From positions 124,001-188,000 of the forward strand of contig NZ_FZOQ01000001.1 in the NCBI RefSeq assembly GCF_900188175.1: a DNA stretch of 64,000 nt, given 5' to 3'. A program made the position numbers and the translations under genes. Positions 1 through 64,000 of this stretch are shown piece after piece; positions within the stretch are counted from its first letter, which is position 1; each line of letters opens with the position of its first letter. The notes under the pieces were generated by a model. The model was not told the DNA's origin and did not search any database. It was given only the letters and a program-made list of their open reading frames with translations. Source of the DNA: Pontibacter ummariensis (GTDB lineage Bacteria; Bacteroidota; Bacteroidia; Cytophagales; Hymenobacteraceae).

Positions 1-1
1 G

Positions 2-880
2 TACTGCGGCGTTTCACAGGCGGAGTTTCTGGAGGAGGAGGCCCCCCGGCTGGAACGCTGGCTAAACCAGCACATGCATGGGCAGATGCATTACATGGAG
101 AACCACTTCGACAAACGTCTGGACCCGCGCCTGCTGGTGGATGGGGCGAAGTCAGTGGTGTCTTTGCTCTTGAACTACTACCCGGAGGAGAAGCAGGAAG
201 AGGACGATACCTATCGGATCTCGAAGTATGCCTACGGTACCGACTACCACTTTGTGATAAAGGACAAACTGAAAACATTGCTGGCCTATATCAACGAGGT
301 AATAGGAGAGGTAGGAGGCCGTTGTTTTGTGGACTCTGCCCCGGTGCTGGACAAGGCCTGGGCCAAAAAGAGCGGCTTGGGTTGGGTTGGCAAGAACTCA
401 AACCTCATCACCCCGCAGGTAGGCAGCTTTTACTTTATAGCCGAACTGATCATCGACCTGGAGCTAGAGCCGGACGGACCATTAAAGGATTACTGTGGTT
501 CCTGTACACGCTGCCTCGATGCCTGCCCGACGGGGGCTATTGTGGAGCCTTATGTGGTGGACGGTAGCAAATGCATCTCCTACTTTACAATAGAGCTGAA
601 GGACCAGCTCCCGCAGGAGATGCAGGGCAAGTTCGGCAATTGGGTATTCGGTTGCGATGTCTGCCAGGATGTGTGCCCCTGGAACCGGTTCAGTAAGCCT
701 CATAAAGAGCCCGCCTTTGCGCCGCACCCGCAGCTAAAGGAGATGAAAACCGCCGATTGGCAGGAGCTGACGCATGAGGTGTTCTCACAGCTGTTTAAAA
801 AGTCAGCTGTAAAACGGACAGGCTATAACGGCCTGATGCGTAACATCCGCTTTGTGCAGGAAAACCCGGAAAAGGATTAG
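2..880 (+). CDS. queG: Epoxyqueuosine reductase QueG, 5' end missing
   Basis: QueG is the cobalamin-dependent iron-sulfur enzyme that reduces epoxyqueuosine to queuosine in tRNA anticodons. The frame is open from base 2, before the first ATG at 74, and the upstream residues ([20 protein letters not shown]) fit the family, so the gene is cut by the window edge and does not start at 74. The C-terminal half has two ferredoxin-like Cys clusters, [12 protein letters not shown] and [11 protein letters not shown], as expected for two [4Fe-4S] centres. It ends in a 4-base tail-to-tail overlap with the next, leftward gene. The call is secure; only the N-terminus is unseen. Confidence 0.95.
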
Positions 881-1080
881 CTTGCGTTGAGACTTTGATT
901 TTTTGCGAACACCTTGTTTAAGATGAGGAGGTACATGCCTGAGAACTGCTCGTAGCACCACTGCTTTAAGTGGTCTAACTCTTCGGTTACTAAAACCTTT
1001 AAAGCTTTTCGAAGCTCCTTTTCAAACAGCATTTTATCGAAGCTTACTTTCAACAAAATGGTTTTAACGTATTCTAACAT
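877..1080 (-). CDS. Small conserved-looking hypothetical protein, 67 aa
   Basis: The product is a 67-residue protein starting [16 protein letters not shown]. It is mostly helical in appearance, with mixed charge ([23 protein letters not shown]), and has no signal peptide or membrane segment. I recall similar short proteins in Cytophagales genomes but can give no function. Its stop codon TAA overlaps the queG stop codon by 4 bases on the opposite strand. The upstream side is AT-rich and suits a promoter. The reading frame is clean with normal codon use, so I treat it as a real gene. Confidence 0.65.
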
Positions 1081-1359
1081 GTAAGTAAATAGTGAGTGGT
1101 AACTTGCTAACTAGTACGATTGAAGATAAAAAAAGGTGATAACTACCTTGATTTAATTCAATTTAAATGCATAAATAATCTAAATAATATTGTAAAAGTT
1201 AAAAGCCTGGTTGGCTACCTCTCTTTAAGTTTGTTTTAGCAAAAATAGTAAGTGCTTACTCAATAGTCAACTGTTTGATTATATATATTAATTTATTTTT
1301 ATAAGCTACTGCTGGCCAAGCCTATAAGGGGAAGCCTCTCTGCTCCTCCTGCATGCTCT

Positions 1360-1386
1360 TACTTAAGTGCACAGAATACTTAAGTG
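1360..1386 (+). promoter_or_regulatory. Tandem TACTTAAGTG sites, candidate operator
   Basis: Two identical 10-mers TACTTAAGTG occur at 1360-1369 and 1377-1386, 17 bases apart start to start. Each holds the 8-base palindrome ACTTAAGT. They sit directly upstream of a TAAATTTG -7 box, so the second copy covers the place where a -33 element would be. The layout suits a transcription factor binding as two dimers, but no regulator is known. Confidence 0.4.
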
Positions 1387-1397
1387 GCAGAAATTGT

Positions 1398-1405
1398 TAA
1401 ATTTG
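1398..1405 (+). promoter_or_regulatory. Bacteroidota -7 box for the BatD-like gene
   Basis: TAAATTTG matches the Bacteroidota -7 consensus TAnnTTTG. It predicts a transcript start near 1412, about 40 bases before the ATG at 1452. No good -33 TTTG is present at the usual spacing. Confidence 0.5.
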
Positions 1406-1451
1406 TGTGTTGTACTTTGTAATCCATAGCCGTCTTTTACCGGTGCTGAAT

Positions 1452-2891
1452 ATGCGCGCGTTTGTTCTTTTTCTTCTACTCTGCTTTGCCCTCGCATTGC
1501 CTTCCTGGGCACAGCCGGTAAGCGTTGAGCTAGGGAAGAGTCCTTTGCCCATTAATCAGTACTTTACTGTTTCTATAAAGCTGCAGGACCAACAGCTGAA
1601 AGACTACACCCCTTTCCCGGAAATTGAGGGCTTTAAGAAGAGCAATAAGTACTCTTCCACGAAGACCATTATCACCGGGGGCAACACTACAACGATCCTA
1701 ACCATCACGCAGAACTATGCCGCCCTGGATGAGGGTACCTATGAACTGGAGCCTTTTTCGATGAAGGTGAACGGGCAGACAGTACAGTCGTCGGGGATGG
1801 AGATAACAGTGCTGCCGATGCAAGCTGATGCCCCACTCCATTCAGCTGTGCCGGACTTAATTGGGGCGGAAACCGAGCCAGCCACTCCGGAAGAGGAGCC
1901 GGAGTTTATTGATAAGGACGATAATGCCTTCCTGACCGTGTATACGAACAAGAAAGAGGTGTTTGTGGGAGAGGGGGTTAAGGTAGCGCTGTATTTTTAT
2001 TTGGCCGAAGAGGACCAACGGTTGCTGGATTTTTACGATTTTGCAAATCAGATAACAGGAATCCTGCGCCAGCTGAAACAACCGAATGCTTGGGAGGAGG
2101 CCTTTGACTTTACAGAGATCGTCCCGGAGAACGTAGTTGTGCAGGGGGAACCGTACCTGCGCTTTAAATTGTACGAGGCCGTACTGTACCCGATCAACCA
2201 GGAGCCGCTCCATTTTCCGGCGCTGCAACTAAAGATGATCAAGTACAAGGTGGCAAAGAACCCGAGCCTGTTGGCGGAGGACAGGCAGGAGGGCTACAAA
2301 ACGTTTTTCTCGAGAGAACGGACAGTGGAGGTGAAGCCGCTACCACCGCACCCGCTGCGCGACGTGGTGGCTGTGGGCAACTACAGGCTGCACGAAAGCC
2401 TCTCCAAAAAGAGGGTGCCGGTAAATAAAAGCTTCTCTTACCTTTTCCAGGTAGAAGGAGAGGGCAACTTGGCAGCAATTATGACGCCAAGCCCTAACGT
2501 TTCACCAGGCTTGGAGTTCTATCCGCCAGACGTGCGGCAGGATGTAACCAGGCGGGCAGGGCGCGTGGTGGGCTCCAAAAGCTTTTCTTACACGGTGTTG
2601 CCACGGGAGCCAGGCAAGTACGACTTGGGAGAGTCGCTGCAGTGGATTTACTTTAACCCGGCAACAGCGGCCTATGATACCCTTCGCCCCAAATTGCAGG
2701 TGCAGGTCACTGGTGTCCGCGACAGCGATGCACTGGTGTTGTCAAGAGACTTAGGATCATTTTATAATATCATCGAGAACGAGAGCAATAATTTGGTAGA
2801 GCTGGATTTATTTGACGAGATCAAGCGCTATGCAAACATTATTCTGCTGGTGCTGCTGTTGGTTTCCGGCTTCGTTTTCTTAAAGAAATAG
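1452..2891 (+). CDS. BatD-like protein (oxygen tolerance family)
   Basis: The protein has a signal peptide (MRAFVLFLLLCFALALPSWA), a long beta-rich periplasmic part and one C-terminal membrane segment (ANIILLVLLLVSGFVF). Motifs such as VSVELGKSPLPINQYFTVSI and the LxxFxV-type repeats fit the BatD family, named for oxygen tolerance in Bacteroides; its biochemical role is not settled. A longer frame begins with GTG at 1407, but that codon lies before the transcript start predicted from the -7 box, and the signal peptide starts at 1452. At 479 residues it is shorter than typical BatD, and no BatA, B, C or E gene is nearby. It is followed 3 bases later by aroC. Confidence 0.75.
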   Translation: MRAFVLFLLLCFALALPSWAQPVSVELGKSPLPINQYFTVSIKLQDQQLKDYTPFPEIEGFKKSNKYSSTKTIITGGNTTTILTITQNYAALDEGTYELEPFSMKVNGQTVQSSGMEITVLPMQADAPLHSAVPDLIGAETEPATPEEEPEFIDKDDNAFLTVYTNKKEVFVGEGVKVALYFYLAEEDQRLLDFYDFANQITGILRQLKQPNAWEEAFDFTEIVPENVVVQGEPYLRFKLYEAVLYPINQEPLHFPALQLKMIKYKVAKNPSLLAEDRQEGYKTFFSRERTVEVKPLPPHPLRDVVAVGNYRLHESLSKKRVPVNKSFSYLFQVEGEGNLAAIMTPSPNVSPGLEFYPPDVRQDVTRRAGRVVGSKSFSYTVLPREPGKYDLGESLQWIYFNPATAAYDTLRPKLQVQVTGVRDSDALVLSRDLGSFYNIIENESNNLVELDLFDEIKRYANIILLVLLLVSGFVFLKK

Positions 2892-2894
2892 AAC

Positions 2895-3974
2895 ATGAGT
2901 AATTCTTACGGAAAGCTTTTCCGCATAACCACTTTTGGCGAGTCGCATGGCGCGGCAGTGGGCGTAATTGTTGATGGCTGCCCTGCCGGGCTGGAGATCA
3001 CGACAGAAGAAATTCAAGAGGCACTGGACCGCCGCCGCCCCGGGCAGAGTAAGATTACCACGCCCCGAAAAGAGGAAGACAGGGTAACGATACTGTCAGG
3101 GGTGTTTGAAGGTAAAACCCTGGGCACGCCTATTGCCATGGTTGTTAACAATAAGGACCAAGCCAGCAAGGATTACAGCCATATCGAGCATGCTTTCCGT
3201 CCGTCTCACGCCGATTATACTTATACCGCAAAGTACGGCCTGCGCGATTACCGGGGTGGGGGGCGTAGCTCTGCCCGCGAAACCGTAGCCCGTGTGGCCG
3301 CAGGTGCCCTGGCGGCTAAAATGCTGCAGCAGCAGGGAATTAGCATACAAGCCTATGTGTCGCAGGTAGGAAAGATAAAGCTGCAGAAGCCTTATACCGA
3401 GCTGGACCTGAGCCAGATTGACTCGAACATCGTGCGCTGCCCGGATGGGGCGACAGCCTCCCGGATGATCGGCCTGATCGAAGAGGTGCGCGACAGCCTG
3501 GATACCATAGGAGGTGTGGTGAGCTGCGTGATTAAAGGTGTACCGGTAGGCTTGGGAGAGCCGGTTTTCGACAAGCTGCATGCCGAAATGGGAAAGGCGA
3601 TGCTAAGTATTAACGCTGTGAAGGGCTTTGAGTGCGGCAGTGGCTTTGAGGGTGTGAAGATGAGAGGATCGGAGCACAACGACCAGTTTTATACCGATGA
3701 GGAAGGTAATGTCCATACCCGTACAAACAACTCAGGCGGTGTACAGGGTGGCATCAGCAACGGGCAGGACATTTACTTTAACGTTGCCTTTAAGCCGGTC
3801 GCCACTATCCTGCAACCGCAGCAGACGATAAATGATGCCGGCGAGGATATTGAATTGAAAGGTAAAGGCCGCCACGACCCTTGCGTGTTGCCACGTGCCG
3901 TCCCAATCGTGGACGCGATGGCTGCCCTGGTACTGGCTGATCTGATGCTACGGCAGAAAGCAAACAAACTGTAG
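2895..3974 (+). CDS. aroC: Chorismate synthase
   Basis: This enzyme performs the last shikimate-pathway step, turning EPSP into chorismate with reduced FMN. The product is 359 residues, the usual length. It shows the family signatures: [18 protein letters not shown] near the N-terminus, [14 protein letters not shown], the [20 protein letters not shown] signature and [13 protein letters not shown]. The ATG follows the preceding stop by 3 bases, so it is probably co-transcribed with the BatD-like gene. It is followed by a strong hairpin terminator. Confidence 0.97.
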
Positions 3975-3997
3975 TACTAAAGCGAAAGTTGAAATGG

Positions 3998-4038
3998 AAA
4001 GGCACCAGCAGGTATCTAATGCCTGCTGGTGCCTTTTT
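3998..4038 (+). terminator. Rho-independent terminator after aroC
   Basis: A 15-bp perfect stem (3998-4012 with 4022-4036) carries a 9-base loop and ends in TTTTT. It stands 24 bases after the aroC stop codon. Confidence 0.85.
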
Positions 4039-4040
4039 AT

Positions 4041-4343
4041 TTTTATTGCTGCCCTACTACTGGACAGAAGTGCCCAAAAGTTAATGTCTGTCGGTGCCAC
4101 ATGTCTGCTTCGCTGCTGCCGTAATTGCTGTTGCGAACCATGTCTGACCTTAGCGCCCGCACCCATAGAGAGGCCATCCAGGACAGATTTATGAGCCAGA
4201 GGGCCAAGGCTTACCTTTAGCCCAGGCTCCTTTGGTAGCCTCACCTTAGTCACGGCCGCAAGTCCCGCTTGGTAGTCCAAGGCCTCAAAAGAGGCAATTG
4301 CGGTAAGAGAGGGAAGCCCAGCCGTTGTCTCTTTTAGCTACAC
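4041..4343. other. Noncoding stretch with an open minus frame
   Basis: About 300 bases lie between the aroC terminator and the end of the leftward ABC gene. On the minus strand one frame is open for about 125 codons from about 4335 down to 3948, starting just after a TAG. It has no ATG, runs through the terminator hairpin and into the 3' end of aroC, and matches no family I recognise. It may be a decayed gene or chance. Confidence 0.45.
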
Positions 4344-5018
4344 TTACAGTTTGCCGTAGGGTACATAGCCCCAATCTGCTAGTTCTTCTGCATGACTAAT
4401 GGGTTTGCAACTACCCTCATGTAACAGTATGAGGCGGTCACTTATTTTTAATACAGTATGATAGTCATGGTCTGTGATGATGAAACCCTTCGTTGCCGCG
4501 TATTGCATCAGCAATTCCTGTATCACTTCCACGTGCAGCGGCGCGACACCGGAGAAAGGTTCGTCGAGCAGAAGGAATTTAGCATCTGACAGTAGTAACA
4601 GGAGTAGCTCGAAGTAACGCCTTTCCCCTTTCGAGAGCTCCTCCGCGTACTTCCGTAAGTGCGGTTGTATCCGCTCGTCCTCTTTCAGCGTTTTCCGCTT
4701 TTGCGCTTCGCGGTAATACAGGTCAATAACAGAGTTCAGCGGGATATCTTTAGGTAAAAAGCCTTGCTGCGGAAGGTAGGTTAGCAGGTCTGGTTGCTGA
4801 TAGGGAGCCTGGTACACCTGGTCATTAATCTTAATGTGCTTGCTAACAGTAGGCCTGGTGCCGAAGATAATCTGCAGCAGGGTGGTTTTACCAGAACCGT
4901 TTCTGCCTAACAAGCCAACAGTCTCACCTGTTTCGCAAGAAAGGTAAACATCTGTGAGCAATTGCCTCTCACCAATGCGATATCGCACGCTGTCCACTTG
5001 CAGCCTGTGCTTAGACAT
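4344..5018 (-). CDS. ABC transporter ATP-binding protein
   Basis: This is a single ABC ATPase domain of 224 residues. It has Walker A (GLLGRNGSGKTTLLQ, near residue 35), a Q-loop (YLPQQGF), a signature motif in the variant form LSKGERR instead of LSGGQ, Walker B (AKFLLLDEPFSG) and an H-loop (IITDHDYH). The start overlaps the end of the upstream membrane-protein gene by 8 bases, so the two are translated together and likely form one transporter. The short C-terminus carries no extra domain. The substrate is unknown; the general form recalls LptB-like or export-type ATPases. Confidence 0.85.
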   Translation of the reverse strand: MSKHRLQVDSVRYRIGERQLLTDVYLSCETGETVGLLGRNGSGKTTLLQIIFGTRPTVSKHIKINDQVYQAPYQQPDLLTYLPQQGFLPKDIPLNSVIDLYYREAQKRKTLKEDERIQPHLRKYAEELSKGERRYFELLLLLLSDAKFLLLDEPFSGVAPLHVEVIQELLMQYAATKGFIITDHDYHTVLKISDRLILLHEGSCKPISHAEELADWGYVPYGKL

Positions 5019-5334
5019 AACGGTACAGGAATAACTTTAACAGGAAGAGTAAAATAACGAGCACCACGTTGAGCCCATAGGACGCTACCATCAGCGATAC
5101 TTTACTCAGGCCCCTGTTGTAGTAGAAGTAGTACTGCCCGGCGTGGCGCTGCTCGTACAGGTAGAGCGCCAGCAGAAAGCCTCCGGTTAGTAAGCACAGG
5201 CTAAAGGCATCGATAGCCCCGACAACAAAATGGGGGTTGAATATAATGCCCGTAAGACCGGCTATCAGTGAGATGGGCAGGTTGAAGCGCTGTGTACTTT
5301 TATAATAGTGCCAGGTGAGCCTTAACTTAACCAT
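5011..5334 (-). CDS. Small membrane protein paired with ABC ATPase
   Basis: The 107-residue protein has about three hydrophobic helices (around LPISLIAGLTGIIF, FSLCLLTGGFLLALYLY and LNVVLVILLFLLKLFLY) and a positively charged N-terminus. It overlaps the ATPase gene by 8 bases, which argues that it is its membrane partner. This is far smaller than a usual ABC permease of six helices, so it would have to oligomerise or join another subunit. I do not recognise the family. Confidence 0.7.
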   Translation of the reverse strand: MVKLRLTWHYYKSTQRFNLPISLIAGLTGIIFNPHFVVGAIDAFSLCLLTGGFLLALYLYEQRHAGQYYFYYNRGLSKVSLMVASYGLNVVLVILLFLLKLFLYRYV

Positions 5335-5381
5335 CTGTAGGTGTCTCTTTCTCTGAATATAAGCATAAAAAGTACAACCTC

Positions 5382-5422
5382 CTAAAACAGAACAGCAGCC
5401 CTAGTTACCCAAGGCTGCTGTT
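5382..5422 (-). terminator. Terminator after the CitMHS-type transporter
   Basis: A 10-bp stem (AACAGCAGCC at 5391-5400 with GGCTGCTGTT at 5413-5422) and 12-base loop lie 21 bases past the leftward stop codon. On the minus strand it is followed by a T-rich TCTGTTTTAGG. Confidence 0.6.
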
Positions 5423-5442
5423 ATAATGGTTAATACTGTTAC

Positions 5443-6828
5443 TTAAAACAATTGCAGGTATACCGACAGGTACCACACTAACAGCAGGGCTGGCAGCAGG
5501 AACGGGATAGAGAAGCGTACGATGTAGGCGAAGAAAGTCGGCATTTTGATACCGGCACTTTCCGCGATCGCTTTCACCATAAAGTTAGGGCCATTGCCAA
5601 TGTAGGTAAAGGCTCCGAAAAGTACGGCCGCCAGTGAAATAGCCTCTAATAAGACCATCGTAGCCGGCTCTACGCCTGTCCCCGTTGCAAACTGTCGTAC
5701 CTCTACTACACTGTTCTGGGCCATATCGTACTTAGCCATAGCCAGTGATAGGAAGTTGGCATACGTAGGGGCGTTATCCAGGAAACCAGATAGAGAACCA
5801 GTTGCCCAGTACAGGAAGTTCGGTGTAATATACTGCGCATATTGTGGCGCCGAAGCAATGGCGGCTGACAGTTGCAGGGCTGGCATCATCGTAAAGAAGA
5901 TACCGAAGAACAGGAACACTACCTCCAAAATCGGGTGGAAGTTAAACTGGTTACCGGCCAATGCCGTCTTACTGGAGAAGCGGTAGCAGGCAAAAGCAGC
6001 ACTCAATTGAATGATCTCACGAATAAAAGAGAACTTGTTCCCGTCGTAAGGGATATATGGCAGGCCTTCTACCACGTTCGGGTCCAGGAAAATAGCACCG
6101 ATGATGATGGCCAACCAGAACAAGTTGCGTTTTCCGGTAACGTAAAACTCAGTTTTCTCCTCGTTTTTGGCCACTACCTCCGGCTTTGCATGAAAGCCTT
6201 CCTTGTTGCGGCTATCCAGCAGGAAGAAGATAAGGCAAAGTACGGCTATGGCTATCACCCATGATACAAACAGGTGCTGCAGTGTCCAGAAGAAAGGAAC
6301 ACCTTTCAGGAAACCGATAAACAGGGGAGGGTCGCCCAGTGGTGTAAGCAAGCCCCCGGCATTACTCACAATAAAGATAAAGAAGACGATCTGGTAAGGC
6401 TTGATGCGGTGCACGTTCAGGCGGATAAACGGCCGAATCAGCAGCAGCGAAGCTCCTGTGGTACCCACAAAGTTTGCCAGTACGGCTCCGATAGCCACCA
6501 AAGCCACATTCATAGCCGGGGTAGCATTAGCGTTGATGTTTATGTAAATACCCCCTGCCGCTATGTACAGTGAACTGAGCAGGATGGCAAAAGAGGCATA
6601 TTCGGCCAGCGTGTGTGCAGGCATGTGGTAATCCTGAAGCACGAACAGGTAGTACGCCAGCACAGTAAGCCCCAGTGTAACAGCCACCGTTTTGTAGTTT
6701 TGTTCCCAAAAGTGGCCAAAGAAGATGGGGCCAGCGGCAATCATTCCGATCAAAACAAGAAAGGGGATGATCAGGAAAATGGGTAGCGCGTGGTGGGGTT
6801 GCGCCAGTAGAATAAAGTTGTTTAGCAT
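5443..6828 (-). CDS. Sodium:proton antiporter / CitMHS-type transporter
   Basis: The 461-residue integral membrane protein has about 11-12 hydrophobic helices. The mid-protein segments FVGTTGASLLLIRPFIR and SNAGGLLTPLGDPPLFIGF are typical of the ion transporter superfamily that includes NhaD antiporters and CitMHS citrate carriers. In Bacteroidota this family is usually labelled sodium:proton antiporter. The Asp of LGDPP is a likely ion-binding residue by analogy. It is a single-gene unit with its own terminator. The exact substrate cannot be read from sequence. Confidence 0.8.
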   Translation of the reverse strand: MLNNFILLAQPHHALPIFLIIPFLVLIGMIAAGPIFFGHFWEQNYKTVAVTLGLTVLAYYLFVLQDYHMPAHTLAEYASFAILLSSLYIAAGGIYININANATPAMNVALVAIGAVLANFVGTTGASLLLIRPFIRLNVHRIKPYQIVFFIFIVSNAGGLLTPLGDPPLFIGFLKGVPFFWTLQHLFVSWVIAIAVLCLIFFLLDSRNKEGFHAKPEVVAKNEEKTEFYVTGKRNLFWLAIIIGAIFLDPNVVEGLPYIPYDGNKFSFIREIIQLSAAFACYRFSSKTALAGNQFNFHPILEVVFLFFGIFFTMMPALQLSAAIASAPQYAQYITPNFLYWATGSLSGFLDNAPTYANFLSLAMAKYDMAQNSVVEVRQFATGTGVEPATMVLLEAISLAAVLFGAFTYIGNGPNFMVKAIAESAGIKMPTFFAYIVRFSIPFLLPALLLVWYLSVYLQLF

Positions 6829-6986
6829 GTTTAGAAAGATGCGGTGAAAATCAGGTCAAAAAATGCTTGCGGCACAAAGATACAGCTTCTGTGCTAAATA
6901 GCTATTCTCTACACCGGATTGGGCCGTGTGGGGTGGCTTTAAGGGCAGGCAGAAAGGGGGAGGGGCTTAATCTCAGAAATATTACC

Positions 6987-6994
6987 TAATTTTG
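6987..6994 (+). promoter_or_regulatory. -7 box for the Nfu gene
   Basis: TAATTTTG fits TAnnTTTG and lies 50 bases before the ATG at 7044. No clear -33 TTTG is seen at 19 bases spacing. Confidence 0.4.
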
Positions 6995-7043
6995 GAAACT
7001 TTCAGATATAGGCTAAGGTTTTAATCTAAAACAGAGAATTCTT

Positions 7044-7655
7044 ATGATCAATAATACAGCAAAAACAGTTTCTGTGTACGCAGAGGCTAACCCGAACCCG
7101 GAGTCAATGAAGTTTGTGATGAACGTGCAGCTGCTGCCGGAAGGCCAAAGCGTGGACTATCCAAACCTGGAGAGCGCGCTGGAGTCACCATTGGCGCAGG
7201 AGCTTTTTAACTTTGACTACGTGTCGCGTGTGTTTATTGCAAGCAACTTTGTAACCGTTACCAAAACAGCTGACCTGGAGTGGGTAAAGCTGATTCCGGA
7301 GCTGCGTACTTTCCTGAAGTCTTATGTAGAGGCAGGAGGCCCTATCTTCAACGAAGGCTTTGAGGTGAAAAAAGCAGAAGCTCCAGTAGCAGGTGCTGAA
7401 ACATCTGGCGAGGACGCCGATATCTCTAAGAAGATCATCGACCTGCTGGATAACTATGTGCGCCCGGCTGTAGAGCAGGATGGTGGTAACATTACGTTCA
7501 AGTCTTATAATGATGGTGTCGTAACTGTGTTCCTGCAGGGCTCTTGCAGCGGCTGCCCATCCGCTACTGTTACACTGAAGGCTGGTATCGAGAACCTGTT
7601 AAAGCGTATGGTGCCGGAAGTAAAAGAGGTAGTAGCAGACGGAGTTACCGTTTAA
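7044..7655 (+). CDS. Nfu-type iron-sulfur cluster scaffold protein
   Basis: This 203-residue protein should hold and pass on [4Fe-4S] clusters to target enzymes in the cytoplasm. The N-terminal part (residues about 10-100, AEANPNPESMKFVMNV) is the Nfu N-terminal domain, and the C-terminal part (about 125-203) is the NifU-like domain with the cluster-binding CxxC in GSCSGCPSATVTLK. A low-complexity Ala/Glu linker joins them. It stands alone, far from any suf gene in this window, and has its own promoter box and a remarkable downstream hairpin. Confidence 0.92.
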   Translation: MINNTAKTVSVYAEANPNPESMKFVMNVQLLPEGQSVDYPNLESALESPLAQELFNFDYVSRVFIASNFVTVTKTADLEWVKLIPELRTFLKSYVEAGGPIFNEGFEVKKAEAPVAGAETSGEDADISKKIIDLLDNYVRPAVEQDGGNITFKSYNDGVVTVFLQGSCSGCPSATVTLKAGIENLLKRMVPEVKEVVADGVTV

Positions 7656-7673
7656 GCAGGCAGAAAACTATCA

Positions 7674-7732
7674 TTTTCGATAAAACAAGAGCGGCAGCCC
7701 ATTTCGGGCTGCCGCTCTTGTTTTATCGAAAA
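7674..7732. terminator. 27-bp perfect inverted repeat after nfu
   Basis: The arms 7674-7700 and 7706-7732 are perfectly complementary over 27 bases with a 5-base loop (atttc). The GC-rich core GAGCGGCAGCCC is flanked by A/T tracts on both sides, so it can terminate in both directions. It begins 18 bases after the nfu stop codon. Confidence 0.85.
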
Positions 7733-8268
7733 GAGTAACTGACGTTGCGCAAGTTAAAAGCGCTGCCTTTTGAGACTTTCTGTCCTCTTTAGCCCTAACA
7801 GAAAGAACTGTCTGTAAAGAACTCCTCATGCCGTTTTTTATCCTGCTATTAGTTACACCCTGTTGAGCATGCTCACAAGCTGCAAGCTCTTGTTCGTGCT
7901 TGTCCTTAGGAGAGCAGCTTGCTTTTAACTGTGCGAAAAATGGTAATTCCCCGGCAATGCTTTAGTTCAACGACTAGAGTGTACTTTTAGGAAGGGCAAA
8001 AAGACCCTCTGCTGATAGGCATTCTGTGAACAAGACCTTTACCGGATGACGAAATGGAAGAATGATACGGCCCTTAGTGGAGGAAGGGACAGCAGGGAAG
8101 GGGACACGTTTCAATCAGTATTTGGTGGTATGAGCGACTGGCTTTAAGCCCTCAATGCTGAAGCAATCGGGTTAAAAAGTGGAGCCTTGTTGGGGCTTGA
8201 TTAGCAGAAGGCTTTTGTGCCCTTATTCGCACAAGCAGGACAGCTTGAAAGGGCAGGGAGCTATAAAC
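7733..8268. other. Long gene-free stretch, about 535 bases
   Basis: The region lies between two terminators of convergent transcription units and has no ORF of note on either strand. Base composition is close to that of coding DNA, which may mean a decayed gene, but I can recognise no remnant. No tRNA-like or riboswitch-like fold stands out. Confidence 0.5.
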
Positions 8269-8300
8269 AAAAAAGCCCGGAACCTGAGCTCCGGGCTTTT
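8269..8300 (-). terminator. Terminator after secDF
   Basis: An 11-bp stem (8271-8281 with 8290-8300, core GCCCGGA/TCCGGGC) with an 8-base loop is followed on the minus strand by TTTTTTG. It lies 25 bases past the secDF stop. Confidence 0.85.
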
Positions 8301-8324
8301 CTTATGTCAAGCTTTATCTGCTGC

Positions 8325-11321
8325 TTAGTGCGTCTGCTGTACTTTTGCAGTTGAGGCTATCGGCTCTTTCTTGTCCTTTACCGTATCCACCACAATTGGT
8401 GTAGCGATGAACAATGAAGAGTAAGTACCGGCGATCACACCAATGATCATGGCTAATGAGAAGCCTCGCAGTACCTCTCCACCGAAGAAGAACAGAATCA
8501 CCACCACCAGGAACAGGGTCAGGGACGTAATAACCGTACGGCTGAACGTGCTGATCAGGGCTGGGTTTACAATATCTCTGATGTGTGAACGAGGGTTATC
8601 GTTCATGTACTCACGCACCCGGTCAAAGATTACCACGGTATCGTTAATAGAGAAACCGATGATGGTAAGTACCGCGGCAATGAACACCTGATCCATCTCG
8701 TAAGAGATACCGAACAGGTTCAGGATAGAGAACACGGCGATGATCATCAGGGCATCGTGCAGCAAGGCCACTACGCCACCCAGTGAGAACTGCCACTTAC
8801 GGAAGCGCAGCATCACGTACAGGAAGATACCCACCAGCGACAGCAGGATCGCGATCAAGGCTGTGTTCTGGATATCATCTGCCACGGTAGCGCCTACTTT
8901 AGAAGAGCTTAGTATTTCTGGGTTCAGATCACCGTACTCTTCCAATCCGCTTAGCAAAGCAGCTTTTACCTGCTCATCTGCCTCAATGGCCTCGTTGTCG
9001 GCTAACCAGCTGGTTGTGATCTTCAGGCGGTTAGAGGCACCAAACGTTTTTACTTCGGTACCAGCCTCCTGGAAATCATCTGTCAGGGCAGCACGCACCT
9101 CAGATGCCGGCACAGCCTGATCGAACTCTACTACGTATGAGCGACCACCTTTAAAGTCAACACCCAGGTTAGGGCCTTTGATGAACATAGCGGCAAAACC
9201 GAATGCCAGTATGGCCAGAGACAGCGCATAAGCTGGCTTTCTGTACTTCATCACGTCAAACTTCACGTTTCTGAACATCTTGCCAGACAGCAAGGTCGAG
9301 AACGACAGCTTTCCACCTCTCTTAAAGGCATTCTCTACAAACAGTCTTGAAATAAACACCGATGTAAAGAAAGACGTCACAATACCGATCATCAGCGTGA
9401 TCGCGAAACCTTTTACAGGACCTGATCCAAAGAAGTACAGGATAAAGCCTACCAGGAAGGTTGTTACGTTCGCGTCCAAGATCGTGCTGAAAGCCTTGTC
9501 ATAACCTGCGTTGATTACTTCACGCATGCTCAGTCCTTTCAGGGATTCCTCGCGCATACGCTCGAAGATGAGTACGTTCGCATCCACGGCCATACCGAGT
9601 GTGAGTACAATACCCGCGATACCAGGTAGGGTAAGCGCTGCGCCAAACTGTGCCAGCACGCCCAGGATAAAGAACACGTTGAAAAGCAGGGCAAGGTCAG
9701 CAATGAAACCACCACGGCTGTAGTACGCGATCATGAAGATAACCACAATCGCGAAGCCTGCCAGTGTAGAGATCAGACCCTGGTTAATAGCCTCCTGGCC
9801 AAGAGAAGGACCCACAATAGCTTCTTCCACGATGCGTGTCGGCGCTGGCATTTTACCGGCCTTCAGGATGTTTGCCAGGTCTTGTGCCTCTTCGATGGTG
9901 AAGTTACCAGAGATAGAGGAATTACCACCTGTGATTTCTCCCTGTACAACAGGGGCAGAGTATACATAGTCATCCAGTACGATGGCTACCTGACGGCCTA
10001 CGTTGTTGCCTGTCAGACGGGCCCACTGCTTGGCACCCGTTGGGTTCATGGTCATGGTGATCTCCGGACGGCCTGTCTGGTCGAAGTCCTGACGGGCATC
10101 ATTGATTACATCACCGGTTAAAGGAGCTCTTCCGTCGCGGCCTTTCTTGATCGCGTAGAACTCTACGTATTCCTGTCCTGCATCGCCCTGAATTGGCTTT
10201 ACAGCCCACAGGAACTTCATGTTAGAAGGGAACATGGCACGTACTTCCGGACGGCTGAAGATATCGTTGATTTTAGCCGTGTCGCGTACGTTTGCACCGA
10301 TACCACCAGGCATTTGTGTAAACAGGCTTGCCAGTACACCGCCTTGGGTGTTGTTAGCCAGCGAGTCAAGTGCGGTAGCTGCTGTGTCTACAGTTGCGGC
10401 TGCGATGGCCGCAGAGTCAGAAACAATGGTGTCATTAGCGGCTGCCTGTGCCAGCACGTCCTGCTCAGCTTCTTCTACGATAGACACATCACCTGTCGCG
10501 TCTGTTGTGGTAGGTGCGCCAGTAGCGATGTTCAGCTTGCCGGCTTTCTGCTGCTCGTCCAGGTACTGGCCTAACTGCACAAAGTAAGGGCCGAATTCCT
10601 GTGGAGACCACACTTCCCAGAACTCCAGGTTCGCCATGCCCTGCAAGAGGTTGCGCACGCGGTCCGGGTTATCAACACCAGGTAACTCGATCTGGATACG
10701 GCCAGCCCCTTGGCGCTGGATGTTTGGCTGTGTTACACCGAAACGGTCGATACGGGTACGCAGGATGTTGAAAGAGCGGTCAACGGCGTCATCCACTTCC
10801 TGGTTGATCACCTCAATCACCTCCTCGTTTGTAGACTCGTAGCTGATTCTGCCACGGTTGGCTGTGTTAGAGAAGATGCGGCTCAGGCGGCCATCTGGCT
10901 CAACCTCGTTGTAAGCCTCCAGGAAAAGCGTTGTAAAGCGCTCCTGGCTGTTCGCCTGCATTTCCTGCGCGCGCTCCAGGGCTCTGAGGAAGTTAGGGTC
11001 TTTGCTGTTGCCAGACAGGGCTTTGATGATCTCCACAGGAGACACCTCGAGCACCACGTGCATACCGCCCTTTAGGTCAAGGCCAAGGCCTAACTCGTTT
11101 TCCTTTACTTCCTGGTAGGTAAGGCCTAAAAACACGGGCTCTTTCCATACAGAGTCCAGGTAAGCTTGCTTTCTAATTAGATCTACATTGCCTTGTGCAT
11201 CCGTAGCATATAGCTCGGCTCTGTTTTGCACACTGCGGGCAATAAAAGAGAACGACAAGTAGTACAGGCAGAGCGCCGATACTATAATTGTCATAACGAT
11301 TATTAACGTTTTGTTCCGCAT
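8325..11321 (-). CDS. secDF: Protein translocase SecDF fusion
   Basis: SecD and SecF are joined in one 998-residue membrane protein that uses the proton gradient to pull exported proteins across the inner membrane. The SecD half starts with a membrane helix and carries LGLGLDLKGGMHVVLEV; the SecF half begins around residue 690 (MKYRKPAYALSLAILAFGF) with the matching LGVDFKGGRSYVVEF. Conserved membrane motifs (LTLGMAVDANVLIFERMRE; TIIGFSINDTVVIFDRVRE) are present in both halves. A low-complexity Ala/Thr/Asp-rich insert lies in the P1 region (about residues 265-335). The fused form is normal in Bacteroidota. Confidence 0.96.
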   Translation of the reverse strand: MRNKTLIIVMTIIVSALCLYYLSFSFIARSVQNRAELYATDAQGNVDLIRKQAYLDSVWKEPVFLGLTYQEVKENELGLGLDLKGGMHVVLEVSPVEIIKALSGNSKDPNFLRALERAQEMQANSQERFTTLFLEAYNEVEPDGRLSRIFSNTANRGRISYESTNEEVIEVINQEVDDAVDRSFNILRTRIDRFGVTQPNIQRQGAGRIQIELPGVDNPDRVRNLLQGMANLEFWEVWSPQEFGPYFVQLGQYLDEQQKAGKLNIATGAPTTTDATGDVSIVEEAEQDVLAQAAANDTIVSDSAAIAAATVDTAATALDSLANNTQGGVLASLFTQMPGGIGANVRDTAKINDIFSRPEVRAMFPSNMKFLWAVKPIQGDAGQEYVEFYAIKKGRDGRAPLTGDVINDARQDFDQTGRPEITMTMNPTGAKQWARLTGNNVGRQVAIVLDDYVYSAPVVQGEITGGNSSISGNFTIEEAQDLANILKAGKMPAPTRIVEEAIVGPSLGQEAINQGLISTLAGFAIVVIFMIAYYSRGGFIADLALLFNVFFILGVLAQFGAALTLPGIAGIVLTLGMAVDANVLIFERMREESLKGLSMREVINAGYDKAFSTILDANVTTFLVGFILYFFGSGPVKGFAITLMIGIVTSFFTSVFISRLFVENAFKRGGKLSFSTLLSGKMFRNVKFDVMKYRKPAYALSLAILAFGFAAMFIKGPNLGVDFKGGRSYVVEFDQAVPASEVRAALTDDFQEAGTEVKTFGASNRLKITTSWLADNEAIEADEQVKAALLSGLEEYGDLNPEILSSSKVGATVADDIQNTALIAILLSLVGIFLYVMLRFRKWQFSLGGVVALLHDALMIIAVFSILNLFGISYEMDQVFIAAVLTIIGFSINDTVVIFDRVREYMNDNPRSHIRDIVNPALISTFSRTVITSLTLFLVVVILFFFGGEVLRGFSLAMIIGVIAGTYSSLFIATPIVVDTVKDKKEPIASTAKVQQTH

Positions 11322-11501
11322 TGTTTAGTTAATAAATAGAATAGGAGTTGGTATTGATAAATTTAGTTTACTCTGATAAAGCTCCCGTCGCTTGCCTAGG
11401 CAACTATAATACCAAGTGCATGCGTTCCATCAGGCGTAAGATATTAGCCTGTTCAAGAACAAAATAAGCGAAAGGAGAGAAAAAAGGAGGTAATGTGCTG
11501 C

Positions 11502-11870
11502 CTAGGGGGCGTTGGGTTGGATGGTAACCGGAAAAATTTGTGCAACAAAGCCTGCCCCCGGAGGAACAGCGGTATAAGCCGGCAGCAGCTCATCGGTTGG
11601 GTTGGCAAAGCTTGGTTGCTGTGGCAGTGGCTCCACGGCCTGTTCCAGGCTCAGGACCACAAAAGAAGTGGTCGCTTCTAAGGAAATCTTCTGCTTTACA
11701 ACTGTTTTGCTTTCCGCCTCTGGGGCTAGCTGAGAGCTGTTTTGCTGTGTAGCACCTGGTACCGAAGAATAGGCTACCACCTCCTGGCCGTTGAGCATCA
11801 GCGCCCACAGCAGGGTAACAGACATCAAAAGATGCTTTAGGTGGCAGGATATGGTTTTAGTCTTCGGCAT
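11502..11870 (-). CDS. Small exported hypothetical protein, 122 aa
   Basis: The product has a signal-like hydrophobic stretch (LLMSVTLLWALMLNG, about residues 14-28) after a basic N-terminus and then a Ser/Gln/Pro-rich region with no recognisable domain. It ends VTIQPNAP. It lies between trkA-type and secDF genes on the same strand but with gaps of 50 and 180 bases. The function is unknown; a real short secreted protein is likely but not certain. Confidence 0.5.
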   Translation of the reverse strand: MPKTKTISCHLKHLLMSVTLLWALMLNGQEVVAYSSVPGATQQNSSQLAPEAESKTVVKQKISLEATTSFVVLSLEQAVEPLPQQPSFANPTDELLPAYTAVPPGAGFVAQIFPVTIQPNAP

Positions 11871-11922
11871 TTACAAGGTGTAATTGCAAATGTAATGCCT
11901 TTTATTTAAAAAGAAGGAAATC

Positions 11923-12615
11923 TTAGCGGTTTATATCCAGAAATCGCTTCACGTCCTGCTTTTTGCCGATAAGGATCAGGATATCTGAGGGATAGATAAT
12001 GGTGTCTGCCTTCGGAACACCGATAATGTGCTCCACATTGGTAGGTTTGCCGTCCTGCATCTCCTCAAAAAAGCGCTTAATCGTGATCAGGTTGAGGTTG
12101 TATTTCTCACGGAGCGAAATCTTGGCCAGGCTGCGGTTGGCAATGTTGGGCGGTGTGCTGATCTCCACGATCTCGTAGTTATCCGGCAGGGGGAGGAAAG
12201 TACGGATGCTAGGTTGCAGCAAGCGTTCGGCTACAGTTTTGCCTACCTCACCCTCCGGCGAAAGAATCTCCTGCACACCCATCTTCTCTAAAATACGACG
12301 CTGCTGCTTGTTCGAAGCCCGGGTGATCACGCGCTTGATATTTAACTCCTGCAGGTTTGCTGTCGTGATCAGCAGAGCCTCAAAGTCCTCGCCAATAGCC
12401 ACGATCACAGCATCCATGTCCTGTATGTTCTGTGCTTCCAGGGCACGGATATCGGTCGCATCCAGGGCTACAGCGTAGGCAACATCGTCTTTGATAGCTT
12501 CCACATGGTCCTCATCGTTGTCGATGGCGACCACTTCTGCGCCACGCTCTGCCAGCGTACGGGCAATGGAGTTCCCGAAGATGCCCAGGCCGATAACAGC
12601 AAACTTGTGTTTCAT
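11923..12615 (-). CDS. TrkA/KtrA-type potassium uptake regulatory protein
   Basis: This cytoplasmic gating subunit of a Trk/Ktr potassium channel has an RCK_N Rossmann domain (residues about 1-125, GLGIFGNSIARTLAERG with the nucleotide-binding acidic residue in VVAIDNDEDH) and an RCK_C ligand domain (about 140-230). At 230 residues it is the single-RCK KtrA form. Its start overlaps the udk stop by 4 bases, so it is co-transcribed with udk. No KtrB/TrkH membrane subunit is in the window. Confidence 0.9.
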   Translation of the reverse strand: MKHKFAVIGLGIFGNSIARTLAERGAEVVAIDNDEDHVEAIKDDVAYAVALDATDIRALEAQNIQDMDAVIVAIGEDFEALLITTANLQELNIKRVITRASNKQQRRILEKMGVQEILSPEGEVGKTVAERLLQPSIRTFLPLPDNYEIVEISTPPNIANRSLAKISLREKYNLNLITIKRFFEEMQDGKPTNVEHIIGVPKADTIIYPSDILILIGKKQDVKRFLDINR

Positions 12616-13232
12616 CCTTTTATTTTAGCGTTTAGGAATGTTATGATTACCTCCAGCCCCTTCTCGAAGTGATTGTTGTTGGGGATAATGATGTCTGCGT
12701 CGTTTTTGTACGGTTTGATGTACTTTTCGTACGTAGGGGCCACGTGGTTGGTGTAGCGGTACAGCACATCGTCCAGGTCGTATCCTCGCTCAATCCGGTC
12801 TCGCACGATGCGGCGCTGCAGCTTGATGTACTCTTTGGCGTCGATGTATACTTTCAGGTCCAGCAGCTTGGCGATCTCCTCAAAGTAGAAGACAAAGATA
12901 CCCTCCACCACCACAATAGGAGCCGGCCGGAACTCCAGCTGCTTGGGTACTACGTTGGGATTATTGAAGGTGTACTCGGTGCGGTAAACCGTCTCGCCCT
13001 GGCTTACCTTCAAAATGTCGTGTGCGTACGCTTCGTCGTCGATACAGGAAGGGAGATCGAAGTTAACGATGCCGTTCCTGTCGCGGGTCTGTAGCTCGCG
13101 CGGCTTGTAATAGTTGTCCTGAGAGATGAGACAAACGTTTTCAGGTGCAAACGATGTCAGTAGCTTGTTCAAAAAAGTCGTTTTTCCTGAAGCACTACCT
13201 CCTGTAATCCCGACGATAAATGGCTTTTGCAT
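12612..13232 (-). CDS. udk: Uridine kinase
   Basis: The enzyme phosphorylates uridine and cytidine with ATP or GTP in pyrimidine salvage. The 206-residue protein shows the P-loop VGITGGSASGKTTF, then DNYYKPRE and NFDLPSCIDDE typical of the family, and VVVEGIFVFY. It is first in a two-gene leftward unit with the TrkA-type gene; a -7 box lies 22-30 bases upstream of its ATG. Confidence 0.95.
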   Translation of the reverse strand: MQKPFIVGITGGSASGKTTFLNKLLTSFAPENVCLISQDNYYKPRELQTRDRNGIVNFDLPSCIDDEAYAHDILKVSQGETVYRTEYTFNNPNVVPKQLEFRPAPIVVVEGIFVFYFEEIAKLLDLKVYIDAKEYIKLQRRIVRDRIERGYDLDDVLYRYTNHVAPTYEKYIKPYKNDADIIIPNNNHFEKGLEVIITFLNAKIKG

Positions 13233-13254
13233 AGGAAGCTATGGTTTCAGACCA

Positions 13255-13262
13255 CAAAATTA
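13255..13262 (-). promoter_or_regulatory. -7 box for udk-trkA unit
   Basis: On the minus strand this reads TAATTTTG, a match to TAnnTTTG. The predicted start near 13248 gives a leader of about 15 bases before the udk ATG. Confidence 0.45.
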
Positions 13263-13310
13263 AGACTTTAGCTACAAGAAGGCCAAGGTAGCCCGCAATT
13301 AATTTGTGTT

Positions 13311-13892
13311 TTATGGCTGTGCCTTCAGGAAGTCTACCAGCTTGCGGATAGCGCGTCCGCGGTGGCTGATGGCGTTCTTTTCCTCGGCGCTCATCTCCGC
13401 AAAGGTCCTGTCGTAACCCTCTGGCACAAACACAGGGTCGTAGCCAAAGCCTTTATTCCCTTTCCACTCCTTCGTGATATGGCCCTCCACAATGCCTTCG
13501 AACTGGTGCTCCTTACCATCCAAAATCAGGGTAACAGAAGTACGGAAGCGGGCTTTGCGGTTCTCGTGTGCTGCCAGGTTCTGTAGCAGGAGCTGGATAT
13601 TATCGTTATCAGAGCGCTGCGGACCGGCATAGCGGGCCGAGTAAACGCCGGGAGCGCCGTTTAGTGCTTCCACTTCCAGACCAGTGTCATCGGCGAAGCA
13701 GCTCACCCGGTAATTTTCCCACACATAGGCTGCCTTCTGGCGCGAGTTACCCTCCAATGTGTCCTGGTCCTCTGCCAGTTCTTCGTGGCAACCGATGTCC
13801 TGGAGGCTAAGTAAATTGTACTTGCCCGCCAGCATCTGGCTTACTTCGGCTAACTTGTGTCTGTTATTAGTGGCAAAGCAAAGCTGCTTCAT
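13311..13892 (-). CDS. rdgB: dITP/XTP pyrophosphatase RdgB
   Basis: RdgB (Ham1 family) hydrolyses dITP, ITP and XTP to monophosphates, keeping deaminated purines out of DNA and RNA. The 193-residue protein carries ATNNRHKLAEV at the N-terminus, the FADDTGLEVEALNGAPGV signature with its metal-binding acidic residues, GYDPVFVPEG and the C-terminal SHRGRA. It stands alone between udk and the phosphoribosyltransferase gene, all on the same strand with gaps near 80-100 bases. Confidence 0.96.
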   Translation of the reverse strand: MKQLCFATNNRHKLAEVSQMLAGKYNLLSLQDIGCHEELAEDQDTLEGNSRQKAAYVWENYRVSCFADDTGLEVEALNGAPGVYSARYAGPQRSDNDNIQLLLQNLAAHENRKARFRTSVTLILDGKEHQFEGIVEGHITKEWKGNKGFGYDPVFVPEGYDRTFAEMSAEEKNAISHRGRAIRKLVDFLKAQP

Positions 13893-13997
13893 GTTTAATG
13901 CTTTAAGGATTTAGTGACTGTGCAGTTTTAACGGCTGTCTTCATAACAGTATTGGAATTCAGGACCATCCCTTCAGTAACCTAGCTATGTAACAGAA

Positions 13998-14513
13998 TTA
14001 ATGCAGGTAAGCTCCGTATAGATCCTCGTTTAGGCGCACCAGTACGTGCTCGTTTAGAGTAGTGGCCAAAGAATAGCCGGTATAGGTAGCAGCTACCGGA
14101 AACAGCGGGTGATGGCGATCTACCAGGGTAGCAATCTCCACCTTCCTAGGGTTTCGTGGCAGAAATGTATGCAGGGTATAGGCCAGTGTTTTGCCGGTGT
14201 TCAGCACGTCATCCACAATCACAACAGCTTTATCCTGGAGGGACACCTCTTTCGGGGAGAGCTCTACGGGCTGCTCCAGGGGAGCGGTTTTATCGAGGGT
14301 AACACGTAGGAGCTGTACCTTGAGCGTGGACACCTGCTGTAGGCGCTTCATAAGCATTTCGGCCAGCGTGTACCCGTTTGGGTGAATGCCGGCCAGTACA
14401 AGCTCTTCAGCCTCAAAGTTCTGCTCGTATATCTCGTAAGCAATGCGCGTAATCTTTTGCTCTATCTGCTGCCTGTCTAGTATCAGGTTCTGTTGCTGTT
14501 CTTGTGGTGCCAT
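13998..14513 (-). CDS. PyrR-like phosphoribosyltransferase
   Basis: This is a type I phosphoribosyltransferase of 171 residues with the PRPP loop VVIVDDVLNTGKTLAYTL. The overall layout (ILDRQQIEQKITRIAYEI near the start, LVDRHHPLFPVAATYTG near the end) matches PyrR, the uracil phosphoribosyltransferase and pyr-operon attenuator of Bacillus. No pyr genes or PyrR-binding RNA are visible here, so a role in attenuation is not supported; a salvage role is as likely. Confidence 0.8.
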   Translation of the reverse strand: MAPQEQQQNLILDRQQIEQKITRIAYEIYEQNFEAEELVLAGIHPNGYTLAEMLMKRLQQVSTLKVQLLRVTLDKTAPLEQPVELSPKEVSLQDKAVVIVDDVLNTGKTLAYTLHTFLPRNPRKVEIATLVDRHHPLFPVAATYTGYSLATTLNEHVLVRLNEDLYGAYLH

Positions 14514-14611
14514 GCTTCTGTAGGGGGTGTAAACTGTTTAAGGCAAATTTAACAAGATTTCGGAACGGCGTAATAAGTAAAAAGATCTCCAAAATAATTT
14601 GGCCCTTAGGA

Positions 14612-14641
14612 TTTTACTTTCAAAAAAACTTGCTAAATTTG
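14612..14641 (+). promoter_or_regulatory. Promoter of rpmE2
   Basis: TAAATTTG at 14634-14641 fits the -7 consensus TAnnTTTG. TTTT (14612-14615) lies near the -33 position at about the usual 19-base spacing. The predicted start leaves a leader of about 35 bases before the ATG at 14682. Confidence 0.5.
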
Positions 14642-14681
14642 CAGTCCGATTGCGAATTAAGGTTAATTAACGTTTATAATA

Positions 14682-14924
14682 ATGAAAAAAGGCATTCATC
14701 CAGAATACAGGGAGGTGGTTTTCCAGGACATGACGAGCGATTTCAAATTCATCACTCGTTCTACTATGACCTCTGATGAGACCATCACAATGGAAGATGG
14801 CAAAGAGTATCCTGTGATCAAGGTGGAAGTTTCTTCTGCTTCTCACCCTTTCTACACAGGTAAAAACATCTTCGTGGATACCGCTGGTCGCGTGGAGAAA
14901 TTCAACAAGCGTTACAAAAAATAA
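14682..14924 (+). CDS. rpmE2: 50S ribosomal protein L31 type B
   Basis: The 80-residue protein begins [16 protein letters not shown] and carries the type B pattern ([20 protein letters not shown], ending FNKRYKK). The zinc-binding cysteines of type A L31 are absent, so this is the zinc-independent form. It has its own promoter box and a terminator, so it is transcribed alone. Confidence 0.96.
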
Positions 14925-14958
14925 GCGGTTTATTCCGGTTAAAACGTTTCAAAGAGAG

Positions 14959-14994
14959 GTCTTCCTGATAATTCGGGAAGACTTTTTTATTTTG
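14959..14994 (+). terminator. Terminator after rpmE2
   Basis: GTCTTCC (14959-14965) pairs with GGAAGAC (14976-14982), followed by TTTTTTA. The downstream 20 bases 14974-14993 recur exactly at 15556-15575. Confidence 0.85.
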
Positions 14995-15078
14995 CGCTTC
15001 CTTAAGAGGAAGGTAGTTGGCCCGGTTTGTGTTTTCAGCTAATCTATATATAGTATTATACACTTACAGTAAGAAGCT

Positions 15079-15513
15079 ATGCAATCGAAACTTACCCGGG
15101 CATGCACGGCGGCAGTGTTAGCTGTTCTAATCTCCTGCGATAAAGACAAGGACAACGTCGCGCCTGCACCTGTGGGTGTAGATAAAGTTGTGAGGTTTGA
15201 GATCTTCGCGACTAAGGATTACACAACGCACTATTACGCCGATTATGATGCTAAGGTCAGCCTTTGGATAGTGCGGACGGATAAGGCCACCATGAAAGAA
15301 ATTGTCGTGCTGGATACAACCTTTACCAGGCCCCTGAAAGCGTTTCCGCTTGAGGCAGACAAGTTGGTTATAAGCAAAAAGATAACAGGCGTGGCAGACC
15401 AAAATGAATGGATAGGAGTAGGTAGCGGGACTAGAATGGGGGCAGAAGCCTATAGCAGCTACGAGTCGTTCCCTGCAGATGTAAGAGAGAAAAGAGTAGA
15501 AGTAAAACTGTAA
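15079..15513 (+). CDS. Putative lipoprotein, 144 aa
   Basis: The N-terminus (MQSKLTRACTAAVLAVLISC) is a lipoprotein signal with a lipobox-like LISC, followed by a charged DKDKDN linker. The rest is a beta-rich domain of about 115 residues with no family I recognise. It is inserted between rpmE2 and the GlmU-like gene and is flanked by two near-identical terminators, which suggests that it arrived by an insertion or duplication event. Confidence 0.7.
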   Translation: MQSKLTRACTAAVLAVLISCDKDKDNVAPAPVGVDKVVRFEIFATKDYTTHYYADYDAKVSLWIVRTDKATMKEIVVLDTTFTRPLKAFPLEADKLVISKKITGVADQNEWIGVGSGTRMGAEAYSSYESFPADVREKRVEVKL

Positions 15514-15539
15514 AATTGATGCTTTCGTTAATAAAGCGG

Positions 15540-15576
15540 GTCTTCTCACATTAATCGGGAAGACTTTTTTATTTTT
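15540..15576 (+). terminator. Terminator after the lipoprotein gene
   Basis: GTCTTC (15540-15545) pairs with GAAGAC (15559-15564), followed by TTTTTTATTTTT. The right arm and tail are a 20-base exact copy of the terminator after rpmE2. The tail ends only 6 bases before the next ATG. Confidence 0.75.
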
Positions 15577-15582
15577 GTGTCT

Positions 15583-16788
15583 ATGAATATTATTCTTTTT
15601 GATGATCCAACTATCCGGCAGGATTTATTGCCGCTGACCTTTACCCGGCCTGTGGCTGAGATCCGCGTCGGCATTCTGACGATAGCGGATAAGTGGCGCC
15701 AATACATGGGCGAGGCTGTTTCTTACCTCACACAGCCTTACCTGAATCAGAAGTTTACGCTGTGCCATGGTACCCATAACCTTTACATTAACGGTGCCGT
15801 GTGCCCCGACGAGCACATTGTAGCGTCGATTCGATCTCTGAAGATGGGGGAGGCGCTGTACCACAAGGGACTTTTGGTGGCCATTAACGGAGACAACGTG
15901 GAGTTGCAAGATGTGGAGGAAGTAGCGAATTATGCCTCGTCGAAGAGCCAGGAGTGTAGCAACTGTACCATTATACGGGACGTGTGGGATATTTTCCTGT
16001 ACAACGGTGAGCAGATACGGAGCGACTTTAAGTTGCTGACGGCGGGGCGGCAGAGCCAGCCGGTAAATGATAAGTACACGGCAGTGTACAACGAGGAAAA
16101 CATCTTTATAGAGGAAGGCGCTAAGATAAGGGCTGCCATCCTGAATGCAGAGAACGGGCCGATTTACATTGGCAAGAATGCGCAGGTGCATGAGGGAGCC
16201 GTGATCAAAGGGCCGTTTGCACTTGGCGAGGAAAGCAATGTGAACGTGGGCGGCAAGATGCGCGGCGATGTGAGCATCGGACCTTTCTGCAAGGTAGGTG
16301 GCGAAGTGGCTGCCTCTGTTATCTTTGGCTATACCAACAAAGGGCATGAGGGCTACCTGGGCAACTCGGTGCTAGGCGAGTGGTGCAATTTAGGGGCCGA
16401 TACCAACACCTCGAACCTGAAGAACAACTATGCCGAGGTAAAGATTTGGAACTATGCCAAAGGGGGGTTCAAAAAAACCGGGCAGCAGTTCTGCGGACTT
16501 ATCATGGGCGACCACAGTAAGTGTGGCATCAACACGATGTTTAACACGGGTACAGTCGTGGGCGTGAGCGCGAATATCTTTGGGGCCGGTTTTCCGCGCA
16601 ATTTTATCCCGTCTTTTAGCTGGGGCGGGGCGGCTGGTTTTGAGACTTTCCAGTTGCGCAAGGTATACGAAGTAGCTGAAAAGGTGATGGAGCGCCGCCA
16701 AGTGGCATTCGACGAGGTGGAGAAGGCCATCATAGATGACGTTTTTGAGCAAACAAAGCAGTACAGAGTGTGGGATAAGAAGGACTAG
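15583..16788 (+). CDS. GlmU-like putative sugar nucleotidyltransferase
   Basis: The 401-residue protein has an N-terminal domain of the NTP_transf_4 type (MNIILFDDPTIRQDLLPLTF) and a C-terminal left-handed beta-helix of hexapeptide repeats (about residues 180-340, IYIGKNAQVHEGAVIKGPF). Bacteroidota carry this GlmU-related family; the likely work is on sugar-1-phosphates or acyl/acetyl transfer for envelope sugars. A GTG two codons earlier (15577) is possible, but ATG at 15583 suits the family start. The gene begins right after the T-tract of a terminator. Confidence 0.85.
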   Translation: MNIILFDDPTIRQDLLPLTFTRPVAEIRVGILTIADKWRQYMGEAVSYLTQPYLNQKFTLCHGTHNLYINGAVCPDEHIVASIRSLKMGEALYHKGLLVAINGDNVELQDVEEVANYASSKSQECSNCTIIRDVWDIFLYNGEQIRSDFKLLTAGRQSQPVNDKYTAVYNEENIFIEEGAKIRAAILNAENGPIYIGKNAQVHEGAVIKGPFALGEESNVNVGGKMRGDVSIGPFCKVGGEVAASVIFGYTNKGHEGYLGNSVLGEWCNLGADTNTSNLKNNYAEVKIWNYAKGGFKKTGQQFCGLIMGDHSKCGINTMFNTGTVVGVSANIFGAGFPRNFIPSFSWGGAAGFETFQLRKVYEVAEKVMERRQVAFDEVEKAIIDDVFEQTKQYRVWDKKD

Positions 16789-16828
16789 TTGTCGAGTATC
16801 TGCTTTGTAACAGTTTATTTAAATATTA

Positions 16829-16856
16829 CTTCCCAGTTTTAGATAGAGCTGGGAAG
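16829..16856. repeat. Inverted repeat between GlmU-like gene and holB
   Basis: CTTCCCAG (16829-16836) and CTGGGAAG (16849-16856) form an 8-bp stem with a 12-base loop. No T-run follows, so a terminator role is doubtful. Confidence 0.4.
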
Positions 16857-16896
16857 CGTTCAGGTATTCAAAAATTCTTTACTTATAATTAGAGAG

Positions 16897-18021
16897 GTGC
16901 AGTTTTCGCAGATTATAGGCCATCAGGAGGCAAAGCAACTACTGCTTAAATCAGTGCAGCAAAACCATGTGGCACACGCGCAGTTGTTTCTGGGGCAGGA
17001 GGGAAGCGCTAACCTGGCGTTGGCACTAGCCTATGCCACTTACATTAACTGCGAGAACAAGCAGCCCGATGATTCATGTGGAACATGTGGCAGCTGTGTG
17101 AAGATGAACAAGCTGGTACACCCGGACTTTAACTTCGTGATGCCCGTTACCACCACGAAGTCTGTGGGCAAGGATGCCCTGAGCCACAAGTTCATGAATG
17201 AGTGGCGCGAGTTTGTGCTGGCCAGCCCTTACCAGGGCCTGAACGAGTGGATGCAGCACATTGGCGCTGAAAACAAGCAGGGGAATATCTCGAAAGAGGA
17301 AAGTAGGCACCTGGTTAAGCTGGTGTCGCTGAAAGCTTTTGAGGGATCCTATAAAATAGTGGTGATCTGGTTACCCGAGCTGATGCACCCTTCCGCTGCC
17401 AATGCCCTGCTGAAGTTACTGGAAGAACCCCCTGCTCAGACCCTGTTCCTGCTGGTATCGCAGTCTGCCGAAAAGTTGCTGGCTACCATCACCTCTCGGA
17501 CACAGATCATGCAGGTGCGCAATTTCACGGAGCAGGAAGTGGTGGCTTACCTGCAGCAGCAGTATAATGCGGATGCGACCACAGCCAACCAGGTGGCGCA
17601 ACTGGCGGAAGGTAGTCTGAATGCAGCCGCAAAGCTGACAAAGGAAATTAGTAGCGACTATTTCGTGTTCTTTACTGAGTGGATGCGCCACTGTTACAGT
17701 TATAAGTTCGGGGAGCTGGTGGACATGGGAGATAAGTTCCAGACCCTGGGGCGGGAGAACCAGAAGAATTTCCTGCTTTATGCGCTTAATCTTTTCCGAA
17801 AAGTGATGCTGTACGGGGTGGACCAGGGCCTGATCTCGTTTTTGCCGCCCGCCGAGCTGAACTTTGTACAGAAATTTTCTAAAGTAATCACAGGTAATAA
17901 CGCAGGCCAGTTAGCGGAAGAGCTAAACCAGGCGCATTACCATATCGAGCGGAATGCCAACCCCAAAATGGTGTTTGTAGACAGCTCCCTCCAAATAGCA
18001 GGTTACCTGCGCAACAGTTAA
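16897..18021 (+). CDS. holB: DNA polymerase III subunit delta'
   Basis: Delta' is a clamp-loader subunit at the replication fork. The 374-residue protein starts with GTG (MQFSQIIGHQEAKQLLLKSV), has the zinc-finger-like cysteines CENKQPDDSCGTCGSC in the AAA+ domain, and the SNALLKLLEEP-type motif as SAANALLKLLEEPP, followed by TSRTQ where clamp loaders carry the SRC motif. The P-loop region (FLGQEGSANLALALA) is degenerate, as is normal for delta'. It is followed after 6 bases by hemC, so both are likely on one transcript. Confidence 0.93.
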   Translation: MQFSQIIGHQEAKQLLLKSVQQNHVAHAQLFLGQEGSANLALALAYATYINCENKQPDDSCGTCGSCVKMNKLVHPDFNFVMPVTTTKSVGKDALSHKFMNEWREFVLASPYQGLNEWMQHIGAENKQGNISKEESRHLVKLVSLKAFEGSYKIVVIWLPELMHPSAANALLKLLEEPPAQTLFLLVSQSAEKLLATITSRTQIMQVRNFTEQEVVAYLQQQYNADATTANQVAQLAEGSLNAAAKLTKEISSDYFVFFTEWMRHCYSYKFGELVDMGDKFQTLGRENQKNFLLYALNLFRKVMLYGVDQGLISFLPPAELNFVQKFSKVITGNNAGQLAEELNQAHYHIERNANPKMVFVDSSLQIAGYLRNS

Positions 18022-18027
18022 AAAAAC

Positions 18028-18987
18028 ATGCAGACAGACATAACAAACAGAGTAATACGCATCGGAACCCGCGGTAGCAGACTGGCACTATGGCAGGCAG
18101 AGGCTGCTGCTGAAAAGCTACAGGCGGCAGGGCTAAAAACGGAGCTGGTGATCATCAGCACCAAGGGAGACCAGGTACTGGACAAGTCGCTTGCGAAGAT
18201 CGGTTCTAAAGGCGTATTCACCGAGGAGCTGGAAGTAGCCCTGCGCGAAGGCGATGTAGACATTGCCGTACACAGCGCCAAAGACATCCAATCTTCTATT
18301 CCGGACGATCTGGAGTTGGTGGCCTTTATGGAGCGGGAGGAAGTAAACGACGTGTTGCTAAGCTTTGACCCGAACTTTAAGTTAGAGCGTGAGAGCAATG
18401 CGGTAATCGGCACCTCTTCTACCCGGCGTAAAGCGCTGCTGAAGCGCTTTTACCCAAACGTAACCACTGCTGAGTCGAGGGGAAACTTACAGACCCGCCT
18501 GCGCAAGCTGGAAGAAAAGCAGTTTGACGCCCTGTTGCTGGCCTACGCCGGCGTGTACCGCATGGGTTACGATAACCTGATCGTGCACACCTTTCCGGCA
18601 GATGAGTTTATACCAGCCGCCGGACAGGGAAGCGTGGGGATTGAGTGCGCGAAGAACCTGGACCCGGACGTGAAGAAGGCTATCAAGCAGGCATTGAACC
18701 ATACCAATACGCACATTTGCCTGTTAGCGGAGCGTGGCTTCCTGAGAACCATGGAGGGTGGTTGCAGTATTCCATCTTTTGCCCTGGCGACCCTTACAGG
18801 AGAGGGTATTAGCATCACAGGAGGCCTGATCAGCCTAAATGGTGAGCAGTTGCTGAAAGAAACACTCACAGGACCAACAGTGGCAGCAGAAGAGTTGGGC
18901 GAGAAACTGGCCACAACTATTCTGGATAAGGGAGGCGAGGAGATCCTGAAAAGCATAAAAGCCGAGCGCGACAAAGAGAATGCTTAA
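18028..18987 (+). CDS. hemC: Porphobilinogen deaminase (hydroxymethylbilane synthase)
   Basis: HemC joins four porphobilinogens into hydroxymethylbilane in tetrapyrrole synthesis. The 319-residue protein shows IGTRGSRLALWQAEAAAEKL at the start, the substrate-binding Asp in VHSAKDIQSSIP, STRRKALL, and the dipyrromethane-carrying Cys in EGGCSIP. It is coupled to holB by a 6-base gap and ends at a strong bidirectional terminator. Confidence 0.97.
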   Translation: MQTDITNRVIRIGTRGSRLALWQAEAAAEKLQAAGLKTELVIISTKGDQVLDKSLAKIGSKGVFTEELEVALREGDVDIAVHSAKDIQSSIPDDLELVAFMEREEVNDVLLSFDPNFKLERESNAVIGTSSTRRKALLKRFYPNVTTAESRGNLQTRLRKLEEKQFDALLLAYAGVYRMGYDNLIVHTFPADEFIPAAGQGSVGIECAKNLDPDVKKAIKQALNHTNTHICLLAERGFLRTMEGGCSIPSFALATLTGEGISITGGLISLNGEQLLKETLTGPTVAAEELGEKLATTILDKGGEEILKSIKAERDKENA

Positions 18988-18999
18988 AGAATAAGTCTT

Positions 19000-19046
19000 T
19001 AAAACAAAAAGGAGCTGAGGGCAAACCTCAGCTCCTTTTTGTTTTA
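19000..19046. terminator. Bidirectional terminator, hemC / AGCS symporter
   Basis: The 21-bp perfect stem (19000-19020 with 19026-19046) has a 5-base loop. The core GGAGCTGAGG/CCTCAGCTCC is bordered by A tracts and T tracts. It serves the convergent genes on both sides. Confidence 0.9.
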
Positions 19047-19084
19047 GGACAGCAATAAGCTGTCCTGGTTTCCGGTTCCTGCAA

Positions 19085-20629
19085 TTAAGCTTGTGCCGCT
19101 TCCACCGCATCCTCTGATAAAGGCTGCTTTCTAGAAGATCGGGCATAGGTCAGGAAAGCCTGCATTTCCTGCTTTACCACTGGCGACAGGATGTAAAGCC
19201 CAACCATGTTGGGGATACTCATGGCAAACAGCATCGCATCCGAGAAGGCTACCACGCTGTTCAGCTTCATGGGCGCGCCCAGTACGATAAAGGCACAGAA
19301 AATAACTTTAAAGCTAATATCAGCAGCTTTCGTGTTACCGAACAGGTAAGTCCAGGACTTCAGGCCATAGTAAGACCAGGTGATCATGGTAGAGAAGGCA
19401 AACAGGATTACTGCTACTGCTAGCACAACAGGAAACCAACTGATCACGGTGGCGAAGGAGGCAGAGGTAAGGGCGATGCCATCCACTGACTCTACATTAT
19501 AAGCACCTGTTACAACGATTACCAGGGCCGTCATGGTGCAGACAACTACGGTATCAATAAAAGGCTCCAGCGAAGCGACAAATCCCTCTGTAACCGGAAC
19601 GTTTGTTTTAACGGCGGAGTGCGCGATAGAGGCTGAACCAATGCCTGCCTCGTTGGAGAAAAGGCCACGACGCAGACCCTGTATCATGGTGCCCACAATA
19701 CCACCAGCGATAGCACTGCCCGAGAAGGCCCCGTCTAGGATCAGCATAAAGGCCTCCGGGATTTGCGTGAAGTTAACGGCCAGTACAATGATTGCCGCCA
19801 GGATATAAACGCCGCACATCAGGGGCACCACTTTTTCCGTAACCTGTGCAATGCTTTTCATGCCGCCAAGGATCACCAGGCCGACAAGCACGGAAATGAT
19901 CAGGCCGAACATCCAGGAGTTACCGCCTCCAAAGAAGGACTCTTCCCCGCCTGTTACCGCAATAAACTGGTGGGTTGCCTGGTTGATCTGGAACATGTTG
20001 CCTGCCCCCAGCGAACCACCGATACACATGATCGCAAAGAAGGCAGCCAGAAACTTGCCCGCCTTGCCCATGCCGCGCTCGCGAAGTCCCTTGTTCAGGT
20101 AGTGCATGGGCCCACCGGATACGGTGCCATCAGGATGCACGTCGCGGTACTTAACACCTAAGGTACAGGACACGAACTTGGAGGACATCCCCAGTAAACC
20201 GGCGACAATCATCCAAAAGGTAGCGCCCGGGCCGCCTAGCGAGATGGCAATGGCCACACCGGCAATATTACCAAGGCCAACCGTACCGGAAACGGCAGCT
20301 GTTAGGGCCTGGAAGTGCGATACTTCACCGGGTGCATCTTCCTGGTCGTACTTACCGCGTACCAGGTCCAGGGCATGCTTAAAGCCTCTGAAGTTGATGA
20401 ACCCCAGATAGAAGGTAAAGAAGATAGCCCCAGCCAAAAGCCAGATCAGGATAAGGGGAATCGCATAACCGCCGAATCCGATCTCAAAAAAGATGATGTC
20501 GGAGATGTACTGCGCAGTAGGGGCCACTGCTGCGTCTATTTTTTCGTCGATAGAGGGCTCGGGAGCCTGGGCAAGTAGGTTAGTTAAGGGTGCAATAAAA
20601 AGGAATGTAGAAACTAAAATTCTTTTCAT
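19085..20629 (-). CDS. Sodium:alanine symporter family (AGCS) protein
   Basis: The 514-residue inner-membrane protein imports alanine, glycine or a similar amino acid with sodium. Family signatures are clear: AAVSGTVGLGNIAGVAIAI and GGPGATFWMIVAGLLGMSSKF, with 10-12 helices. A signal-like hydrophobic N-terminus ending LLAQAPEP precedes the core; this extension is common in Bacteroidota members. It is monocistronic, with the hemC bidirectional terminator behind it. Confidence 0.92.
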   Translation of the reverse strand: MKRILVSTFLFIAPLTNLLAQAPEPSIDEKIDAAVAPTAQYISDIIFFEIGFGGYAIPLILIWLLAGAIFFTFYLGFINFRGFKHALDLVRGKYDQEDAPGEVSHFQALTAAVSGTVGLGNIAGVAIAISLGGPGATFWMIVAGLLGMSSKFVSCTLGVKYRDVHPDGTVSGGPMHYLNKGLRERGMGKAGKFLAAFFAIMCIGGSLGAGNMFQINQATHQFIAVTGGEESFFGGGNSWMFGLIISVLVGLVILGGMKSIAQVTEKVVPLMCGVYILAAIIVLAVNFTQIPEAFMLILDGAFSGSAIAGGIVGTMIQGLRRGLFSNEAGIGSASIAHSAVKTNVPVTEGFVASLEPFIDTVVVCTMTALVIVVTGAYNVESVDGIALTSASFATVISWFPVVLAVAVILFAFSTMITWSYYGLKSWTYLFGNTKAADISFKVIFCAFIVLGAPMKLNSVVAFSDAMLFAMSIPNMVGLYILSPVVKQEMQAFLTYARSSRKQPLSEDAVEAAQA

Positions 20630-20795
20630 TATGGTGGGTTAGATTGATTTGTCAGTATCTTAAATTTAGCCCTTTTTGGCGCTAAAGTAAAATTTACGGG
20701 TATATTGCCTCTGTGGGTGCAACTTTTAATAAGTATAGCGCAATAAAAAGGTAAGCAGCGAGTGTAAAGTGGCAAGGTATTTATAGCCTGGTGGC

Positions 20796-20921
20796 ATGCC
20801 AGACCCAGCGGCTTATGACAATGAGTGGGAAAAGTATAACGATGGCTTAAAAAGAGTTAAGTTTGAGGAGCTGCCACCTATATTCGGGGGTGGGAAGTAT
20901 GATTTAAAAGAAGAAAACTGA
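20796..20921 (+). CDS. Small ORF (41 aa) coupled to the cyclophilin gene
   Basis: A 41-residue frame, MPDPAAYDNEWEKYNDGLKR and on to ...GGGKYDLKEEN, ends 4 bases before the start codon of the next gene. An in-frame TAG lies 12 bases upstream of its ATG, so it is not the tail of a longer frame. It is acidic and hydrophilic with normal codon use and no signal peptide. I do not know the function; the tight spacing suggests co-translation with the PPIase. It could also be a chance upstream ORF. Confidence 0.45.
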   Translation: MPDPAAYDNEWEKYNDGLKRVKFEELPPIFGGGKYDLKEEN

Positions 20922-20925
20922 AGAA

Positions 20926-21576
20926 ATGAAACTGCTAAAAAGTATAGGCTTGTTCATCGCCATGATGGCTATGGTGCCTGCCGTAGTGCTGGCACAAAAA
21001 CCGAAAGGAAAAGACCAGCTGGTAACGATCGAAACACCACAGGGAGAGATCAAATTGGTCTTGTTCGACGACACCCCAAAACATAAGGAAAATTTCTTGA
21101 AGCTTGCCAGGGAGGGCTTTTATGATGGCACTACCTTTCACCGGGTAATCGACGGCTTTATGATTCAGGGAGGGGACCCAAACACCAAGGATGAGGACCC
21201 GTACAACGACGGACAGGGAAGCCTGGGGTATACCGTTCCTGCAGAGATAAAGCCAACGCACAAGCACGTGCGCGGTGCCGTGGCCGCCGCCCGCCAGGAC
21301 GACCGCATCAACCCGGAAAGAGCCAGCAGTGCCTCGCAGTTCTATATTGTGGAGAACCACAACGGCACTCCTATGCTGGATAATGTGTATACTGTTTTCG
21401 GACAGGTGGTAGACGGGCTCGATGTGATTGATAAGATAGCAGAGCAACCAACGGGGGGGCGGGACAGGCCGCTTTCCGATATCGAAATGAAAGTGACAGT
21501 GGAGGATGTGAAGAAGAAAAAGATCGCCAAGAAGTACGACTACAACTACAACACCCAAACACTGGAGAAAGAATAA
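20926..21576 (+). CDS. Periplasmic peptidyl-prolyl isomerase (cyclophilin)
   Basis: The 216-residue protein has a signal peptide (MKLLKSIGLFIAMMAMVPAV, cleavage near VLAQ) and a cyclophilin domain with FHRVIDGFMIQGGDP, SSASQFYIV and YTVFGQVVDGLDVIDKI. It should catalyse proline isomerisation during folding of exported proteins. The C-terminal extension (KKKKIAKKYDYNYNTQTL) is basic. The gene is 2 bases upstream of the RmlD-like gene. Confidence 0.94.
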   Translation: MKLLKSIGLFIAMMAMVPAVVLAQKPKGKDQLVTIETPQGEIKLVLFDDTPKHKENFLKLAREGFYDGTTFHRVIDGFMIQGGDPNTKDEDPYNDGQGSLGYTVPAEIKPTHKHVRGAVAAARQDDRINPERASSASQFYIVENHNGTPMLDNVYTVFGQVVDGLDVIDKIAEQPTGGRDRPLSDIEMKVTVEDVKKKKIAKKYDYNYNTQTLEKE

Positions 21577-21578
21577 GC

Positions 21579-22484
21579 ATGAAGAAAATCCTGATCACAG
21601 GCTCAAACGGACTGTTGGGACAAAAGCTGGCTGAACTGTTGCTGCCAAAGCAAGATGTGGAGCTATTGGCCACCAGCCGTGGTGAAAATAAACTGGCGGA
21701 GGTGCTGCCTACGCTGCCCTTCAGAAGCATGGATGTGACAGACCCGGCGCAGGTAGACCGGGTAGTCCGTGCGTTCAGGCCTACGCACATCATCCACACA
21801 GCGGCCATGACCAACGTGGACCAGTGCGAAACAGACAGGGAAGGGGCCCTGTTGTTGAACCGCGATGCCGTGCAGTACCTGGTAGATGCCTGTGAGAAGT
21901 ATGAGGTGCATCTGATTCATTTATCCACAGACTTTATTTTTGACGGGGAGAACGGGCCTTATGACGAAGAGGCGGTGGCGAACCCGGTTAACTTCTATGG
22001 AGAGACCAAGCTGCAGGCAGAGGAAGTCGTTCTGAAGGCCAAATGCAAATGGGCTATTCTGCGTACTGTGTTGGTTTATGGCATTGCCCATGCGTATGGC
22101 CGTTCCAATATCGTGCTGTGGGTGCGCGACAGCCTGCGTGCAGGCAAAGTGATCAAAGTGGTGACAGACCAGTTTCGGACGCCAACCCTGGCCGAGGACC
22201 TGGCAAGGGGCTGTTGGCTGGCTGCCGAACATGATGCCGAAGGCATCTACAACATTTCTGGCAGCGAGTTGCTCACTCCGTATGAAATGGCCATGGAGGT
22301 AGCGGACTTCTTTGCCCTGGACAAGTCCTTGATCGATAAAGCGGACGCAAGCACCTTCTCACAACCCGCCAAGCGCCCACCTCGCACAGGCTTCAGCATC
22401 CGCAAAGCGGAAACACAGCTTGGCTACCGCCCTCACTCCTTTCGGGAGGGGATCCGGATGGTAGCAGAGCAGGCTGAAAAGTAA
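21579..22484 (+). CDS. RmlD-like sugar nucleotide reductase (SDR)
   Basis: This is an extended short-chain dehydrogenase of 301 residues with the NAD(P) loop ITGSNGLLGQKLAELL, STDFIFDG, and the catalytic YxxxK in YGETKLQAEE. The sequence is closest in form to dTDP-4-dehydrorhamnose reductase (RmlD), the last step of dTDP-rhamnose synthesis. No other rml gene is near, so the substrate is not proved. The start codon lies 2 bases after the cyclophilin stop, so these genes form one unit. Confidence 0.85.
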   Translation: MKKILITGSNGLLGQKLAELLLPKQDVELLATSRGENKLAEVLPTLPFRSMDVTDPAQVDRVVRAFRPTHIIHTAAMTNVDQCETDREGALLLNRDAVQYLVDACEKYEVHLIHLSTDFIFDGENGPYDEEAVANPVNFYGETKLQAEEVVLKAKCKWAILRTVLVYGIAHAYGRSNIVLWVRDSLRAGKVIKVVTDQFRTPTLAEDLARGCWLAAEHDAEGIYNISGSELLTPYEMAMEVADFFALDKSLIDKADASTFSQPAKRPPRTGFSIRKAETQLGYRPHSFREGIRMVAEQAEK

Positions 22485-22660
22485 TTCCTGCTTCTTTTCT
22501 CTAAACATTTAGGATATAAGCCTTGCATCTGGCTGAACATTAAAAATATTAGATTTTTAATGGTGCAGTCAGATGCATTGTCTATATTGTATGCTTTAAT
22601 TTCCGTTTTTACGATCTAAACCTAAACTAAACCAACCAATCTTATTACTTCTACCCTTTT

Positions 22661-24313
22661 ATGAGTACTAACAAAGAATCCTGGGGTTCTCGCGTCGGCC
22701 TGATCCTGGCCATGGCAGGTAACGCGGTGGGTCTCGGAAACTTCCTGCGCTTCCCGGTGCAGGCTGTACAAAACGGCGGAGGCGCCTTCATCATTCCCTA
22801 TCTGGTGTGCTTCCTGGTGATGGGCATCCCGCTGCTGTGGATCGAATGGTCTATGGGGCGCTTCGGGGGCAGGTTTGGCCACCATTCCACACCGTTTATT
22901 GTAGATACCATGGGCAAGAATCGCCTGTGGAAGTACATTGGCGTGTTTGGTATCTGGACAAACATTGCGGTTGCCGCTTACTACTGCTACATCGAGTCCT
23001 GGACATTGTCCTATACTTTTCACTCTATTATCGGTACCTTCAGTGGCCTGGATCAGGAAGGGGTGGCCAATTTTTTCGGCCAATACGTTAGCCTGGGCAC
23101 CTCTACGTTAGGGATACCCTATGAGCCCATCGTTTTTTATATCCTTTGCCTATTGCTGAACACCTGGATCCTGTCGCAGGGACTGGCGTCAGGTGTAGAG
23201 CGTGTAGCCAAAGTCGGCATGCCGATGCTGATCCTGTTTGGCCTTTTCCTGGCTTTTAGAGGCGTTACGCTCACAGCTGGTGAGAATGGTGCCATTAACG
23301 ACAGCTCAGTTGGTCTTAACTTCCTCTGGACACCAAATTTTGATCAACTGTGGTCTCCAACCGTATGGTTGGCTGCTGCCGGACAGATCTTCTTTACCCT
23401 CTCTGTAGGTATGGGTACTGTGCATTGCTATGCTTCTTATGTGCGTCCGAAAGATGACATTGCCCTGAACGCGATGTCTGCCGGATGGATGAACGAATTT
23501 GTAGAGGTGGTGTTAGGTGCGGCTATCTTGATCCCGATCTCCATCGGTTACCTGGGTGTAGAACGAGTGTCCGAAATGGTGCAGTCTGGTGGCTTGGGGC
23601 TTGCCTTCCAAACACTTCCGTATCTGTTTTACCAGTGGGGTGACCTGCTCGGCGCTTTATCGGGTATGATGTGGTTCGGTCTGTTGTTCTTTGCAGGGAT
23701 CACCTCGTCGCTGGCCATGGGTACGCCCTGGATCGGTTTCATGCAGGATGAGTTTAACTGGGGACGCAAATCGGCAGCCTGGTCATTCGGTCTGTTCGTT
23801 TTCCTGCTCGGTATGCCAACCGTGCTGTTCTTTAAGTATGGTGTGTTTGACGAATATGATTATTGGGCCGGTACCGTATCGCTGGTAGTTTTTGCCTTGT
23901 TGGAGACCATCCTGTTTTCCTGGGTGTTCGGGATTAACAGAGGCTGGAGAGAAATTATCTCCGGTGCCGACATACAGGTGCCAGCCTTCTATAAGTTTAT
24001 CATCAAGTTTGTCACGCCGCTGCTGTTGTTATGGGTGTTCCTTGGTTCCCTGTTCACACCGAAAGGGGGCGACTGGGGGGCGGCCATCGCCGGAAACTGG
24101 GTGCTAGACAACAGCTCCATCATCAATAAGCTAAAGAACGTGGACCTGGAGCAGAAACTGGCTGCCGCCACAGACCCTGAAGCCATACAGGTACTGGAGA
24201 ACCAGATATTTTTTGTGAATGCTACGCGTATCCTGTTGCTGGCAGTTTGGGTTGCCCTGGCCCTGTTGGTGTACACGGCGTATAAAAAAAGAGTTAGAGA
24301 AGGAAGAGTCTAA
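22661..24313 (+). CDS. Sodium-dependent amino acid transporter, SNF/MetP type
   Basis: The 550-residue protein of the neurotransmitter:sodium symporter family has about 12 helices. The first helix carries the sodium and substrate site, GLILAMAGNAVGLGNFLRFP, followed by GGGAFIIPYLVCF and GIPLLWIEWSMGR. The gene directly behind encodes a small one-helix protein like the MetS subunit, so this is best read as a MetP-type methionine/alanine importer by analogy with the MetPS pair of Corynebacterium. Confidence 0.9.
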   Translation: MSTNKESWGSRVGLILAMAGNAVGLGNFLRFPVQAVQNGGGAFIIPYLVCFLVMGIPLLWIEWSMGRFGGRFGHHSTPFIVDTMGKNRLWKYIGVFGIWTNIAVAAYYCYIESWTLSYTFHSIIGTFSGLDQEGVANFFGQYVSLGTSTLGIPYEPIVFYILCLLLNTWILSQGLASGVERVAKVGMPMLILFGLFLAFRGVTLTAGENGAINDSSVGLNFLWTPNFDQLWSPTVWLAAAGQIFFTLSVGMGTVHCYASYVRPKDDIALNAMSAGWMNEFVEVVLGAAILIPISIGYLGVERVSEMVQSGGLGLAFQTLPYLFYQWGDLLGALSGMMWFGLLFFAGITSSLAMGTPWIGFMQDEFNWGRKSAAWSFGLFVFLLGMPTVLFFKYGVFDEYDYWAGTVSLVVFALLETILFSWVFGINRGWREIISGADIQVPAFYKFIIKFVTPLLLLWVFLGSLFTPKGGDWGAAIAGNWVLDNSSIINKLKNVDLEQKLAAATDPEAIQVLENQIFFVNATRILLLAVWVALALLVYTAYKKRVREGRV

Positions 24314-24322
24314 GACATTATT

Positions 24323-24484
24323 ATGAATACATCCGCACTTATTGTCATGCTTACCACCATCCTGTTGGTAACATCACTGATGCTGTACTTCTTTTTAAAG
24401 GTAATCACGACGCCACCCAAGCCAGAACCAGACTCTTATACAGAGAATGACGATGAGCCGGACCGTCAGTCCCCTAGCCGTTAA
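24323..24484 (+). CDS. MetS-like small subunit of NSS transporter, 53 aa
   Basis: A 53-residue protein begins MNTSALIVMLTTILLVTSLM, has a single membrane helix and an acidic Pro-rich tail (TTPPKPEPDSYTENDDEP). Small one-helix subunits in this position are known for MetP-type transporters (MetS). The gene starts 9 bases after the transporter stop and ends 8 bases before the next gene, so all are in one operon. It is too short for many gene finders. Confidence 0.75.
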   Translation: MNTSALIVMLTTILLVTSLMLYFFLKVITTPPKPEPDSYTENDDEPDRQSPSR

Positions 24485-24492
24485 AAACTTAA

Positions 24493-25440
24493 ATGAGAAA
24501 AATAAAGCACTGGATCCGTCGGTATTTTGGCTTCTCACAAAGAGAGGTAAACGGCTTTCTGCTGCTTATAAGCTTAATGGTGCTGCTCACGGCAGCACCA
24601 TTTCTTTTTGATGCTTTTTATAGCCCTTCGCTTACAGACAGCACTGCCCGGGACAGGCAATTGCTGGATAGCCTGGTGGCCCAGTTGGAGGCAAAGCAAC
24701 CGGAACGTGCCAGGGCTGGACGTGTAGCAGCAACTATAGCGCTCAAGCCTTTCGATCCAAACCAGCTTTCTTTAGAGGAGTGGCAGGCCTATGGCTTGCC
24801 CAAGTACCTGGCCCAGCGCATCCTGAACTACCGCCATAAAGTAGGGGACTTTACTTACAAAGCAGAACTAGGCAAGATCTATGGCTTGCCGGACTCTCTC
24901 TTCCAACAGTTGCTGCCTTACATTCAACTGCCGGAGGAGCGGCCAGACAAACACAAGCAAAGGCAGGCAATAGCCGGCGCAGCACGCCCTACACCAGATA
25001 CGGGTTGGGACCGTAACCCCCGTAAGGAAAAGCCTGTGCTGGTGCCTTTCAACATCAATACGGCCGATACGGTGGAACTGAAGCAGATCAGGGGGATCGG
25101 TAGTAAATTGTCTGCAAGAATCGTAAAGTACCGGAGCAGTCTGGGAGGCTTTTATAGCACAGCACAGTTGCAGGAGGTATATGGCTTGCAACCTGAGGTG
25201 GTAGACAGCCTGCAGAAGTACAGCTACGTAGCTAAAACCTATACCCCGCAGGGTTTACACATAAACACTGCCACAGCTGACGAGCTGAAAACCCATCCTT
25301 ACGTTACACCCAACATAGCCCGGGCAATTGTCGCTTACCGGGAACAGCATGGTCCTTACAAGCAGCTGGATGACATACAGCAAATCAGACTCGTAACGCC
25401 CGAGCTGTTTGAGAAACTAAGGCCTTATCTGGCTTTATAG
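24493..25440 (+). CDS. Helix-hairpin-helix (ComEA-like) protein
   Basis: The 315-residue protein has an N-terminal membrane anchor (GFLLLISLMVLLTAAPFLF, about residues 21-40) and three helix-hairpin-helix units: about 90-140 (LPKYLAQRILNYRHKVG), 185-245 (FNINTADTVELKQIRGIG) and 255-315 (HINTATADELKTHPYVT). ComEA proteins of this type bind DNA outside the membrane during uptake. Whether this one works in transformation is not known. It is in the same operon as the transporter genes. Confidence 0.85.
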   Translation: MRKIKHWIRRYFGFSQREVNGFLLLISLMVLLTAAPFLFDAFYSPSLTDSTARDRQLLDSLVAQLEAKQPERARAGRVAATIALKPFDPNQLSLEEWQAYGLPKYLAQRILNYRHKVGDFTYKAELGKIYGLPDSLFQQLLPYIQLPEERPDKHKQRQAIAGAARPTPDTGWDRNPRKEKPVLVPFNINTADTVELKQIRGIGSKLSARIVKYRSSLGGFYSTAQLQEVYGLQPEVVDSLQKYSYVAKTYTPQGLHINTATADELKTHPYVTPNIARAIVAYREQHGPYKQLDDIQQIRLVTPELFEKLRPYLAL

Positions 25441-25449
25441 TCTTAGAGA

Positions 25450-26289
25450 CTAGGAGGTATAGGCTGTGGCCTGCATAAATGTATAGAAAAAGACGGCATT
25501 CGGGTTCTTTGCTACGATGTGCATCTCTTCCTTCACTTTCTCGGCCAGGTCCTCACCCACGTAACCCGCCTCTAACAACTGTGGTAGGCCGCTTAGCAGC
25601 AGCTCCGTCCAGAAACCAATCATCTCTGCTCGCTTGGCTGGGTTCCGGTTGTCGAGGTGGTAGGTTTTAGGCTTCGTCTCGATGCGCTGGTAGCCGACTG
25701 ACTGTAGCAGGTTACCCAGCTTGGCGCCCACAAAAGGATCGCCTTTCATGTCGTACTGCAGGTCGTTAAAGCGCATCCAGTACTGTAACACGTTGGGGGA
25801 GTAGGGTTCTACAAAAAAGCTGGAGTTGAGTACTTCCGTCACCACGATAGGGCTACCAGGGCGCAATACACGCCGCACTTCCGACAGCACCCTAGAGGGC
25901 TCCGGGATATGCTCCAGTACCCAACAGAGAAAGGCACCGTCGAACTTCGACTGGGAGGGAAAATCCATGTCCATGGCATTGCCCTGCTGCAGTTCATACC
26001 GGTCGGTAGCGCAGAGCACAGTAGAGAGGAACTTCCGGGCTTTGCTGATTTGCTTATCGGAATAGTCGATGCCCGTCAGGAACAGTTGCGGGTAGCGGCG
26101 CAGCAGAATTTCGGACTGAGCCCCAACCCCACAGCCCACCTCCAACAAGTTTGTGACCATGGAAAGGTCGATGTCTGCGTAGATCTTGTTCTCCATAAAC
26201 CGCGCCTGCTTGTAAAGGCGGTTCTGCTCCTCCTCAGAATAGCCATGCAGGTACTTGTCTTCCGAAGGTTCTTGCAATGCTGTGGTCAT
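25450..26289 (-). CDS. SAM-dependent methyltransferase
   Basis: A class I methyltransferase of 279 residues. Motif I is LLEVGCGVGAQSEILL (about residue 48), followed by GIDYSDKQISKARKFL, and later FDGAFLCWVLEHIPEP and VRRVLRPGSPIVVTEV, the pattern of the Methyltransf_11/25 group. The substrate is not predictable. It ends 10 bases from the convergent HhH gene and follows the dehydrogenase gene, 24 bases away, on the same strand, so those two may be co-transcribed. Confidence 0.85.
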   Translation of the reverse strand: MTTALQEPSEDKYLHGYSEEEQNRLYKQARFMENKIYADIDLSMVTNLLEVGCGVGAQSEILLRRYPQLFLTGIDYSDKQISKARKFLSTVLCATDRYELQQGNAMDMDFPSQSKFDGAFLCWVLEHIPEPSRVLSEVRRVLRPGSPIVVTEVLNSSFFVEPYSPNVLQYWMRFNDLQYDMKGDPFVGAKLGNLLQSVGYQRIETKPKTYHLDNRNPAKRAEMIGFWTELLLSGLPQLLEAGYVGEDLAEKVKEEMHIVAKNPNAVFFYTFMQATAYTS

Positions 26290-26313
26290 AGCTGTTTGGG
26301 TTGGGATGATAGA

Positions 26314-27186
26314 TTATTTTGCCTGGTCAGGTAACAGGGCGCGGTAAATAGCCGACATATCTTCTTCGCCTAAGCCCTGCTGCTTTGCGAGAGCATACAG
26401 TTCTTTGGTCGTCTGGAGCGAAGGAAGCGCAACATTTTGCTCGTAGGCGGTAATGCTTGCCAGGTGCAGGTCCTTGTGCAGCCACTCGAGCGGAAACTCG
26501 GGGGAGAAGTTGCGGCTCAGGAGCTTGGGTTGTTTCAGTTTCAGGAAGGGAGCCGCCGCAGGGCCGCTTAGTAGGGTGTCGCAGAGCATTTCCTCACTGA
26601 TTCCAAGCGATGTACCCAAGCGGAGTGCCTCAGCGAAGGCAGCCATCGCTTGGCCCAGGATCATGTTGTTCACCATCTTCATGCCAGCCCCCTGGCCATG
26701 ATCACCCACATGCACCACGGCTTTGCCCATCACGTCCATTAGTTCTCTAACCTGTTCCAGGTCAGCCCCATCACCGCCAACCAGAAAGATTAGCTGTCCC
26801 TTCTCAGCAGGCATGAGCGACCCTGACACGGGAGCATCTAAAAAGCGCTGCCCCATTTTCTTGGCATGCCAGGCCATTTTCTTTGAAAAGGAGGGGTTGA
26901 CCGTGCTACAATCGACCCAGAGGGAGTTACCCGGCAGGGCACGCAAAAAGCCGTCCTGCCCCAAGGCCACTTCCTCTACCGCTTCTGGCGTTGATAGCAT
27001 GGTGAATACCAGCCGGCACTGCCCCGCTACTTCCTCCGGTGTTGCTGCCCGAGTAGCCCCATTTTCTACCAGTGCGTCTGCTTTTCCCTGTGTGCGGTTA
27101 TACACCACCAGCTCATGGCCAGCGCCTTGCAGGTTGGCCGCCATGCGGCTACCCATAATGCCTAATCCTATAAATCCTATTTTCAT
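26314..27186 (-). CDS. NAD(P)-dependent beta-hydroxyacid dehydrogenase
   Basis: This 290-residue enzyme is of the 3-hydroxyisobutyrate dehydrogenase / tartronate semialdehyde reductase / GLYR1 family. It carries the Rossmann motif IGFIGLGIMGSRMAANL, the substrate motif DAPVSGSLMPAEKGQL and the catalytic Lys in GAGMKMVNNMILGQ. The NRT after the second beta strand (VVYNRT) suggests preference for NADP. The substrate may be succinic semialdehyde or glyoxylate as in GLYR enzymes, but this is inference. Confidence 0.88.
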   Translation of the reverse strand: MKIGFIGLGIMGSRMAANLQGAGHELVVYNRTQGKADALVENGATRAATPEEVAGQCRLVFTMLSTPEAVEEVALGQDGFLRALPGNSLWVDCSTVNPSFSKKMAWHAKKMGQRFLDAPVSGSLMPAEKGQLIFLVGGDGADLEQVRELMDVMGKAVVHVGDHGQGAGMKMVNNMILGQAMAAFAEALRLGTSLGISEEMLCDTLLSGPAAAPFLKLKQPKLLSRNFSPEFPLEWLHKDLHLASITAYEQNVALPSLQTTKELYALAKQQGLGEEDMSAIYRALLPDQAK

Positions 27187-27364
27187 TTGTTTCCTGTTAA
27201 ACCAAGTGGACTAATTTTACCTAAAGGTAATGATCCTTTTAGCGGGAAACAGGACTTATTTGTTTGAGGCTTTTTGCCGGTAAAGGCTTCGATACTCAGT
27301 TGGCAGGAGAAGGGGGCAGTAGGAAGGCTTGACGGGAAGAAGGGTTTATGAGGTGTGAGCGGTG

Positions 27365-27853
27365 CTAGGCCTTTGCCGGCAGGCTGTTGATCAGTTGTTC
27401 TGCTTTTTCCACTGCCAGGCGCTCGCCTTTAAAAGACAAGTTGTCTTTGGCCAACCCGATCTCTACCCACTTGGCCTCATTCACTTCCCAGTTGTGCTGG
27501 CCTATTTGCCCTGCCTCGTACCGCAGGAGGTAAAAGTGGACGAATTTGTGGAACCGGACGCGACGGCGGCCCTTGTTCCCAACATACCAGTACTCAATCG
27601 TATCAAGCTTGTCCAGTAGTTCGGCATCTATGCCTGTTTCTTCGCGCACTTCGCGCACTGCTGCCTGTTCTGGCGTTTCTCCCGGGTCAACCAAGCCTTT
27701 GGGGAGTTGCCACCGTTCCTTGGGGCCAACGGAAATTAGTGCCACCTCTATACCCGAGGAGCTGCGGCGGAAAGCAACCCCGCCTGACGATACCTGGTCT
27801 AAGGTAGGCACCTTCGCTTTTACCTGGGCGGGATTTATGGGCTCTTCTGACAT
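27365..27853 (-). CDS. Nudix hydrolase
   Basis: A 162-residue protein with a complete Nudix box: GLVDPGETPEQAAVREVREE followed by TGI, fitting GX5EX7REUXEEXGU. The core domain runs from about residue 22 to 150; the first 20 residues are variable. Substrate is unknown; the layout (WQLPKG before the box, YWYVGNKGRRRVRFHKFV after) is like diadenosine polyphosphate or MutT-type hydrolases. It is monocistronic, with about 180 bases to the next gene. Confidence 0.9.
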   Translation of the reverse strand: MSEEPINPAQVKAKVPTLDQVSSGGVAFRRSSSGIEVALISVGPKERWQLPKGLVDPGETPEQAAVREVREETGIDAELLDKLDTIEYWYVGNKGRRRVRFHKFVHFYLLRYEAGQIGQHNWEVNEAKWVEIGLAKDNLSFKGERLAVEKAEQLINSLPAKA

Positions 27854-28119
27854 AGTTAACAGGTATTGTCGGTTAAAAATTTTGGGATAAGTGTATTTTA
27901 TTGTTTTACAGTGTTTTACCTGTTAAGGTTACTGCTGCCCCTGCTTTTGCTTCCTGCGGGGCCATGGCAGACCCGGATGATAGGGCTTGTACTCCTTTAA
28001 GAGAACCAGCCGTCAGTCTAGGCTTGGCGTTAAAGAAAAATCTTCCGTACATATTTTTTTGTCCCTGTATGTGCCAAGTGGGTACGGCGCGTTATTCAGT
28101 AGAAAGCAAGTAAAAAAAG
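27854..28119. other. Gene-free stretch upstream of transposase remnant
   Basis: The 450-base gap before the helicase gene starts here. No convincing ORF is present; the frame at 27901-28113 has erratic composition (many Cys and Pro) and is rejected. Confidence 0.4.
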
Positions 28120-28245
28120 GTAAACCTACCCGTGTACGGGGTGAAGGAGCAGGTGGACCTTGTATCAGCTGCTGCTGAACACGGTTGATCGTGCTGGTGC
28201 TGCTGCCAAGGATCTTGGCACCTCTTCCAACTCTATTCGTTTCCT
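28120..28245 (+). pseudogene. Decayed transposase OrfA fragment (IS3-like)
   Basis: Reading with two single-base frame changes gives KPTRVRG / VKEQVDLVSAAAEHG (28141-28185) / DRAGAAAKDLGTSSNSIR (28187-28240). This looks like the N-terminal helix-turn-helix of IS3-type OrfA proteins, which have the form FKeqvVeLa...AAkdLGis.n.lR. The frame breaks at GGT-t-GAT and after the GGGG run. Nothing of OrfB or of terminal repeats can be seen. It is an old remnant if the reading is right. Confidence 0.4.
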
Positions 28246-28304
28246 AGTAACTTGCTGTTTATCTGACTGGCACAGCTGCTCTGTGCTCGGGCTTCTATCT
28301 TAGA

Positions 28305-31300
28305 ATGAAAAGCATACTCCAAAATTACCGACGAAGGCTACTGAACTTGGGCACAGGCAACAGGGCTTTACTGCTTTTGCGCTTGTCGCGGGAGTGGCAC
28401 CAAGACGTGGAGGAACTTGACTTCCTGAATGGGGAGCCTGCTTTTAGTGTTTTAGAGAAGCTGATTTCCGGCAAGCAGAGCATTTCGCTTTGCCCTTATG
28501 CCGACAGCCGCTATGCGCCGACAGCGCCTGTCAGCCGTCGCCTGCGTTATATAAAGCGTAAGGCAGACATGATATTTGAAGAACGCGGCAGTAGAGAACT
28601 GTATGTGGGCTGGCCTTTTGTACGGGGTAAGTTCTCTGACGGAACAGCCGTTAGGAGCCCCTTGCTGTTCTTTCCGGTGAAGCTGCAGGTGAATGGGGTA
28701 CAGGAGTGGGAGCTTGTGCCGGATGCCGCGCAGCCGGCACAGTTTAACCAAAGCTTTTTGCTGGCCTACGCCCACTACATGGGCACACCCTTAGCCGAAG
28801 ACCTGCTGGAGCTGGATTTAAGTACATTGCCAAAGCATCCTTTGGAGTTTCGGACCCAGGTTTACCACTTGCTGAAGGAGCATCAGTTGGCCGTGCAGGT
28901 AGGGCGCGAGTTCTTTGCCGACAAGCTAAAGCCTTTCCGGGACTATAAAAAAGCTGTGTATGAGGCAGAGCTGAAGCCGGGGCAGTTGTACCTGGAGCAG
29001 GAAGCTGTACTAGGGGTATACCCACAGGCCGCCTCTTACCTGCTTTCCGACTATGATACCTTGCTAGAGCAAAATAAACTACAGGAGATGGAAGAGCTGT
29101 TCCTGGTGCCACAGCAGGAGAAGCCTCCTGCAAGTGTACCGGCCCAGCACACCTTTGCCGCTTTTGATCTGGATGCCCCACAGGAGGTTGCCTTGCAGGC
29201 TGTGAAGCAGGGGCAGTCCTTGGTGGTGCAGGGGCCTCCCGGCACAGGCAAATCGCAACTGATTTGTAATCTGGTGTCGGACTTTACGGCCCGGGGCAAG
29301 AAAGTACTGGTTGTAAGTCAGAAGCGGGCGGCTTTAGATGTGGTGCACCAGCGCTTGCAGCAGAAAGGGATAGGGGCTTTCGCCTCGCTGATACATGATA
29401 TCAATGCCGACCGGAAAAGCGTTTTTGCGCAGCTGCAACAGCAGATAGAGGAGTTGGGCGAATATAAAAAGCAGAACCTTGCCCTGAACAGCATTTATAC
29501 CGATCGTGCTTTTCTGGAGGTTAGCCGGGGGATCAACCGGTGCACCGGGAAACTGGAGGCCTTCAAGCAGGCGCTCTTCGACACAGGCCGCTGCGGTTGG
29601 TCGGCAAAAGAGCTGTACCTGCGCAGTAATCTGAAGAAGCCCCACTTCCAGCTCGCGAGAAGTTACAAGCATTTTACACAAGCTACTGTAGCTGATTTCC
29701 TACCGCGCCTGCGTGAGTACCTGCAGCATGCTTTACCCCTGGAGCAAAAAGATTTTATCTGGAAAGAGCGGCGTAGCATGCAAGGCTACGGGTGGCAAGA
29801 GCGGCGGCAGTTGGAGCAGGTTATCCGGGAGGTGCCCGTGCAATACCAGCAGATGCAGGAAGAATTGGAGTCTATGAGTGGGTATGCTTTTACCTTAGAG
29901 GCGCTGCCTGTGCTTACGAAAGCATTGCCTACAGTGGAAGAGCTTCGGGCACTGTTACAACAGGAGGAAGTTGGCAAAGTGGTACAGCGACTGCTTCAGA
30001 AAAAAGTAAAGCCAGGGGACTTAAAGCAACAGGTGGTGGCGTTAAGGAAGCTGTATGAAGCGCCCCCCCATCCAGATACCTACCTCCCCGCTGCTGAAAT
30101 AGCAACTGTGCAGAAGGCCATAAGCGCCTACAGGCAGGGCCGGGAACAGTTGTTCCGGCAGTTAAGCTGGGTTTTCTCGCAGGAAAGAAGAGTACTGCAG
30201 CAGGTCCTGGCAAAGTACGAGTGGGAGCTGAACGAAGAGACGGTAGCCCAGTTACAAGAGCGGCTGACACTTCGAAAGCAGGCAGAGGGATTGATGCAGG
30301 AAATCAGGAAGAGTACCGGTGATTCCCTTTCCATAAGTGATTCCCCGGCTCAGGTCCTGCAAAAGCTAAAGGTGCTGGAACAGGCGCTACATACACAAAA
30401 GTTGCTGCATACCCTGCACAAGGAGAACGTGCTGCACGAGAAGCTACCGCATGAAGTAAACCTCTCGGAGCACTTTAAAAAGTTCCAAGACTGTGTTAGG
30501 GAGGCTAATGCCAGGCAAAAAGCTTGGCTGCAGTGGCTGAAAGAAAAACAGGTGAGGCAGCTGTTAGCGCATAAGGCGTACAGAGAGGAGCTGCTGGAAG
30601 CCCTGCCTCAGTTCTTTGAGCGAATGGTAGCGCAAGATACGCTGTATGCTTCGCTATCAGAGGCAGAGCGGGAAGTTATGCGCCTGCTCTTAGAGCAAGA
30701 GGTGAAGAGTGAGGTTGAAGCAGAAGACCTGTTTCTGAACAGCCTGTGCCTGGCCTGGCTGTATGAGCTGGAGACGCAACACCCGGAGCTGCGCATGCCC
30801 TCCAATGGCGAACTGGACAGGCTGGAGACAGAGTTGCAGGGGCTGTTGCAGGAAAAGCAGCAGCTAAGCCAGGAAATCGTACTGTCAAAGCTACGGGAGC
30901 AGACTTACAGTAACATGGAATACAACCGCTTGGGGAATCCTGTCACTTATCGCCGCTTGCAGGCACAGGTAAGCAAAAAGCGCAGTCTGTACCCTATCCG
31001 GAAACTGTTCGGGCTGTTCGCCCGGGAGGTCCTTGACCTGGTGCCCTGCTGGCTGGCCTCGCCGGAGACGGTTTCTGCTGTGCTGCCACTGGAGAGGTGC
31101 TTCGACCTGGTGATTTTTGACGAGGCCTCGCAGTGCTTTGCGGAGATGGGGATACCTGCCATGCTGCGCGGTAAGCAGGTAGTGGTTGCCGGCGACCCGC
31201 AGCAATTAAAGCCCTCTGACCTGTACCGGTCACGGTGGGTTGCCCCGGAGGAGCAGGAAGTAGAGGAGCTGGCAGCGGAGTCGTTGCTGGAGCTGTGCAG

Positions 31301-32285
31301 CCTTTACCTGCCACAAGTTATGCTCACTCAGCATTACCGCAGCCGCTATCCGGAGTTGATCGAGTTCTCGAACCGCTTCTTTTATCGGCAAAAGCTGGAG
31401 TTGGTACCGGACCTGCAGAATGCCAATTCCCGAAAGCCGGCTATTCAGTTCGTAAAAGTCCATGGCCTGTGGCAGGACAATATCAACCTGCCGGAGGCAG
31501 AGAAAGTGGTGGACCTGGTAATGCAGTTACTGGAAGAAGGAGAGCGGGAGATAGGCGTAATTACGTTCAACTACAATCAGCAAATGTTGATACAGGACCT
31601 GCTGGAGGAGGCTGCCCAGGCAAAGGAAACCATGTTGCCGCCCTCCGTGCTGGTGAAGAACATTGAGAACATGCAGGGGGATGAGAAGGCTGTTATTATC
31701 CTTTCTGTGGGCTATGCACCGGATGCACAGGGGCGGCTTTCGATGCAGTTTGGTAGCCTAAACAGGGCTGGAGGGGAGAACCGCCTGAACGTGGCGATTA
31801 CGCGTGCAAAAGATAAGATAATGGTGGTTAGTAGCGTACGGGCAGAGCAATTACAGGTAGATGAGACTTTACACACCGGCCCTAAGCTGCTAAAGGCTTA
31901 CCTGCAGTATGCACAGCAGGTAAGCAGGCGCTATTTTGAGTACCAGCCTAAAAAAGAAGCCTTGCCCAGCCAGGCACCGCTTCTGAAAGAGAGGCTGCAG
32001 CAGGATGTAAAAGGCCTACGACAGGAAGTGCCTTTTGCCGACCTTACCTTTATACAGAATGGCGTGTACAAAGGGGTGCTCTTAACAGACGACGATTTGT
32101 ACTACAGCCATCTTTCCGTGCGCCACTCCCATGCCGACCTGCCGCACTTGCTACAGCAGAACCATTGGCAATACCGGAAAGTGTACAGCAGGCAATACTG
32201 GGAGGATAAGGATGCTCTCAGGCGAAGCCTAGCATCAAGCTTGCCACCAGCTGAAAGTCCGGATAAAAGAGCCCCAGCCACGTAG
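28305..32285 (+). CDS. SF1 helicase / AAA protein, DUF4011 type
   Basis: A 1326-residue protein. Residues about 1-200 look like the DUF4011 domain (LLNLGTGNRALLLLRLSREW). The helicase core has Walker A GPPGTGKSQLICN (about residue 310), a Walker B variant VIFDEASQC (about 936), motif III GDPQQLKP, YRSRYPELIEFSN, and motifs V-VI ENMQGDEKAVIILSVGY and RLNVAITRAKDKI. Between Walker A and B lies a 600-residue helical insert. The C-terminal 80 residues resemble the MTES_1575/Vsr-like nuclease fold but appear to lack its catalytic acid. Relatives act in nucleic acid metabolism and some in defence. A transposase scrap lies just upstream. Confidence 0.85.
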   Translation: MKSILQNYRRRLLNLGTGNRALLLLRLSREWHQDVEELDFLNGEPAFSVLEKLISGKQSISLCPYADSRYAPTAPVSRRLRYIKRKADMIFEERGSRELYVGWPFVRGKFSDGTAVRSPLLFFPVKLQVNGVQEWELVPDAAQPAQFNQSFLLAYAHYMGTPLAEDLLELDLSTLPKHPLEFRTQVYHLLKEHQLAVQVGREFFADKLKPFRDYKKAVYEAELKPGQLYLEQEAVLGVYPQAASYLLSDYDTLLEQNKLQEMEELFLVPQQEKPPASVPAQHTFAAFDLDAPQEVALQAVKQGQSLVVQGPPGTGKSQLICNLVSDFTARGKKVLVVSQKRAALDVVHQRLQQKGIGAFASLIHDINADRKSVFAQLQQQIEELGEYKKQNLALNSIYTDRAFLEVSRGINRCTGKLEAFKQALFDTGRCGWSAKELYLRSNLKKPHFQLARSYKHFTQATVADFLPRLREYLQHALPLEQKDFIWKERRSMQGYGWQERRQLEQVIREVPVQYQQMQEELESMSGYAFTLEALPVLTKALPTVEELRALLQQEEVGKVVQRLLQKKVKPGDLKQQVVALRKLYEAPPHPDTYLPAAEIATVQKAISAYRQGREQLFRQLSWVFSQERRVLQQVLAKYEWELNEETVAQLQERLTLRKQAEGLMQEIRKSTGDSLSISDSPAQVLQKLKVLEQALHTQKLLHTLHKENVLHEKLPHEVNLSEHFKKFQDCVREANARQKAWLQWLKEKQVRQLLAHKAYREELLEALPQFFERMVAQDTLYASLSEAEREVMRLLLEQEVKSEVEAEDLFLNSLCLAWLYELETQHPELRMPSNGELDRLETELQGLLQEKQQLSQEIVLSKLREQTYSNMEYNRLGNPVTYRRLQAQVSKKRSLYPIRKLFGLFAREVLDLVPCWLASPETVSAVLPLERCFDLVIFDEASQCFAEMGIPAMLRGKQVVVAGDPQQLKPSDLYRSRWVAPEEQEVEELAAESLLELCSLYLPQVMLTQHYRSRYPELIEFSNRFFYRQKLELVPDLQNANSRKPAIQFVKVHGLWQDNINLPEAEKVVDLVMQLLEEGEREIGVITFNYNQQMLIQDLLEEAAQAKETMLPPSVLVKNIENMQGDEKAVIILSVGYAPDAQGRLSMQFGSLNRAGGENRLNVAITRAKDKIMVVSSVRAEQLQVDETLHTGPKLLKAYLQYAQQVSRRYFEYQPKKEALPSQAPLLKERLQQDVKGLRQEVPFADLTFIQNGVYKGVLLTDDDLYYSHLSVRHSHADLPHLLQQNHWQYRKVYSRQYWEDKDALRRSLASSLPPAESPDKRAPAT

Positions 32286-32329
32286 CCTTAGGGATATCCG
32301 TAAAAGCCGAGAACCAACGATAAAAGTTC

Positions 32330-33172
32330 ATGCTGACGAAGTTGTTTACCCTATATGTCTATTTCCAGGCACTGTTTTGCGGCTGTGCCTCCGATAGGAA
32401 AGAAGCTGGTTTCGAGAAGCCTCCCTTTAAGTACAAATTGGAGCGCATTGGCCGGCTAAATGAGGTGATACGGGAGAGCTCCGGCCTCGCAACAGCAAAC
32501 GACAGCACCTACTGGACCCATGGAGATAGCGGTACTCCGGCTGAGTTATACCGCTTTAACCGAGGGGGGGAGGTGTTGGAGCGCCTGCCGCTGGCTTTAC
32601 AAAACCAGGACTGGGAAGAACTGGCAGAGGACAAAGAGCACCTGTACATCGGGGATTTTGGCAATAACCAGAACAGCCGCCAGAACCTTCGCATTTACAG
32701 GGTCAACAGGCAAGACTACTCCCTGAGTGGAACAATTGACTTTGCTTTTGAAGATCAAACGGATTTTCCTTCAGAGAAAGACAATCTACATTACGACCTG
32801 GAAGCCTTCTTTCATCACCAGGGTTCCCTGTACCTCTTTACAAAGAGCCGCGGCAAGGGAAAACAGCTCAGGCAATATGTGCTGCCCGCTATGCCTGGCA
32901 CTTATAAGGCAAAGCTGCGCCAGCAACTCTCTGTCAACTCCATGGTTACAGCGGCCGATCTTGCACCGGGTGGGAGGCAGTTTGCCGTGCTCGCCTATGG
33001 CAGGCTGTACCTGTTTGAGGCACAGAACGGTGAAGTTAACTTAAGCGGGAAACACTATTGTCTTCCGCTTAGCAGAACAGGGCAAGCCGAAGCTCTACTT
33101 TTCACCTCCCCAAATCAACTGCTCCTCACCAACGAAGGAGGTAAGGTGTATCAGTTAACCTTATTCAAGTAA
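32330..33172 (+). CDS. Putative lipoprotein with propeller-like repeats
   Basis: The 280-residue product begins MLTKLFTLYVYFQALFCGCA, a lipoprotein-type signal with CGCAS near residue 18. The mature part has repeated short beta-strand blocks (ESSGLATANDSTYWTHGDSG, YIGDFGNNQNSRQNLRIYRV, LYLFTKSRGKGKQLRQYVL) as in WD/NHL-like propellers. I do not recognise the family. It starts 44 bases after the helicase gene and may share its transcript. Confidence 0.7.
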   Translation: MLTKLFTLYVYFQALFCGCASDRKEAGFEKPPFKYKLERIGRLNEVIRESSGLATANDSTYWTHGDSGTPAELYRFNRGGEVLERLPLALQNQDWEELAEDKEHLYIGDFGNNQNSRQNLRIYRVNRQDYSLSGTIDFAFEDQTDFPSEKDNLHYDLEAFFHHQGSLYLFTKSRGKGKQLRQYVLPAMPGTYKAKLRQQLSVNSMVTAADLAPGGRQFAVLAYGRLYLFEAQNGEVNLSGKHYCLPLSRTGQAEALLFTSPNQLLLTNEGGKVYQLTLFK

Positions 33173-33263
33173 AAGGCTCTATTCGACCTGCTGTACAGCC
33201 TTTCAAAAATCAAGGTGTGCTGAAAAACCGTACTTAGAGAATACACATCTAAAGAACAGAACT

Positions 33264-34139
33264 ATGCATAAAACAATATTAGTAACGGGAGCCACAGGAA
33301 CGGTCGGAAAAGAAGTCGTACAGCATCTTTCGATGGTTGAAGACGACGTTCGGGTTCGGGCGGGCGTGCATTCCGTGATAAAGGGCGAGAACCTAAAGCG
33401 TTTGCCTGGCGTGGAGATCGTAGAGATGGACTTCAACGATCAGGAGTCTATGGAGGCGGCCTTTACGCATGTGGAGAAAGTATTCCTGATTACACCTTTT
33501 ACAGCGGGACAGGTAGACATGGCCAAGAGGCTGGTAGACGAAGCCAGGAAGAAAGGCGTACAACACATCGTGAAGTTGTCCGCACTGGGGGCTGATGCAT
33601 CTCCCGGCATACAGCTGGGCCGCTGGCACCGGGAGATAGAGCAGTACATAGAAGACAGCGGCATTGCTTATACCTTCCTGCGGCCCTCTTCTTTCATGCA
33701 AAACTTCATTAACTATCACGCCGAGAGCATTAAGCAGGAGGGCAAGTTTTACCAGCCGACCGGAGATGGCAAGGTCGGGTACATAGATGTGGAAGACATT
33801 GCAGCTGTTGCCACTGAAGTGCTGCTAGGCACCGGCCACGAAGGGAAGGCCTATGACCTGACAGGCCCGGAAGCCCTCTCTAGCAGGAAAATAGCGCAGA
33901 TCCTGAGCGAAGTAACAGGTAAGCAGGTTGAGTTTGTGGACGTGCCGGAAGCAGCTGCTTTTGACGCCATGGTATCGCACGGGGCCCAGGATTGGATGGC
34001 GAATGCTTTACTAGAGCTTTATAGGGTGCAGCGAGCCGGGCACTCCAGCATCACGAACGATACAGTAGAGCGGCTTACAGGACGACCGCCCCGAACCTTC
34101 AGGCAGTTTGCAGAGGACTGTAAGAGTGCCTTTGTGTAA
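33264..34139 (+). CDS. NmrA-type SDR, NAD(P)-binding protein
   Basis: An atypical short-chain reductase of 291 residues with the NmrA-family loop ILVTGATGTVGKEVVQHL, the segment VEKVFLITPFTAGQVDMAKR, and FLRPSSFMQNF. Members are redox sensors or reductases such as NAD(P)H:quinone oxidoreductase 2 (QorB-like); the exact activity is unknown. It stands alone, followed by a bidirectional terminator. Confidence 0.88.
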   Translation: MHKTILVTGATGTVGKEVVQHLSMVEDDVRVRAGVHSVIKGENLKRLPGVEIVEMDFNDQESMEAAFTHVEKVFLITPFTAGQVDMAKRLVDEARKKGVQHIVKLSALGADASPGIQLGRWHREIEQYIEDSGIAYTFLRPSSFMQNFINYHAESIKQEGKFYQPTGDGKVGYIDVEDIAAVATEVLLGTGHEGKAYDLTGPEALSSRKIAQILSEVTGKQVEFVDVPEAAAFDAMVSHGAQDWMANALLELYRVQRAGHSSITNDTVERLTGRPPRTFRQFAEDCKSAFV

Positions 34140-34189
34140 CAGATCGCAAAGAGCAAGTACATTTCAGGTTGTGCTTTAGCTGCTAGCAA

Positions 34190-34228
34190 AACAGAAAGGC
34201 GGATACCACTGGTATCCGCCTTTCTGTT
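34190..34228. terminator. Bidirectional terminator, NmrA / low-complexity gene
   Basis: An 18-bp perfect stem (34190-34207 with 34211-34228) with a 3-base loop ends in a T-rich side (TTTCTGTT). It serves both convergent genes. The arm shares AACAGAAAGGC with the hairpin at 62841. Confidence 0.85.
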
Positions 34229-34258
34229 CATCAATAAGTGTTCTTTGGTTTACATCGC

Positions 34259-36259
34259 TTAGTCTCTGCCCATGTTACGGTAACGGTCGCTGCGACGGCT
34301 TTCGTAGCGGTCACTATCGCGGTCTGAGCCATAGCTGCTGCGGCCTTGGTTCTGGTCGCCGTATCCGCCGCGGTAGTTGTCACGGGAGTTGGAGCCTCTG
34401 TTATCGCTGTAATAAGAGGTGCTGCTGTCCATGGATCCGTAACGGCTTTGGTCTCCGCCGTATCCGCCCTGGTTATAGCCACCTTCTCCGTAACCACTAT
34501 GTCCATAACGGCTGGAGAAATCGTCTCCTCCACGGTTCGAGCTACCGGAGCCATAGCCGTAGCCACCACTCATACCCCGTCCGCGGTTGCTGTCTCCATA
34601 ACCGCCGCCGCCTCTGCTGGAAGAACCATAGTTTGAGCCGCCGCCATATCCCTGGCCATAATCGCTACCTTGCGAGCCGTATCTGGCTGAGCGGTCATCG
34701 TCATAAGACCCTCCCCTAGAACCGTAGCTGCTCTGGCTGCCATAGCCTCCTTGCATAGAGCTCTGCGAGTCATATCCTCTGGAGCCACGGTCGTCGCGGT
34801 CGTATCCGCTCATGCCTCTGGAAGAGCCATAGCCCATGGAGCCAAAACGATCGTTATCGCCATAGCCGCCCTGCATATTGGACCTGGATGATCCTGAGCC
34901 GCTCATGCTGGCGCCGTATCCTTGCTGGCCACTCATACCGGAGCCATATCCTCCCTGGCCTTGGTTCCCATAGTTAGAGCCATAGTTGCCCTGGCCATAG
35001 CCCCCTTGGTTGCTAGAGCCGTAGCCTCCCTGGCCGTAACCACCCTGCGACCCAAAGCTTTGAGAGGCAGAGCCATAGTTGCCGCCTCTGTTGCCTTCGC
35101 CCTGGTTGCTGTAGCGTCCCATGCCGCCCTGGCCAGACATTCTGCCATAGTCGTAGTTGCTGTTGCCTTGGTTACTGTTGCCATAGCTGCCATAAGAGGA
35201 ACCGGTGGTGCCTCTGGACCCCTGGTTGCTACTGCTACCGTAGCCTCCCTGGCCGGCCATTCCGCCGCCGTAGGTGCCGTAGTTTCCGGTGTCACCATAA
35301 TTGCCTTGCGATGAGCCCCCCAGCATCCCGAAGCCGCCGGATGCACCGCCAGAGATGTTGCCTCCGGTTACATCGCCGGCTCTGTTCTGCCAGCCGCCCT
35401 GCATGCCGCTTCCTTGTGTGCCATAGTCCTGGCCCATGTATCGGGCGCGGTTGCCTTCCATGCCGCCCTGGTTACCGAAGTTATAGCCGCCGCGGGAGCC
35501 GAATTGCTCCTGATCGCCGAAGTTGTTGCCGGTGTTGCTTCCTCCAAAGCTGCCATAAGAAGAGCCACTGTTAGATCGGCCACCGCCACTTTGTTGGCCG
35601 CTGTTCATGCCAGATCCGTAGCCTCCCTGGTTGCCATAGTTGCCCTGCATGCCACTAGTACCTTGGTTGTAACCGCCTTGCATGCCGTAGCCCCGGTTCA
35701 TACCACCTCCCTGGTTAGAGGATCCGTAGTCGCCCTGATAGCCGTAACCGCTCTGGCCGCCGTAGTTGCTGTTCTGAGAACCGTATCCGTAACCTCCCTG
35801 GCTACCGTACCCGCTTTGGTTGCCATAGCTGCCCCCTTGGTTAGAGCCCTGGTAGTTCTGAGAGTTGCCGCTTGTCATAGAGCCATAGTTTCCGTAGTCA
35901 GAAAGCTGGTCTCTGTTAGATCTGCTTGAATCTGAATCGGAACTGTTGTCGTCTTTGCTAGCTGATGTTGACGAACCTGAGCTTGCAGTTGTCGTTGTGC
36001 CTGTCGTCTTGCCCTCTTTTTTAGAAGAGCTGTCTGACTTTGCTTTTGTTGTTGTCGATTTTGATGTAGAGGCAGAGGTCTTGTTGTCCTTGTCATCTTT
36101 AGACGATGAGCCCGTAGATGAAGATGAGCCCGTAGATGAAGCGGTTGGCATACTTGAGCTACTGCTACTGTTGGTTGTGTCCTTAGACGATGCGCTAGAC
36201 GAGCTGCCCGAATTATTGGATGATTGGTTCGAGCCTTGATCTTTCTCTGTGTCTTTCAT
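34259..36259 (-). CDS. Giant low-complexity G/S/Y/N/Q-rich protein with RGG motifs
   Basis: The protein of 666 residues has no folded domain that I can see. Residues 1-117 are a Ser/Thr/Lys/Asp-rich tract (runs such as SSSSSS). Residues about 118-666 are Gly/Ser/Tyr/Asn/Gln/Met-rich, built of GYG, SYG, NYG, NQGGYG units, with RGGY, RGGN, RGGS, RGGG and RGGD motifs; the tail (RDSDRYESRRSDRYRNMGRD) is Arg-rich. There is no Cys and almost no Trp or aliphatic residue. I chose ATG 36259 because AAGGAG lies 8 bases upstream; an ATG at 36316 would add 19 unlike residues. No signal peptide or T9SS tail. The style matches prion-like RNA-binding proteins (FUS, EWS). Divergent from cspA. Confidence 0.8.
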   Translation of the reverse strand: MKDTEKDQGSNQSSNNSGSSSSASSKDTTNSSSSSSMPTASSTGSSSSTGSSSKDDKDNKTSASTSKSTTTKAKSDSSSKKEGKTTGTTTTASSGSSTSASKDDNSSDSDSSRSNRDQLSDYGNYGSMTSGNSQNYQGSNQGGSYGNQSGYGSQGGYGYGSQNSNYGGQSGYGYQGDYGSSNQGGGMNRGYGMQGGYNQGTSGMQGNYGNQGGYGSGMNSGQQSGGGRSNSGSSYGSFGGSNTGNNFGDQEQFGSRGGYNFGNQGGMEGNRARYMGQDYGTQGSGMQGGWQNRAGDVTGGNISGGASGGFGMLGGSSQGNYGDTGNYGTYGGGMAGQGGYGSSSNQGSRGTTGSSYGSYGNSNQGNSNYDYGRMSGQGGMGRYSNQGEGNRGGNYGSASQSFGSQGGYGQGGYGSSNQGGYGQGNYGSNYGNQGQGGYGSGMSGQQGYGASMSGSGSSRSNMQGGYGDNDRFGSMGYGSSRGMSGYDRDDRGSRGYDSQSSMQGGYGSQSSYGSRGGSYDDDRSARYGSQGSDYGQGYGGGSNYGSSSRGGGGYGDSNRGRGMSGGYGYGSGSSNRGGDDFSSRYGHSGYGEGGYNQGGYGGDQSRYGSMDSSTSYYSDNRGSNSRDNYRGGYGDQNQGRSSYGSDRDSDRYESRRSDRYRNMGRD

Positions 36260-36265
36260 AGTTCG

Positions 36266-36273
36266 ATCTCCTT
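36266..36273 (-). promoter_or_regulatory. Ribosome binding site deciding start of the low-complexity gene
   Basis: On the minus strand AAGGAG lies about 8 bases before the ATG at 36259 (caaggagatcgaactATG). Clear Shine-Dalgarno sites are few in this window, so it stands out. Confidence 0.65.
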
Positions 36274-36316
36274 GAGTATATAGTTTAAAATTAAGTTTGT
36301 TGCAGACCCCACACAT

Positions 36317-36670
36317 GAGCAGCCACAGGGGTAGCAGTGTGGCTTTTGATTTTGTTTCTTTTATACCAAAAACATAGTAACAGAGCTGTTTTTTTGGTGT
36401 AACAGAACGCTTTAGCTATACGAACCCTGTGGCTCAGGGTTATTTGCGGGTGGTAGTCTTGGGGTAAACTTTTGTATTTACAGGGAGAGCAACAAACTTG
36501 CTGTAAAGCTGGCCGCAAGACCTTGTTTACAGAGGATAACCTACCCTTTAAAGGAGGGAGGAGAAGTGGCTAAGTGCCTGATGATGTTTTTGTTAATTAT
36601 TTTAGTTGACATTGCAACTATATTAAAAGTATTGTTTACCTTTGGCGCATTATTATTTAAATTCATTATA
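36317..36670. other. Divergent promoter region, low-complexity gene / cspA
   Basis: About 410 bases separate the two divergent start codons (36260-36670). The part near cspA is AT-rich and has TACCTTTG; the part near the other gene has TAATTTTA as a weak -7-like box. Two short poly-T runs occur. No further ORF is convincing. Confidence 0.45.
36637..36644 (+). promoter_or_regulatory. -7 box of cspA
   Basis: TACCTTTG is a full match to TAnnTTTG. TTGACATTG lies about 23-30 bases upstream. The predicted start near 36651 gives an AT-rich leader of about 20 bases before the ATG at 36671. Confidence 0.55.
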
Positions 36671-36862
36671 ATGAAAACAGGTAAAGTAAAGTTCTTCAAC
36701 GTTTCTAAGGGTTTCGGTTTCATTGTTGCCGATGATACTAACCAAGATATCTTCGTACACCAGACCGGCCTTGTACACGAAATTCGTGAGAATGACCGTG
36801 TATCTTTCGAAGTGAAGGACGGCAAAAAAGGATTGAATGCAATTAACGTAGAGAAAATCTAA
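36671..36862 (+). CDS. cspA: Cold shock protein, CspA family
   Basis: A 63-residue single cold-shock domain: MKTGKVKFFNVSKGFGFIVA with the RNP1 motif (KGFGFI) and RNP2-like DIFVHQTGL. Such proteins bind single-stranded RNA and DNA and keep mRNA unfolded in the cold. A longer frame reaches back to 36566 but its extra residues are hydrophobic nonsense; the ATG at 36671 gives the normal length. A terminator follows at once. Confidence 0.95.
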   Translation: MKTGKVKFFNVSKGFGFIVADDTNQDIFVHQTGLVHEIRENDRVSFEVKDGKKGLNAINVEKI

Positions 36863-36903
36863 GTTAAAGATATATAAGGCCTTAGGGCACATTCATCTAT
36901 TTT

Positions 36904-36933
36904 AACCCGCTCAGTTCTCTGGGCGGGTTTTTT
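36904..36933 (+). terminator. Terminator after cspA
   Basis: AACCCGC (36904-36910) pairs with GCGGGTT (36923-36929), followed by a T-run to 36933. It stands 41 bases after the cspA stop. Confidence 0.85.
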
Positions 36934-36984
36934 ATTGCCCTTTCCTTGAGTACGCCTTGCCCGGAGAGAGCCGCGTAGGAGGCA

Positions 36985-38076
36985 CTACCCTTCCAGTTCC
37001 TGCTTTTTGCTGTTCCGTTCTTCTCCCTTTTCCAGGCCTTCCTGTATCAGCTCATCTGCTTCCTTCAGGTCTTCGATGTCAGCTACCGGGTGTTCTTGTT
37101 CGTGTTCGTGCTGTGGCTCATAGTTTAGACTGATGGAGATAGGGAAGTGGTCGGAGCCAAACTTAGAGAGGCGCCTTAAACTAAGTAACCTAAAGTCGGG
37201 GGCATAGAAAACGTGGTCTAGCGGGTAACGGAAAAGCGGAATGAGAGCGCTGTACGTGTTAAAGAACCCCCTGCCCACGCGAGGGTCTATCATACAGCTT
37301 ATTTCCTTAAACAGCTTTGTCGTTCTTGACCAGGCAACATCATTTAAGTCGCCGGCCACCACACAGGAGTAGGGGACTTTCTTTACTTCTTTGGCGATCA
37401 GCAGCAGCTCGGCTTCACGTGTATCTGTATCCAGCATCACGCGTGGTGGTTGCGGGTGAACTGTAAAGAGACCAAATTTCTTTCCGCTCGGTAACTCTAC
37501 CACTGTGAAGAAAGAGGGAATATCATCTTCTACCAGAAACCTGATTTCGCTTTGGTGTAGTTTAAACTTGCTCCACAGCAGCATGCCATAAGTGTTCTCC
37601 AGAGGTTTTTTGATAGCATAAGGATAGCGCTTATCTAACTCAGTGCGGACGCTCTCATGCCATGCCTCGTTTGGCTCGTTCATCAGCAACAAATCGGGAT
37701 CCTCCTGCAGTGCCAGCTCCAGAAACTTCTGGTGCTTTTTGTTCGACATCCGCACATTGGCAATCATTAAAGTAAAAGCGTTTTGGGGTTGCTTCTGCTC
37801 GGAACGAAGCGCCTCCGGTTTAACCAGGGGCGTGAAGTGGAAAATATACCTGACCTCGTTAAGTACAGCCAGGCCCCAAATGATTATCATAGTTGCCTCA
37901 GAGATGCCTTTTATACCATATAAGGCAATATAAACCGCAAGGGTAACGGTGAGCAGGATGGCGACGTGCAGACGCGGGAAATCCAGCACCCTGACCCACC
38001 ACTGTGTGGTGGGAATAAGTGGAAGGAATGAGAAAAGGGTGAGAATGAACCCCAATATGACAAGGGCTGTTTCCAT
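36985..38076 (-). CDS. Endonuclease/exonuclease/phosphatase family membrane protein
   Basis: The 363-residue protein starts with three membrane helices (about residues 1-95) and then has an EEP domain: FTLMIANVRMSNKKHQKFLE with the metal-site Asn, DLLLMNEPNEAW, VVAGDLNDVAWS and the closing FGSDHFPI with catalytic Asp-His. Such membrane-bound EEP proteins may act as phosphodiesterases on lipids or nucleic acids; the substrate is unknown. The C-terminus is a Glu/Lys-rich tail. It is monocistronic after the gldH terminator. Confidence 0.88.
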   Translation of the reverse strand: METALVILGFILTLFSFLPLIPTTQWWVRVLDFPRLHVAILLTVTLAVYIALYGIKGISEATMIIIWGLAVLNEVRYIFHFTPLVKPEALRSEQKQPQNAFTLMIANVRMSNKKHQKFLELALQEDPDLLLMNEPNEAWHESVRTELDKRYPYAIKKPLENTYGMLLWSKFKLHQSEIRFLVEDDIPSFFTVVELPSGKKFGLFTVHPQPPRVMLDTDTREAELLLIAKEVKKVPYSCVVAGDLNDVAWSRTTKLFKEISCMIDPRVGRGFFNTYSALIPLFRYPLDHVFYAPDFRLLSLRRLSKFGSDHFPISISLNYEPQHEHEQEHPVADIEDLKEADELIQEGLEKGEERNSKKQELEG

Positions 38077-38198
38077 GGCTTGTTGGGTGCAGTTTTGAAA
38101 GTTTACTTGTGCTATTGAATACTAGAGCAAGGGCCCTTTTGTTGCCGCTTTTGTAGAACCTGAACATAGAAGAGGGCAGGTATCTACCGCTTTATAAA

Positions 38199-38244
38199 AT
38201 ACAAATCCCCTGCCACCTAGTTGTAGGCAGCAGGGGATTTGTAT
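38199..38244 (-). terminator. Terminator after ricT-gldH
   Basis: ATACAAATCCCCTG (38199-38212) pairs perfectly over 14 bp with CAGGGGATTTGTAT (38231-38244). The minus-strand exit is TTTTATAAA. It is 15 bases beyond the gldH stop. Confidence 0.75.
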
Positions 38245-38258
38245 GCTTTAAGTGCTTC

Positions 38259-38741
38259 TTATTGCTTACCGGACTCTTTCGCAACCCGGGCGCCAACAGC
38301 CAGCACATTCGGTAGTGGATCACGGCGCATGTACTGCGTGAGCATCAGCTTGTATTGACCTGCTTTTTTAAACGTTACATCATTTAAGGCTAATACCTGC
38401 AGGTCATAGATGTCACTTGAGCCATCCCCCAGGGGCTTCCCTGTTTTAGAGTCCATCAACAGCAACTCGTGCAACTGTGACGACAGCAAGATGCTGTCCG
38501 GCCCCAATAGTTGGTGGCGCACGTACAGGTTGTAGTAATCGTACTGCAGGTTATAGCGCACATTAAAATAGACATCATATACCTGCGTGGTGTCCTGTAT
38601 TTCAAACTCAAAAGCGGGCACATTATCAATTGCCCAGTTGCCTTCCGGCAAGTCCACGTTCTGTTCATAAACGCGGGCGGGGTCGCAGCTTGCGAGCAGC
38701 AGTAAAAAGGCTGCTGCCCACATGCCTAAAAACTTATGCAT
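38259..38741 (-). CDS. gldH: Gliding motility lipoprotein GldH
   Basis: GldH is an outer-periplasmic lipoprotein needed for gliding motility in Flavobacterium, where gliding and type IX secretion are linked. The 160-residue product has the signal MHKFLGMWAAAFLLLLASC with lipobox LASC, and the conserved blocks NWAIDNVPAFEFEIQDT and YNLYVRHQLLGPD. It overlaps ricT by 8 bases, a gene order I recall from other Bacteroidota. It supports a T9SS or gliding apparatus elsewhere in the genome. Confidence 0.92.
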   Translation of the reverse strand: MHKFLGMWAAAFLLLLASCDPARVYEQNVDLPEGNWAIDNVPAFEFEIQDTTQVYDVYFNVRYNLQYDYYNLYVRHQLLGPDSILLSSQLHELLLMDSKTGKPLGDGSSDIYDLQVLALNDVTFKKAGQYKLMLTQYMRRDPLPNVLAVGARVAKESGKQ

Positions 38742-40188
38742 CAGTGCGTGGTGGTTTAGGTTGATCGGTTTTCTTGCCTTTAAAGGGTTTGCGTGAACGG
38801 TGCTTTTTAGGCTGTTGCCCTTGCGCCCCGTCCTGGCTTACGGCCTGTGCCTCTGCTTTGGCTGGGCGGTTATCTCTCCCTTGCCTGCGTTCGCGCGGTT
38901 CTTTGCCTTCACGGGCCTCTTTTCCTTCGCCTCCACGGTTTTTGTTCCTTGGTGGCCGCTGCTTAGGAGGCCTTTGCTCCCGCTGTTCGCCCTGTGGCTC
39001 CTGTTTCTCTCTTTTGTCCTGAGCTACCTCGGCTTTTGCCTGCGCAGGTTGTGCGCCAGGTGCGGCCGGCTTTTTCTTTTTCTTCTTTTTCTTCTTTTTG
39101 CTCTTGAACTTATCGTCCAGTCGCTCCAGGCTGCCTTCTACCTGCGCTACAAACTCGTTCTGCTTTGGCTCTTCCTGTGGCTCCAGTAATAGCGCCTCTA
39201 CCGTTACGCCCTTGGCGTTCTGGTCCAGGATCTCCTGCACGCGCTCTACCGGCACCGGGTACCAGTTATTGTCGCCCTTGTAGCCAAACCACATCATGCG
39301 CTTAAAGATGTCTGTTTTCTGCAGAATGGCATCTCCCTGCGCTGTTTGCAGCGGGCGGTTCACCGTCGGGATATCCTTCAGGGCCACCATGTACGTTTCC
39401 AGTTCGTAGTTGAGGCAGCACTTCAGGCGCCCGCACTGGCCGGAGAGCTTACTTGGGTTAAGCGACAGGTTCTGGTAACGCGCCGCAGTGGTGGACACGC
39501 TTTTAAAATCGGTGAGCCAGGTAGAACAGCAAAGTTCCCGGCCACAGGAGCCAATGCCACCTAAACGGCCGGCCTCGTGGCGCAGGCTGATCTGGCGCAT
39601 CTCGATCCGCACCTTAAACTCCTCTGCCAGTTTTTTGATCAGGTCCCGGAAGTCTACCCGGTCATCGGCTGAATAATAAAACGTAGCCTTCGACTTGTCT
39701 GCCTGATACTCTACGTCCGACAGTTTCATCTTCAGGCGCAGCATCTGGATAATCTCCCTGCTGCGGTACATGGTGCTGGCCTCCAGGTCGCGTACCTCCT
39801 GGAACTTCTCCATGTCGCGCTCATTGGCTATGCGGTAGATACTGCGGATCTCCTCGTTGTTGTCTACCTTCTTTTTGAGCATCTGCAGGCGCACTAGCTC
39901 ACCCTTTAACGACACAAACCCGATGTGGTGCCCGTTCGGCACGTCTACCACCACGGCATCGCCAGTGGTCAGGTCTAACCTGTTTGCATTGCGGAAGAAG
40001 TCCTTGCGGCCTCCTTTAAATCTAACCTCTACTATATCGAACTCCTCAAACGACGTTGGCAACTCCATGTCGCTGAGCCAGTCAAACACGTTTAAGCGGT
40101 TGCAGCCTCCTGTGCTGCATCCGCCGTTGCTTTTGCAGCCGCTTACTCCCGTGCTGCATCCGCCACTAGAACATGAATTACATCCCAC
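38734..40188 (-). CDS. ricT: RicT/PSP1 family protein with Cys-rich head and poly-Lys tail
   Basis: The 484-residue protein belongs to the PSP1 family. In Bacillus RicT (YaaT) acts in a complex with Fe-S clusters that affects RNase Y and mRNA maturation. The head has about seven Cys in 30 residues (MGCNSCSSGGCSTGVSGCKS). The core (about 30-310) includes GRELCCSTWL and SGQCGRLKCCLNYE. The last about 120 residues are a disordered basic tail with a run of ten Lys and RPPKQRPPRNKNRGG, unusual for the family but frequent in Bacteroidota. It is the first gene of the ricT-gldH unit. Confidence 0.88.
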   Translation of the reverse strand: MGCNSCSSGGCSTGVSGCKSNGGCSTGGCNRLNVFDWLSDMELPTSFEEFDIVEVRFKGGRKDFFRNANRLDLTTGDAVVVDVPNGHHIGFVSLKGELVRLQMLKKKVDNNEEIRSIYRIANERDMEKFQEVRDLEASTMYRSREIIQMLRLKMKLSDVEYQADKSKATFYYSADDRVDFRDLIKKLAEEFKVRIEMRQISLRHEAGRLGGIGSCGRELCCSTWLTDFKSVSTTAARYQNLSLNPSKLSGQCGRLKCCLNYELETYMVALKDIPTVNRPLQTAQGDAILQKTDIFKRMMWFGYKGDNNWYPVPVERVQEILDQNAKGVTVEALLLEPQEEPKQNEFVAQVEGSLERLDDKFKSKKKKKKKKKKPAAPGAQPAQAKAEVAQDKREKQEPQGEQREQRPPKQRPPRNKNRGGEGKEAREGKEPRERRQGRDNRPAKAEAQAVSQDGAQGQQPKKHRSRKPFKGKKTDQPKPPRTDA

Positions 40189-40412
40189 TATTATATCTCC
40201 TTATTTAGCTAAGCTAATTCTTGTTTTCTTATTTAGATAATTAACAAATATACTAATTTTTTGGGCTTTTGCTTGGCCCTCTAAAAGTACTATGCAGCTA
40301 ACACGGAAAGGGGGCGTTTGGTGCAGCCCCTCCTTTAAAATTGTTTTGGGACAGGCGCTGCGAAAAAGAACGAACAGGGGGGCAGGGTAGAAATTTAAAC
40401 TTAATTTAGGGA

Positions 40413-41831
40413 ATGCTACGAAAGTTACTGTCTCATGCGGCTATTTACGGGCTGGCGGCGCAGGTGCCGCGTTTGGCAGGCATTCTCACGTTGCCCATCA
40501 TCACCAGGTACTTAACGACAGTAGATTACGGGGTAGCAGGCGTGGTGTCAGCCTACATTGTTGCCCTTAGCCTGATCCAGTCGTTGGGGCTCTCTGTGGT
40601 GATGGTCAACAGCTTTGCACGCTTCCCCTCCCGCTTTAAGTGGATCTGGAGGCAGCTTCATGGTTTTATCCTGTTGTGGTCGGTCCTGTACACTCCGGTT
40701 CTGGTTGGCGTCCTGTATTTTGGCATACCCGCCGAAGCTTACCCGCACCGCTGGGAGATTATCGCGCTTACTGTAATCCCGGCTGTATTGTTCGCAAATA
40801 CAGAGCTGTTGGGGAATGTCTTTTGTCAGATGTCGCAGCGTCCTCTGCCGGTGGCCCTGCGCTCTTTTGTGGTTGGGGGGCTGGTTGTGGTGTTAAATAT
40901 TTATACCATTGCCTATCTGCGGCTGGGGTACATGGGGTGGTTTTACGCTAACTTCTTCGGGAGCGTCGTGGGGTTTTTCCTCAATGGTTATACGATTTAC
41001 CTGCAGGAGCACTTGTGGCCTATCTTCCGTTTCAACTGGCACCGGATCAAGGCTTCTTTGCGCGTTTCGCTGCCCGTTGTGCCGCATAACTTGTCTTTCT
41101 TTTTCCTGGATGCCTCAGACCGGCTGGTCATGGATGTGCTGCGTGTCCCTTTGCCTCAGATAGGCTTGTATAACATCGCCTCCAGCTTTGGCTTGTACTT
41201 TCAGGCGGCCTCTAATGCCATTGTGCAAGCCGCTTCGCCTCATTACATACAGCTCTATGCCAAACCTGCAGACAGAGAGGCAGCGCTGCAGGCCCGGAAC
41301 ATGACCTTTGCGCTTCAGGTTCTTTTCCTGCTAGGCACCTTCCTGCTAAGCCTGTGGCTGAAAGAGATTTTCGTGCTCCTGATCAAAAACAAAGCCTTAC
41401 AGGCTGCCTATCCTTTGGGTGTCATTATCCTGATGGGCTATAACTATAAACCCATGTACCTGGCAGTGATGCATCAGCTGGTATACCTGGAGAAAACGAA
41501 GCTGCTGTGGCGGGTATCTACTGTGGCAGGGGTGGGTAACATGCTGCTGAACCTGATCTTTGTTCCCCTGTTCGGTATCGAAGCAGCTGCCTACACCACC
41601 TTTGCCTCCCTCATGTACATGGGGTACTCCGGATACCTGCTAAAGGATTTCAGGCAAGTAACAAGCAACAACTATCATCCCTGGCTCTGGTTTTCAGTCA
41701 CGGTGCTGGCTCTCTTAACGGTCTACGGGTTAGCCGATGCAGATCTTGATACCAAAGTAGCTGTAACGCTGGTGCTTGGTATCGTAAGTGGATTGCTGTT
41801 TTTTAGAACCCGAAAAGTGCTGTTTGCCTGA
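40413..41831 (+). CDS. Polysaccharide flippase (Wzx-like, MOP superfamily)
   Basis: A 472-residue membrane protein with 12-14 helices. The start GLAAQVPRLAGILTLPIITRYLTTVDYGVAG is the standard N-terminus of the oligosaccharide/polysaccharide translocase family, and ASDRLVMDVLRVPLPQIGLYNIA matches the mid-protein hinge. It should flip lipid-linked sugars across the inner membrane for O-antigen or exopolysaccharide. No glycosyltransferase cluster is near, so it is a lone flippase. Confidence 0.9.
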   Translation: MLRKLLSHAAIYGLAAQVPRLAGILTLPIITRYLTTVDYGVAGVVSAYIVALSLIQSLGLSVVMVNSFARFPSRFKWIWRQLHGFILLWSVLYTPVLVGVLYFGIPAEAYPHRWEIIALTVIPAVLFANTELLGNVFCQMSQRPLPVALRSFVVGGLVVVLNIYTIAYLRLGYMGWFYANFFGSVVGFFLNGYTIYLQEHLWPIFRFNWHRIKASLRVSLPVVPHNLSFFFLDASDRLVMDVLRVPLPQIGLYNIASSFGLYFQAASNAIVQAASPHYIQLYAKPADREAALQARNMTFALQVLFLLGTFLLSLWLKEIFVLLIKNKALQAAYPLGVIILMGYNYKPMYLAVMHQLVYLEKTKLLWRVSTVAGVGNMLLNLIFVPLFGIEAAAYTTFASLMYMGYSGYLLKDFRQVTSNNYHPWLWFSVTVLALLTVYGLADADLDTKVAVTLVLGIVSGLLFFRTRKVLFA

Positions 41832-41919
41832 GGTGCGCATAAAGACTTGGCCTAAGGAGCAGAACTTTTTTGACTTAGGGCGTAGACCTGTATAAACAAA
41901 CTTAAAGCAACCTTGACCT

Positions 41920-42789
41920 ATGCCGCACTTTCAATTCGCTTTCTTAACAGAAAAAGACCTGCCTGAACTCCACAGCACCTTTGTAGAGGCCTTTGCCGAC
42001 TACCTGGTTCCGATACAACTCGACTATGCGCAGTTTCAGGCAAAGTTAAAGCGGGAGGGGGTAACACCTTCTTTCTGCGTGGCGGCATATGAGGGAAAGC
42101 AAATGGCTGGCTTTATTCTGACCGGCTTAGGCGAGTGGGAGGGAAAGCCCACAGCCTATAATGCAGGTACGGGGGTAAAACCGCAGTTTAGGGGCAACAG
42201 GCTTACAGAGCAACTATACGGCTTCCTGTTTCCAAAATTGTTAGAGAGCGGAGTAGAGCAGTGCCTGTTGGAGGTGATTCAGGAAAATGCACCGGCACTG
42301 AAAGCCTATAAAGCCATCGGGTTTCAGACAAGCAGGGCCTTGGACTGCTTCCGAGCGATGAAAACGGAGCTGCTGCTACAGGTAAAGGCCCCGGAGAACG
42401 TAACAATTGGGGTAACACAGAACCCTGACTGGAAAAACTATCACCACTTTTGGGATATGGAGCCTACGTGGCAAAACAGCACAGAGGCACTAAAGCAAAG
42501 CCCTGACGCGAAGGCCGTACTGGAAGCGCGGGACCAGGAAGCGGAGTTGCTGGGATACCTGGTCTTGTTCCTGAAGTCTGGAGCTGTGGCCCAGTTTGCT
42601 GTGGATAAGAAAGAACGGGGCAGGGGCATCGGCACAGCGCTGTTGCGGGAAGCGGTAAATTTGGCGGAGGCACCTGCGCTCATGTTTATCAATGTAGACA
42701 CTACTGCTTCAGGCTTTATCTACTACCTGGAGCGGCGCCACTTTAAACGGATGCTGGGGCAGTACGAGATGAAAATGCCTTTGGCTTAA
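41920..42789 (+). CDS. Double-domain GNAT acetyltransferase
   Basis: The 289-residue protein has two acetyltransferase-like domains. The first (about 1-150) has GTGVKPQFRGNRLTEQLY, the second (about 180-289) has AVDKKERGRGIGTALLREAV, each a typical acetyl-CoA loop. The substrate is unknown. It starts about 90 bases after the flippase gene on the same strand, and a promoter for the next gene lies after it. Confidence 0.85.
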   Translation: MPHFQFAFLTEKDLPELHSTFVEAFADYLVPIQLDYAQFQAKLKREGVTPSFCVAAYEGKQMAGFILTGLGEWEGKPTAYNAGTGVKPQFRGNRLTEQLYGFLFPKLLESGVEQCLLEVIQENAPALKAYKAIGFQTSRALDCFRAMKTELLLQVKAPENVTIGVTQNPDWKNYHHFWDMEPTWQNSTEALKQSPDAKAVLEARDQEAELLGYLVLFLKSGAVAQFAVDKKERGRGIGTALLREAVNLAEAPALMFINVDTTASGFIYYLERRHFKRMLGQYEMKMPLA

Positions 42790-42853
42790 CACCTGTGCCT
42801 GTCCCTTTCTTATAGTGTGTGTGGAACCCGGAAAGATCTCTGCCCGGAATCCG

Positions 42854-42861
42854 TACCTTTG
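42854..42861 (+). promoter_or_regulatory. -7 box for the Gdx-type exporter gene
   Basis: TACCTTTG, the same sequence as the cspA box, lies 23 bases before the ATG at 42885. No guanidine riboswitch motif was seen in the leader. Confidence 0.45.
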
Positions 42862-42884
42862 TGCGCTAACTTATCTTTTAATAC

Positions 42885-43214
42885 ATGAATACAGCTTGGA
42901 TTTACCTTTTGCTGGCGGGCCTTTGTGAAATAGGGTGGGCTTTTGGGCTGAAGTACAGCGAGGGTTTTACGAAAGTAGGTGTCAGCGTAGTAACTGTCAT
43001 CGTCATGATCCTGAGCTTTGTCCTACTCTCACAAGCGATGAAGCACTTGCCACTGGGAACGGCCTATGCTACCTGGACAGGCATTGGCGCGGCAGGAACG
43101 GCCATTCTGGGAATTGTTATCCTGAACGAGCCCCGCGATCTAATCCGCATTGGCTGCATTGTTTTGATTATTGTGGGGGTGTTAGGGCTTAAGTTCCTCT
43201 CTAGTGCAGAGTAA
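42885..43214 (+). CDS. SMR-family exporter, Gdx/SugE type
   Basis: A 109-residue four-helix protein (MNTAWIYLLLAGLCEIGWAF) with the conserved membrane Glu in CEIGWAFGLKYSEGF and the LPLGTAYATWTGIGA motif that marks SugE/Gdx members rather than EmrE. Gdx proteins export guanidinium with protons, as dimers. It is a single gene, not a pair. Its stop lies 3 bases from the stop of the convergent gene with no terminator between. Confidence 0.93.
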   Translation: MNTAWIYLLLAGLCEIGWAFGLKYSEGFTKVGVSVVTVIVMILSFVLLSQAMKHLPLGTAYATWTGIGAAGTAILGIVILNEPRDLIRIGCIVLIIVGVLGLKFLSSAE

Positions 43215-43217
43215 GGT

Positions 43218-44051
43218 CTACAGTTCCCACTTGTAAACATCCATTGCCTTTGGTGCAAACAAGTAGAGCTGGGTAGGGTTTGCCAAGACCGTAAGGTAAC
43301 TTTTCTGATCGGGTAGCACGATGCTTCGCTCTTCCTGGGTATACAGGTCATAAAGCTTCAACTGGCCGTCCTGTACAAAGTAGAGCGCATTGCCCTGGAA
43401 GCCCATGTAAGATACCCCCTTAAAAGGCAGTTTCTTTTTATAGTTGCCCAGGTTATCAAACACATACACCCCACTGTTATAGTCTAAGAGGTACACGTTG
43501 TTCTGGTACTCTCGTAGCTGCCGCACATCGAACTGCTCGTTGCCCAACACCAGGTTCAGCGGGGTCTCGACAGTTAACTGACGTAGGCGCAGGTCCAGTT
43601 TGCTCAGCGTTTGGTTTGTCTCGTCAAAAAGCCAGTAGCCCTCGTTGCCGGCAGGGGACACAACTTTTGCTGTTCCGCTGTAATTTAAGTCAAACAGGTT
43701 GGTGCTGCTGATCGGCCGAAGAAAGCGGTCTAGCAAAAGTAGTTCTTGGCGGCCTTCATAAAAAAGCAGGACTTTCATAGGGTCCCAGGCCTCCACAGAA
43801 CCGATACGTCCACGGGTAGGAGGAGAGAAGGTGCCTGTTGGGCGGCCCAGCGAGTCTATGCGGACCAGGTTCTGCCTGGCATCCAAAACATACACATTGC
43901 CATTTCGGTCCTGCGAAATAACAGTAGGGGAACTGACGGGAGTGCTGCGCACCAGAGAAAGTTGCCGTGGCATCTCCTGAGCGAACGCCTGTGCGGATGT
44001 GATTAACAACAGCACCAGCCACAGCAACGATATGTTTCTTCTAGCCTTCAA
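43218..44051 (-). CDS. Exported beta-propeller-like protein
   Basis: The 277-residue protein has a signal peptide (MKARRNISLLWLVLLLITSA, cut near AFAQ) and repeats of the propeller kind (VYVLDARQNLVRIDSLGRPT, VYLLDYNSGVYVFDNLGNYK). Function is unknown; it is likely periplasmic. It begins 11 bases inside the end of lpxH, so it is translated from the same leftward transcript as LUD and lpxH. Confidence 0.75.
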   Translation of the reverse strand: MKARRNISLLWLVLLLITSAQAFAQEMPRQLSLVRSTPVSSPTVISQDRNGNVYVLDARQNLVRIDSLGRPTGTFSPPTRGRIGSVEAWDPMKVLLFYEGRQELLLLDRFLRPISSTNLFDLNYSGTAKVVSPAGNEGYWLFDETNQTLSKLDLRLRQLTVETPLNLVLGNEQFDVRQLREYQNNVYLLDYNSGVYVFDNLGNYKKKLPFKGVSYMGFQGNALYFVQDGQLKLYDLYTQEERSIVLPDQKSYLTVLANPTQLYLFAPKAMDVYKWEL

Positions 44052-44811
44052 AGGTCTTTAATTCCAGCTTTTCTCCGTCGTACACACCGTACGTACAAAA
44101 ATTGACCCACTCTCCTAAGTTCAGGTACCTGCTGCTGTTTCCGATGGACAAGTCCAGGGGCAAATGACGATGGCCGAAAACATAGTAATCATGGTGCTGC
44201 TTGGCCTCTACCTCCTGGCAGTACTGCACCAGCCACTCGTCCTCTCCCAGAAAAGCTTCGTCTTTTTTGATATTGCTGATGCGGCTTTTACGCGACCAGA
44301 TATTTGCAACGCCGATTCCCAGATTGGGGTGAACGCGAGCGAACAGCCACTGGCAAGCCTTGTTGTTAAACACCCGTTTCAGTACTTTATAAGTATGGTC
44401 GCCGGGGCCAAGCCCGTCGCCGTGCCCTATATAAAAGCTCTTGTTGCCGATGTTCGTAGAAATGGGGTGCCGCAGCACGGGTATGTTCAGCTCTTTTGGG
44501 AAATAATCGAACATCCACATATCATGGTTCCCCGTGAAAAAAAGCACAGGTATGCCAGCATCTGTTAGCTCTGCCAACTTACCTTGCAGGCGGATAAAGC
44601 CTTTCGGAATGGCATGCTTGTACTCAAACCAAAAGTCAAAAATGTCGCCGACCAGCAGTATCGCTGCGGCATCCTGCTGCGCCATGTGCAGCCAGCGCAC
44701 GATCTTCTGCTCTCTGGCCTTACTACTGGCGGCATCAGGTACTCCCAAATGGAAATCAGAGGCAAAGTATACTTTTTTACCCGGCGCTAGCTCGTTAATG
44801 CGGAAGGTCAT
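44041..44811 (-). CDS. lpxH: UDP-2,3-diacylglucosamine diphosphatase LpxH
   Basis: LpxH removes UMP from UDP-2,3-diacylglucosamine in lipid A synthesis. The 256-residue metallophosphoesterase shows the metal ligands in ASDFHLG, LVGDIFDFWFEYK, FTGNHDMW, YIGHGDGLG and FGHRHLPLD. It overlaps the LUD gene by 17 bases and the next gene by 11, so all three are tightly coupled. Confidence 0.92.
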   Translation of the reverse strand: MTFRINELAPGKKVYFASDFHLGVPDAASSKAREQKIVRWLHMAQQDAAAILLVGDIFDFWFEYKHAIPKGFIRLQGKLAELTDAGIPVLFFTGNHDMWMFDYFPKELNIPVLRHPISTNIGNKSFYIGHGDGLGPGDHTYKVLKRVFNNKACQWLFARVHPNLGIGVANIWSRKSRISNIKKDEAFLGEDEWLVQYCQEVEAKQHHDYYVFGHRHLPLDLSIGNSSRYLNLGEWVNFCTYGVYDGEKLELKTFEG

Positions 44812-45448
44812 CTATCAGGAAAAGTACTAGAGCTTTGGGGCCATGGGCGCCCATCACCAAGGTTTTTTCAATATCGGCAGTACGGCTGGGGCCACTTACC
44901 AGCGAGACCATGGAAGGGAAGTTCTCTTTATACCTATTACGTACTAACTGTAGTCCGTCTTTAATATCGGGTACCAACTGGCTGGCCTTGGCAACCACCA
45001 TATGGGTAGGGGGGTAGATGGTAAGCCTGCGCCCTCCGGCATTGGCAGAGCTAAGCAGAACACTGCCGGTGCGGGTAATCAGGGCCTCACAGGTTGTAAG
45101 GCTTGCCTCTGCATCCCGAACAAAGTCCTCTTCGTCAGCTTTAAAGTTAATGCCTGCCTGGTACAGCACGTTCTGAATATTCCGTTCCCAGACGTAGAGG
45201 TGCTCCAGGTTCTGCTCCTTTTTATAAATGTAGAGCTGGTCAAAGAAATCCTCCTCGTTCTCACAGTAAATAAACACCCCACTGTTGCGGATAAAGTTCT
45301 CTGCAAAAATGATGGACATGTCCTCATTAGGGACAGCCTGATGTAAGGGCGAGGTGAAGTCAGGGGTAGGAGGAAGAAAAGGCGCTGACTTAGCCAGCGC
45401 CTCTCTTACTCTTCGTAATACTATTTCTTTAGATTTTGCTTCGTACAT
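44795..45448 (-). CDS. LUD-domain protein (LutC/YkgG family)
   Basis: A 217-residue protein of the LUD family, best known as LutC, part of lactate utilisation complexes. Typical blocks are LITRTGSVLLSSANAGGRRLTIYPPTH, VVAKASQLVPDI and VSGPSRTADIEKTLVMGAHG. Neither lutA nor lutB is near, and the gene lies directly downstream of ftsH by 12 bases, an arrangement I recall from other Bacteroidota. The role here is not clear. Confidence 0.85.
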   Translation of the reverse strand: MYEAKSKEIVLRRVREALAKSAPFLPPTPDFTSPLHQAVPNEDMSIIFAENFIRNSGVFIYCENEEDFFDQLYIYKKEQNLEHLYVWERNIQNVLYQAGINFKADEEDFVRDAEASLTTCEALITRTGSVLLSSANAGGRRLTIYPPTHMVVAKASQLVPDIKDGLQLVRNRYKENFPSMVSLVSGPSRTADIEKTLVMGAHGPKALVLFLIDDLPH

Positions 45449-45460
45449 GCCTGGTTAGTG

Positions 45461-47572
45461 TCAAGCTGATTTCGAATTAACCGAGCTATCCTGTTCTGCT
45501 GGCTCATTGCGCTCCGGAACATCGCTGTTCTCGGGCTGCGCTTTTTTATTGCCATGCTCCAGCGGGTGATCGCCTTCCAGTTCTGTCTTGGTCTTACTGC
45601 GGTCTGTACCGCTGGTATGCGCCTGATAAGCTGTTAAGGTATCAAAAGGACGCGGTCCAACCAAGCGCTCCAGGTCGTTCTGGAACAGGATCTCTTTCTC
45701 GAGCAGCTCTTGCGCCACTAACTCAAGCTCATTGGCTTTGGACCGGAGCAAGTCTTTGGTGCGCTCATAAGCCGTAGTAATGATGCTACGCACCTCCTCA
45801 TCAATCGTCTTGGCTGTAGCCTCAGAGTAAGGCTTGCTGAACGAGTAGTCAGAGTTCTGCTTCGAGTCATAGAAAGACACGTTGCCGATCTTCGTGTTCA
45901 TACCGTACATCGTCACGATGCTATAGGCCATTTTGGTAATACGCTCCAGGTCGCTTAGGGCGCCTGTCGAGATCTTGCCAAACACCAGTTCTTCAGCGGC
46001 ACGTCCGCCCAGGGCCATGCACATTTCGTCGATCAGCTGTTCGGTGGTGTACAGGAACTGCTCTTTCGGCAGGTACTGCGCGTAACCCAAGGCAGCTACA
46101 CCGCGTGGTACGATACTTACTTTTACCAATGGGTCGGCATGCTCCAAGAACCAGCCAGCGATGGCATGTCCGGCCTCGTGGTAAGCCACAATCTTCTTCT
46201 CTTCAGGAGAGATGATCTTGTTCTTCTTCTCCAAGCCACCGATCACACGGTCGATCGCATCGTTGAAGTCCTGCTGGTCTACTGCTTTCTTGTTACGGCG
46301 GGCAGCAATCAGGGCGGCCTCGTTACAAACGTTCGCAATCTCGGCACCGGCAAAGCCAGGTGTCTGGGCAGCTAGCTTTTTCGCGTCCACGTCACCAGCC
46401 AGCGTAAGCGGCTTCAGGTGCACGTCAAAAATCTCGGTACGGCCATTGATGTCTGGCTTGTCGATGCTTACCTGGCGGTCAAAACGGCCAGGGCGCAGCA
46501 GGGCAGAGTCCAGCGTGTCCGGACGGTTGGTGGCAGCCAGGATAATAACGCCTGTGTCTGTTCCGAAGCCATCCATCTCCACTAATAGGGAGTTCAAAGT
46601 ATTCTCACGCTCATCGTTACCGCCTGGTGTTGCCCCACGGCTACGGTGACGGCCGATGGCATCAATCTCGTCAATAAAGATGATACAGGGCGCTTTGGCT
46701 TTGGCCTGCTTAAACAGGTCACGCACACGGGCGGCACCCACCCCTACGAACATCTCCACGAAGTCTGAACCAGACAGGGAGAAGAACGGAACGTCGGCTT
46801 CACCTGCCACGGCTTTCGCCAGCAAGGTTTTACCGGTTCCCGGAGGGCCTACCAGCAAAGCTCCTTTCGGAATCTTACCGCCCAGCACGGTAAACTTGGC
46901 CGGGTTTTTCAGGAACTCCACGATCTCCTGCACCTCTTCTTTTGCTTCCTCCAGGCCGGCCACGTCCTTAAACGTTACCTTTACCTTGTTTTCTGCATCA
47001 AAAAGGGCGGCTTTTGACTTGCCAATGTTAAAGATCTGGCCACCGGCACCACCCGAGGTGACGCGGCGCATCAGGAACCAGAAACCGAATAACAGTAAGA
47101 TCAGGAAGCCCCAGTTCAGGAAGAACTCGGCAAAGCCGGTGCGGTTCTCCAGGTTATAGGCTACCCGATCTTCTTTCGGAAGTTCGGCCTGCACCTCCTC
47201 CAAATCCTCTTTGAAGGTCTCGGCTGATATGATCTGGAAGTGGTACTGCGGGCCCTCATTTGTGGTGAAAGCGCCTCTGTTGTCGAGCTCTACTTTATAC
47301 TTTTCGTTTTGTAGTGCCTCTTCTTCCAGAAAAACCTCTACTGTCTTGCCATTCACGATGGTCAGCTTACGAACATCGCCGCTCAGCAGCATTTCCTCGA
47401 ACTCCTGTTGTGTTGTTTCCACAGAGGAGTTGCTTTTGTTAAGATAGGTTAGGCCAAAAATTAGCAGAATGAGCACGGCCAGCATCCACAGCTGCATGGT
47501 AGGGCGTGGAGGCCTGTTCGGGATCATCGGCTTTTTCTTCTTGTTATTGCCTTTATTATTAAATTCTGCCAT
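45461..47572 (-). CDS. ftsH: ATP-dependent zinc metalloprotease FtsH
   Basis: FtsH degrades damaged or unassembled membrane proteins and some regulators. The 703-residue protein has two membrane helices (about 27-44 and 150-168), an AAA+ domain with Walker [15 protein letters not shown] (about 241), Walker [13 protein letters not shown] (about 296) and the zinc site HEAGH (465-469). The C-terminus is a low-complexity acidic and polar tail of about 60 residues. It lies 68 bases downstream of rsfS on the same strand. Confidence 0.98.
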
Positions 47573-47640
47573 TGATGTTTAGTTACAGTTGATTGAGAAA
47601 CATGAGAGGGTACAAAAAGTTCTTTGTACAGCCGCCCCTG

Positions 47641-48015
47641 TTAGACAGACGCAATATGCTCTATGCTGGCATCGCCCCAAAGCTCCTCCAAGGCATAAAA
47701 CTCTCGCTTATCTTTTAAAAATACGTGCGCTACTACATCCACATAATCCAGTAGCACCCACTCTTTGTTGGTGCGTCCCTCGCTTTGCCACGGGCTTTGC
47801 TTGGTCGCTTTGTACACTTCTTCTTCTATGGAGGAGGCGATGGCGTCTATTTGTGTATCGGAACTAGCGGAAGCTATTACGAAATAATCTGATACTGCGT
47901 TTTTAAGTGATTTAAGGTTAATCACCACTATATCGGAGGCTTTCTTCTCCTGCATACCCTTCACCACAATATCTGCCAATATGTCTGAAGTAGCCTCTGC
48001 CTTGGTTTCTTTCAT
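47641..48015 (-). CDS. rsfS: Ribosomal silencing factor RsfS
   Basis: RsfS binds L14 of the large subunit and blocks joining of the subunits when nutrients are low. The 124-residue protein has the DUF143 pattern: DIVVINLKSLKNAVSDYFVI, SSDTQIDAIA, and EWVLLDYVDVVAHVF. It is divergent from birA with a 50-base gap and upstream of ftsH. Confidence 0.94.
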   Translation of the reverse strand: MKETKAEATSDILADIVVKGMQEKKASDIVVINLKSLKNAVSDYFVIASASSDTQIDAIASSIEEEVYKATKQSPWQSEGRTNKEWVLLDYVDVVAHVFLKDKREFYALEELWGDASIEHIASV

Positions 48016-48065
48016 TTGCGCTCTTTAAATTTGATCTACAAAAGTATTAAATCTATACATAAAAT

Positions 48066-48815
48066 ATGTTGCCTAATACGCTGTTTATAGGCCAGCAGCT
48101 GTTTTTTCTGCCAGTTTGTGAATCTACTAGCTCGGAGGCCCATCAGCTACTTAACAAAAATGAGGCCATAGAGGGTTGCACCGTAATAACTGCCCAACAA
48201 ACCCGGGGCCGGGGGCAACGGGGAAACAACTGGGAGGCGGAGCCGGGGAAGAACATCACGCTTTCTGTTATCCTGTCACCTTCTTTCCTGGCCGTCCGGC
48301 AGCAATTTTACCTCAATATGGCCGTGTCGTTGGGGGTGCTCGACCTGCTGCGCAGCCAGGGGCTTGCACAGGCGCAGGTTAAATGGCCAAACGATTTATA
48401 TTTTGAAGATAAGAAACTTGGTGGGATTCTAATAGAAAACACCATAAATAGCCTCTCTTTACAACACAGCATTGTTGGGATTGGTTTAAACGTGAACCAG
48501 TTAGCTTTTGGTTATCCCACGGCCACTTCAATGGCCAGCGTGGCAGGGCATCCTTTTGGCCTGGAGAAGCTGACGGAGCAACTGCTGGAGCTAGTGGAGA
48601 AAAGGTACCTGCAACTGCGAAACGGAAGACACGACAGCTTAAAGTATGACTACCTGCAGGCGCTGTACCGCTACCAGGAGGTGCACTCCTATGTGGTTGA
48701 CGGGCAGGAAACAGAGGGGCAAATCGTGGGGGTGTGCGAAGACGGCAGGCTAGCGGTGGAAACAAAAGGGCAACTGCGCTATTTTGCCTTCAAAGAAATA
48801 GGGTACCTTATCTGA
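48066..48815 (+). CDS. birA: Biotin--[acetyl-CoA carboxylase] ligase
   Basis: The enzyme attaches biotin to the carboxyl-carrier protein. The 249-residue protein has TAQQTRGRGQRGNNWEAEPG, the biotinyl-AMP loop, and KWPNDLYFEDKKLGGILIE. It lacks the N-terminal DNA-binding domain of E. coli BirA, so it is a ligase only and not a repressor. It is divergent from rsfS. Confidence 0.95.
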   Translation: MLPNTLFIGQQLFFLPVCESTSSEAHQLLNKNEAIEGCTVITAQQTRGRGQRGNNWEAEPGKNITLSVILSPSFLAVRQQFYLNMAVSLGVLDLLRSQGLAQAQVKWPNDLYFEDKKLGGILIENTINSLSLQHSIVGIGLNVNQLAFGYPTATSMASVAGHPFGLEKLTEQLLELVEKRYLQLRNGRHDSLKYDYLQALYRYQEVHSYVVDGQETEGQIVGVCEDGRLAVETKGQLRYFAFKEIGYLI

Positions 48816-49024
48816 GTAAACAGCGGAGCCAGCGGCAAAGGCGCTTCGAGCAGAAGAGGCTGCGTGTTTTTTTAGGAGGTGAACAGGATAAATGGAGGTG
48901 TGAACAAATGTTTTTCCTAAGTAAGTTCCGAATAGGCATAGTTTTTGATGGTGCTCTAAGATAGATGGAGGCAAAATATGCAGTGTTCTTACCAGCCTCA
49001 TTTACAAATATTTTGGAAATTATA

Positions 49025-49055
49025 TTTATAGTTTTGGTATTTTAATCTATCTTTG
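49025..49055 (+). promoter_or_regulatory. Promoter of the T9SS-tailed gene
   Basis: TATCTTTG (49048-49055) fits the -7 consensus, and TTTA (49025-49028) sits exactly 19 bases upstream at the -33 position. The leader is about 35 bases. Confidence 0.5.
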
Positions 49056-49096
49056 ATTGATAAATCAGGGTGTAAACATTTAAGGCACTTAGGAGT

Positions 49097-49693
49097 ATGG
49101 GAATTTTTACTAGAGTTTTTTTAATAACGGTCCTTATTAGCTCACACCTGTTGAGTTTTGCAGGTACTGTAGCTGGTGAGCAGGTTGAAGGAGTAACCCC
49201 AACTTATAAAGGCGGCAACACGCTTTGGAAGCTTTTGCCAGATAAGGTGTCACAGCTTACGGTGTCTGCGCAAAACGCCAGGCCGGCCTTTGTGAAAAAC
49301 CCGGACGAGCATACCTGCTCTAAAATTTATGCTTCTGCTGTAAGCCAGGTGTTCCATGTGGTAGAAACAAAAGCCAGCAACAGTGTTTATACGAATGTAA
49401 CCTTGGCGGCTTTTGCCCCAGGCCGGGAAATAAGTCCTTTGCCTTCTATCAATGCTTATCCCAACCCCTCTCGTGGAATTACACGTCTGGCATTAAACTT
49501 GCCTGGCAACGATAGCTACAAGATCCGGATATCGAATACAATCGGTAAAGTGCTGCGGGTGCATGAGGTAGCCCCTGCGGAGAACGCTGTAGTTGAACTG
49601 GATATGAGAAGCCTGCCTTCTGGAATCTACTTTTATAGCCTGGTGGTGAATGACAAGACGGTGGAGACGAAACGCCTCGTGTTGCAAAAGTAG
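49097..49693 (+). CDS. Secreted protein with type IX sorting tail
   Basis: The 198-residue protein begins with a signal peptide (MGIFTRVFLITVLISSHLLS) and ends in a T9SS type A sorting domain (about 118-198): SINAYPNPSRGITRLAL, YKIRISNTIGKVLR and the closing LPSGIYFYSLVVNDKTVETK. The about 90 residues between have no recognisable domain. It should be exported by the type IX secretion system and fixed to or released from the surface, in line with gldH in the window. Confidence 0.85.
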   Translation: MGIFTRVFLITVLISSHLLSFAGTVAGEQVEGVTPTYKGGNTLWKLLPDKVSQLTVSAQNARPAFVKNPDEHTCSKIYASAVSQVFHVVETKASNSVYTNVTLAAFAPGREISPLPSINAYPNPSRGITRLALNLPGNDSYKIRISNTIGKVLRVHEVAPAENAVVELDMRSLPSGIYFYSLVVNDKTVETKRLVLQK

Positions 49694-49717
49694 TTTGTGG
49701 GAAACCAAGTAAAACAG

Positions 49718-49746
49718 AAAGCCGGCCATCGAGTCGGCTTTTTCAT
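49718..49746 (+). terminator. Terminator after the T9SS-tailed gene
   Basis: AAAGCCG (49718-49724) pairs with CGGCTTT (49735-49741), followed by TTTTT. It lies 25 bases after the stop. Confidence 0.75.
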
Positions 49747-49816
49747 TATAAACATCTAATGTATAGGCAGCCACTGAACATTATTTACTATTTTCGGGGC
49801 TGAATCAAAAAACACT

Positions 49817-52765
49817 ATGACGGATTATCGAAAGATAAATAACATTGTGGGCTGGGTCGTGTTCCTTATTGCGACTACAGTATATGTGCTGACGCTGGAG
49901 CCAACAGCCAGTTTCTGGGATGCCGGGGAGTTTATCGCCAGTTCTTATAAATTACTGGTGCCACACCCGCCGGGAGCACCCTTCTACCTGTTAGTTGCCC
50001 GGGTGTTCTCAATGTTTGCAGGCGACCCTACCCAGGTAGCCTGGTGGGTAAACCTGTTCTCTGCTCTGGCTAGCTCCTTCACGGTGCTGTTTCTGTTCTG
50101 GACAATTACCATACTGGCACGCAAGCTATTAGTGAAAGAGGGCGAATTGCCTACTACCGGGAACGTACTGCTGATTATGGGCAGCGGCGCGGTAGGGGCA
50201 CTGGCTTATACCTTTTCAGATTCTGCCTGGTTCTCTGCGGTGGAAGCGGAGGTGTATGCCCTGTCTTCCTTCTTTACGGCCATCGTTTTCTGGGCTATCC
50301 TGCGCTGGGAGGCGAAAGCGGGTGAGGCGTACTCTGACAAGTGGCTTATCCTGATTGCTTACCTGGTCGGGCTCTCCATTGGAGCGCACTTGCTGAACCT
50401 GGTAACGATTCCGGCGCTTGCTTTTGTTTACTACTTCCGTTTATACAAACCAACTTTCTGGGGAGGGGTGCTGGCCTTTGCTATAAGTGCCGTCATTGTT
50501 GTGGCAATCCTGTGGGGTGTTATCCCTGGCCTTCCTTCCCTGGCCGGTAACTTCGAAGTTTTCTTTGTGAACAGCCTGGGGCTGCCTTTCGGGTCTGGTC
50601 TGATCGTGTTCCTCGTGCTGTTAATAGCCGCCGTTATCTTTGGCCTGCGCTACTCTATCAAGCATAACAACCGGGTGCTGAATACAGCCCTGCTCAGCTT
50701 CGTGTTTGTGCTGATCGGTTATTCCTCTTATATGATGATCCCGATCCGCTCGTCTTATGACCCGACCATCGATGAGAATGACCCGGACGATATCCTGACC
50801 TTTGTTTCGTACCTGAAACGGGAGCAGTACGGTGACCGTCCGTTGCTTTACGGACCGCAGTATAACGCGCAGCCGGTAGACCAGGAAGAGGGAGCTGCCC
50901 GCTACATAAAAGGAGAAGACCAGTACATTAAGACCGGCAACAAGATTGAGCCTGTGTACGACAGCAAGGACAAGACCCTGCTGCCTCGTATTTACAGCGA
51001 TCAGCCACAGCATATAGAAGAGTACAAGAAGTGGGTGGACCTGAGAGAGGGGCAAGCGCCAACCTTTGGCCAGAACCTGAGTTTCCTGTTCCGCTATCAG
51101 TTGGGGCACATGTACTGGCGCTACTTCCTGTGGAACTTCGTTGGCCGTGAAGGCGACATACAGAACTCCGGCGTTTTATGGTTCGGTGGTGATGCGGATG
51201 CCCCTGAGAGAGTACTGGAGAGCGAGGCCCGTAACCAGTTCTTCATGATCCCGCTGTTGATCGGTATCATCGGATTGATTTACCAAGCACGCAAAGATGA
51301 GCGCGATGCCTTTGTGGTAGGTCTGTTGTTCTTCTTTACTGGTATTGCCATTGCCTTGTACCTGAACCAGCCACCAGTAGAGCCACGCGAGCGGGACTAT
51401 ACCTTCGCGGGGTCTTTCTATGCCTTCAGCATCTGGATAGGCTTGGGTGTGCTGGGTGTTGCGGCTCTTTTAGAGAAAGTGTTGAATAATAAAACAGCGC
51501 GCGCTGCTGTGGCTACGCTTGTTTGTTTGGCGGCTCCTGGTATCATGGCGGCCGAAGGGTGGGACGACCACGACCGCTCGGACCGTTACCATTCAGTAGA
51601 CTCTGCCCGCAACCTGCTCGATTCTGTGGCGCCTAACGGCATTTTGTTCACGAACGGCGATAACGACACCTTCCCGCTCTGGTATGTGCAGGAGGTGGAA
51701 GGCTACCGTACCGACGTGCGTGTGGCGGTACTGAGCTACCTGAACACGGATTGGTACATCGACCAGATGAAGCGCCAGTCTTATGAGTCAGATCCGTGGC
51801 CGCTGTCGCTGGAGAACCCGAACTACCGCCAGGGCACGAACGATTACCTGCCTTACGTAGAGCGACCACAAGTGGCCGCAGGTATTGACCTGGAGCAGTA
51901 TGTAAAACTTGTACGGGAGAACCATCCGGCCCTGCAGGTACAGTACGGTGCTGGAACCACGCTGCTGACCATGCCGACGAAGAACTTCTTCCTGAACGTT
52001 GACAAGGAGCGCATAAAGGCACTGGACTTCGTGGCAGAAGACAAGGAAGACGAGATCGTAGACCGCATGTCCTGGACAATCAACAAGTCGCTACTGGAGA
52101 AAAAACACCTGGTGATGCTGGACTTGCTCGCTACGAATAACTGGGAGCGCCCGATCTATTTCTCTACAACTGTAAACAGTGCAGACTTTATCGGCCTGTC
52201 AGACTACTTCCAACTGGAAGGCCTGGCTTACCGTGTGGTGCCTGTAAAGTCTCCTGAGGGTGAACAGGGCTTCGTGAATAAAGAAGTGATGTATGAGAAC
52301 ATGATGAAGGAGTTCGAGTTGCGAAACTTTAATAACCCGGACATCTTCTACGACGAGAACTACTACCGCTTTGCGGCCAACCTGCGGGATAAATATGCCC
52401 GCCTGGCTGCCGCTTACCTGGCGGACGGGAATAAGGCCCGGGCAAAGGAAATCGTAGACTTCGTGTTCGAGAAACTACCGGCTGAGACGGTTCCTTATGA
52501 CTACTATACGCCGCAGTTCATCCCCATCTTAGCAGAGTTGGGCGAGATGGAAGAGGCCGAAGCATTGTTGAATGCCATGGCGCAGGATGCCATTCAGTCT
52601 CTGGATTATTTCTTTGCAAAGGGCGCCCTGTATGACATGGAGATCCAGACGAACATGGTGATTCTGCAGCAGTTGATAGGTGCGGCAGAGGAACTGGGTA
52701 TGGAAGAAAGAGCTGCGCAGCTACAGCAGCAGTTCATGCAGTACCTGCAGCGCATGCGCCGCTAA
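49817..52765 (+). CDS. DUF2723 membrane protein (GT117-like)
   Basis: A 982-residue protein. Residues about 1-560 are membrane helices with the DUF2723 hallmark TLEPTASFWDAGEFIASSYK and VPHPPGAPFYLLVARV; the rest (about 580-982) is a soluble periplasmic domain with TPR-like helices at the end. The family is placed with PMT-like glycosyltransferases, and a role in protein or envelope glycosylation is likely but unproved. It is followed by a strong terminator. Confidence 0.88.
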   Translation: MTDYRKINNIVGWVVFLIATTVYVLTLEPTASFWDAGEFIASSYKLLVPHPPGAPFYLLVARVFSMFAGDPTQVAWWVNLFSALASSFTVLFLFWTITILARKLLVKEGELPTTGNVLLIMGSGAVGALAYTFSDSAWFSAVEAEVYALSSFFTAIVFWAILRWEAKAGEAYSDKWLILIAYLVGLSIGAHLLNLVTIPALAFVYYFRLYKPTFWGGVLAFAISAVIVVAILWGVIPGLPSLAGNFEVFFVNSLGLPFGSGLIVFLVLLIAAVIFGLRYSIKHNNRVLNTALLSFVFVLIGYSSYMMIPIRSSYDPTIDENDPDDILTFVSYLKREQYGDRPLLYGPQYNAQPVDQEEGAARYIKGEDQYIKTGNKIEPVYDSKDKTLLPRIYSDQPQHIEEYKKWVDLREGQAPTFGQNLSFLFRYQLGHMYWRYFLWNFVGREGDIQNSGVLWFGGDADAPERVLESEARNQFFMIPLLIGIIGLIYQARKDERDAFVVGLLFFFTGIAIALYLNQPPVEPRERDYTFAGSFYAFSIWIGLGVLGVAALLEKVLNNKTARAAVATLVCLAAPGIMAAEGWDDHDRSDRYHSVDSARNLLDSVAPNGILFTNGDNDTFPLWYVQEVEGYRTDVRVAVLSYLNTDWYIDQMKRQSYESDPWPLSLENPNYRQGTNDYLPYVERPQVAAGIDLEQYVKLVRENHPALQVQYGAGTTLLTMPTKNFFLNVDKERIKALDFVAEDKEDEIVDRMSWTINKSLLEKKHLVMLDLLATNNWERPIYFSTTVNSADFIGLSDYFQLEGLAYRVVPVKSPEGEQGFVNKEVMYENMMKEFELRNFNNPDIFYDENYYRFAANLRDKYARLAAAYLADGNKARAKEIVDFVFEKLPAETVPYDYYTPQFIPILAELGEMEEAEALLNAMAQDAIQSLDYFFAKGALYDMEIQTNMVILQQLIGAAEELGMEERAAQLQQQFMQYLQRMRR

Positions 52766-52787
52766 ACAAAAAAGCTGGATTCGCAGT

Positions 52788-52826
52788 AAAAAAAGCCGGA
52801 CCAAGAGAATAGGTTCGGCTTTTTTT
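52788..52826 (+). terminator. Terminator after the DUF2723 gene
   Basis: AAAAAAAGCCGGACC (52788-52802) pairs with GGTTCGGCTTTTTTT (52812-52826) with one G-T wobble. It ends in a run of seven T. Confidence 0.85.
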
Positions 52827-52851
52827 CCTTAGGCTCTAATTTCTGATTTGC

Positions 52852-54084
52852 ATGAAGCGTGTATACTTGTGGTTTTTGATGTTGGTTCTGTTTACTGCTT
52901 GTGGGGGAGGTTACAGGCCTCCGAGTCTGGCTCCTGTGCAGGTAGAACAAGAAACACCCAATATTATCATGCAGCATGCCTTCTATGGCAAGAACGACAG
53001 CCTGTTTCTGATCTTACGCTTCGAGGATGTACGCGAGGTGCTGGACGTATTGCAGGCAGCCAGTTCGTACGAGTATACTGTCAGAAACGGCGTAGGAGCA
53101 CAAAGCACGGTCGTGACTAGCGACTCATTGGACTTACCGGTCAGAAGTATAACAGACGTGGAAGGGGAAGTAACAGTACGAATGGCGCTGCCCGGAAGCG
53201 TGGTGCAGGAGCCCAATGTGCTGCAGTTGATTCTCTGGAATGTGCTGTCGGGGCAGGAGCGGATGGGCGTTAAGTTCAAACTGCCGCTGACACAGCAAAT
53301 GCTGCGCAAAAACTATTTGCTGGAACATGCGAAAACGGGTAAACCTCTCTTTCAGAACTATGTGACTACAGCTGATAAGTTGGTTGTAAAGAGCTTTGGA
53401 GGAGGCACAGACCCGGTGAACGTGCAGCGTTTTGCGGCAGACTTCGGACCTGCCTTGCCTCCTATGGCAGTAGAGAAAGGAGAGGTGCCGCGTACTTTGT
53501 CGGCTATCGATACAAAGTCCTTTTACCCTGGCGATACCATTCGTTTTGAAGAGCAGGGGCTTTACCTGTTCGAGCCAAACACTGCTTTCACGAGAGGCCT
53601 GTTGGTACTTCCCAATCATTACCCCCAGATAACAAAGACGGAGGAGATGCTGCAGCCGCTAATATACCTCACTACCTCCGAGGAGCGGGAGGCGCTGCTG
53701 AGAGAGGCGGACACGAAGGCCGCCGTGGATAAGTTCTGGATAGCGACAGGTGGTGACAAGAATGTTGCCCGCGACCTGATCCGCAAGTTCTATAGCCGTG
53801 TGGAGATGGCAAACAAACTGTTTTCCTCGCATAAAGCGGGTTGGGCGACTGACAGAGGAATGATTTACATTATTTACGGGGAGCCGACAAACGTAAGCCA
53901 GGTAGGTTCTAACATCACCTGGATTTACCGGAACAGGGAGACGGCACCCTACACCAAGTTCGTTTTTACAAAAAAAGAGAATACCTTTACCGAAAATCAT
54001 TATGAGCTGGTACGGCGCCGCGATTATGAGGATAGCTGGTACAGCTCAGTAGCAAAATGGAGAGCAGGCAAAATAAACATGTAG
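52852..54084 (+). CDS. GWxTD-domain lipoprotein
   Basis: The 410-residue product starts with a lipoprotein signal (MKRVYLWFLMLVLFTACGGG, lipobox FTAC). The C-terminal region (about 290-405) is the GWxTD domain named for GWATDRGMIYIIYGEP. The family occurs in Bacteroidota and Acidobacteria with no known function; the rest is beta-rich. It overlaps rlmB by 28 bases, so the two are co-expressed. Confidence 0.85.
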   Translation: MKRVYLWFLMLVLFTACGGGYRPPSLAPVQVEQETPNIIMQHAFYGKNDSLFLILRFEDVREVLDVLQAASSYEYTVRNGVGAQSTVVTSDSLDLPVRSITDVEGEVTVRMALPGSVVQEPNVLQLILWNVLSGQERMGVKFKLPLTQQMLRKNYLLEHAKTGKPLFQNYVTTADKLVVKSFGGGTDPVNVQRFAADFGPALPPMAVEKGEVPRTLSAIDTKSFYPGDTIRFEEQGLYLFEPNTAFTRGLLVLPNHYPQITKTEEMLQPLIYLTTSEEREALLREADTKAAVDKFWIATGGDKNVARDLIRKFYSRVEMANKLFSSHKAGWATDRGMIYIIYGEPTNVSQVGSNITWIYRNRETAPYTKFVFTKKENTFTENHYELVRRRDYEDSWYSSVAKWRAGKINM

Positions 54085-54872
54085 GCAACCGCTATGGTGG
54101 CCACAGAGTACCCAAAGAAGAGAAAAGCGAGATGATCTTCGGTTCGCGTCCTATCCTGGAGGCGTTCTCAGCTGGTAAAGAGCTGGAGAAGATCTTTCTG
54201 CTACGAGGCGCCCGCAATCCTACTACGGATGAGATCGTTGCTCAGGCCAAGCGCTTTGAGGTGCCTGTGGTAACGGTGCCGGCAGAGAAGCTAGACAGGC
54301 TCACGCGTAAGAACCACCAGGGGGCGGTAGCTTTTATCTCTCCTATTACCTATCAGCCACTCTCTGAAATCGTGACATCCCTGTTTGAACAGGGCAAGAG
54401 CCCTTTGGTACTCGTTCTGGATCGGGTGACAGATGTGCGAAACTTTGGTTCCATAGCCCGTAATGCGGAGTGTATGGGAGTGGATGCCATCGTGATCCCC
54501 AGCCGTGGCGGTGCGCAGATCAACGCAGACGCGGTGAAAACCTCTGCAGGAGCTTTGCACCTGGTACCTGTGTGCCGCGAGCCAAACCTGAAGGAAACCC
54601 TGGATTACCTGAAAGACTATGGCTTTAACATAGTGGCCTGTACCGAGAAAACCGAGCAAATGCTAACGGACCAACCGGTAGACATGGCAGGGCCGACCGC
54701 TATTATCATGGGAAGCGAGGAGGATGGTATTTCACCGGAATACCTGAAGCGGGCTGATGTAAAATTGCGCATTCCGCTTATGGGGCAAATCGGTTCTTTA
54801 AACGTTTCTGTAGCGACAGGTATCATCCTGTACGAAGCCATGCGCCAGCGCCTGCGTGATCGCCAGGCCTAG
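54057..54872 (+). CDS. rlmB: 23S rRNA 2'-O-methyltransferase RlmB (SpoU family)
   Basis: RlmB methylates the 2'-OH of a guanosine (2251 in E. coli) in 23S rRNA. The 271-residue protein has a substrate-binding N-terminal domain (about 25-100, MIFGSRPILEAFSAGKELEK) and the SpoU knot with DRVTDVRNFGSIARNAE, IIMGSEEDGIS and LRIPLMGQIGSLNVSVATG. The ATG at 54057 overlaps the GWxTD gene; the ATG at 54132 would give a shorter protein with the same domains. Confidence 0.92.
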   Translation: MESRQNKHVGNRYGGHRVPKEEKSEMIFGSRPILEAFSAGKELEKIFLLRGARNPTTDEIVAQAKRFEVPVVTVPAEKLDRLTRKNHQGAVAFISPITYQPLSEIVTSLFEQGKSPLVLVLDRVTDVRNFGSIARNAECMGVDAIVIPSRGGAQINADAVKTSAGALHLVPVCREPNLKETLDYLKDYGFNIVACTEKTEQMLTDQPVDMAGPTAIIMGSEEDGISPEYLKRADVKLRIPLMGQIGSLNVSVATGIILYEAMRQRLRDRQA

Positions 54873-54875
54873 GAA

Positions 54876-55009
54876 GGACTATATTGGACAAAGGACTACT
54901 TCTGGATAAGGGATAAAAGCGCAAAAGAGAAGGGCCTGCTAAGTTTAGCAGGCCCTTCTCTTTTGCGCTAACAAAGGATGTCCAAAAGTCCTTTGCCTAT
55001 ATATAGTCC
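54876..55009. terminator. Nested inverted repeat / bidirectional terminator, rlmB-manC
   Basis: The inner arms 54918-54942 and 54945-54969 are a perfect 25-bp palindrome (core GAAGGGCCTGC). Outside it, 54876-54897 (GGACTATATTGGACAAAGG..) and 54987-55009 form a second, imperfect inverted repeat; the right outer arm includes the last codons of manC. Confidence 0.8.
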
Positions 55010-56073
55010 GGGCCTTTTTTTGATTTCGCGTCTGCCATAAATTCTTTCACCTTCTGCTCTTCTGTTTTCTTACAGATCATCAGCACATTGTCATACTCCG
55101 CTACAATGTAATCCTCCAGACCCTGAATCACCACCAGGCGATCTTTTGGTGTTTTGACAATGCAGTCTTTGGTGTCGTATAGCATCACATCCCCGTCCAC
55201 CACGTTGCCTTGCTCGTCTTTCGTGTTAATGGTATAGAGTGAGTTCCAGGTGCCAAGGTCAGACCAGCCGATATCAGTCAGCATCACGTACACATTGTCC
55301 ACTTTCTCCATCACTCCGTAGTCGATAGATACGTTACGGAACTGGGAATATGCTCTTGTAATGAAATCGCGCTCTTCGGGGGTGTTCATCACCGCACTGC
55401 CTTCATCAAATATCTCTGTAATGTCAGATAAGTGCTGGTGAAAAGCCCGCAGGATTGTCTGAACATTCCAGATAAAGATGCCGGAGTTCCACACAAACTC
55501 CCCGCTCTCCAGGAACATCTTCGCCAGCTCCAGGTTAGGCTTCTCTGTAAAGGTCTTCACCTTCTTGATGCTCTGGGACTCGTTGTTGATGTATTGGATA
55601 TAGCCATAGCCTGTATCCGGACGGCTAGGGGTAATGCCCAGGGTAAGCAGGATATCGTCTTTTGCCACAGCTTCTACGGCCTCTCTGATCACACTTGTAA
55701 ACACATCCTGCTTGAGTACAGCGTGGTCGGAGGGGGTTACAATAAGGTTCGCGTTGGGGTTGAGCTGCGCTATTTTGTAGGAGGCATAAGCAACACACGG
55801 AGCGGTGTTGCGGCCTACAGGCTCCAGCAGAATCTGGTTATCGCTTAACTCCGGTAGCTGCTCCTGTACCAATTCCTTGTAGTCTTTGTTGGTGACAACA
55901 AAAACGTTTTCGGGGGGGCAAATGTCCTTAAAACGGTTCATCGTCATCTGCAGCATGGTTTCCCCTATGCCCAGCACGTCGTGGAACTGCTTTGGGTAGT
56001 TGGTGCGGCTGAAAGGCCAAAAGCGGCTTCCGATGCCACCTGCCATGATCACTACATAAGTATTGTCTCTCAT
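54997..56073 (-). CDS. manC: Mannose-1-phosphate guanylyltransferase
   Basis: The enzyme makes GDP-mannose from mannose-1-phosphate and GTP. The 358-residue protein has the nucleotidyltransferase loop MAGGIGSRFWPFSRTNYPKQ (first 20 residues of the motif), LVTPSDHAVLKQD, GYGYIQYI, FTEKPN and VWNSGIFIW. The isomerase domain of bifunctional ManC is absent. It follows the kdsD-like gene by 8 bases, so both work in sugar-nucleotide supply. Confidence 0.93.
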   Translation of the reverse strand: MRDNTYVVIMAGGIGSRFWPFSRTNYPKQFHDVLGIGETMLQMTMNRFKDICPPENVFVVTNKDYKELVQEQLPELSDNQILLEPVGRNTAPCVAYASYKIAQLNPNANLIVTPSDHAVLKQDVFTSVIREAVEAVAKDDILLTLGITPSRPDTGYGYIQYINNESQSIKKVKTFTEKPNLELAKMFLESGEFVWNSGIFIWNVQTILRAFHQHLSDITEIFDEGSAVMNTPEERDFITRAYSQFRNVSIDYGVMEKVDNVYVMLTDIGWSDLGTWNSLYTINTKDEQGNVVDGDVMLYDTKDCIVKTPKDRLVVIQGLEDYIVAEYDNVLMICKKTEEQKVKEFMADAKSKKGPDYI

Positions 56074-56081
56074 AACTTAAT

Positions 56082-57053
56082 TTATACAAGTCCTTCTTTT
56101 AGCAAGTCATGCAGGTGTATAAAGCCCGCAAATTCACCTGATTTAGTTACTACTAGTTGTGTTATGCTTTTATTCTGCATCAGTACCAGGGCCTCCACAG
56201 CATAGGCCGATGCTTCGATAGTTAAGGGGGAGGGCGTCATGATGTCCGATGCCCTGATTCCTTCAATCGTGTCATACTTATTTAGCATGCGGCGCAGGTC
56301 ACCGTCTGTGATTATACCAATAAGATTTTTCTTGTTTTCCGTCAGTACGGCAGTGGCCCCTAAACGTTTGGAGGAGATTTCTATAATGATCTCCTTTAAT
56401 GGTGCTTGCTCCGTTACCCTGGGTACCTGGTTTTGCGGGTAAATGTCGGCCACTTTCAGGTACATGCGCTTCCCGAGGGAGCCACCGGGGTGCAAGCAGG
56501 CAAAGTCCTCACTGCTGAAACCGCGGGCTTCCAACAAGCTTACCGCTAGGGCATCGCCCAAAGCGAGAGCTGCTGTAGTGCTGGTGGTGGGGGCCAGGTT
56601 GTGGGGGCATGCCTCGCGCTCTATGTTGGCATTCAGAATAAAATCAGCACAACGGGCCAGGTAGGAGTCTGTGCTGGAGACCATGGCTGCCAGCCTAGAG
56701 CCCTTGCGCTTTAGCAAGGGCACCAGCACCTTTATTTCCGGGGTGTTGCCGCTTTTAGAGATGCAGATCACAAAATCATCTGATTGAATCATTCCAAGAT
56801 CGCCGTGAATAGCATCGGCAGCGTGCATAAACAAGGCCGGGGTGCCGGTAGAGTTAAGGGTAGCTACGATCTTCTGGGCGATGTTGGCGCTTTTCCCGAT
56901 CCCGGTTACCACAACACGGCCTTTGATCTGCAGGATAGTTTTAACGCACGCTTCAAAACTTTCGTCGATAAAATTCGCTAATCTGGCGATTGCCTGGGCC
57001 TCTGCTTCTAAGACTTTTTTTGCTGTTTGGGTTATATTATTAGCGATATTCAA
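56082..57053 (-). CDS. Arabinose-5-phosphate isomerase, KdsD/KpsF/GutQ family
   Basis: A 323-residue protein with a SIS domain (VVVTGIGKSANIAQKIVATL, ISKSGNTPEIKVLV, TTSTTAALALGDALAV) and two CBS domains (about 205-323). The family converts ribulose-5-phosphate to arabinose-5-phosphate for KDO in LPS. The start codon appears to be TTG (57051-57053); a stop TAA lies 12 bases upstream in frame, so no longer ATG start exists. Confidence 0.92.
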   Translation of the reverse strand: MNIANNITQTAKKVLEAEAQAIARLANFIDESFEACVKTILQIKGRVVVTGIGKSANIAQKIVATLNSTGTPALFMHAADAIHGDLGMIQSDDFVICISKSGNTPEIKVLVPLLKRKGSRLAAMVSSTDSYLARCADFILNANIEREACPHNLAPTTSTTAALALGDALAVSLLEARGFSSEDFACLHPGGSLGKRMYLKVADIYPQNQVPRVTEQAPLKEIIIEISSKRLGATAVLTENKKNLIGIITDGDLRRMLNKYDTIEGIRASDIMTPSPLTIEASAYAVEALVLMQNKSITQLVVTKSGEFAGFIHLHDLLKEGLV

Positions 57054-57070
57054 ATTAAATTTGTGTTAGT

Positions 57071-57087
57071 GTACTCTTTAGGAGTAC
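57071..57087. repeat. Inverted repeat in the kdsD/recQ divergent region
   Basis: GTACTC (57071-57076) and GAGTAC (57082-57087) flank 5 bases. It lies between two divergent start codons and could be a regulator site or chance. Confidence 0.3.
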
Positions 57088-57117
57088 GTTGCAACCTTTT
57101 ATTTTTTGCAGGATTAC

Positions 57118-59298
57118 ATGTCAGTTAAACAAGAGATAAATCTCAAGAACAAATTAAAAGAAGTTTTTGGGTATAATCAATTTAGGGGAAATCAAGAGTT
57201 GATAATAAACAATATTATCAATGGCAAGAACACCTTCGTGATTATGCCAACAGGCGCGGGCAAGTCGTTGTGTTACCAACTTCCTGCTCTTTCTTTACCA
57301 GGTACCGCCATTGTTATTTCCCCGCTGATCGCCCTCATGAAGAACCAGGTAGACCAGCTGAATGCCTTTGGCGTTAATGCTCATTTCCTGAATTCCACCT
57401 TATCCAAGGCTGAAACCAACAGAGTAAAAAAGGAGACCCTGGCAGGGGAAGTGAAGTTGTTGTATGTGGCGCCGGAGTCGCTGACGAAAGAAGACAATAT
57501 TGAGTTCTTGCGTAACTCTAACCTCTCTTTTGTGGCCATTGACGAGGCGCACTGTATATCGGAGTGGGGGCACGATTTCCGGCCGGAGTACCGCCGTATT
57601 CGCGGCATTATCGATCAGATCGGTCACCTGCCGATTATCGCCCTTACGGCTACGGCTACACCAAAGGTACAGCTCGACATACAGCGTAACCTGCAAATGG
57701 ACGATGCCTCTGTTTTTAAATCGTCTTTTAACCGCACCAACCTGTACTATGAGGTGCGCCCGAAGCACCACACCAAAAAGCAGCTGATCCAGTATGTGAA
57801 AAAGCACAAAGGCAAGAGCGGGATCGTGTACTGCCTGAGCCGTAAGAAGGTGGAGGAGATCGCAGAACTGCTTCGTGTAAATGACGTGAAGGCGCTGCCT
57901 TACCATGCCGGGCTGGACGCGAACGTGCGCATGGCCAACCAGGACGCTTTCCTGAACGAGGAGGCGGACGTAATTGTAGCGACCATTGCCTTTGGCATGG
58001 GCATCGACAAGCCAGACGTGCGCTTTGTGATCCATTACGATACACCAAAGTCAATCGAGGGCTACTACCAGGAAACGGGCCGTGCCGGACGCGACGGGTT
58101 GGAAGGAAACTGCATCATGTTCTACAGCTACGATGACATCGTGAAGCTGGAGAAATTTAACAAAGACAAGCCGGTAACAGAGCGAGATAATTCCAAGCTC
58201 TTGCTGCAGGAGATGGCCGCTTACGCCGACTCAGCGGTGTGCCGCAGAAAGCAGCTGTTGCACTACTTTGGAGAGGCGTACGAAAAAGACTGCGGCTTCT
58301 GCGATAACTGCTTGCACCCGAAAGAAAAATTTGAGGCCGAGAAAGAAATACAGTTGGCGCTTAAAGCCGTAGAACAAACAGGGCAGCGTTTCGGTATCGA
58401 CCATATCACTGCCGTGCTAACTGGGCTGCGTAACCAGTACGTAACCAGCTACGACCACGATAAGCTGGAGGTATTTGGCGCCGGCAAAGAGCAGGATGCT
58501 CAGTTCTGGAGTTCTGTGTTGCGGCAGATCCTGCTGTCTGAGTTCCTGGAGAAGGACATCGAGAGCTTCGGGGTGATTAAGCTGACTCAGAAGGGCCTTG
58601 ACTTTATTCAGAAACCATACTCCGTACAGTTAACAAAGGACCATAACTACGAGCAGGAAGTGAAAGAGGACGAGGAAAAAGAAGAAACACAGGCATCGGC
58701 CGGGCACGACGAGGTACTGTTTGACCTGCTGAAAAACTTGCGTAAGAAACTGGCCAAGGAAAAAGAACTGCCACCGTACGTGCTGTTCCAGGATCCATCC
58801 CTGAAAGAGATGGCTACTGTTTACCCAACCACAAGAGACGAACTGGCACACATTGCCGGCGTGGGCATGGGCAAAGTGCACAAGTTCGGCAAGCCCTTCC
58901 TGGATCTGATCAGCAAGTACGTAGAGGAGAACGACATCGTAACGGCCGCTGACGTGGTGGTGAAGTCCACGGTCAACAAGTCGAAGATCAAAATCTATAT
59001 CATTCAGCAGATCGATAAAAAGGTAGACCTGGAGGAGATCGCTGCCTCTAAAGACCTGACGATACAGGAACTGATTGAGGAAATCGAGCACATTTGTTAC
59101 TCCGGTACAAAGCTGAACCTGAATTATTACATTAATAGTATTTTGGATCAGGAGCGTCAGGAGGAGATTTACGACTACTTTATGCATGCCAGCACAGATA
59201 ACATTGGCGAGGCACTGAAGGAGTTGGGTACCGATGACTATTCAGAAGAAGACCTGCGCCTGATGCGCATCAAATTCCTGTCTGAGTATGCGAACTAA
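57118..59298 (+). CDS. recQ: ATP-dependent DNA helicase RecQ
   Basis: RecQ unwinds DNA with 3'-5' polarity in recombination and repair. The 726-residue protein has motif 0 FGYNQFRGNQELII, Walker A MPTGAGKSLCYQLP, DEAH (VAIDEAHCISEWGHDF), motif VI QETGRAGRDGLEG, and the zinc-binding cysteines CRRKQLLHYFGEAYEKDCGF with CDNC. An HRDC-like region lies at about 565-625 and a C-terminal helical extension of about 100 residues follows. A TTG at 57106 is possible but ATG at 57118 suits the family. Confidence 0.96.
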   Translation: MSVKQEINLKNKLKEVFGYNQFRGNQELIINNIINGKNTFVIMPTGAGKSLCYQLPALSLPGTAIVISPLIALMKNQVDQLNAFGVNAHFLNSTLSKAETNRVKKETLAGEVKLLYVAPESLTKEDNIEFLRNSNLSFVAIDEAHCISEWGHDFRPEYRRIRGIIDQIGHLPIIALTATATPKVQLDIQRNLQMDDASVFKSSFNRTNLYYEVRPKHHTKKQLIQYVKKHKGKSGIVYCLSRKKVEEIAELLRVNDVKALPYHAGLDANVRMANQDAFLNEEADVIVATIAFGMGIDKPDVRFVIHYDTPKSIEGYYQETGRAGRDGLEGNCIMFYSYDDIVKLEKFNKDKPVTERDNSKLLLQEMAAYADSAVCRRKQLLHYFGEAYEKDCGFCDNCLHPKEKFEAEKEIQLALKAVEQTGQRFGIDHITAVLTGLRNQYVTSYDHDKLEVFGAGKEQDAQFWSSVLRQILLSEFLEKDIESFGVIKLTQKGLDFIQKPYSVQLTKDHNYEQEVKEDEEKEETQASAGHDEVLFDLLKNLRKKLAKEKELPPYVLFQDPSLKEMATVYPTTRDELAHIAGVGMGKVHKFGKPFLDLISKYVEENDIVTAADVVVKSTVNKSKIKIYIIQQIDKKVDLEEIAASKDLTIQELIEEIEHICYSGTKLNLNYYINSILDQERQEEIYDYFMHASTDNIGEALKELGTDDYSEEDLRLMRIKFLSEYAN

Positions 59299-59344
59299 GG
59301 CTCGAAACGGGATGCCATAAACGGCACTTCGCATTCGCTACATC

Positions 59345-59380
59345 AAAGGGCAGGCCTACAAACAGGTCTGTCCTTTTTGT
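59345..59380 (+). terminator. Terminator after recQ
   Basis: AAAGGGCAGGCCT (59345-59357) pairs with AGGTCTGTCCTTT (59364-59376) with G-U pairs and is followed by TTGTTTT. Confidence 0.75.
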
Positions 59381-59451
59381 TTTAAATCTCCTTTAAGTAT
59401 AAGGGCGAAGGTGCTGCACGGGCAAGTATAAATCTTTAACTTCGCAGCAGA

Positions 59452-59459
59452 TACTTTTG
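59452..59459 (+). promoter_or_regulatory. -7 box of purD
   Basis: TACTTTTG is a full match to TAnnTTTG, 39 bases before the purD ATG. A -33 element is not clear. Confidence 0.45.
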
Positions 59460-59497
59460 AGGAACAGCTATACTTTTATAATCAGCAATTACAACCC

Positions 59498-60787
59498 ATG
59501 AACGTACTGATAATAGGATCCGGAGCCCGGGAACATGCCATTGCCTGGAAACTGAGCCAGAGCGAATACTGCGAGAAGGTGTTCGTAGCCCCCGGTAATG
59601 CCGGGACAGCCAAATTCGGCACTACGGCGGCAGTAGACATTCATAATTTCAATGAGCTGGCTAAGTTTGCCACAGACTTCGACATCATGATGCTTGTAGT
59701 AGGGTCTGAGAACTCGTTGGTGGAAGGCATTCATGATTATTTCCAGAGCTCGGAGTACCTGAAGCACATCCTGGTAGTTGGGCCGAAAAAAGCCGGTGCC
59801 ATGCTGGAAGGAAGCAAGGATTACTGTAAGGCTTTCCTGCAAAAGTACGGCATTCCGACGGCACGTTACCAGACCTTTACAGAGGACACCTTCAAAGAGG
59901 CGGCAAGCTATCTCCGCGACCACAGCTATCCTGCCGTAATAAAAGCCGACGGATTGGCTGCAGGCAAAGGGGTGATCATAGCACAGGATTACGAGGAGGC
60001 GATCAGCGTACTGGAAGACATGCTGCGCAACAAGCGCTTTGGCAGTGCCAGCAGCAAGGTCGTGATTGAAGAGTACCTGCAGGGCATTGAGGTATCGGTG
60101 TTTATCCTGACAGACGGCAAGGATTACGTGCTGTTGCCGGAAGCCAAGGACTACAAACGCATTGGTGAGGGAGACACAGGGCTGAACACTGGCGGCATGG
60201 GAGCTGTTTCCCCGGTTCCGTTTGTAGACGATGCCTTTATGCAGAAGGTAAAAGACCGTGTGATCGCGCCTACCCTGCGGGGCATGCAGGAAGAGAAGAT
60301 GGACTACACCGGCTTCCTTTTTATCGGCCTGATGAACGTGAACGGAGACCCTTACGTGATTGAATACAATGTACGCCTGGGCGACCCGGAGACAGAGGCA
60401 ATTCTGCCGCGCATCAAGTCAGACCTGTTCGAACTGTTCAGAGCCCTGCACGAACACAAGCTTGGCGAATTTAAGCTGGAGATAGACCCTCGCACAGCCA
60501 CTACCGTGTTTTTAGTATCGGGTGGTTATCCAGAGGGCTTTGAGAAAGGCAAGGAGATAAGCGGCCTGGCGCAGGTACCGAAGGACGTATTGGTGTTCCA
60601 TGCCGGCACAAAAGAGCTGAATGGCAAGCTGCTCAATAACGGAGGGCGCGTAATTGCCGTTACGGCGCTGGCAGATACGATGGATGAGGCGCTGGCCAAA
60701 GCGAATGCTGCGGCAGAGGCCATTACCTGGGACGACCGTTACTACCGCCGTGATATTGGTTTTGACCTGAGAGGCATACCTGCCTAA
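59498..60787 (+). CDS. purD: Phosphoribosylamine--glycine ligase
   Basis: PurD joins phosphoribosylamine and glycine with ATP in the second step of purine synthesis. The 429-residue ATP-grasp protein begins MNVLIIGSGAREHAIAWKLS and shows GLAAGKGVIIAQ, LNTGGMGAVSP and NVRLGDPETEAILPR. No other pur gene is adjacent. It is transcribed alone from its own promoter and ends in a bidirectional terminator. Confidence 0.97.
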   Translation: MNVLIIGSGAREHAIAWKLSQSEYCEKVFVAPGNAGTAKFGTTAAVDIHNFNELAKFATDFDIMMLVVGSENSLVEGIHDYFQSSEYLKHILVVGPKKAGAMLEGSKDYCKAFLQKYGIPTARYQTFTEDTFKEAASYLRDHSYPAVIKADGLAAGKGVIIAQDYEEAISVLEDMLRNKRFGSASSKVVIEEYLQGIEVSVFILTDGKDYVLLPEAKDYKRIGEGDTGLNTGGMGAVSPVPFVDDAFMQKVKDRVIAPTLRGMQEEKMDYTGFLFIGLMNVNGDPYVIEYNVRLGDPETEAILPRIKSDLFELFRALHEHKLGEFKLEIDPRTATTVFLVSGGYPEGFEKGKEISGLAQVPKDVLVFHAGTKELNGKLLNNGGRVIAVTALADTMDEALAKANAAAEAITWDDRYYRRDIGFDLRGIPA

Positions 60788-60807
60788 AAATAAGTAGAAG
60801 CTAAAAA

Positions 60808-60842
60808 CAGCGAAGGCCGGTGAATTTCACCGGCCTTCGCTG
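60808..60842. terminator. Bidirectional terminator, purD / bacilliredoxin
   Basis: A 17-bp perfect stem (60808-60824 with 60826-60842) around CAGCGAAGGCCGGTGAA; A-rich and weakly T-rich flanks. Confidence 0.8.
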
Positions 60843-60862
60843 CTTAAGAGGAATAATGCTGC

Positions 60863-61282
60863 TTAGCAGTACTCTTCGATGGCTCCTTTCAGGTTGTCCA
60901 CGATGCGGTTCAGCTCATTGCCCTCGATGTGGTAGCGCTCGATCATATGCACCAGTTCGCCGTCCTTGAACAGGGCAATGGATGGTGATGATGGGGGGTA
61001 AGGCAGCATGTGCTCACGCGCTTTCGCTACTGCATCCTGCTCCATGCCCGCAAAAACAGTGATGAGCTTCGTTGGTTTTTTATCAGACGCTGCAACAGCC
61101 ATTTTAAGGGCAGGGCGTGCTTTAGAGGCGGCACAGCCACACACAGAGTTCACCGCCAGAAGTACGGTGCCATCAGTTTTGATAGCGCTCTCTACTTCTT
61201 CAGGAGTCATCAGTTGCTCAAAACCTGCCGAGGTAAGGTCCTCACGGATAGGGGCAACCATATATTCGGGGTACATTGCCAT
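60863..61282 (-). CDS. BrxA/BrxB family bacilliredoxin
   Basis: A 139-residue thioredoxin-fold protein with the CGC active site in VNSVCGCAASKARPAL, the hallmark of bacilliredoxins (YphP/YqiW, DUF1094), and the tail IEGNELNRIVDNLKGAIEEYC. In Firmicutes these reverse bacillithiol mixed disulfides. Homologs are common in Bacteroidota, where the partner thiol may be bacillithiol too. It is monocistronic. Confidence 0.92.
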   Translation of the reverse strand: MAMYPEYMVAPIREDLTSAGFEQLMTPEEVESAIKTDGTVLLAVNSVCGCAASKARPALKMAVAASDKKPTKLITVFAGMEQDAVAKAREHMLPYPPSSPSIALFKDGELVHMIERYHIEGNELNRIVDNLKGAIEEYC

Positions 61283-61598
61283 AGTTGTTCTGTTTTTAAT
61301 TTAATGTGCTGTAAAGTTAACAAATCCTTATCACAAAGTATACAAGCAGCTAAAGCGAGAGGCTCTACCTGCTTCCTTAAAGGTTATAACAAAGTTAAGG
61401 CAGCTTTTGTTAGCGCTATCCCTTAAGTTTATGATGCCGCCCAGGCTATTGGTGTTGTTAAAGCAGTGGCTTAAGAGCCTAAAAGGGGAAAGGATGTAAC
61501 TACTCTTACTAAGAAGCGGTACAAGGTTTTGAAACTTGTATCGCAGCTTTTTTTAGTTGCTATGGCCCTATAATTTTCAACCCCTGTTTGTGAACGAT
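61283..61598. other. Divergent intergenic region
   Basis: About 315 bases between the bacilliredoxin start and the next rightward gene. AT-rich near 61310-61340 and 61540-61560; no ORF, RNA fold or repeat I can support. Confidence 0.4.
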
Positions 61599-61940
61599 AT
61601 GCCTACGCATCACTCCAAGTTAATGCTCCCCTGTGTTCGTTACTTCTATCTGCCGGCAAGTAACGGGAGGCACGCCGAAATAATCGTAGTGCTTTACAGT
61701 GGCAGCACGCGTGTGCAGGTACCCATGCGGGAGGAGGACGTGACCCTGCGTGCCTTTTTCGAGAGAACCCTTACCCCGGAAGAAGCGCAGGCCTGCAAAG
61801 GAGACCAAACATGGAAAGTGTTTGACAGCTGGGAGGAGCTGCAGCAGGACCATAACGAACACGGTGTTGCGCATGAAGCACTAGAGGCGCTACAGGATGG
61901 CCTTGCAAGGCTTTCACCTATAGAAGAAGCAGTGGTTTAG
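61599..61940 (+). CDS. Hypothetical protein, 113 aa
   Basis: The frame runs from possible starts TTG 61557, ATG 61599 and ATG 61620. The core (EIIVVLYSGSTRVQVPMREE, then TLTPEEAQACKGDQTWKVFD) looks like a soluble alpha/beta protein with an acidic C-terminal helix. I do not recognise a family and cannot assign a function. It lies upstream of a TetR gene but with its own 270-base gap. Confidence 0.55.
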   Translation: MPTHHSKLMLPCVRYFYLPASNGRHAEIIVVLYSGSTRVQVPMREEDVTLRAFFERTLTPEEAQACKGDQTWKVFDSWEELQQDHNEHGVAHEALEALQDGLARLSPIEEAVV

Positions 61941-62090
61941 TAGCATGCCTCTGTTTACGACCAGGCCTTTCCTGCAAGAAGTACAACGCGGAGTTAAGTA
62001 AAGACCGTACAAATGCTGTGGCGTTTTCCACTTTTATGGCAAAGGTTTTGCTTCCTTTCTTGTTGCAACAAAGGTTCTTGCCCTCATTGC

Positions 62091-62121
62091 TTTCTTAATA
62101 CATTTTATCGTTTTACTTTTG
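62091..62121 (+). promoter_or_regulatory. Promoter of the tetR gene
   Basis: TACTTTTG (62114-62121) fits the -7 box and TTTC (62091-62094) lies 19 bases upstream in the -33 place. The leader is about 80 bases to the ATG at 62211. Confidence 0.5.
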
Positions 62122-62210
62122 CAAATTGTAACAGTAAACCGCACTTTCCTGGTCAGATGTTTAAAGCTGGCTTGTTGCAAGAAAGGGCAAGAGATAACTC
62201 ATTTTTGAAA

Positions 62211-62747
62211 ATGGTCAAGACAAAAAAAGAAATTATACTGGATACAGCCCTGGACCTGTTTGCCGAGAAGGGCTATGACGCCACTCCCACCAGCCTGATT
62301 GCCCGGGAGGCCGGCGTGTCGGAGGGGCTGATTTTTAAGCACTATATCAACAAGGAGAACCTGCTAGAGGCAGTAGTGAAGGCGGGGTATCGGCGCATCA
62401 CGGATAAGAGCAAAGGCCTGGTGTCGGAGGATGATCCGGAGAAGCTGATCATGAACGTGCTGGATATGCCCTTCAAGTTGGTGGAAGAGGAAAAGAACTT
62501 CTGGCGCATGCAGTTCCGCCTGGTGGATGAGGAGATTTCCCAGCGTCACCACGCCCGCTACTCGCAGTCGGTGATGCAGACCCTGGTTGGTGCTTTTAAA
62601 AGGTTGGGCTACAAGGAACCTGAGTTGGAGACAGAGGTACTGATGCTCATCATCGAAGGTTTGTGGAGGCACTACCTGCTGAACGAGGACAAGGAGCACT
62701 TCGGTAAAATGATCAACCTGATCAAAGCCAAGTACAGACAAGGATAA
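62211..62747 (+). CDS. TetR-family transcriptional regulator
   Basis: A 178-residue regulator. The N-terminal helix-turn-helix (about 5-50) reads KKEIILDTALDLFAEKGYD, then SLIAREAGVSEGLIFKHYIN. The C-terminal ligand domain (about 60-178) is variable, so the effector is unknown. A longer frame goes back to 62013, but the added residues are Cys/Phe-rich nonsense and the promoter box lies inside it, so ATG 62211 is chosen. No target gene is obvious; it may act on itself. Confidence 0.88.
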   Translation: MVKTKKEIILDTALDLFAEKGYDATPTSLIAREAGVSEGLIFKHYINKENLLEAVVKAGYRRITDKSKGLVSEDDPEKLIMNVLDMPFKLVEEEKNFWRMQFRLVDEEISQRHHARYSQSVMQTLVGAFKRLGYKEPELETEVLMLIIEGLWRHYLLNEDKEHFGKMINLIKAKYRQG

Positions 62748-62840
62748 CAGGCAGGTATAGAAGAAGAGGAACACTTTTCTTTCCGGGCTTCCTGTGCCCA
62801 TTTTTATACCCTCCCAGCTTAAGATGAAAACAAGGCGTAG

Positions 62841-62883
62841 CCAAACAGAAAGGCCGCTTGCTATAAGCGGCCTTTCTGTTTGG
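62841..62883. terminator. Bidirectional terminator, tetR / hexosaminidase
   Basis: A 19-bp perfect stem (62841-62859 with 62865-62883) with loop gctat; core AAAGGCCGCTT, flanked by AACAG and CTGTT. Confidence 0.9.
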
Positions 62884-62908
62884 GGTAATGCTTTAAAAAT
62901 GCTTGCGC

Positions 62909-64000
62909 CTAGTTCACCTCAATCTCATCTAAGAATAACCAGGCTTTTTCACCAGCACCCTGCTTTCCTTCCGGAACAGTTTGTGTGTTCCGCACGGCCA
63001 CTTTCACAAAGCGGGTTGTAGCGGGTTCAAACGCTACTTTTACGATAGCCTTTGGTCCGGTTAGCTGCGTTACTGCATACGTGCTGCCCAGCGGCACAAA
63101 CGTTTTACCATCCACAGAGCCATATACCTCCACTGCTTTCGGTGGGTAAATGTAGCTGCCTCCGGCTTGGAGCGCATGCACTACGACGTTGTTGATGGGC
63201 TGTGCTGCCCCCAGGTCTATGGTGGCCTCTACATCGCTGCCGGAGTACCCGATTGATTCCTGGTTCCGGCTTCCTTTCTCATTAATGATGCCGTCAATCA
63301 GCGTGAAGGCACCATTTCCCGGATAGTAATCAGACGGGAGCTGGCTTAAAGTAATGGCTTTGCCGGTTGCTTTATTGAAGTTGAGGTTAATGGTCAGGGA
63401 GTCAATAAGCTTGTTGTCCTTGTAGTACATGCCCATCACTTTGGCCGTCTCCTTTATCAGCAGCGGAGCGTTGTACTCCTGTTCAGGCTGAACCCCCTTA
63501 ATCGCGTACACCAGTTTGCCTAAATCTTTCTTTCCGTCAAGTTGCACGGTAATGCCTTCGTAGTTTGCTGCAGGTAAGAGCTTGGCATAAATATCATAAT
63601 AAGCGTTGCTGTACCTGGCTCCCCACAGGTCGTAACGCTTAAACTGCGTCAGCAATCTTTTCTCAAAGTCGTTCCAGTTTTTCTTCTCAGGCGCTGTCCA
63701 CAGCACCTCACTCAGGGCACTCATCCGCGGAAAGATCTGATACTCTACTTTAGCCGGGGTCTTCATATACTCTGTCCACACGTTTGCTTGTGCACCCAAG
63801 ATGTACTTGCTCTGTTCGGCAGTAAGCTCCTTAGGAACCGGCTCATAGCTATAGGCTTTTTCCACAGTTGTGAACCCCCCAATTGTCACGGAGTCCTCGC
63901 GTTGGCTTTGGGAATGGTCGAAGTAAACGTGGCTACCGGGTGTCATGATCACGTAGTGGTTCTGCTGCGCGGCGGCAATGCCACCCGCTTCTCCACGCCA
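62909..64000 (-). CDS. Beta-N-acetylhexosaminidase (GH20), 5' part missing
   Basis: The frame is open to the window edge; the residues at the edge (WRGEAGGIAAAQQNHYVIM) and MTPGSHVYFDHSQSQ fit the end of a GH20 barrel, with WTEYMKTPAKVEYQIFPRMS as the next conserved strand. After the barrel come a small beta domain and an F5/8-type (discoidin-like) domain at the C-terminus (about the last 150 residues, ATIDLGAAQPINNVVV and ending FLDEIEVN). It should release terminal GlcNAc or GalNAc from glycans in the periplasm or outside. The N-terminus and the catalytic Asp-Glu pair lie outside the window. Confidence 0.92.
   Translation of the reverse strand, partial: WRGEAGGIAAAQQNHYVIMTPGSHVYFDHSQSQREDSVTIGGFTTVEKAYSYEPVPKELTAEQSKYILGAQANVWTEYMKTPAKVEYQIFPRMSALSEVLWTAPEKKNWNDFEKRLLTQFKRYDLWGARYSNAYYDIYAKLLPAANYEGITVQLDGKKDLGKLVYAIKGVQPEQEYNAPLLIKETAKVMGMYYKDNKLIDSLTINLNFNKATGKAITLSQLPSDYYPGNGAFTLIDGIINEKGSRNQESIGYSGSDVEATIDLGAAQPINNVVVHALQAGGSYIYPPKAVEVYGSVDGKTFVPLGSTYAVTQLTGPKAIVKVAFEPATTRFVKVAVRNTQTVPEGKQGAGEKAWLFLDEIEVN

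Follow-up and report, generated by a model that had tools for sequence, protein, structure and literature searches.

We analyzed a 64,000-nucleotide stretch of the Pontibacter ummariensis genome (RefSeq GCF_900188175.1, contig NZ_FZOQ01000001.1, forward-strand positions 124,001 to 188,000), hereafter the window. A preliminary description of a low-complexity protein had given the span 34259 to 36862. The gene itself fills the part up to 36259, on the minus strand, and the remainder of that span includes a cold-shock gene (csp) (Table 1). An alternative upstream ATG at 36316 would give a longer reading of the same frame; the ATG at 36259 is preceded by AAGGAG 8 nt upstream, and an MK[DE]xEK start recurs in relatives.

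Table 1. Positions of the disordered-protein gene, its parts and its neighbors in the window
Feature	Position	Strand	Basis or remark
Low-complexity disordered-protein gene, 666 aa	34259..36259, stop codon included	-	ORF, homologs, dN/dS
S/T/K/D-rich head, residues 1-115	35915..36259	-	partial conservation in Pontibacter of the MK[DE]xEK[ND]Q start and of a KAK...KK stretch
Pontibacter conserved island, residues ~255-300	35360..35497	-	consensus GGYNYGNQGGMEGNR..QD..GMQGGYQDREGD
Conserved island with family core motif, residues ~470-535	34655..34852	-	
Family-wide core motif	34694..34723	-	window copy GSRGGSYDDD
C-terminal island, residues ~593-630	34370..34483	-	GGDQSRYGSMDSSTSYYSDN and GSSSREN
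Shine-Dalgarno AAGGAG before the start codon of the disordered-protein gene	36268..36273	-	
Putative ECF-type promoter of the disordered-protein gene	36416..36444	-	AATAACC-N15-CGTATAG (= AAC-N16-CGTATAG)
TAnnTTTG (-7-like) element of csp	36637..36644	+	34 nt ahead of the csp ATG
Stand-alone cold-shock domain protein (Csp), 63 aa, divergent neighbor	36671..36862	+	PF00313, 4.3e-19
Conserved flank: Exo_endo_phos (EEP) gene, then GldH-like lipoprotein and PSP1-like genes	36985..40188	-	last two names presumed

The 666-residue product is of low complexity, as first described. It consists of 26.9% Gly, 21.3% Ser and 9.3% Tyr, lacks Cys, and continues after its head with about 550 residues of G/S/Y/Q/N units. 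AlphaFold2 predicts disorder, with a mean pLDDT of 38.1 and 652 of 666 residues below 50; neither of two family proteins modeled has a confident fold, and almost no helix is predicted. The protein matches no Pfam family at an E value of 1 and no NCBIfam family, which agrees with the reported absence of an RNA-recognition domain, and a search of PDB chains returned nothing at an E value of 0.01. Seven orthologs also lack a match to any curated model, the single NCBIfam row (E value 0.64) scoring 8.7 bits where the cut-off is 964. Sigma-B regulons include GsiB/YciG-type KGG proteins; the disordered protein has no KGG-type Pfam match.

Shuffling separates the features of the body that exceed chance from those that do not. 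The counts of GYG (22), GGYG (13), NYG (9) and NQGG (6) were reached in none of 500 shuffles; of the unit types originally named, only SYG (6 copies) is not above chance, its count being reached by 0.12 of 500 shuffles. The RGG motifs, which had been highlighted as well, number six against a shuffle mean of 3.5 and fall within expectation (0.106 of 500 shuffles). When the Tyr-bearing segment was shuffled 500 times, no shuffle spaced its aromatic residues as evenly as the real sequence does. Ten of ten orthologs from six genera, all picked among the Tyr-rich forms, show the same regularity (nine beat all 500 shuffles and one 99.6% of them), so that evenly spaced Tyr "stickers" are a genuine property of these forms.

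Substitution patterns indicate that the 666-aa frame is real coding DNA under purifying selection. The 12 closest Pontibacter pairs give mean dN/dS values of 0.06 for the body (the GYG region) and 0.22 for the head. In the same pairs it is 0.07 in the body outside the islands and 0.04 in the islands, the latter value being partly circular because the islands were picked for their conservation. The window protein contains no signal-peptide-like segment (best 15-residue Kyte-Doolittle mean, 0.64), and no export tail was seen by eye at the C-termini. The protein is probably cytosolic, in line with the initial expectation.

Orthologs and gene order in Hymenobacteraceae

Homolog searches were positive in all 36 other genomes searched within the genus and in none of 22 genomes from other families of the order. 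A full-length profile found nothing in 25 genomes outside the genus, and a profile of the C-terminus hit 50 of 200 family genomes, all of them Pontibacter, and none of the 150 others. The reading of a Pontibacter-only orphan was dropped when locus order revealed orthologs in other genera. Among 16 loci fetched, L135-L139 were set aside, as they hold only an EEP paralog of 37 to 40% identity and no other gene of the block; their genera (g25 and g26) are covered by later loci. In 11 of 11 conserved loci (g23, g24 and g27), the same slot is occupied by a low-complexity ORF of 533 to 717 aa. A further 12 g26 loci and one g25 locus were chosen as matches to a profile of the core motif (A4). We read 63 orthologs in full: 37 from Pontibacter (including the window), two from g23, five from g24, one from g25, 12 from g26 and six from g27. 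A disordered protein invisible to full-length search can thus be traced through its locus, promoter and short motif.

All 63 orthologs contain at least 12.5% Gly, have GRAVY values from -2.05 to -1.09, and lack Cys. Each carries the motif GGSY[NGSD][DE] exactly once, the window copy being slightly deviant. Profile A4 matched 47 of 390 genomes of the order, every match lying inside Hymenobacteraceae, and a second profile (A5) gave a single match in each of 183 of 200 family genomes, covering all six genera and leaving 17 without a match. Among 395 genomes of the phylum, A5 matched four members of the family; two borderline matches outside it, at an E value of ~0.03, were treated as chance. No convincing homolog was found beyond Hymenobacteraceae in the 390 order and 395 phylum genomes, and a plasmid search produced no match to the disordered protein. 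In sum, an as yet unnamed disordered protein is encoded once per genome almost throughout the family, with its promoter and motif conserved; our search of open-licence literature found nothing describing this family or its regulon. Hymenobacteraceae are known from dry and from irradiated habitats.

Length and composition differ among the genera. Ten of the 12 g26 orthologs are Tyr-poor (3.3 to 4.2%) and only 295 to 443 aa long, and five of these ten lack any RGG; the other two are Tyr-rich and 534 to 535 aa long. The g26 and g25 forms can be aligned along conserved islands. Because the Tyr-poor g26 forms keep both the motif and the locus, these are the constant elements of the family and the Tyr-rich body is variable, and a FUS-like composition cannot be upheld as a conserved property.

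The preliminary description had also pointed to a stand-alone cold-shock domain gene across about 410 bases, and the two start codons (ATG 36259 and csp ATG 36671) are indeed separated by a 411-bp divergent gap. The pair is conserved in part. A divergent, adjacent csp is present in 56 of 63 loci, comprising 37/37 Pontibacter, 2/2 g23, 5/5 g24 and 12/12 g26 loci, but is missing beside the gene in all seven loci of g25 (one) and g27 (six), where the disordered-protein gene and its promoter are kept. Since the same fetched stretch contains GldH in 63/63 loci and PSP1 in 62/63, linkage to csp is not special. In Pontibacter, the csp, EEP, GldH-like and PSP1-like genes flank the gene in 36/36 genomes, and on the opposite side one genome lacks the NmrA/helicase genes within the fetched stretch and another lacks NmrA. 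In 17 genomes (16 genera) from other families of the order, we saw neither an LCD-type (low-complexity) ORF nor a Csp around psp1, five of these regions being shortened by contig ends and GldH being detected in 8 of the 17. The disordered-protein gene and csp may have arrived together.

Promoter company and translation signal

The pattern AAC-N15-18-CGTAT[AG] occurs within 420 nt upstream of 63/63 orthologs. Markov shuffles averaged 0.65 and never exceeded 5, and the opposite strand gave 1/63; the 63 orthologs are related rather than independent events, and all six genera agree. In the window, the outer edge of the element lies 185 nt ahead of the ATG at 36259. ECF sigma promoters characteristically contain AAC and CGT, and we regard the element as a putative ECF-type promoter. 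It resembles those of the EcfG general-stress regulons of alphaproteobacteria, whose promoter motif is GGAAC-N17-20-GTT (PMC6599016), in its AAC...CGT type and in the DUF892, SDR and Hsp20-type genes found under it, but differs in having CGTAT[AG] as its -10. The available text of PMC6599016 makes no mention of DUF892 or yciF.

We searched six genomes with the exact pattern and obtained 35 matches, compared with 42 for a reversed control. There is no global excess, and it is the placement of the promoter, not its number, that is informative. One match per genome lies ahead of the disordered-protein gene in 6/6 genomes. Nine lie ahead of DUF892-type genes, again in 6/6 genomes, with the gene start 31 to 55 nt past the -10; seven of these genes are Pfam-confirmed and two (G073) were assigned by resemblance. 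Two more precede SDR genes (one Pfam-tested), which we take to resemble general stress protein 39, and one each precedes an Hsp20, a SpoIIAA-like, a DUF4142 and a DUF4136 gene, while 14 of the 35 have no assigned stress gene. The disordered-protein gene thus shares an AAC...CGT promoter with general-stress genes, as expected of a member of an ECF-type general stress regulon. In the reverse direction, the promoter is present within 300 nt upstream of 10 of 14 DUF892/YciF genes from nine genomes and absent from four, a tenth genome having no such gene; for DUF892 genes in genomes not used for pattern discovery, it is present in 3/7. By eye, no ECF sigma gene is found among the seven promoter matches of the window's genome. 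The idea that Tyr-poor forms had also lost the promoter was considered and rejected: the six shortest g26 forms carry CGTATG, not CGTATA.

In three genera, the cold-shock gene appears to be under a promoter of a different class. TAnnTTTG, a housekeeping-type element in Bacteroidetes, is no more than 80 nt away from 39 of the 54 csp genes found by pattern (32/37 in Pontibacter, 2/2 in g23, 5/5 in g24 and 0/10 in g26), and in Pontibacter it is located ~200 bp away from the ECF-type element. The sequences therefore suggest distinct classes for the two genes in Pontibacter, g23 and g24, and the divergent promoter that they were proposed to share is not apparent there. Across the family, conservation extends to a stress-type promoter, to disorder and to a short motif; it does not extend to a FUS grammar with a Csp partner.

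Judged from the bases ahead of the start codon, a Shine-Dalgarno signal is kept in Pontibacter and two other genera, which is unusual for the phylum. AGGAG stands just ahead of the start in 35/37 Pontibacter, 2/2 g23 and 6/6 g27 genes, in 0/18 genes of g24, g25 and g26 combined, and in 2/50 window ORFs. With an assumed 16S tail, the AAGGAG of the window gene would pair at -8.3 kcal/mol, and predicted pairing of -7 kcal/mol or stronger occurs in 44/45 genes of Pontibacter, g23 and g27 compared with 1/45 control window ORFs, whose starts are first-ATG guesses. According to PMC9976891, ribosomes of Bacteroidia fail at Shine-Dalgarno recognition, loss of bS21 increases translation of reporters with strong Shine-Dalgarno sequences, and in Flavobacterium johnsoniae an obvious one is found at rpsU alone. 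The same source gives a pairing below -13 kcal/mol for rpsU, stronger than that of the disordered-protein gene, and rpsU criteria that only ~20% of Cytophagales satisfy, mainly Cyclobacteriaceae. Both facts weaken the lead that translation of the disordered protein is gated in a similar way. We consider it doubtful that Hymenobacteraceae evolved a condensing protein of their own that is induced by stress and controlled at two levels: transcription, through a general-stress sigma factor, and translation, through a Shine-Dalgarno sequence in Pontibacter, g23 and g27 that bS21-less ribosomes could read. If so, stress-altered ribosomes would favor its synthesis.

Possible functions of the disordered protein

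We give a probability of about one-half to the view that the product is a disordered cytosolic protein of the general stress response, confined to Hymenobacteraceae, that acts as a protectant and self-assembles reversibly in its Tyr-rich forms. Stress would activate an ECF-type sigma factor on AAC-N16-CGTATAG, and this promoter would also drive the DUF892/YciF genes and, in part of the genomes, genes for SDR oxidoreductases and Hsp20-type proteins. Once induced and abundant, the hydrophilic chain may shield the cytoplasm during drying, osmotic or cold stress. The even Tyr of the Tyr-rich forms, present in most genera, would support reversible self-association into a condensate or gel, a property that cannot be universal, since 10 of the 12 g26 orthologs are Tyr-poor. 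The single GGSY[NGSD][DE], kept in every member read, could serve as a docking or nucleation site. A desiccation or stress role was among the alternatives initially offered, and the occurrence of the same promoter at DUF892/YciF, SDR and Hsp20-type genes now favors it.

The initial proposal, that the functions of an RNA-granule protein are split between the two divergent genes, with the low-complexity chain condensing and the Csp binding RNA in a cold-induced ribonucleoprotein granule, now seems improbable. It draws on the adjacency of csp in 56 of 63 loci, the joint absence of both genes around psp1 in the 17 genomes of other families, the even spacing of Tyr in the Tyr-rich forms, and the g26 loci, in which the csp side is kept in 12/12 while NmrA is found in two and a 280-aa gene in five. 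Against this, the gene and its promoter remain at all seven g25 and g27 loci without an adjacent csp (a statement about the locus only), the Pontibacter promoters differ in class, RGG is no commoner than chance, and GldH and PSP1 are linked as strongly as csp. The data do not support a partnership with Csp as the core function. That the gene is low-complexity sequence drifting without a fixed function is scarcely credible: the differences in length and composition between genera would fit drift, but a mean dN/dS of 0.06, a motif and promoter present in 63/63, and the same locus neighbors in 62 to 63 of 63 do not.

A possible though rather unlikely explanation makes protection secondary and casts the protein as a scaffold or regulator, a spacer that presents GGSY[NGSD][DE] and genus-specific islands to a partner such as a chaperone, the ribosome or an anti-sigma circuit. 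The presence of a single core motif in each of the 63 proteins, its retention in forms of 295 to 443 aa with far less Tyr, and the low dN/dS of the islands (0.04, with the circularity noted above) are consistent with this role; the selection seen on the rest of the body (mean dN/dS, 0.07) is more than a simple spacer would require. Structural proteins of the envelope or matrix, silk- or curli-like, have a comparable Gly/Ser/Tyr-rich composition, and export of the disordered protein by an uncharacterized route would place it among them. We regard this as very improbable given the lack of a hydrophobic N-terminal segment in the window protein, the charged MK[DE]xEK start in Pontibacter, and C-termini that show no export tail by eye.

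A disordered stress protectant has parallels among the hydrophilins, LEA-type proteins and CAHS, with which the protein shares predicted disorder, richness in Gly, GRAVY below -1, absence of Cys and apparent stress control. It differs from them in its even Tyr, its little predicted helix, and the absence of a Pfam match in the window protein and seven orthologs. According to PMC10949331, CAHS D forms gels reversibly, with protection against drying, and its gelation involves helical bundling. We applied the hydrophilin criteria given in PMC4190154 (Gly above 6%, GRAVY below -1, mean hydrophilicity above 1). All 63 orthologs exceed 6% Gly (minimum, 12.5%) and all 63 have GRAVY below -1, whereas none of the 63 has a mean hydrophilicity above 1 (0.21 in the window protein) on the Hopp-Woods scale, from which the scale of that paper may differ. 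Hydrophilins are also induced by water stress and protective; for the disordered protein, the putative promoter is what points to such induction. As the third value fails on this scale, we do not file the protein as a hydrophilin, although it may work like one.

Likeness to FUS and EWS is confined to general features, namely the Gly/Ser/Gln/Tyr composition and the even Tyr. The criterion for FET proteins used here, evenly spaced Tyr in a G/S/Q-rich chain, describes 10/10 orthologs tested, all Tyr-rich. The absence of an RRM, the unenriched RGG, the lack of a PDB-chain match at an E value of 0.01 and the Tyr-poor orthologs set the protein apart; we treat the resemblance as an analogy and not as membership in the FUS family. 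The natural occurrence of Tyr-rich and Tyr-poor orthologs provides a bacterial test of even Tyr in stress protection.

Translation and promoter-proximal conservation of the LCD gene

The Shine-Dalgarno sequence upstream of the gene for the Tyr-rich low-complexity protein (LCD gene) is kept in Pontibacter and in two other Hymenobacteraceae genera, g23 and g27. The sequence AAAAAGGAGGTGAA lies upstream of an Hsp20-type gene in genome G030 (L292), and both elements are uncommon for the phylum. The two could possibly report bS21-poor ribosomes.

The bases directly after the -10 element of the LCD promoter, with the common form CTAAAACGTTCTGTTACAC in Pontibacter, are also well conserved at the same place in most loci of this genus. 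This conservation exceeds the need of a start site and may reflect a leader element or the binding site of a regulator.

Coordinates of features
Feature	Location	Strand
Shine-Dalgarno of LCD gene	window 36268-36273	
Stretch after LCD promoter -10	window 36397-36415	-
100-aa protein gene	L269:2527-2829	
Repeat proteins	L272:25-973	

Shortened orthologs in g26

Six LCD orthologs in the genus g26 (L209, L211, L213, L214, L215, and L217) are reduced forms of 295-317 aa in which acidic residues make up 11-16%, yet all retain the core motif, the promoter (in its CGTATG form), and the csp neighbor. They represent a natural test of the role of the Tyr-rich body.

Other genes near promoter-pattern matches

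Three pattern matches (L275, L284, and L294), found in two g27 genomes, lie 232-327 nt upstream of genes that are related to each other: their products have the stretch PFGS[ST]W.YLD[DN]G in common, close to the N-terminus. Another exact match in the window's genome has repeat proteins, which we take to resemble curlin, encoded at most 1.5 kb upstream. Downstream of a promoter-bearing SDR gene, a 100-aa hydrophilic protein without a Pfam match is encoded, which may be a further disordered stress protein.
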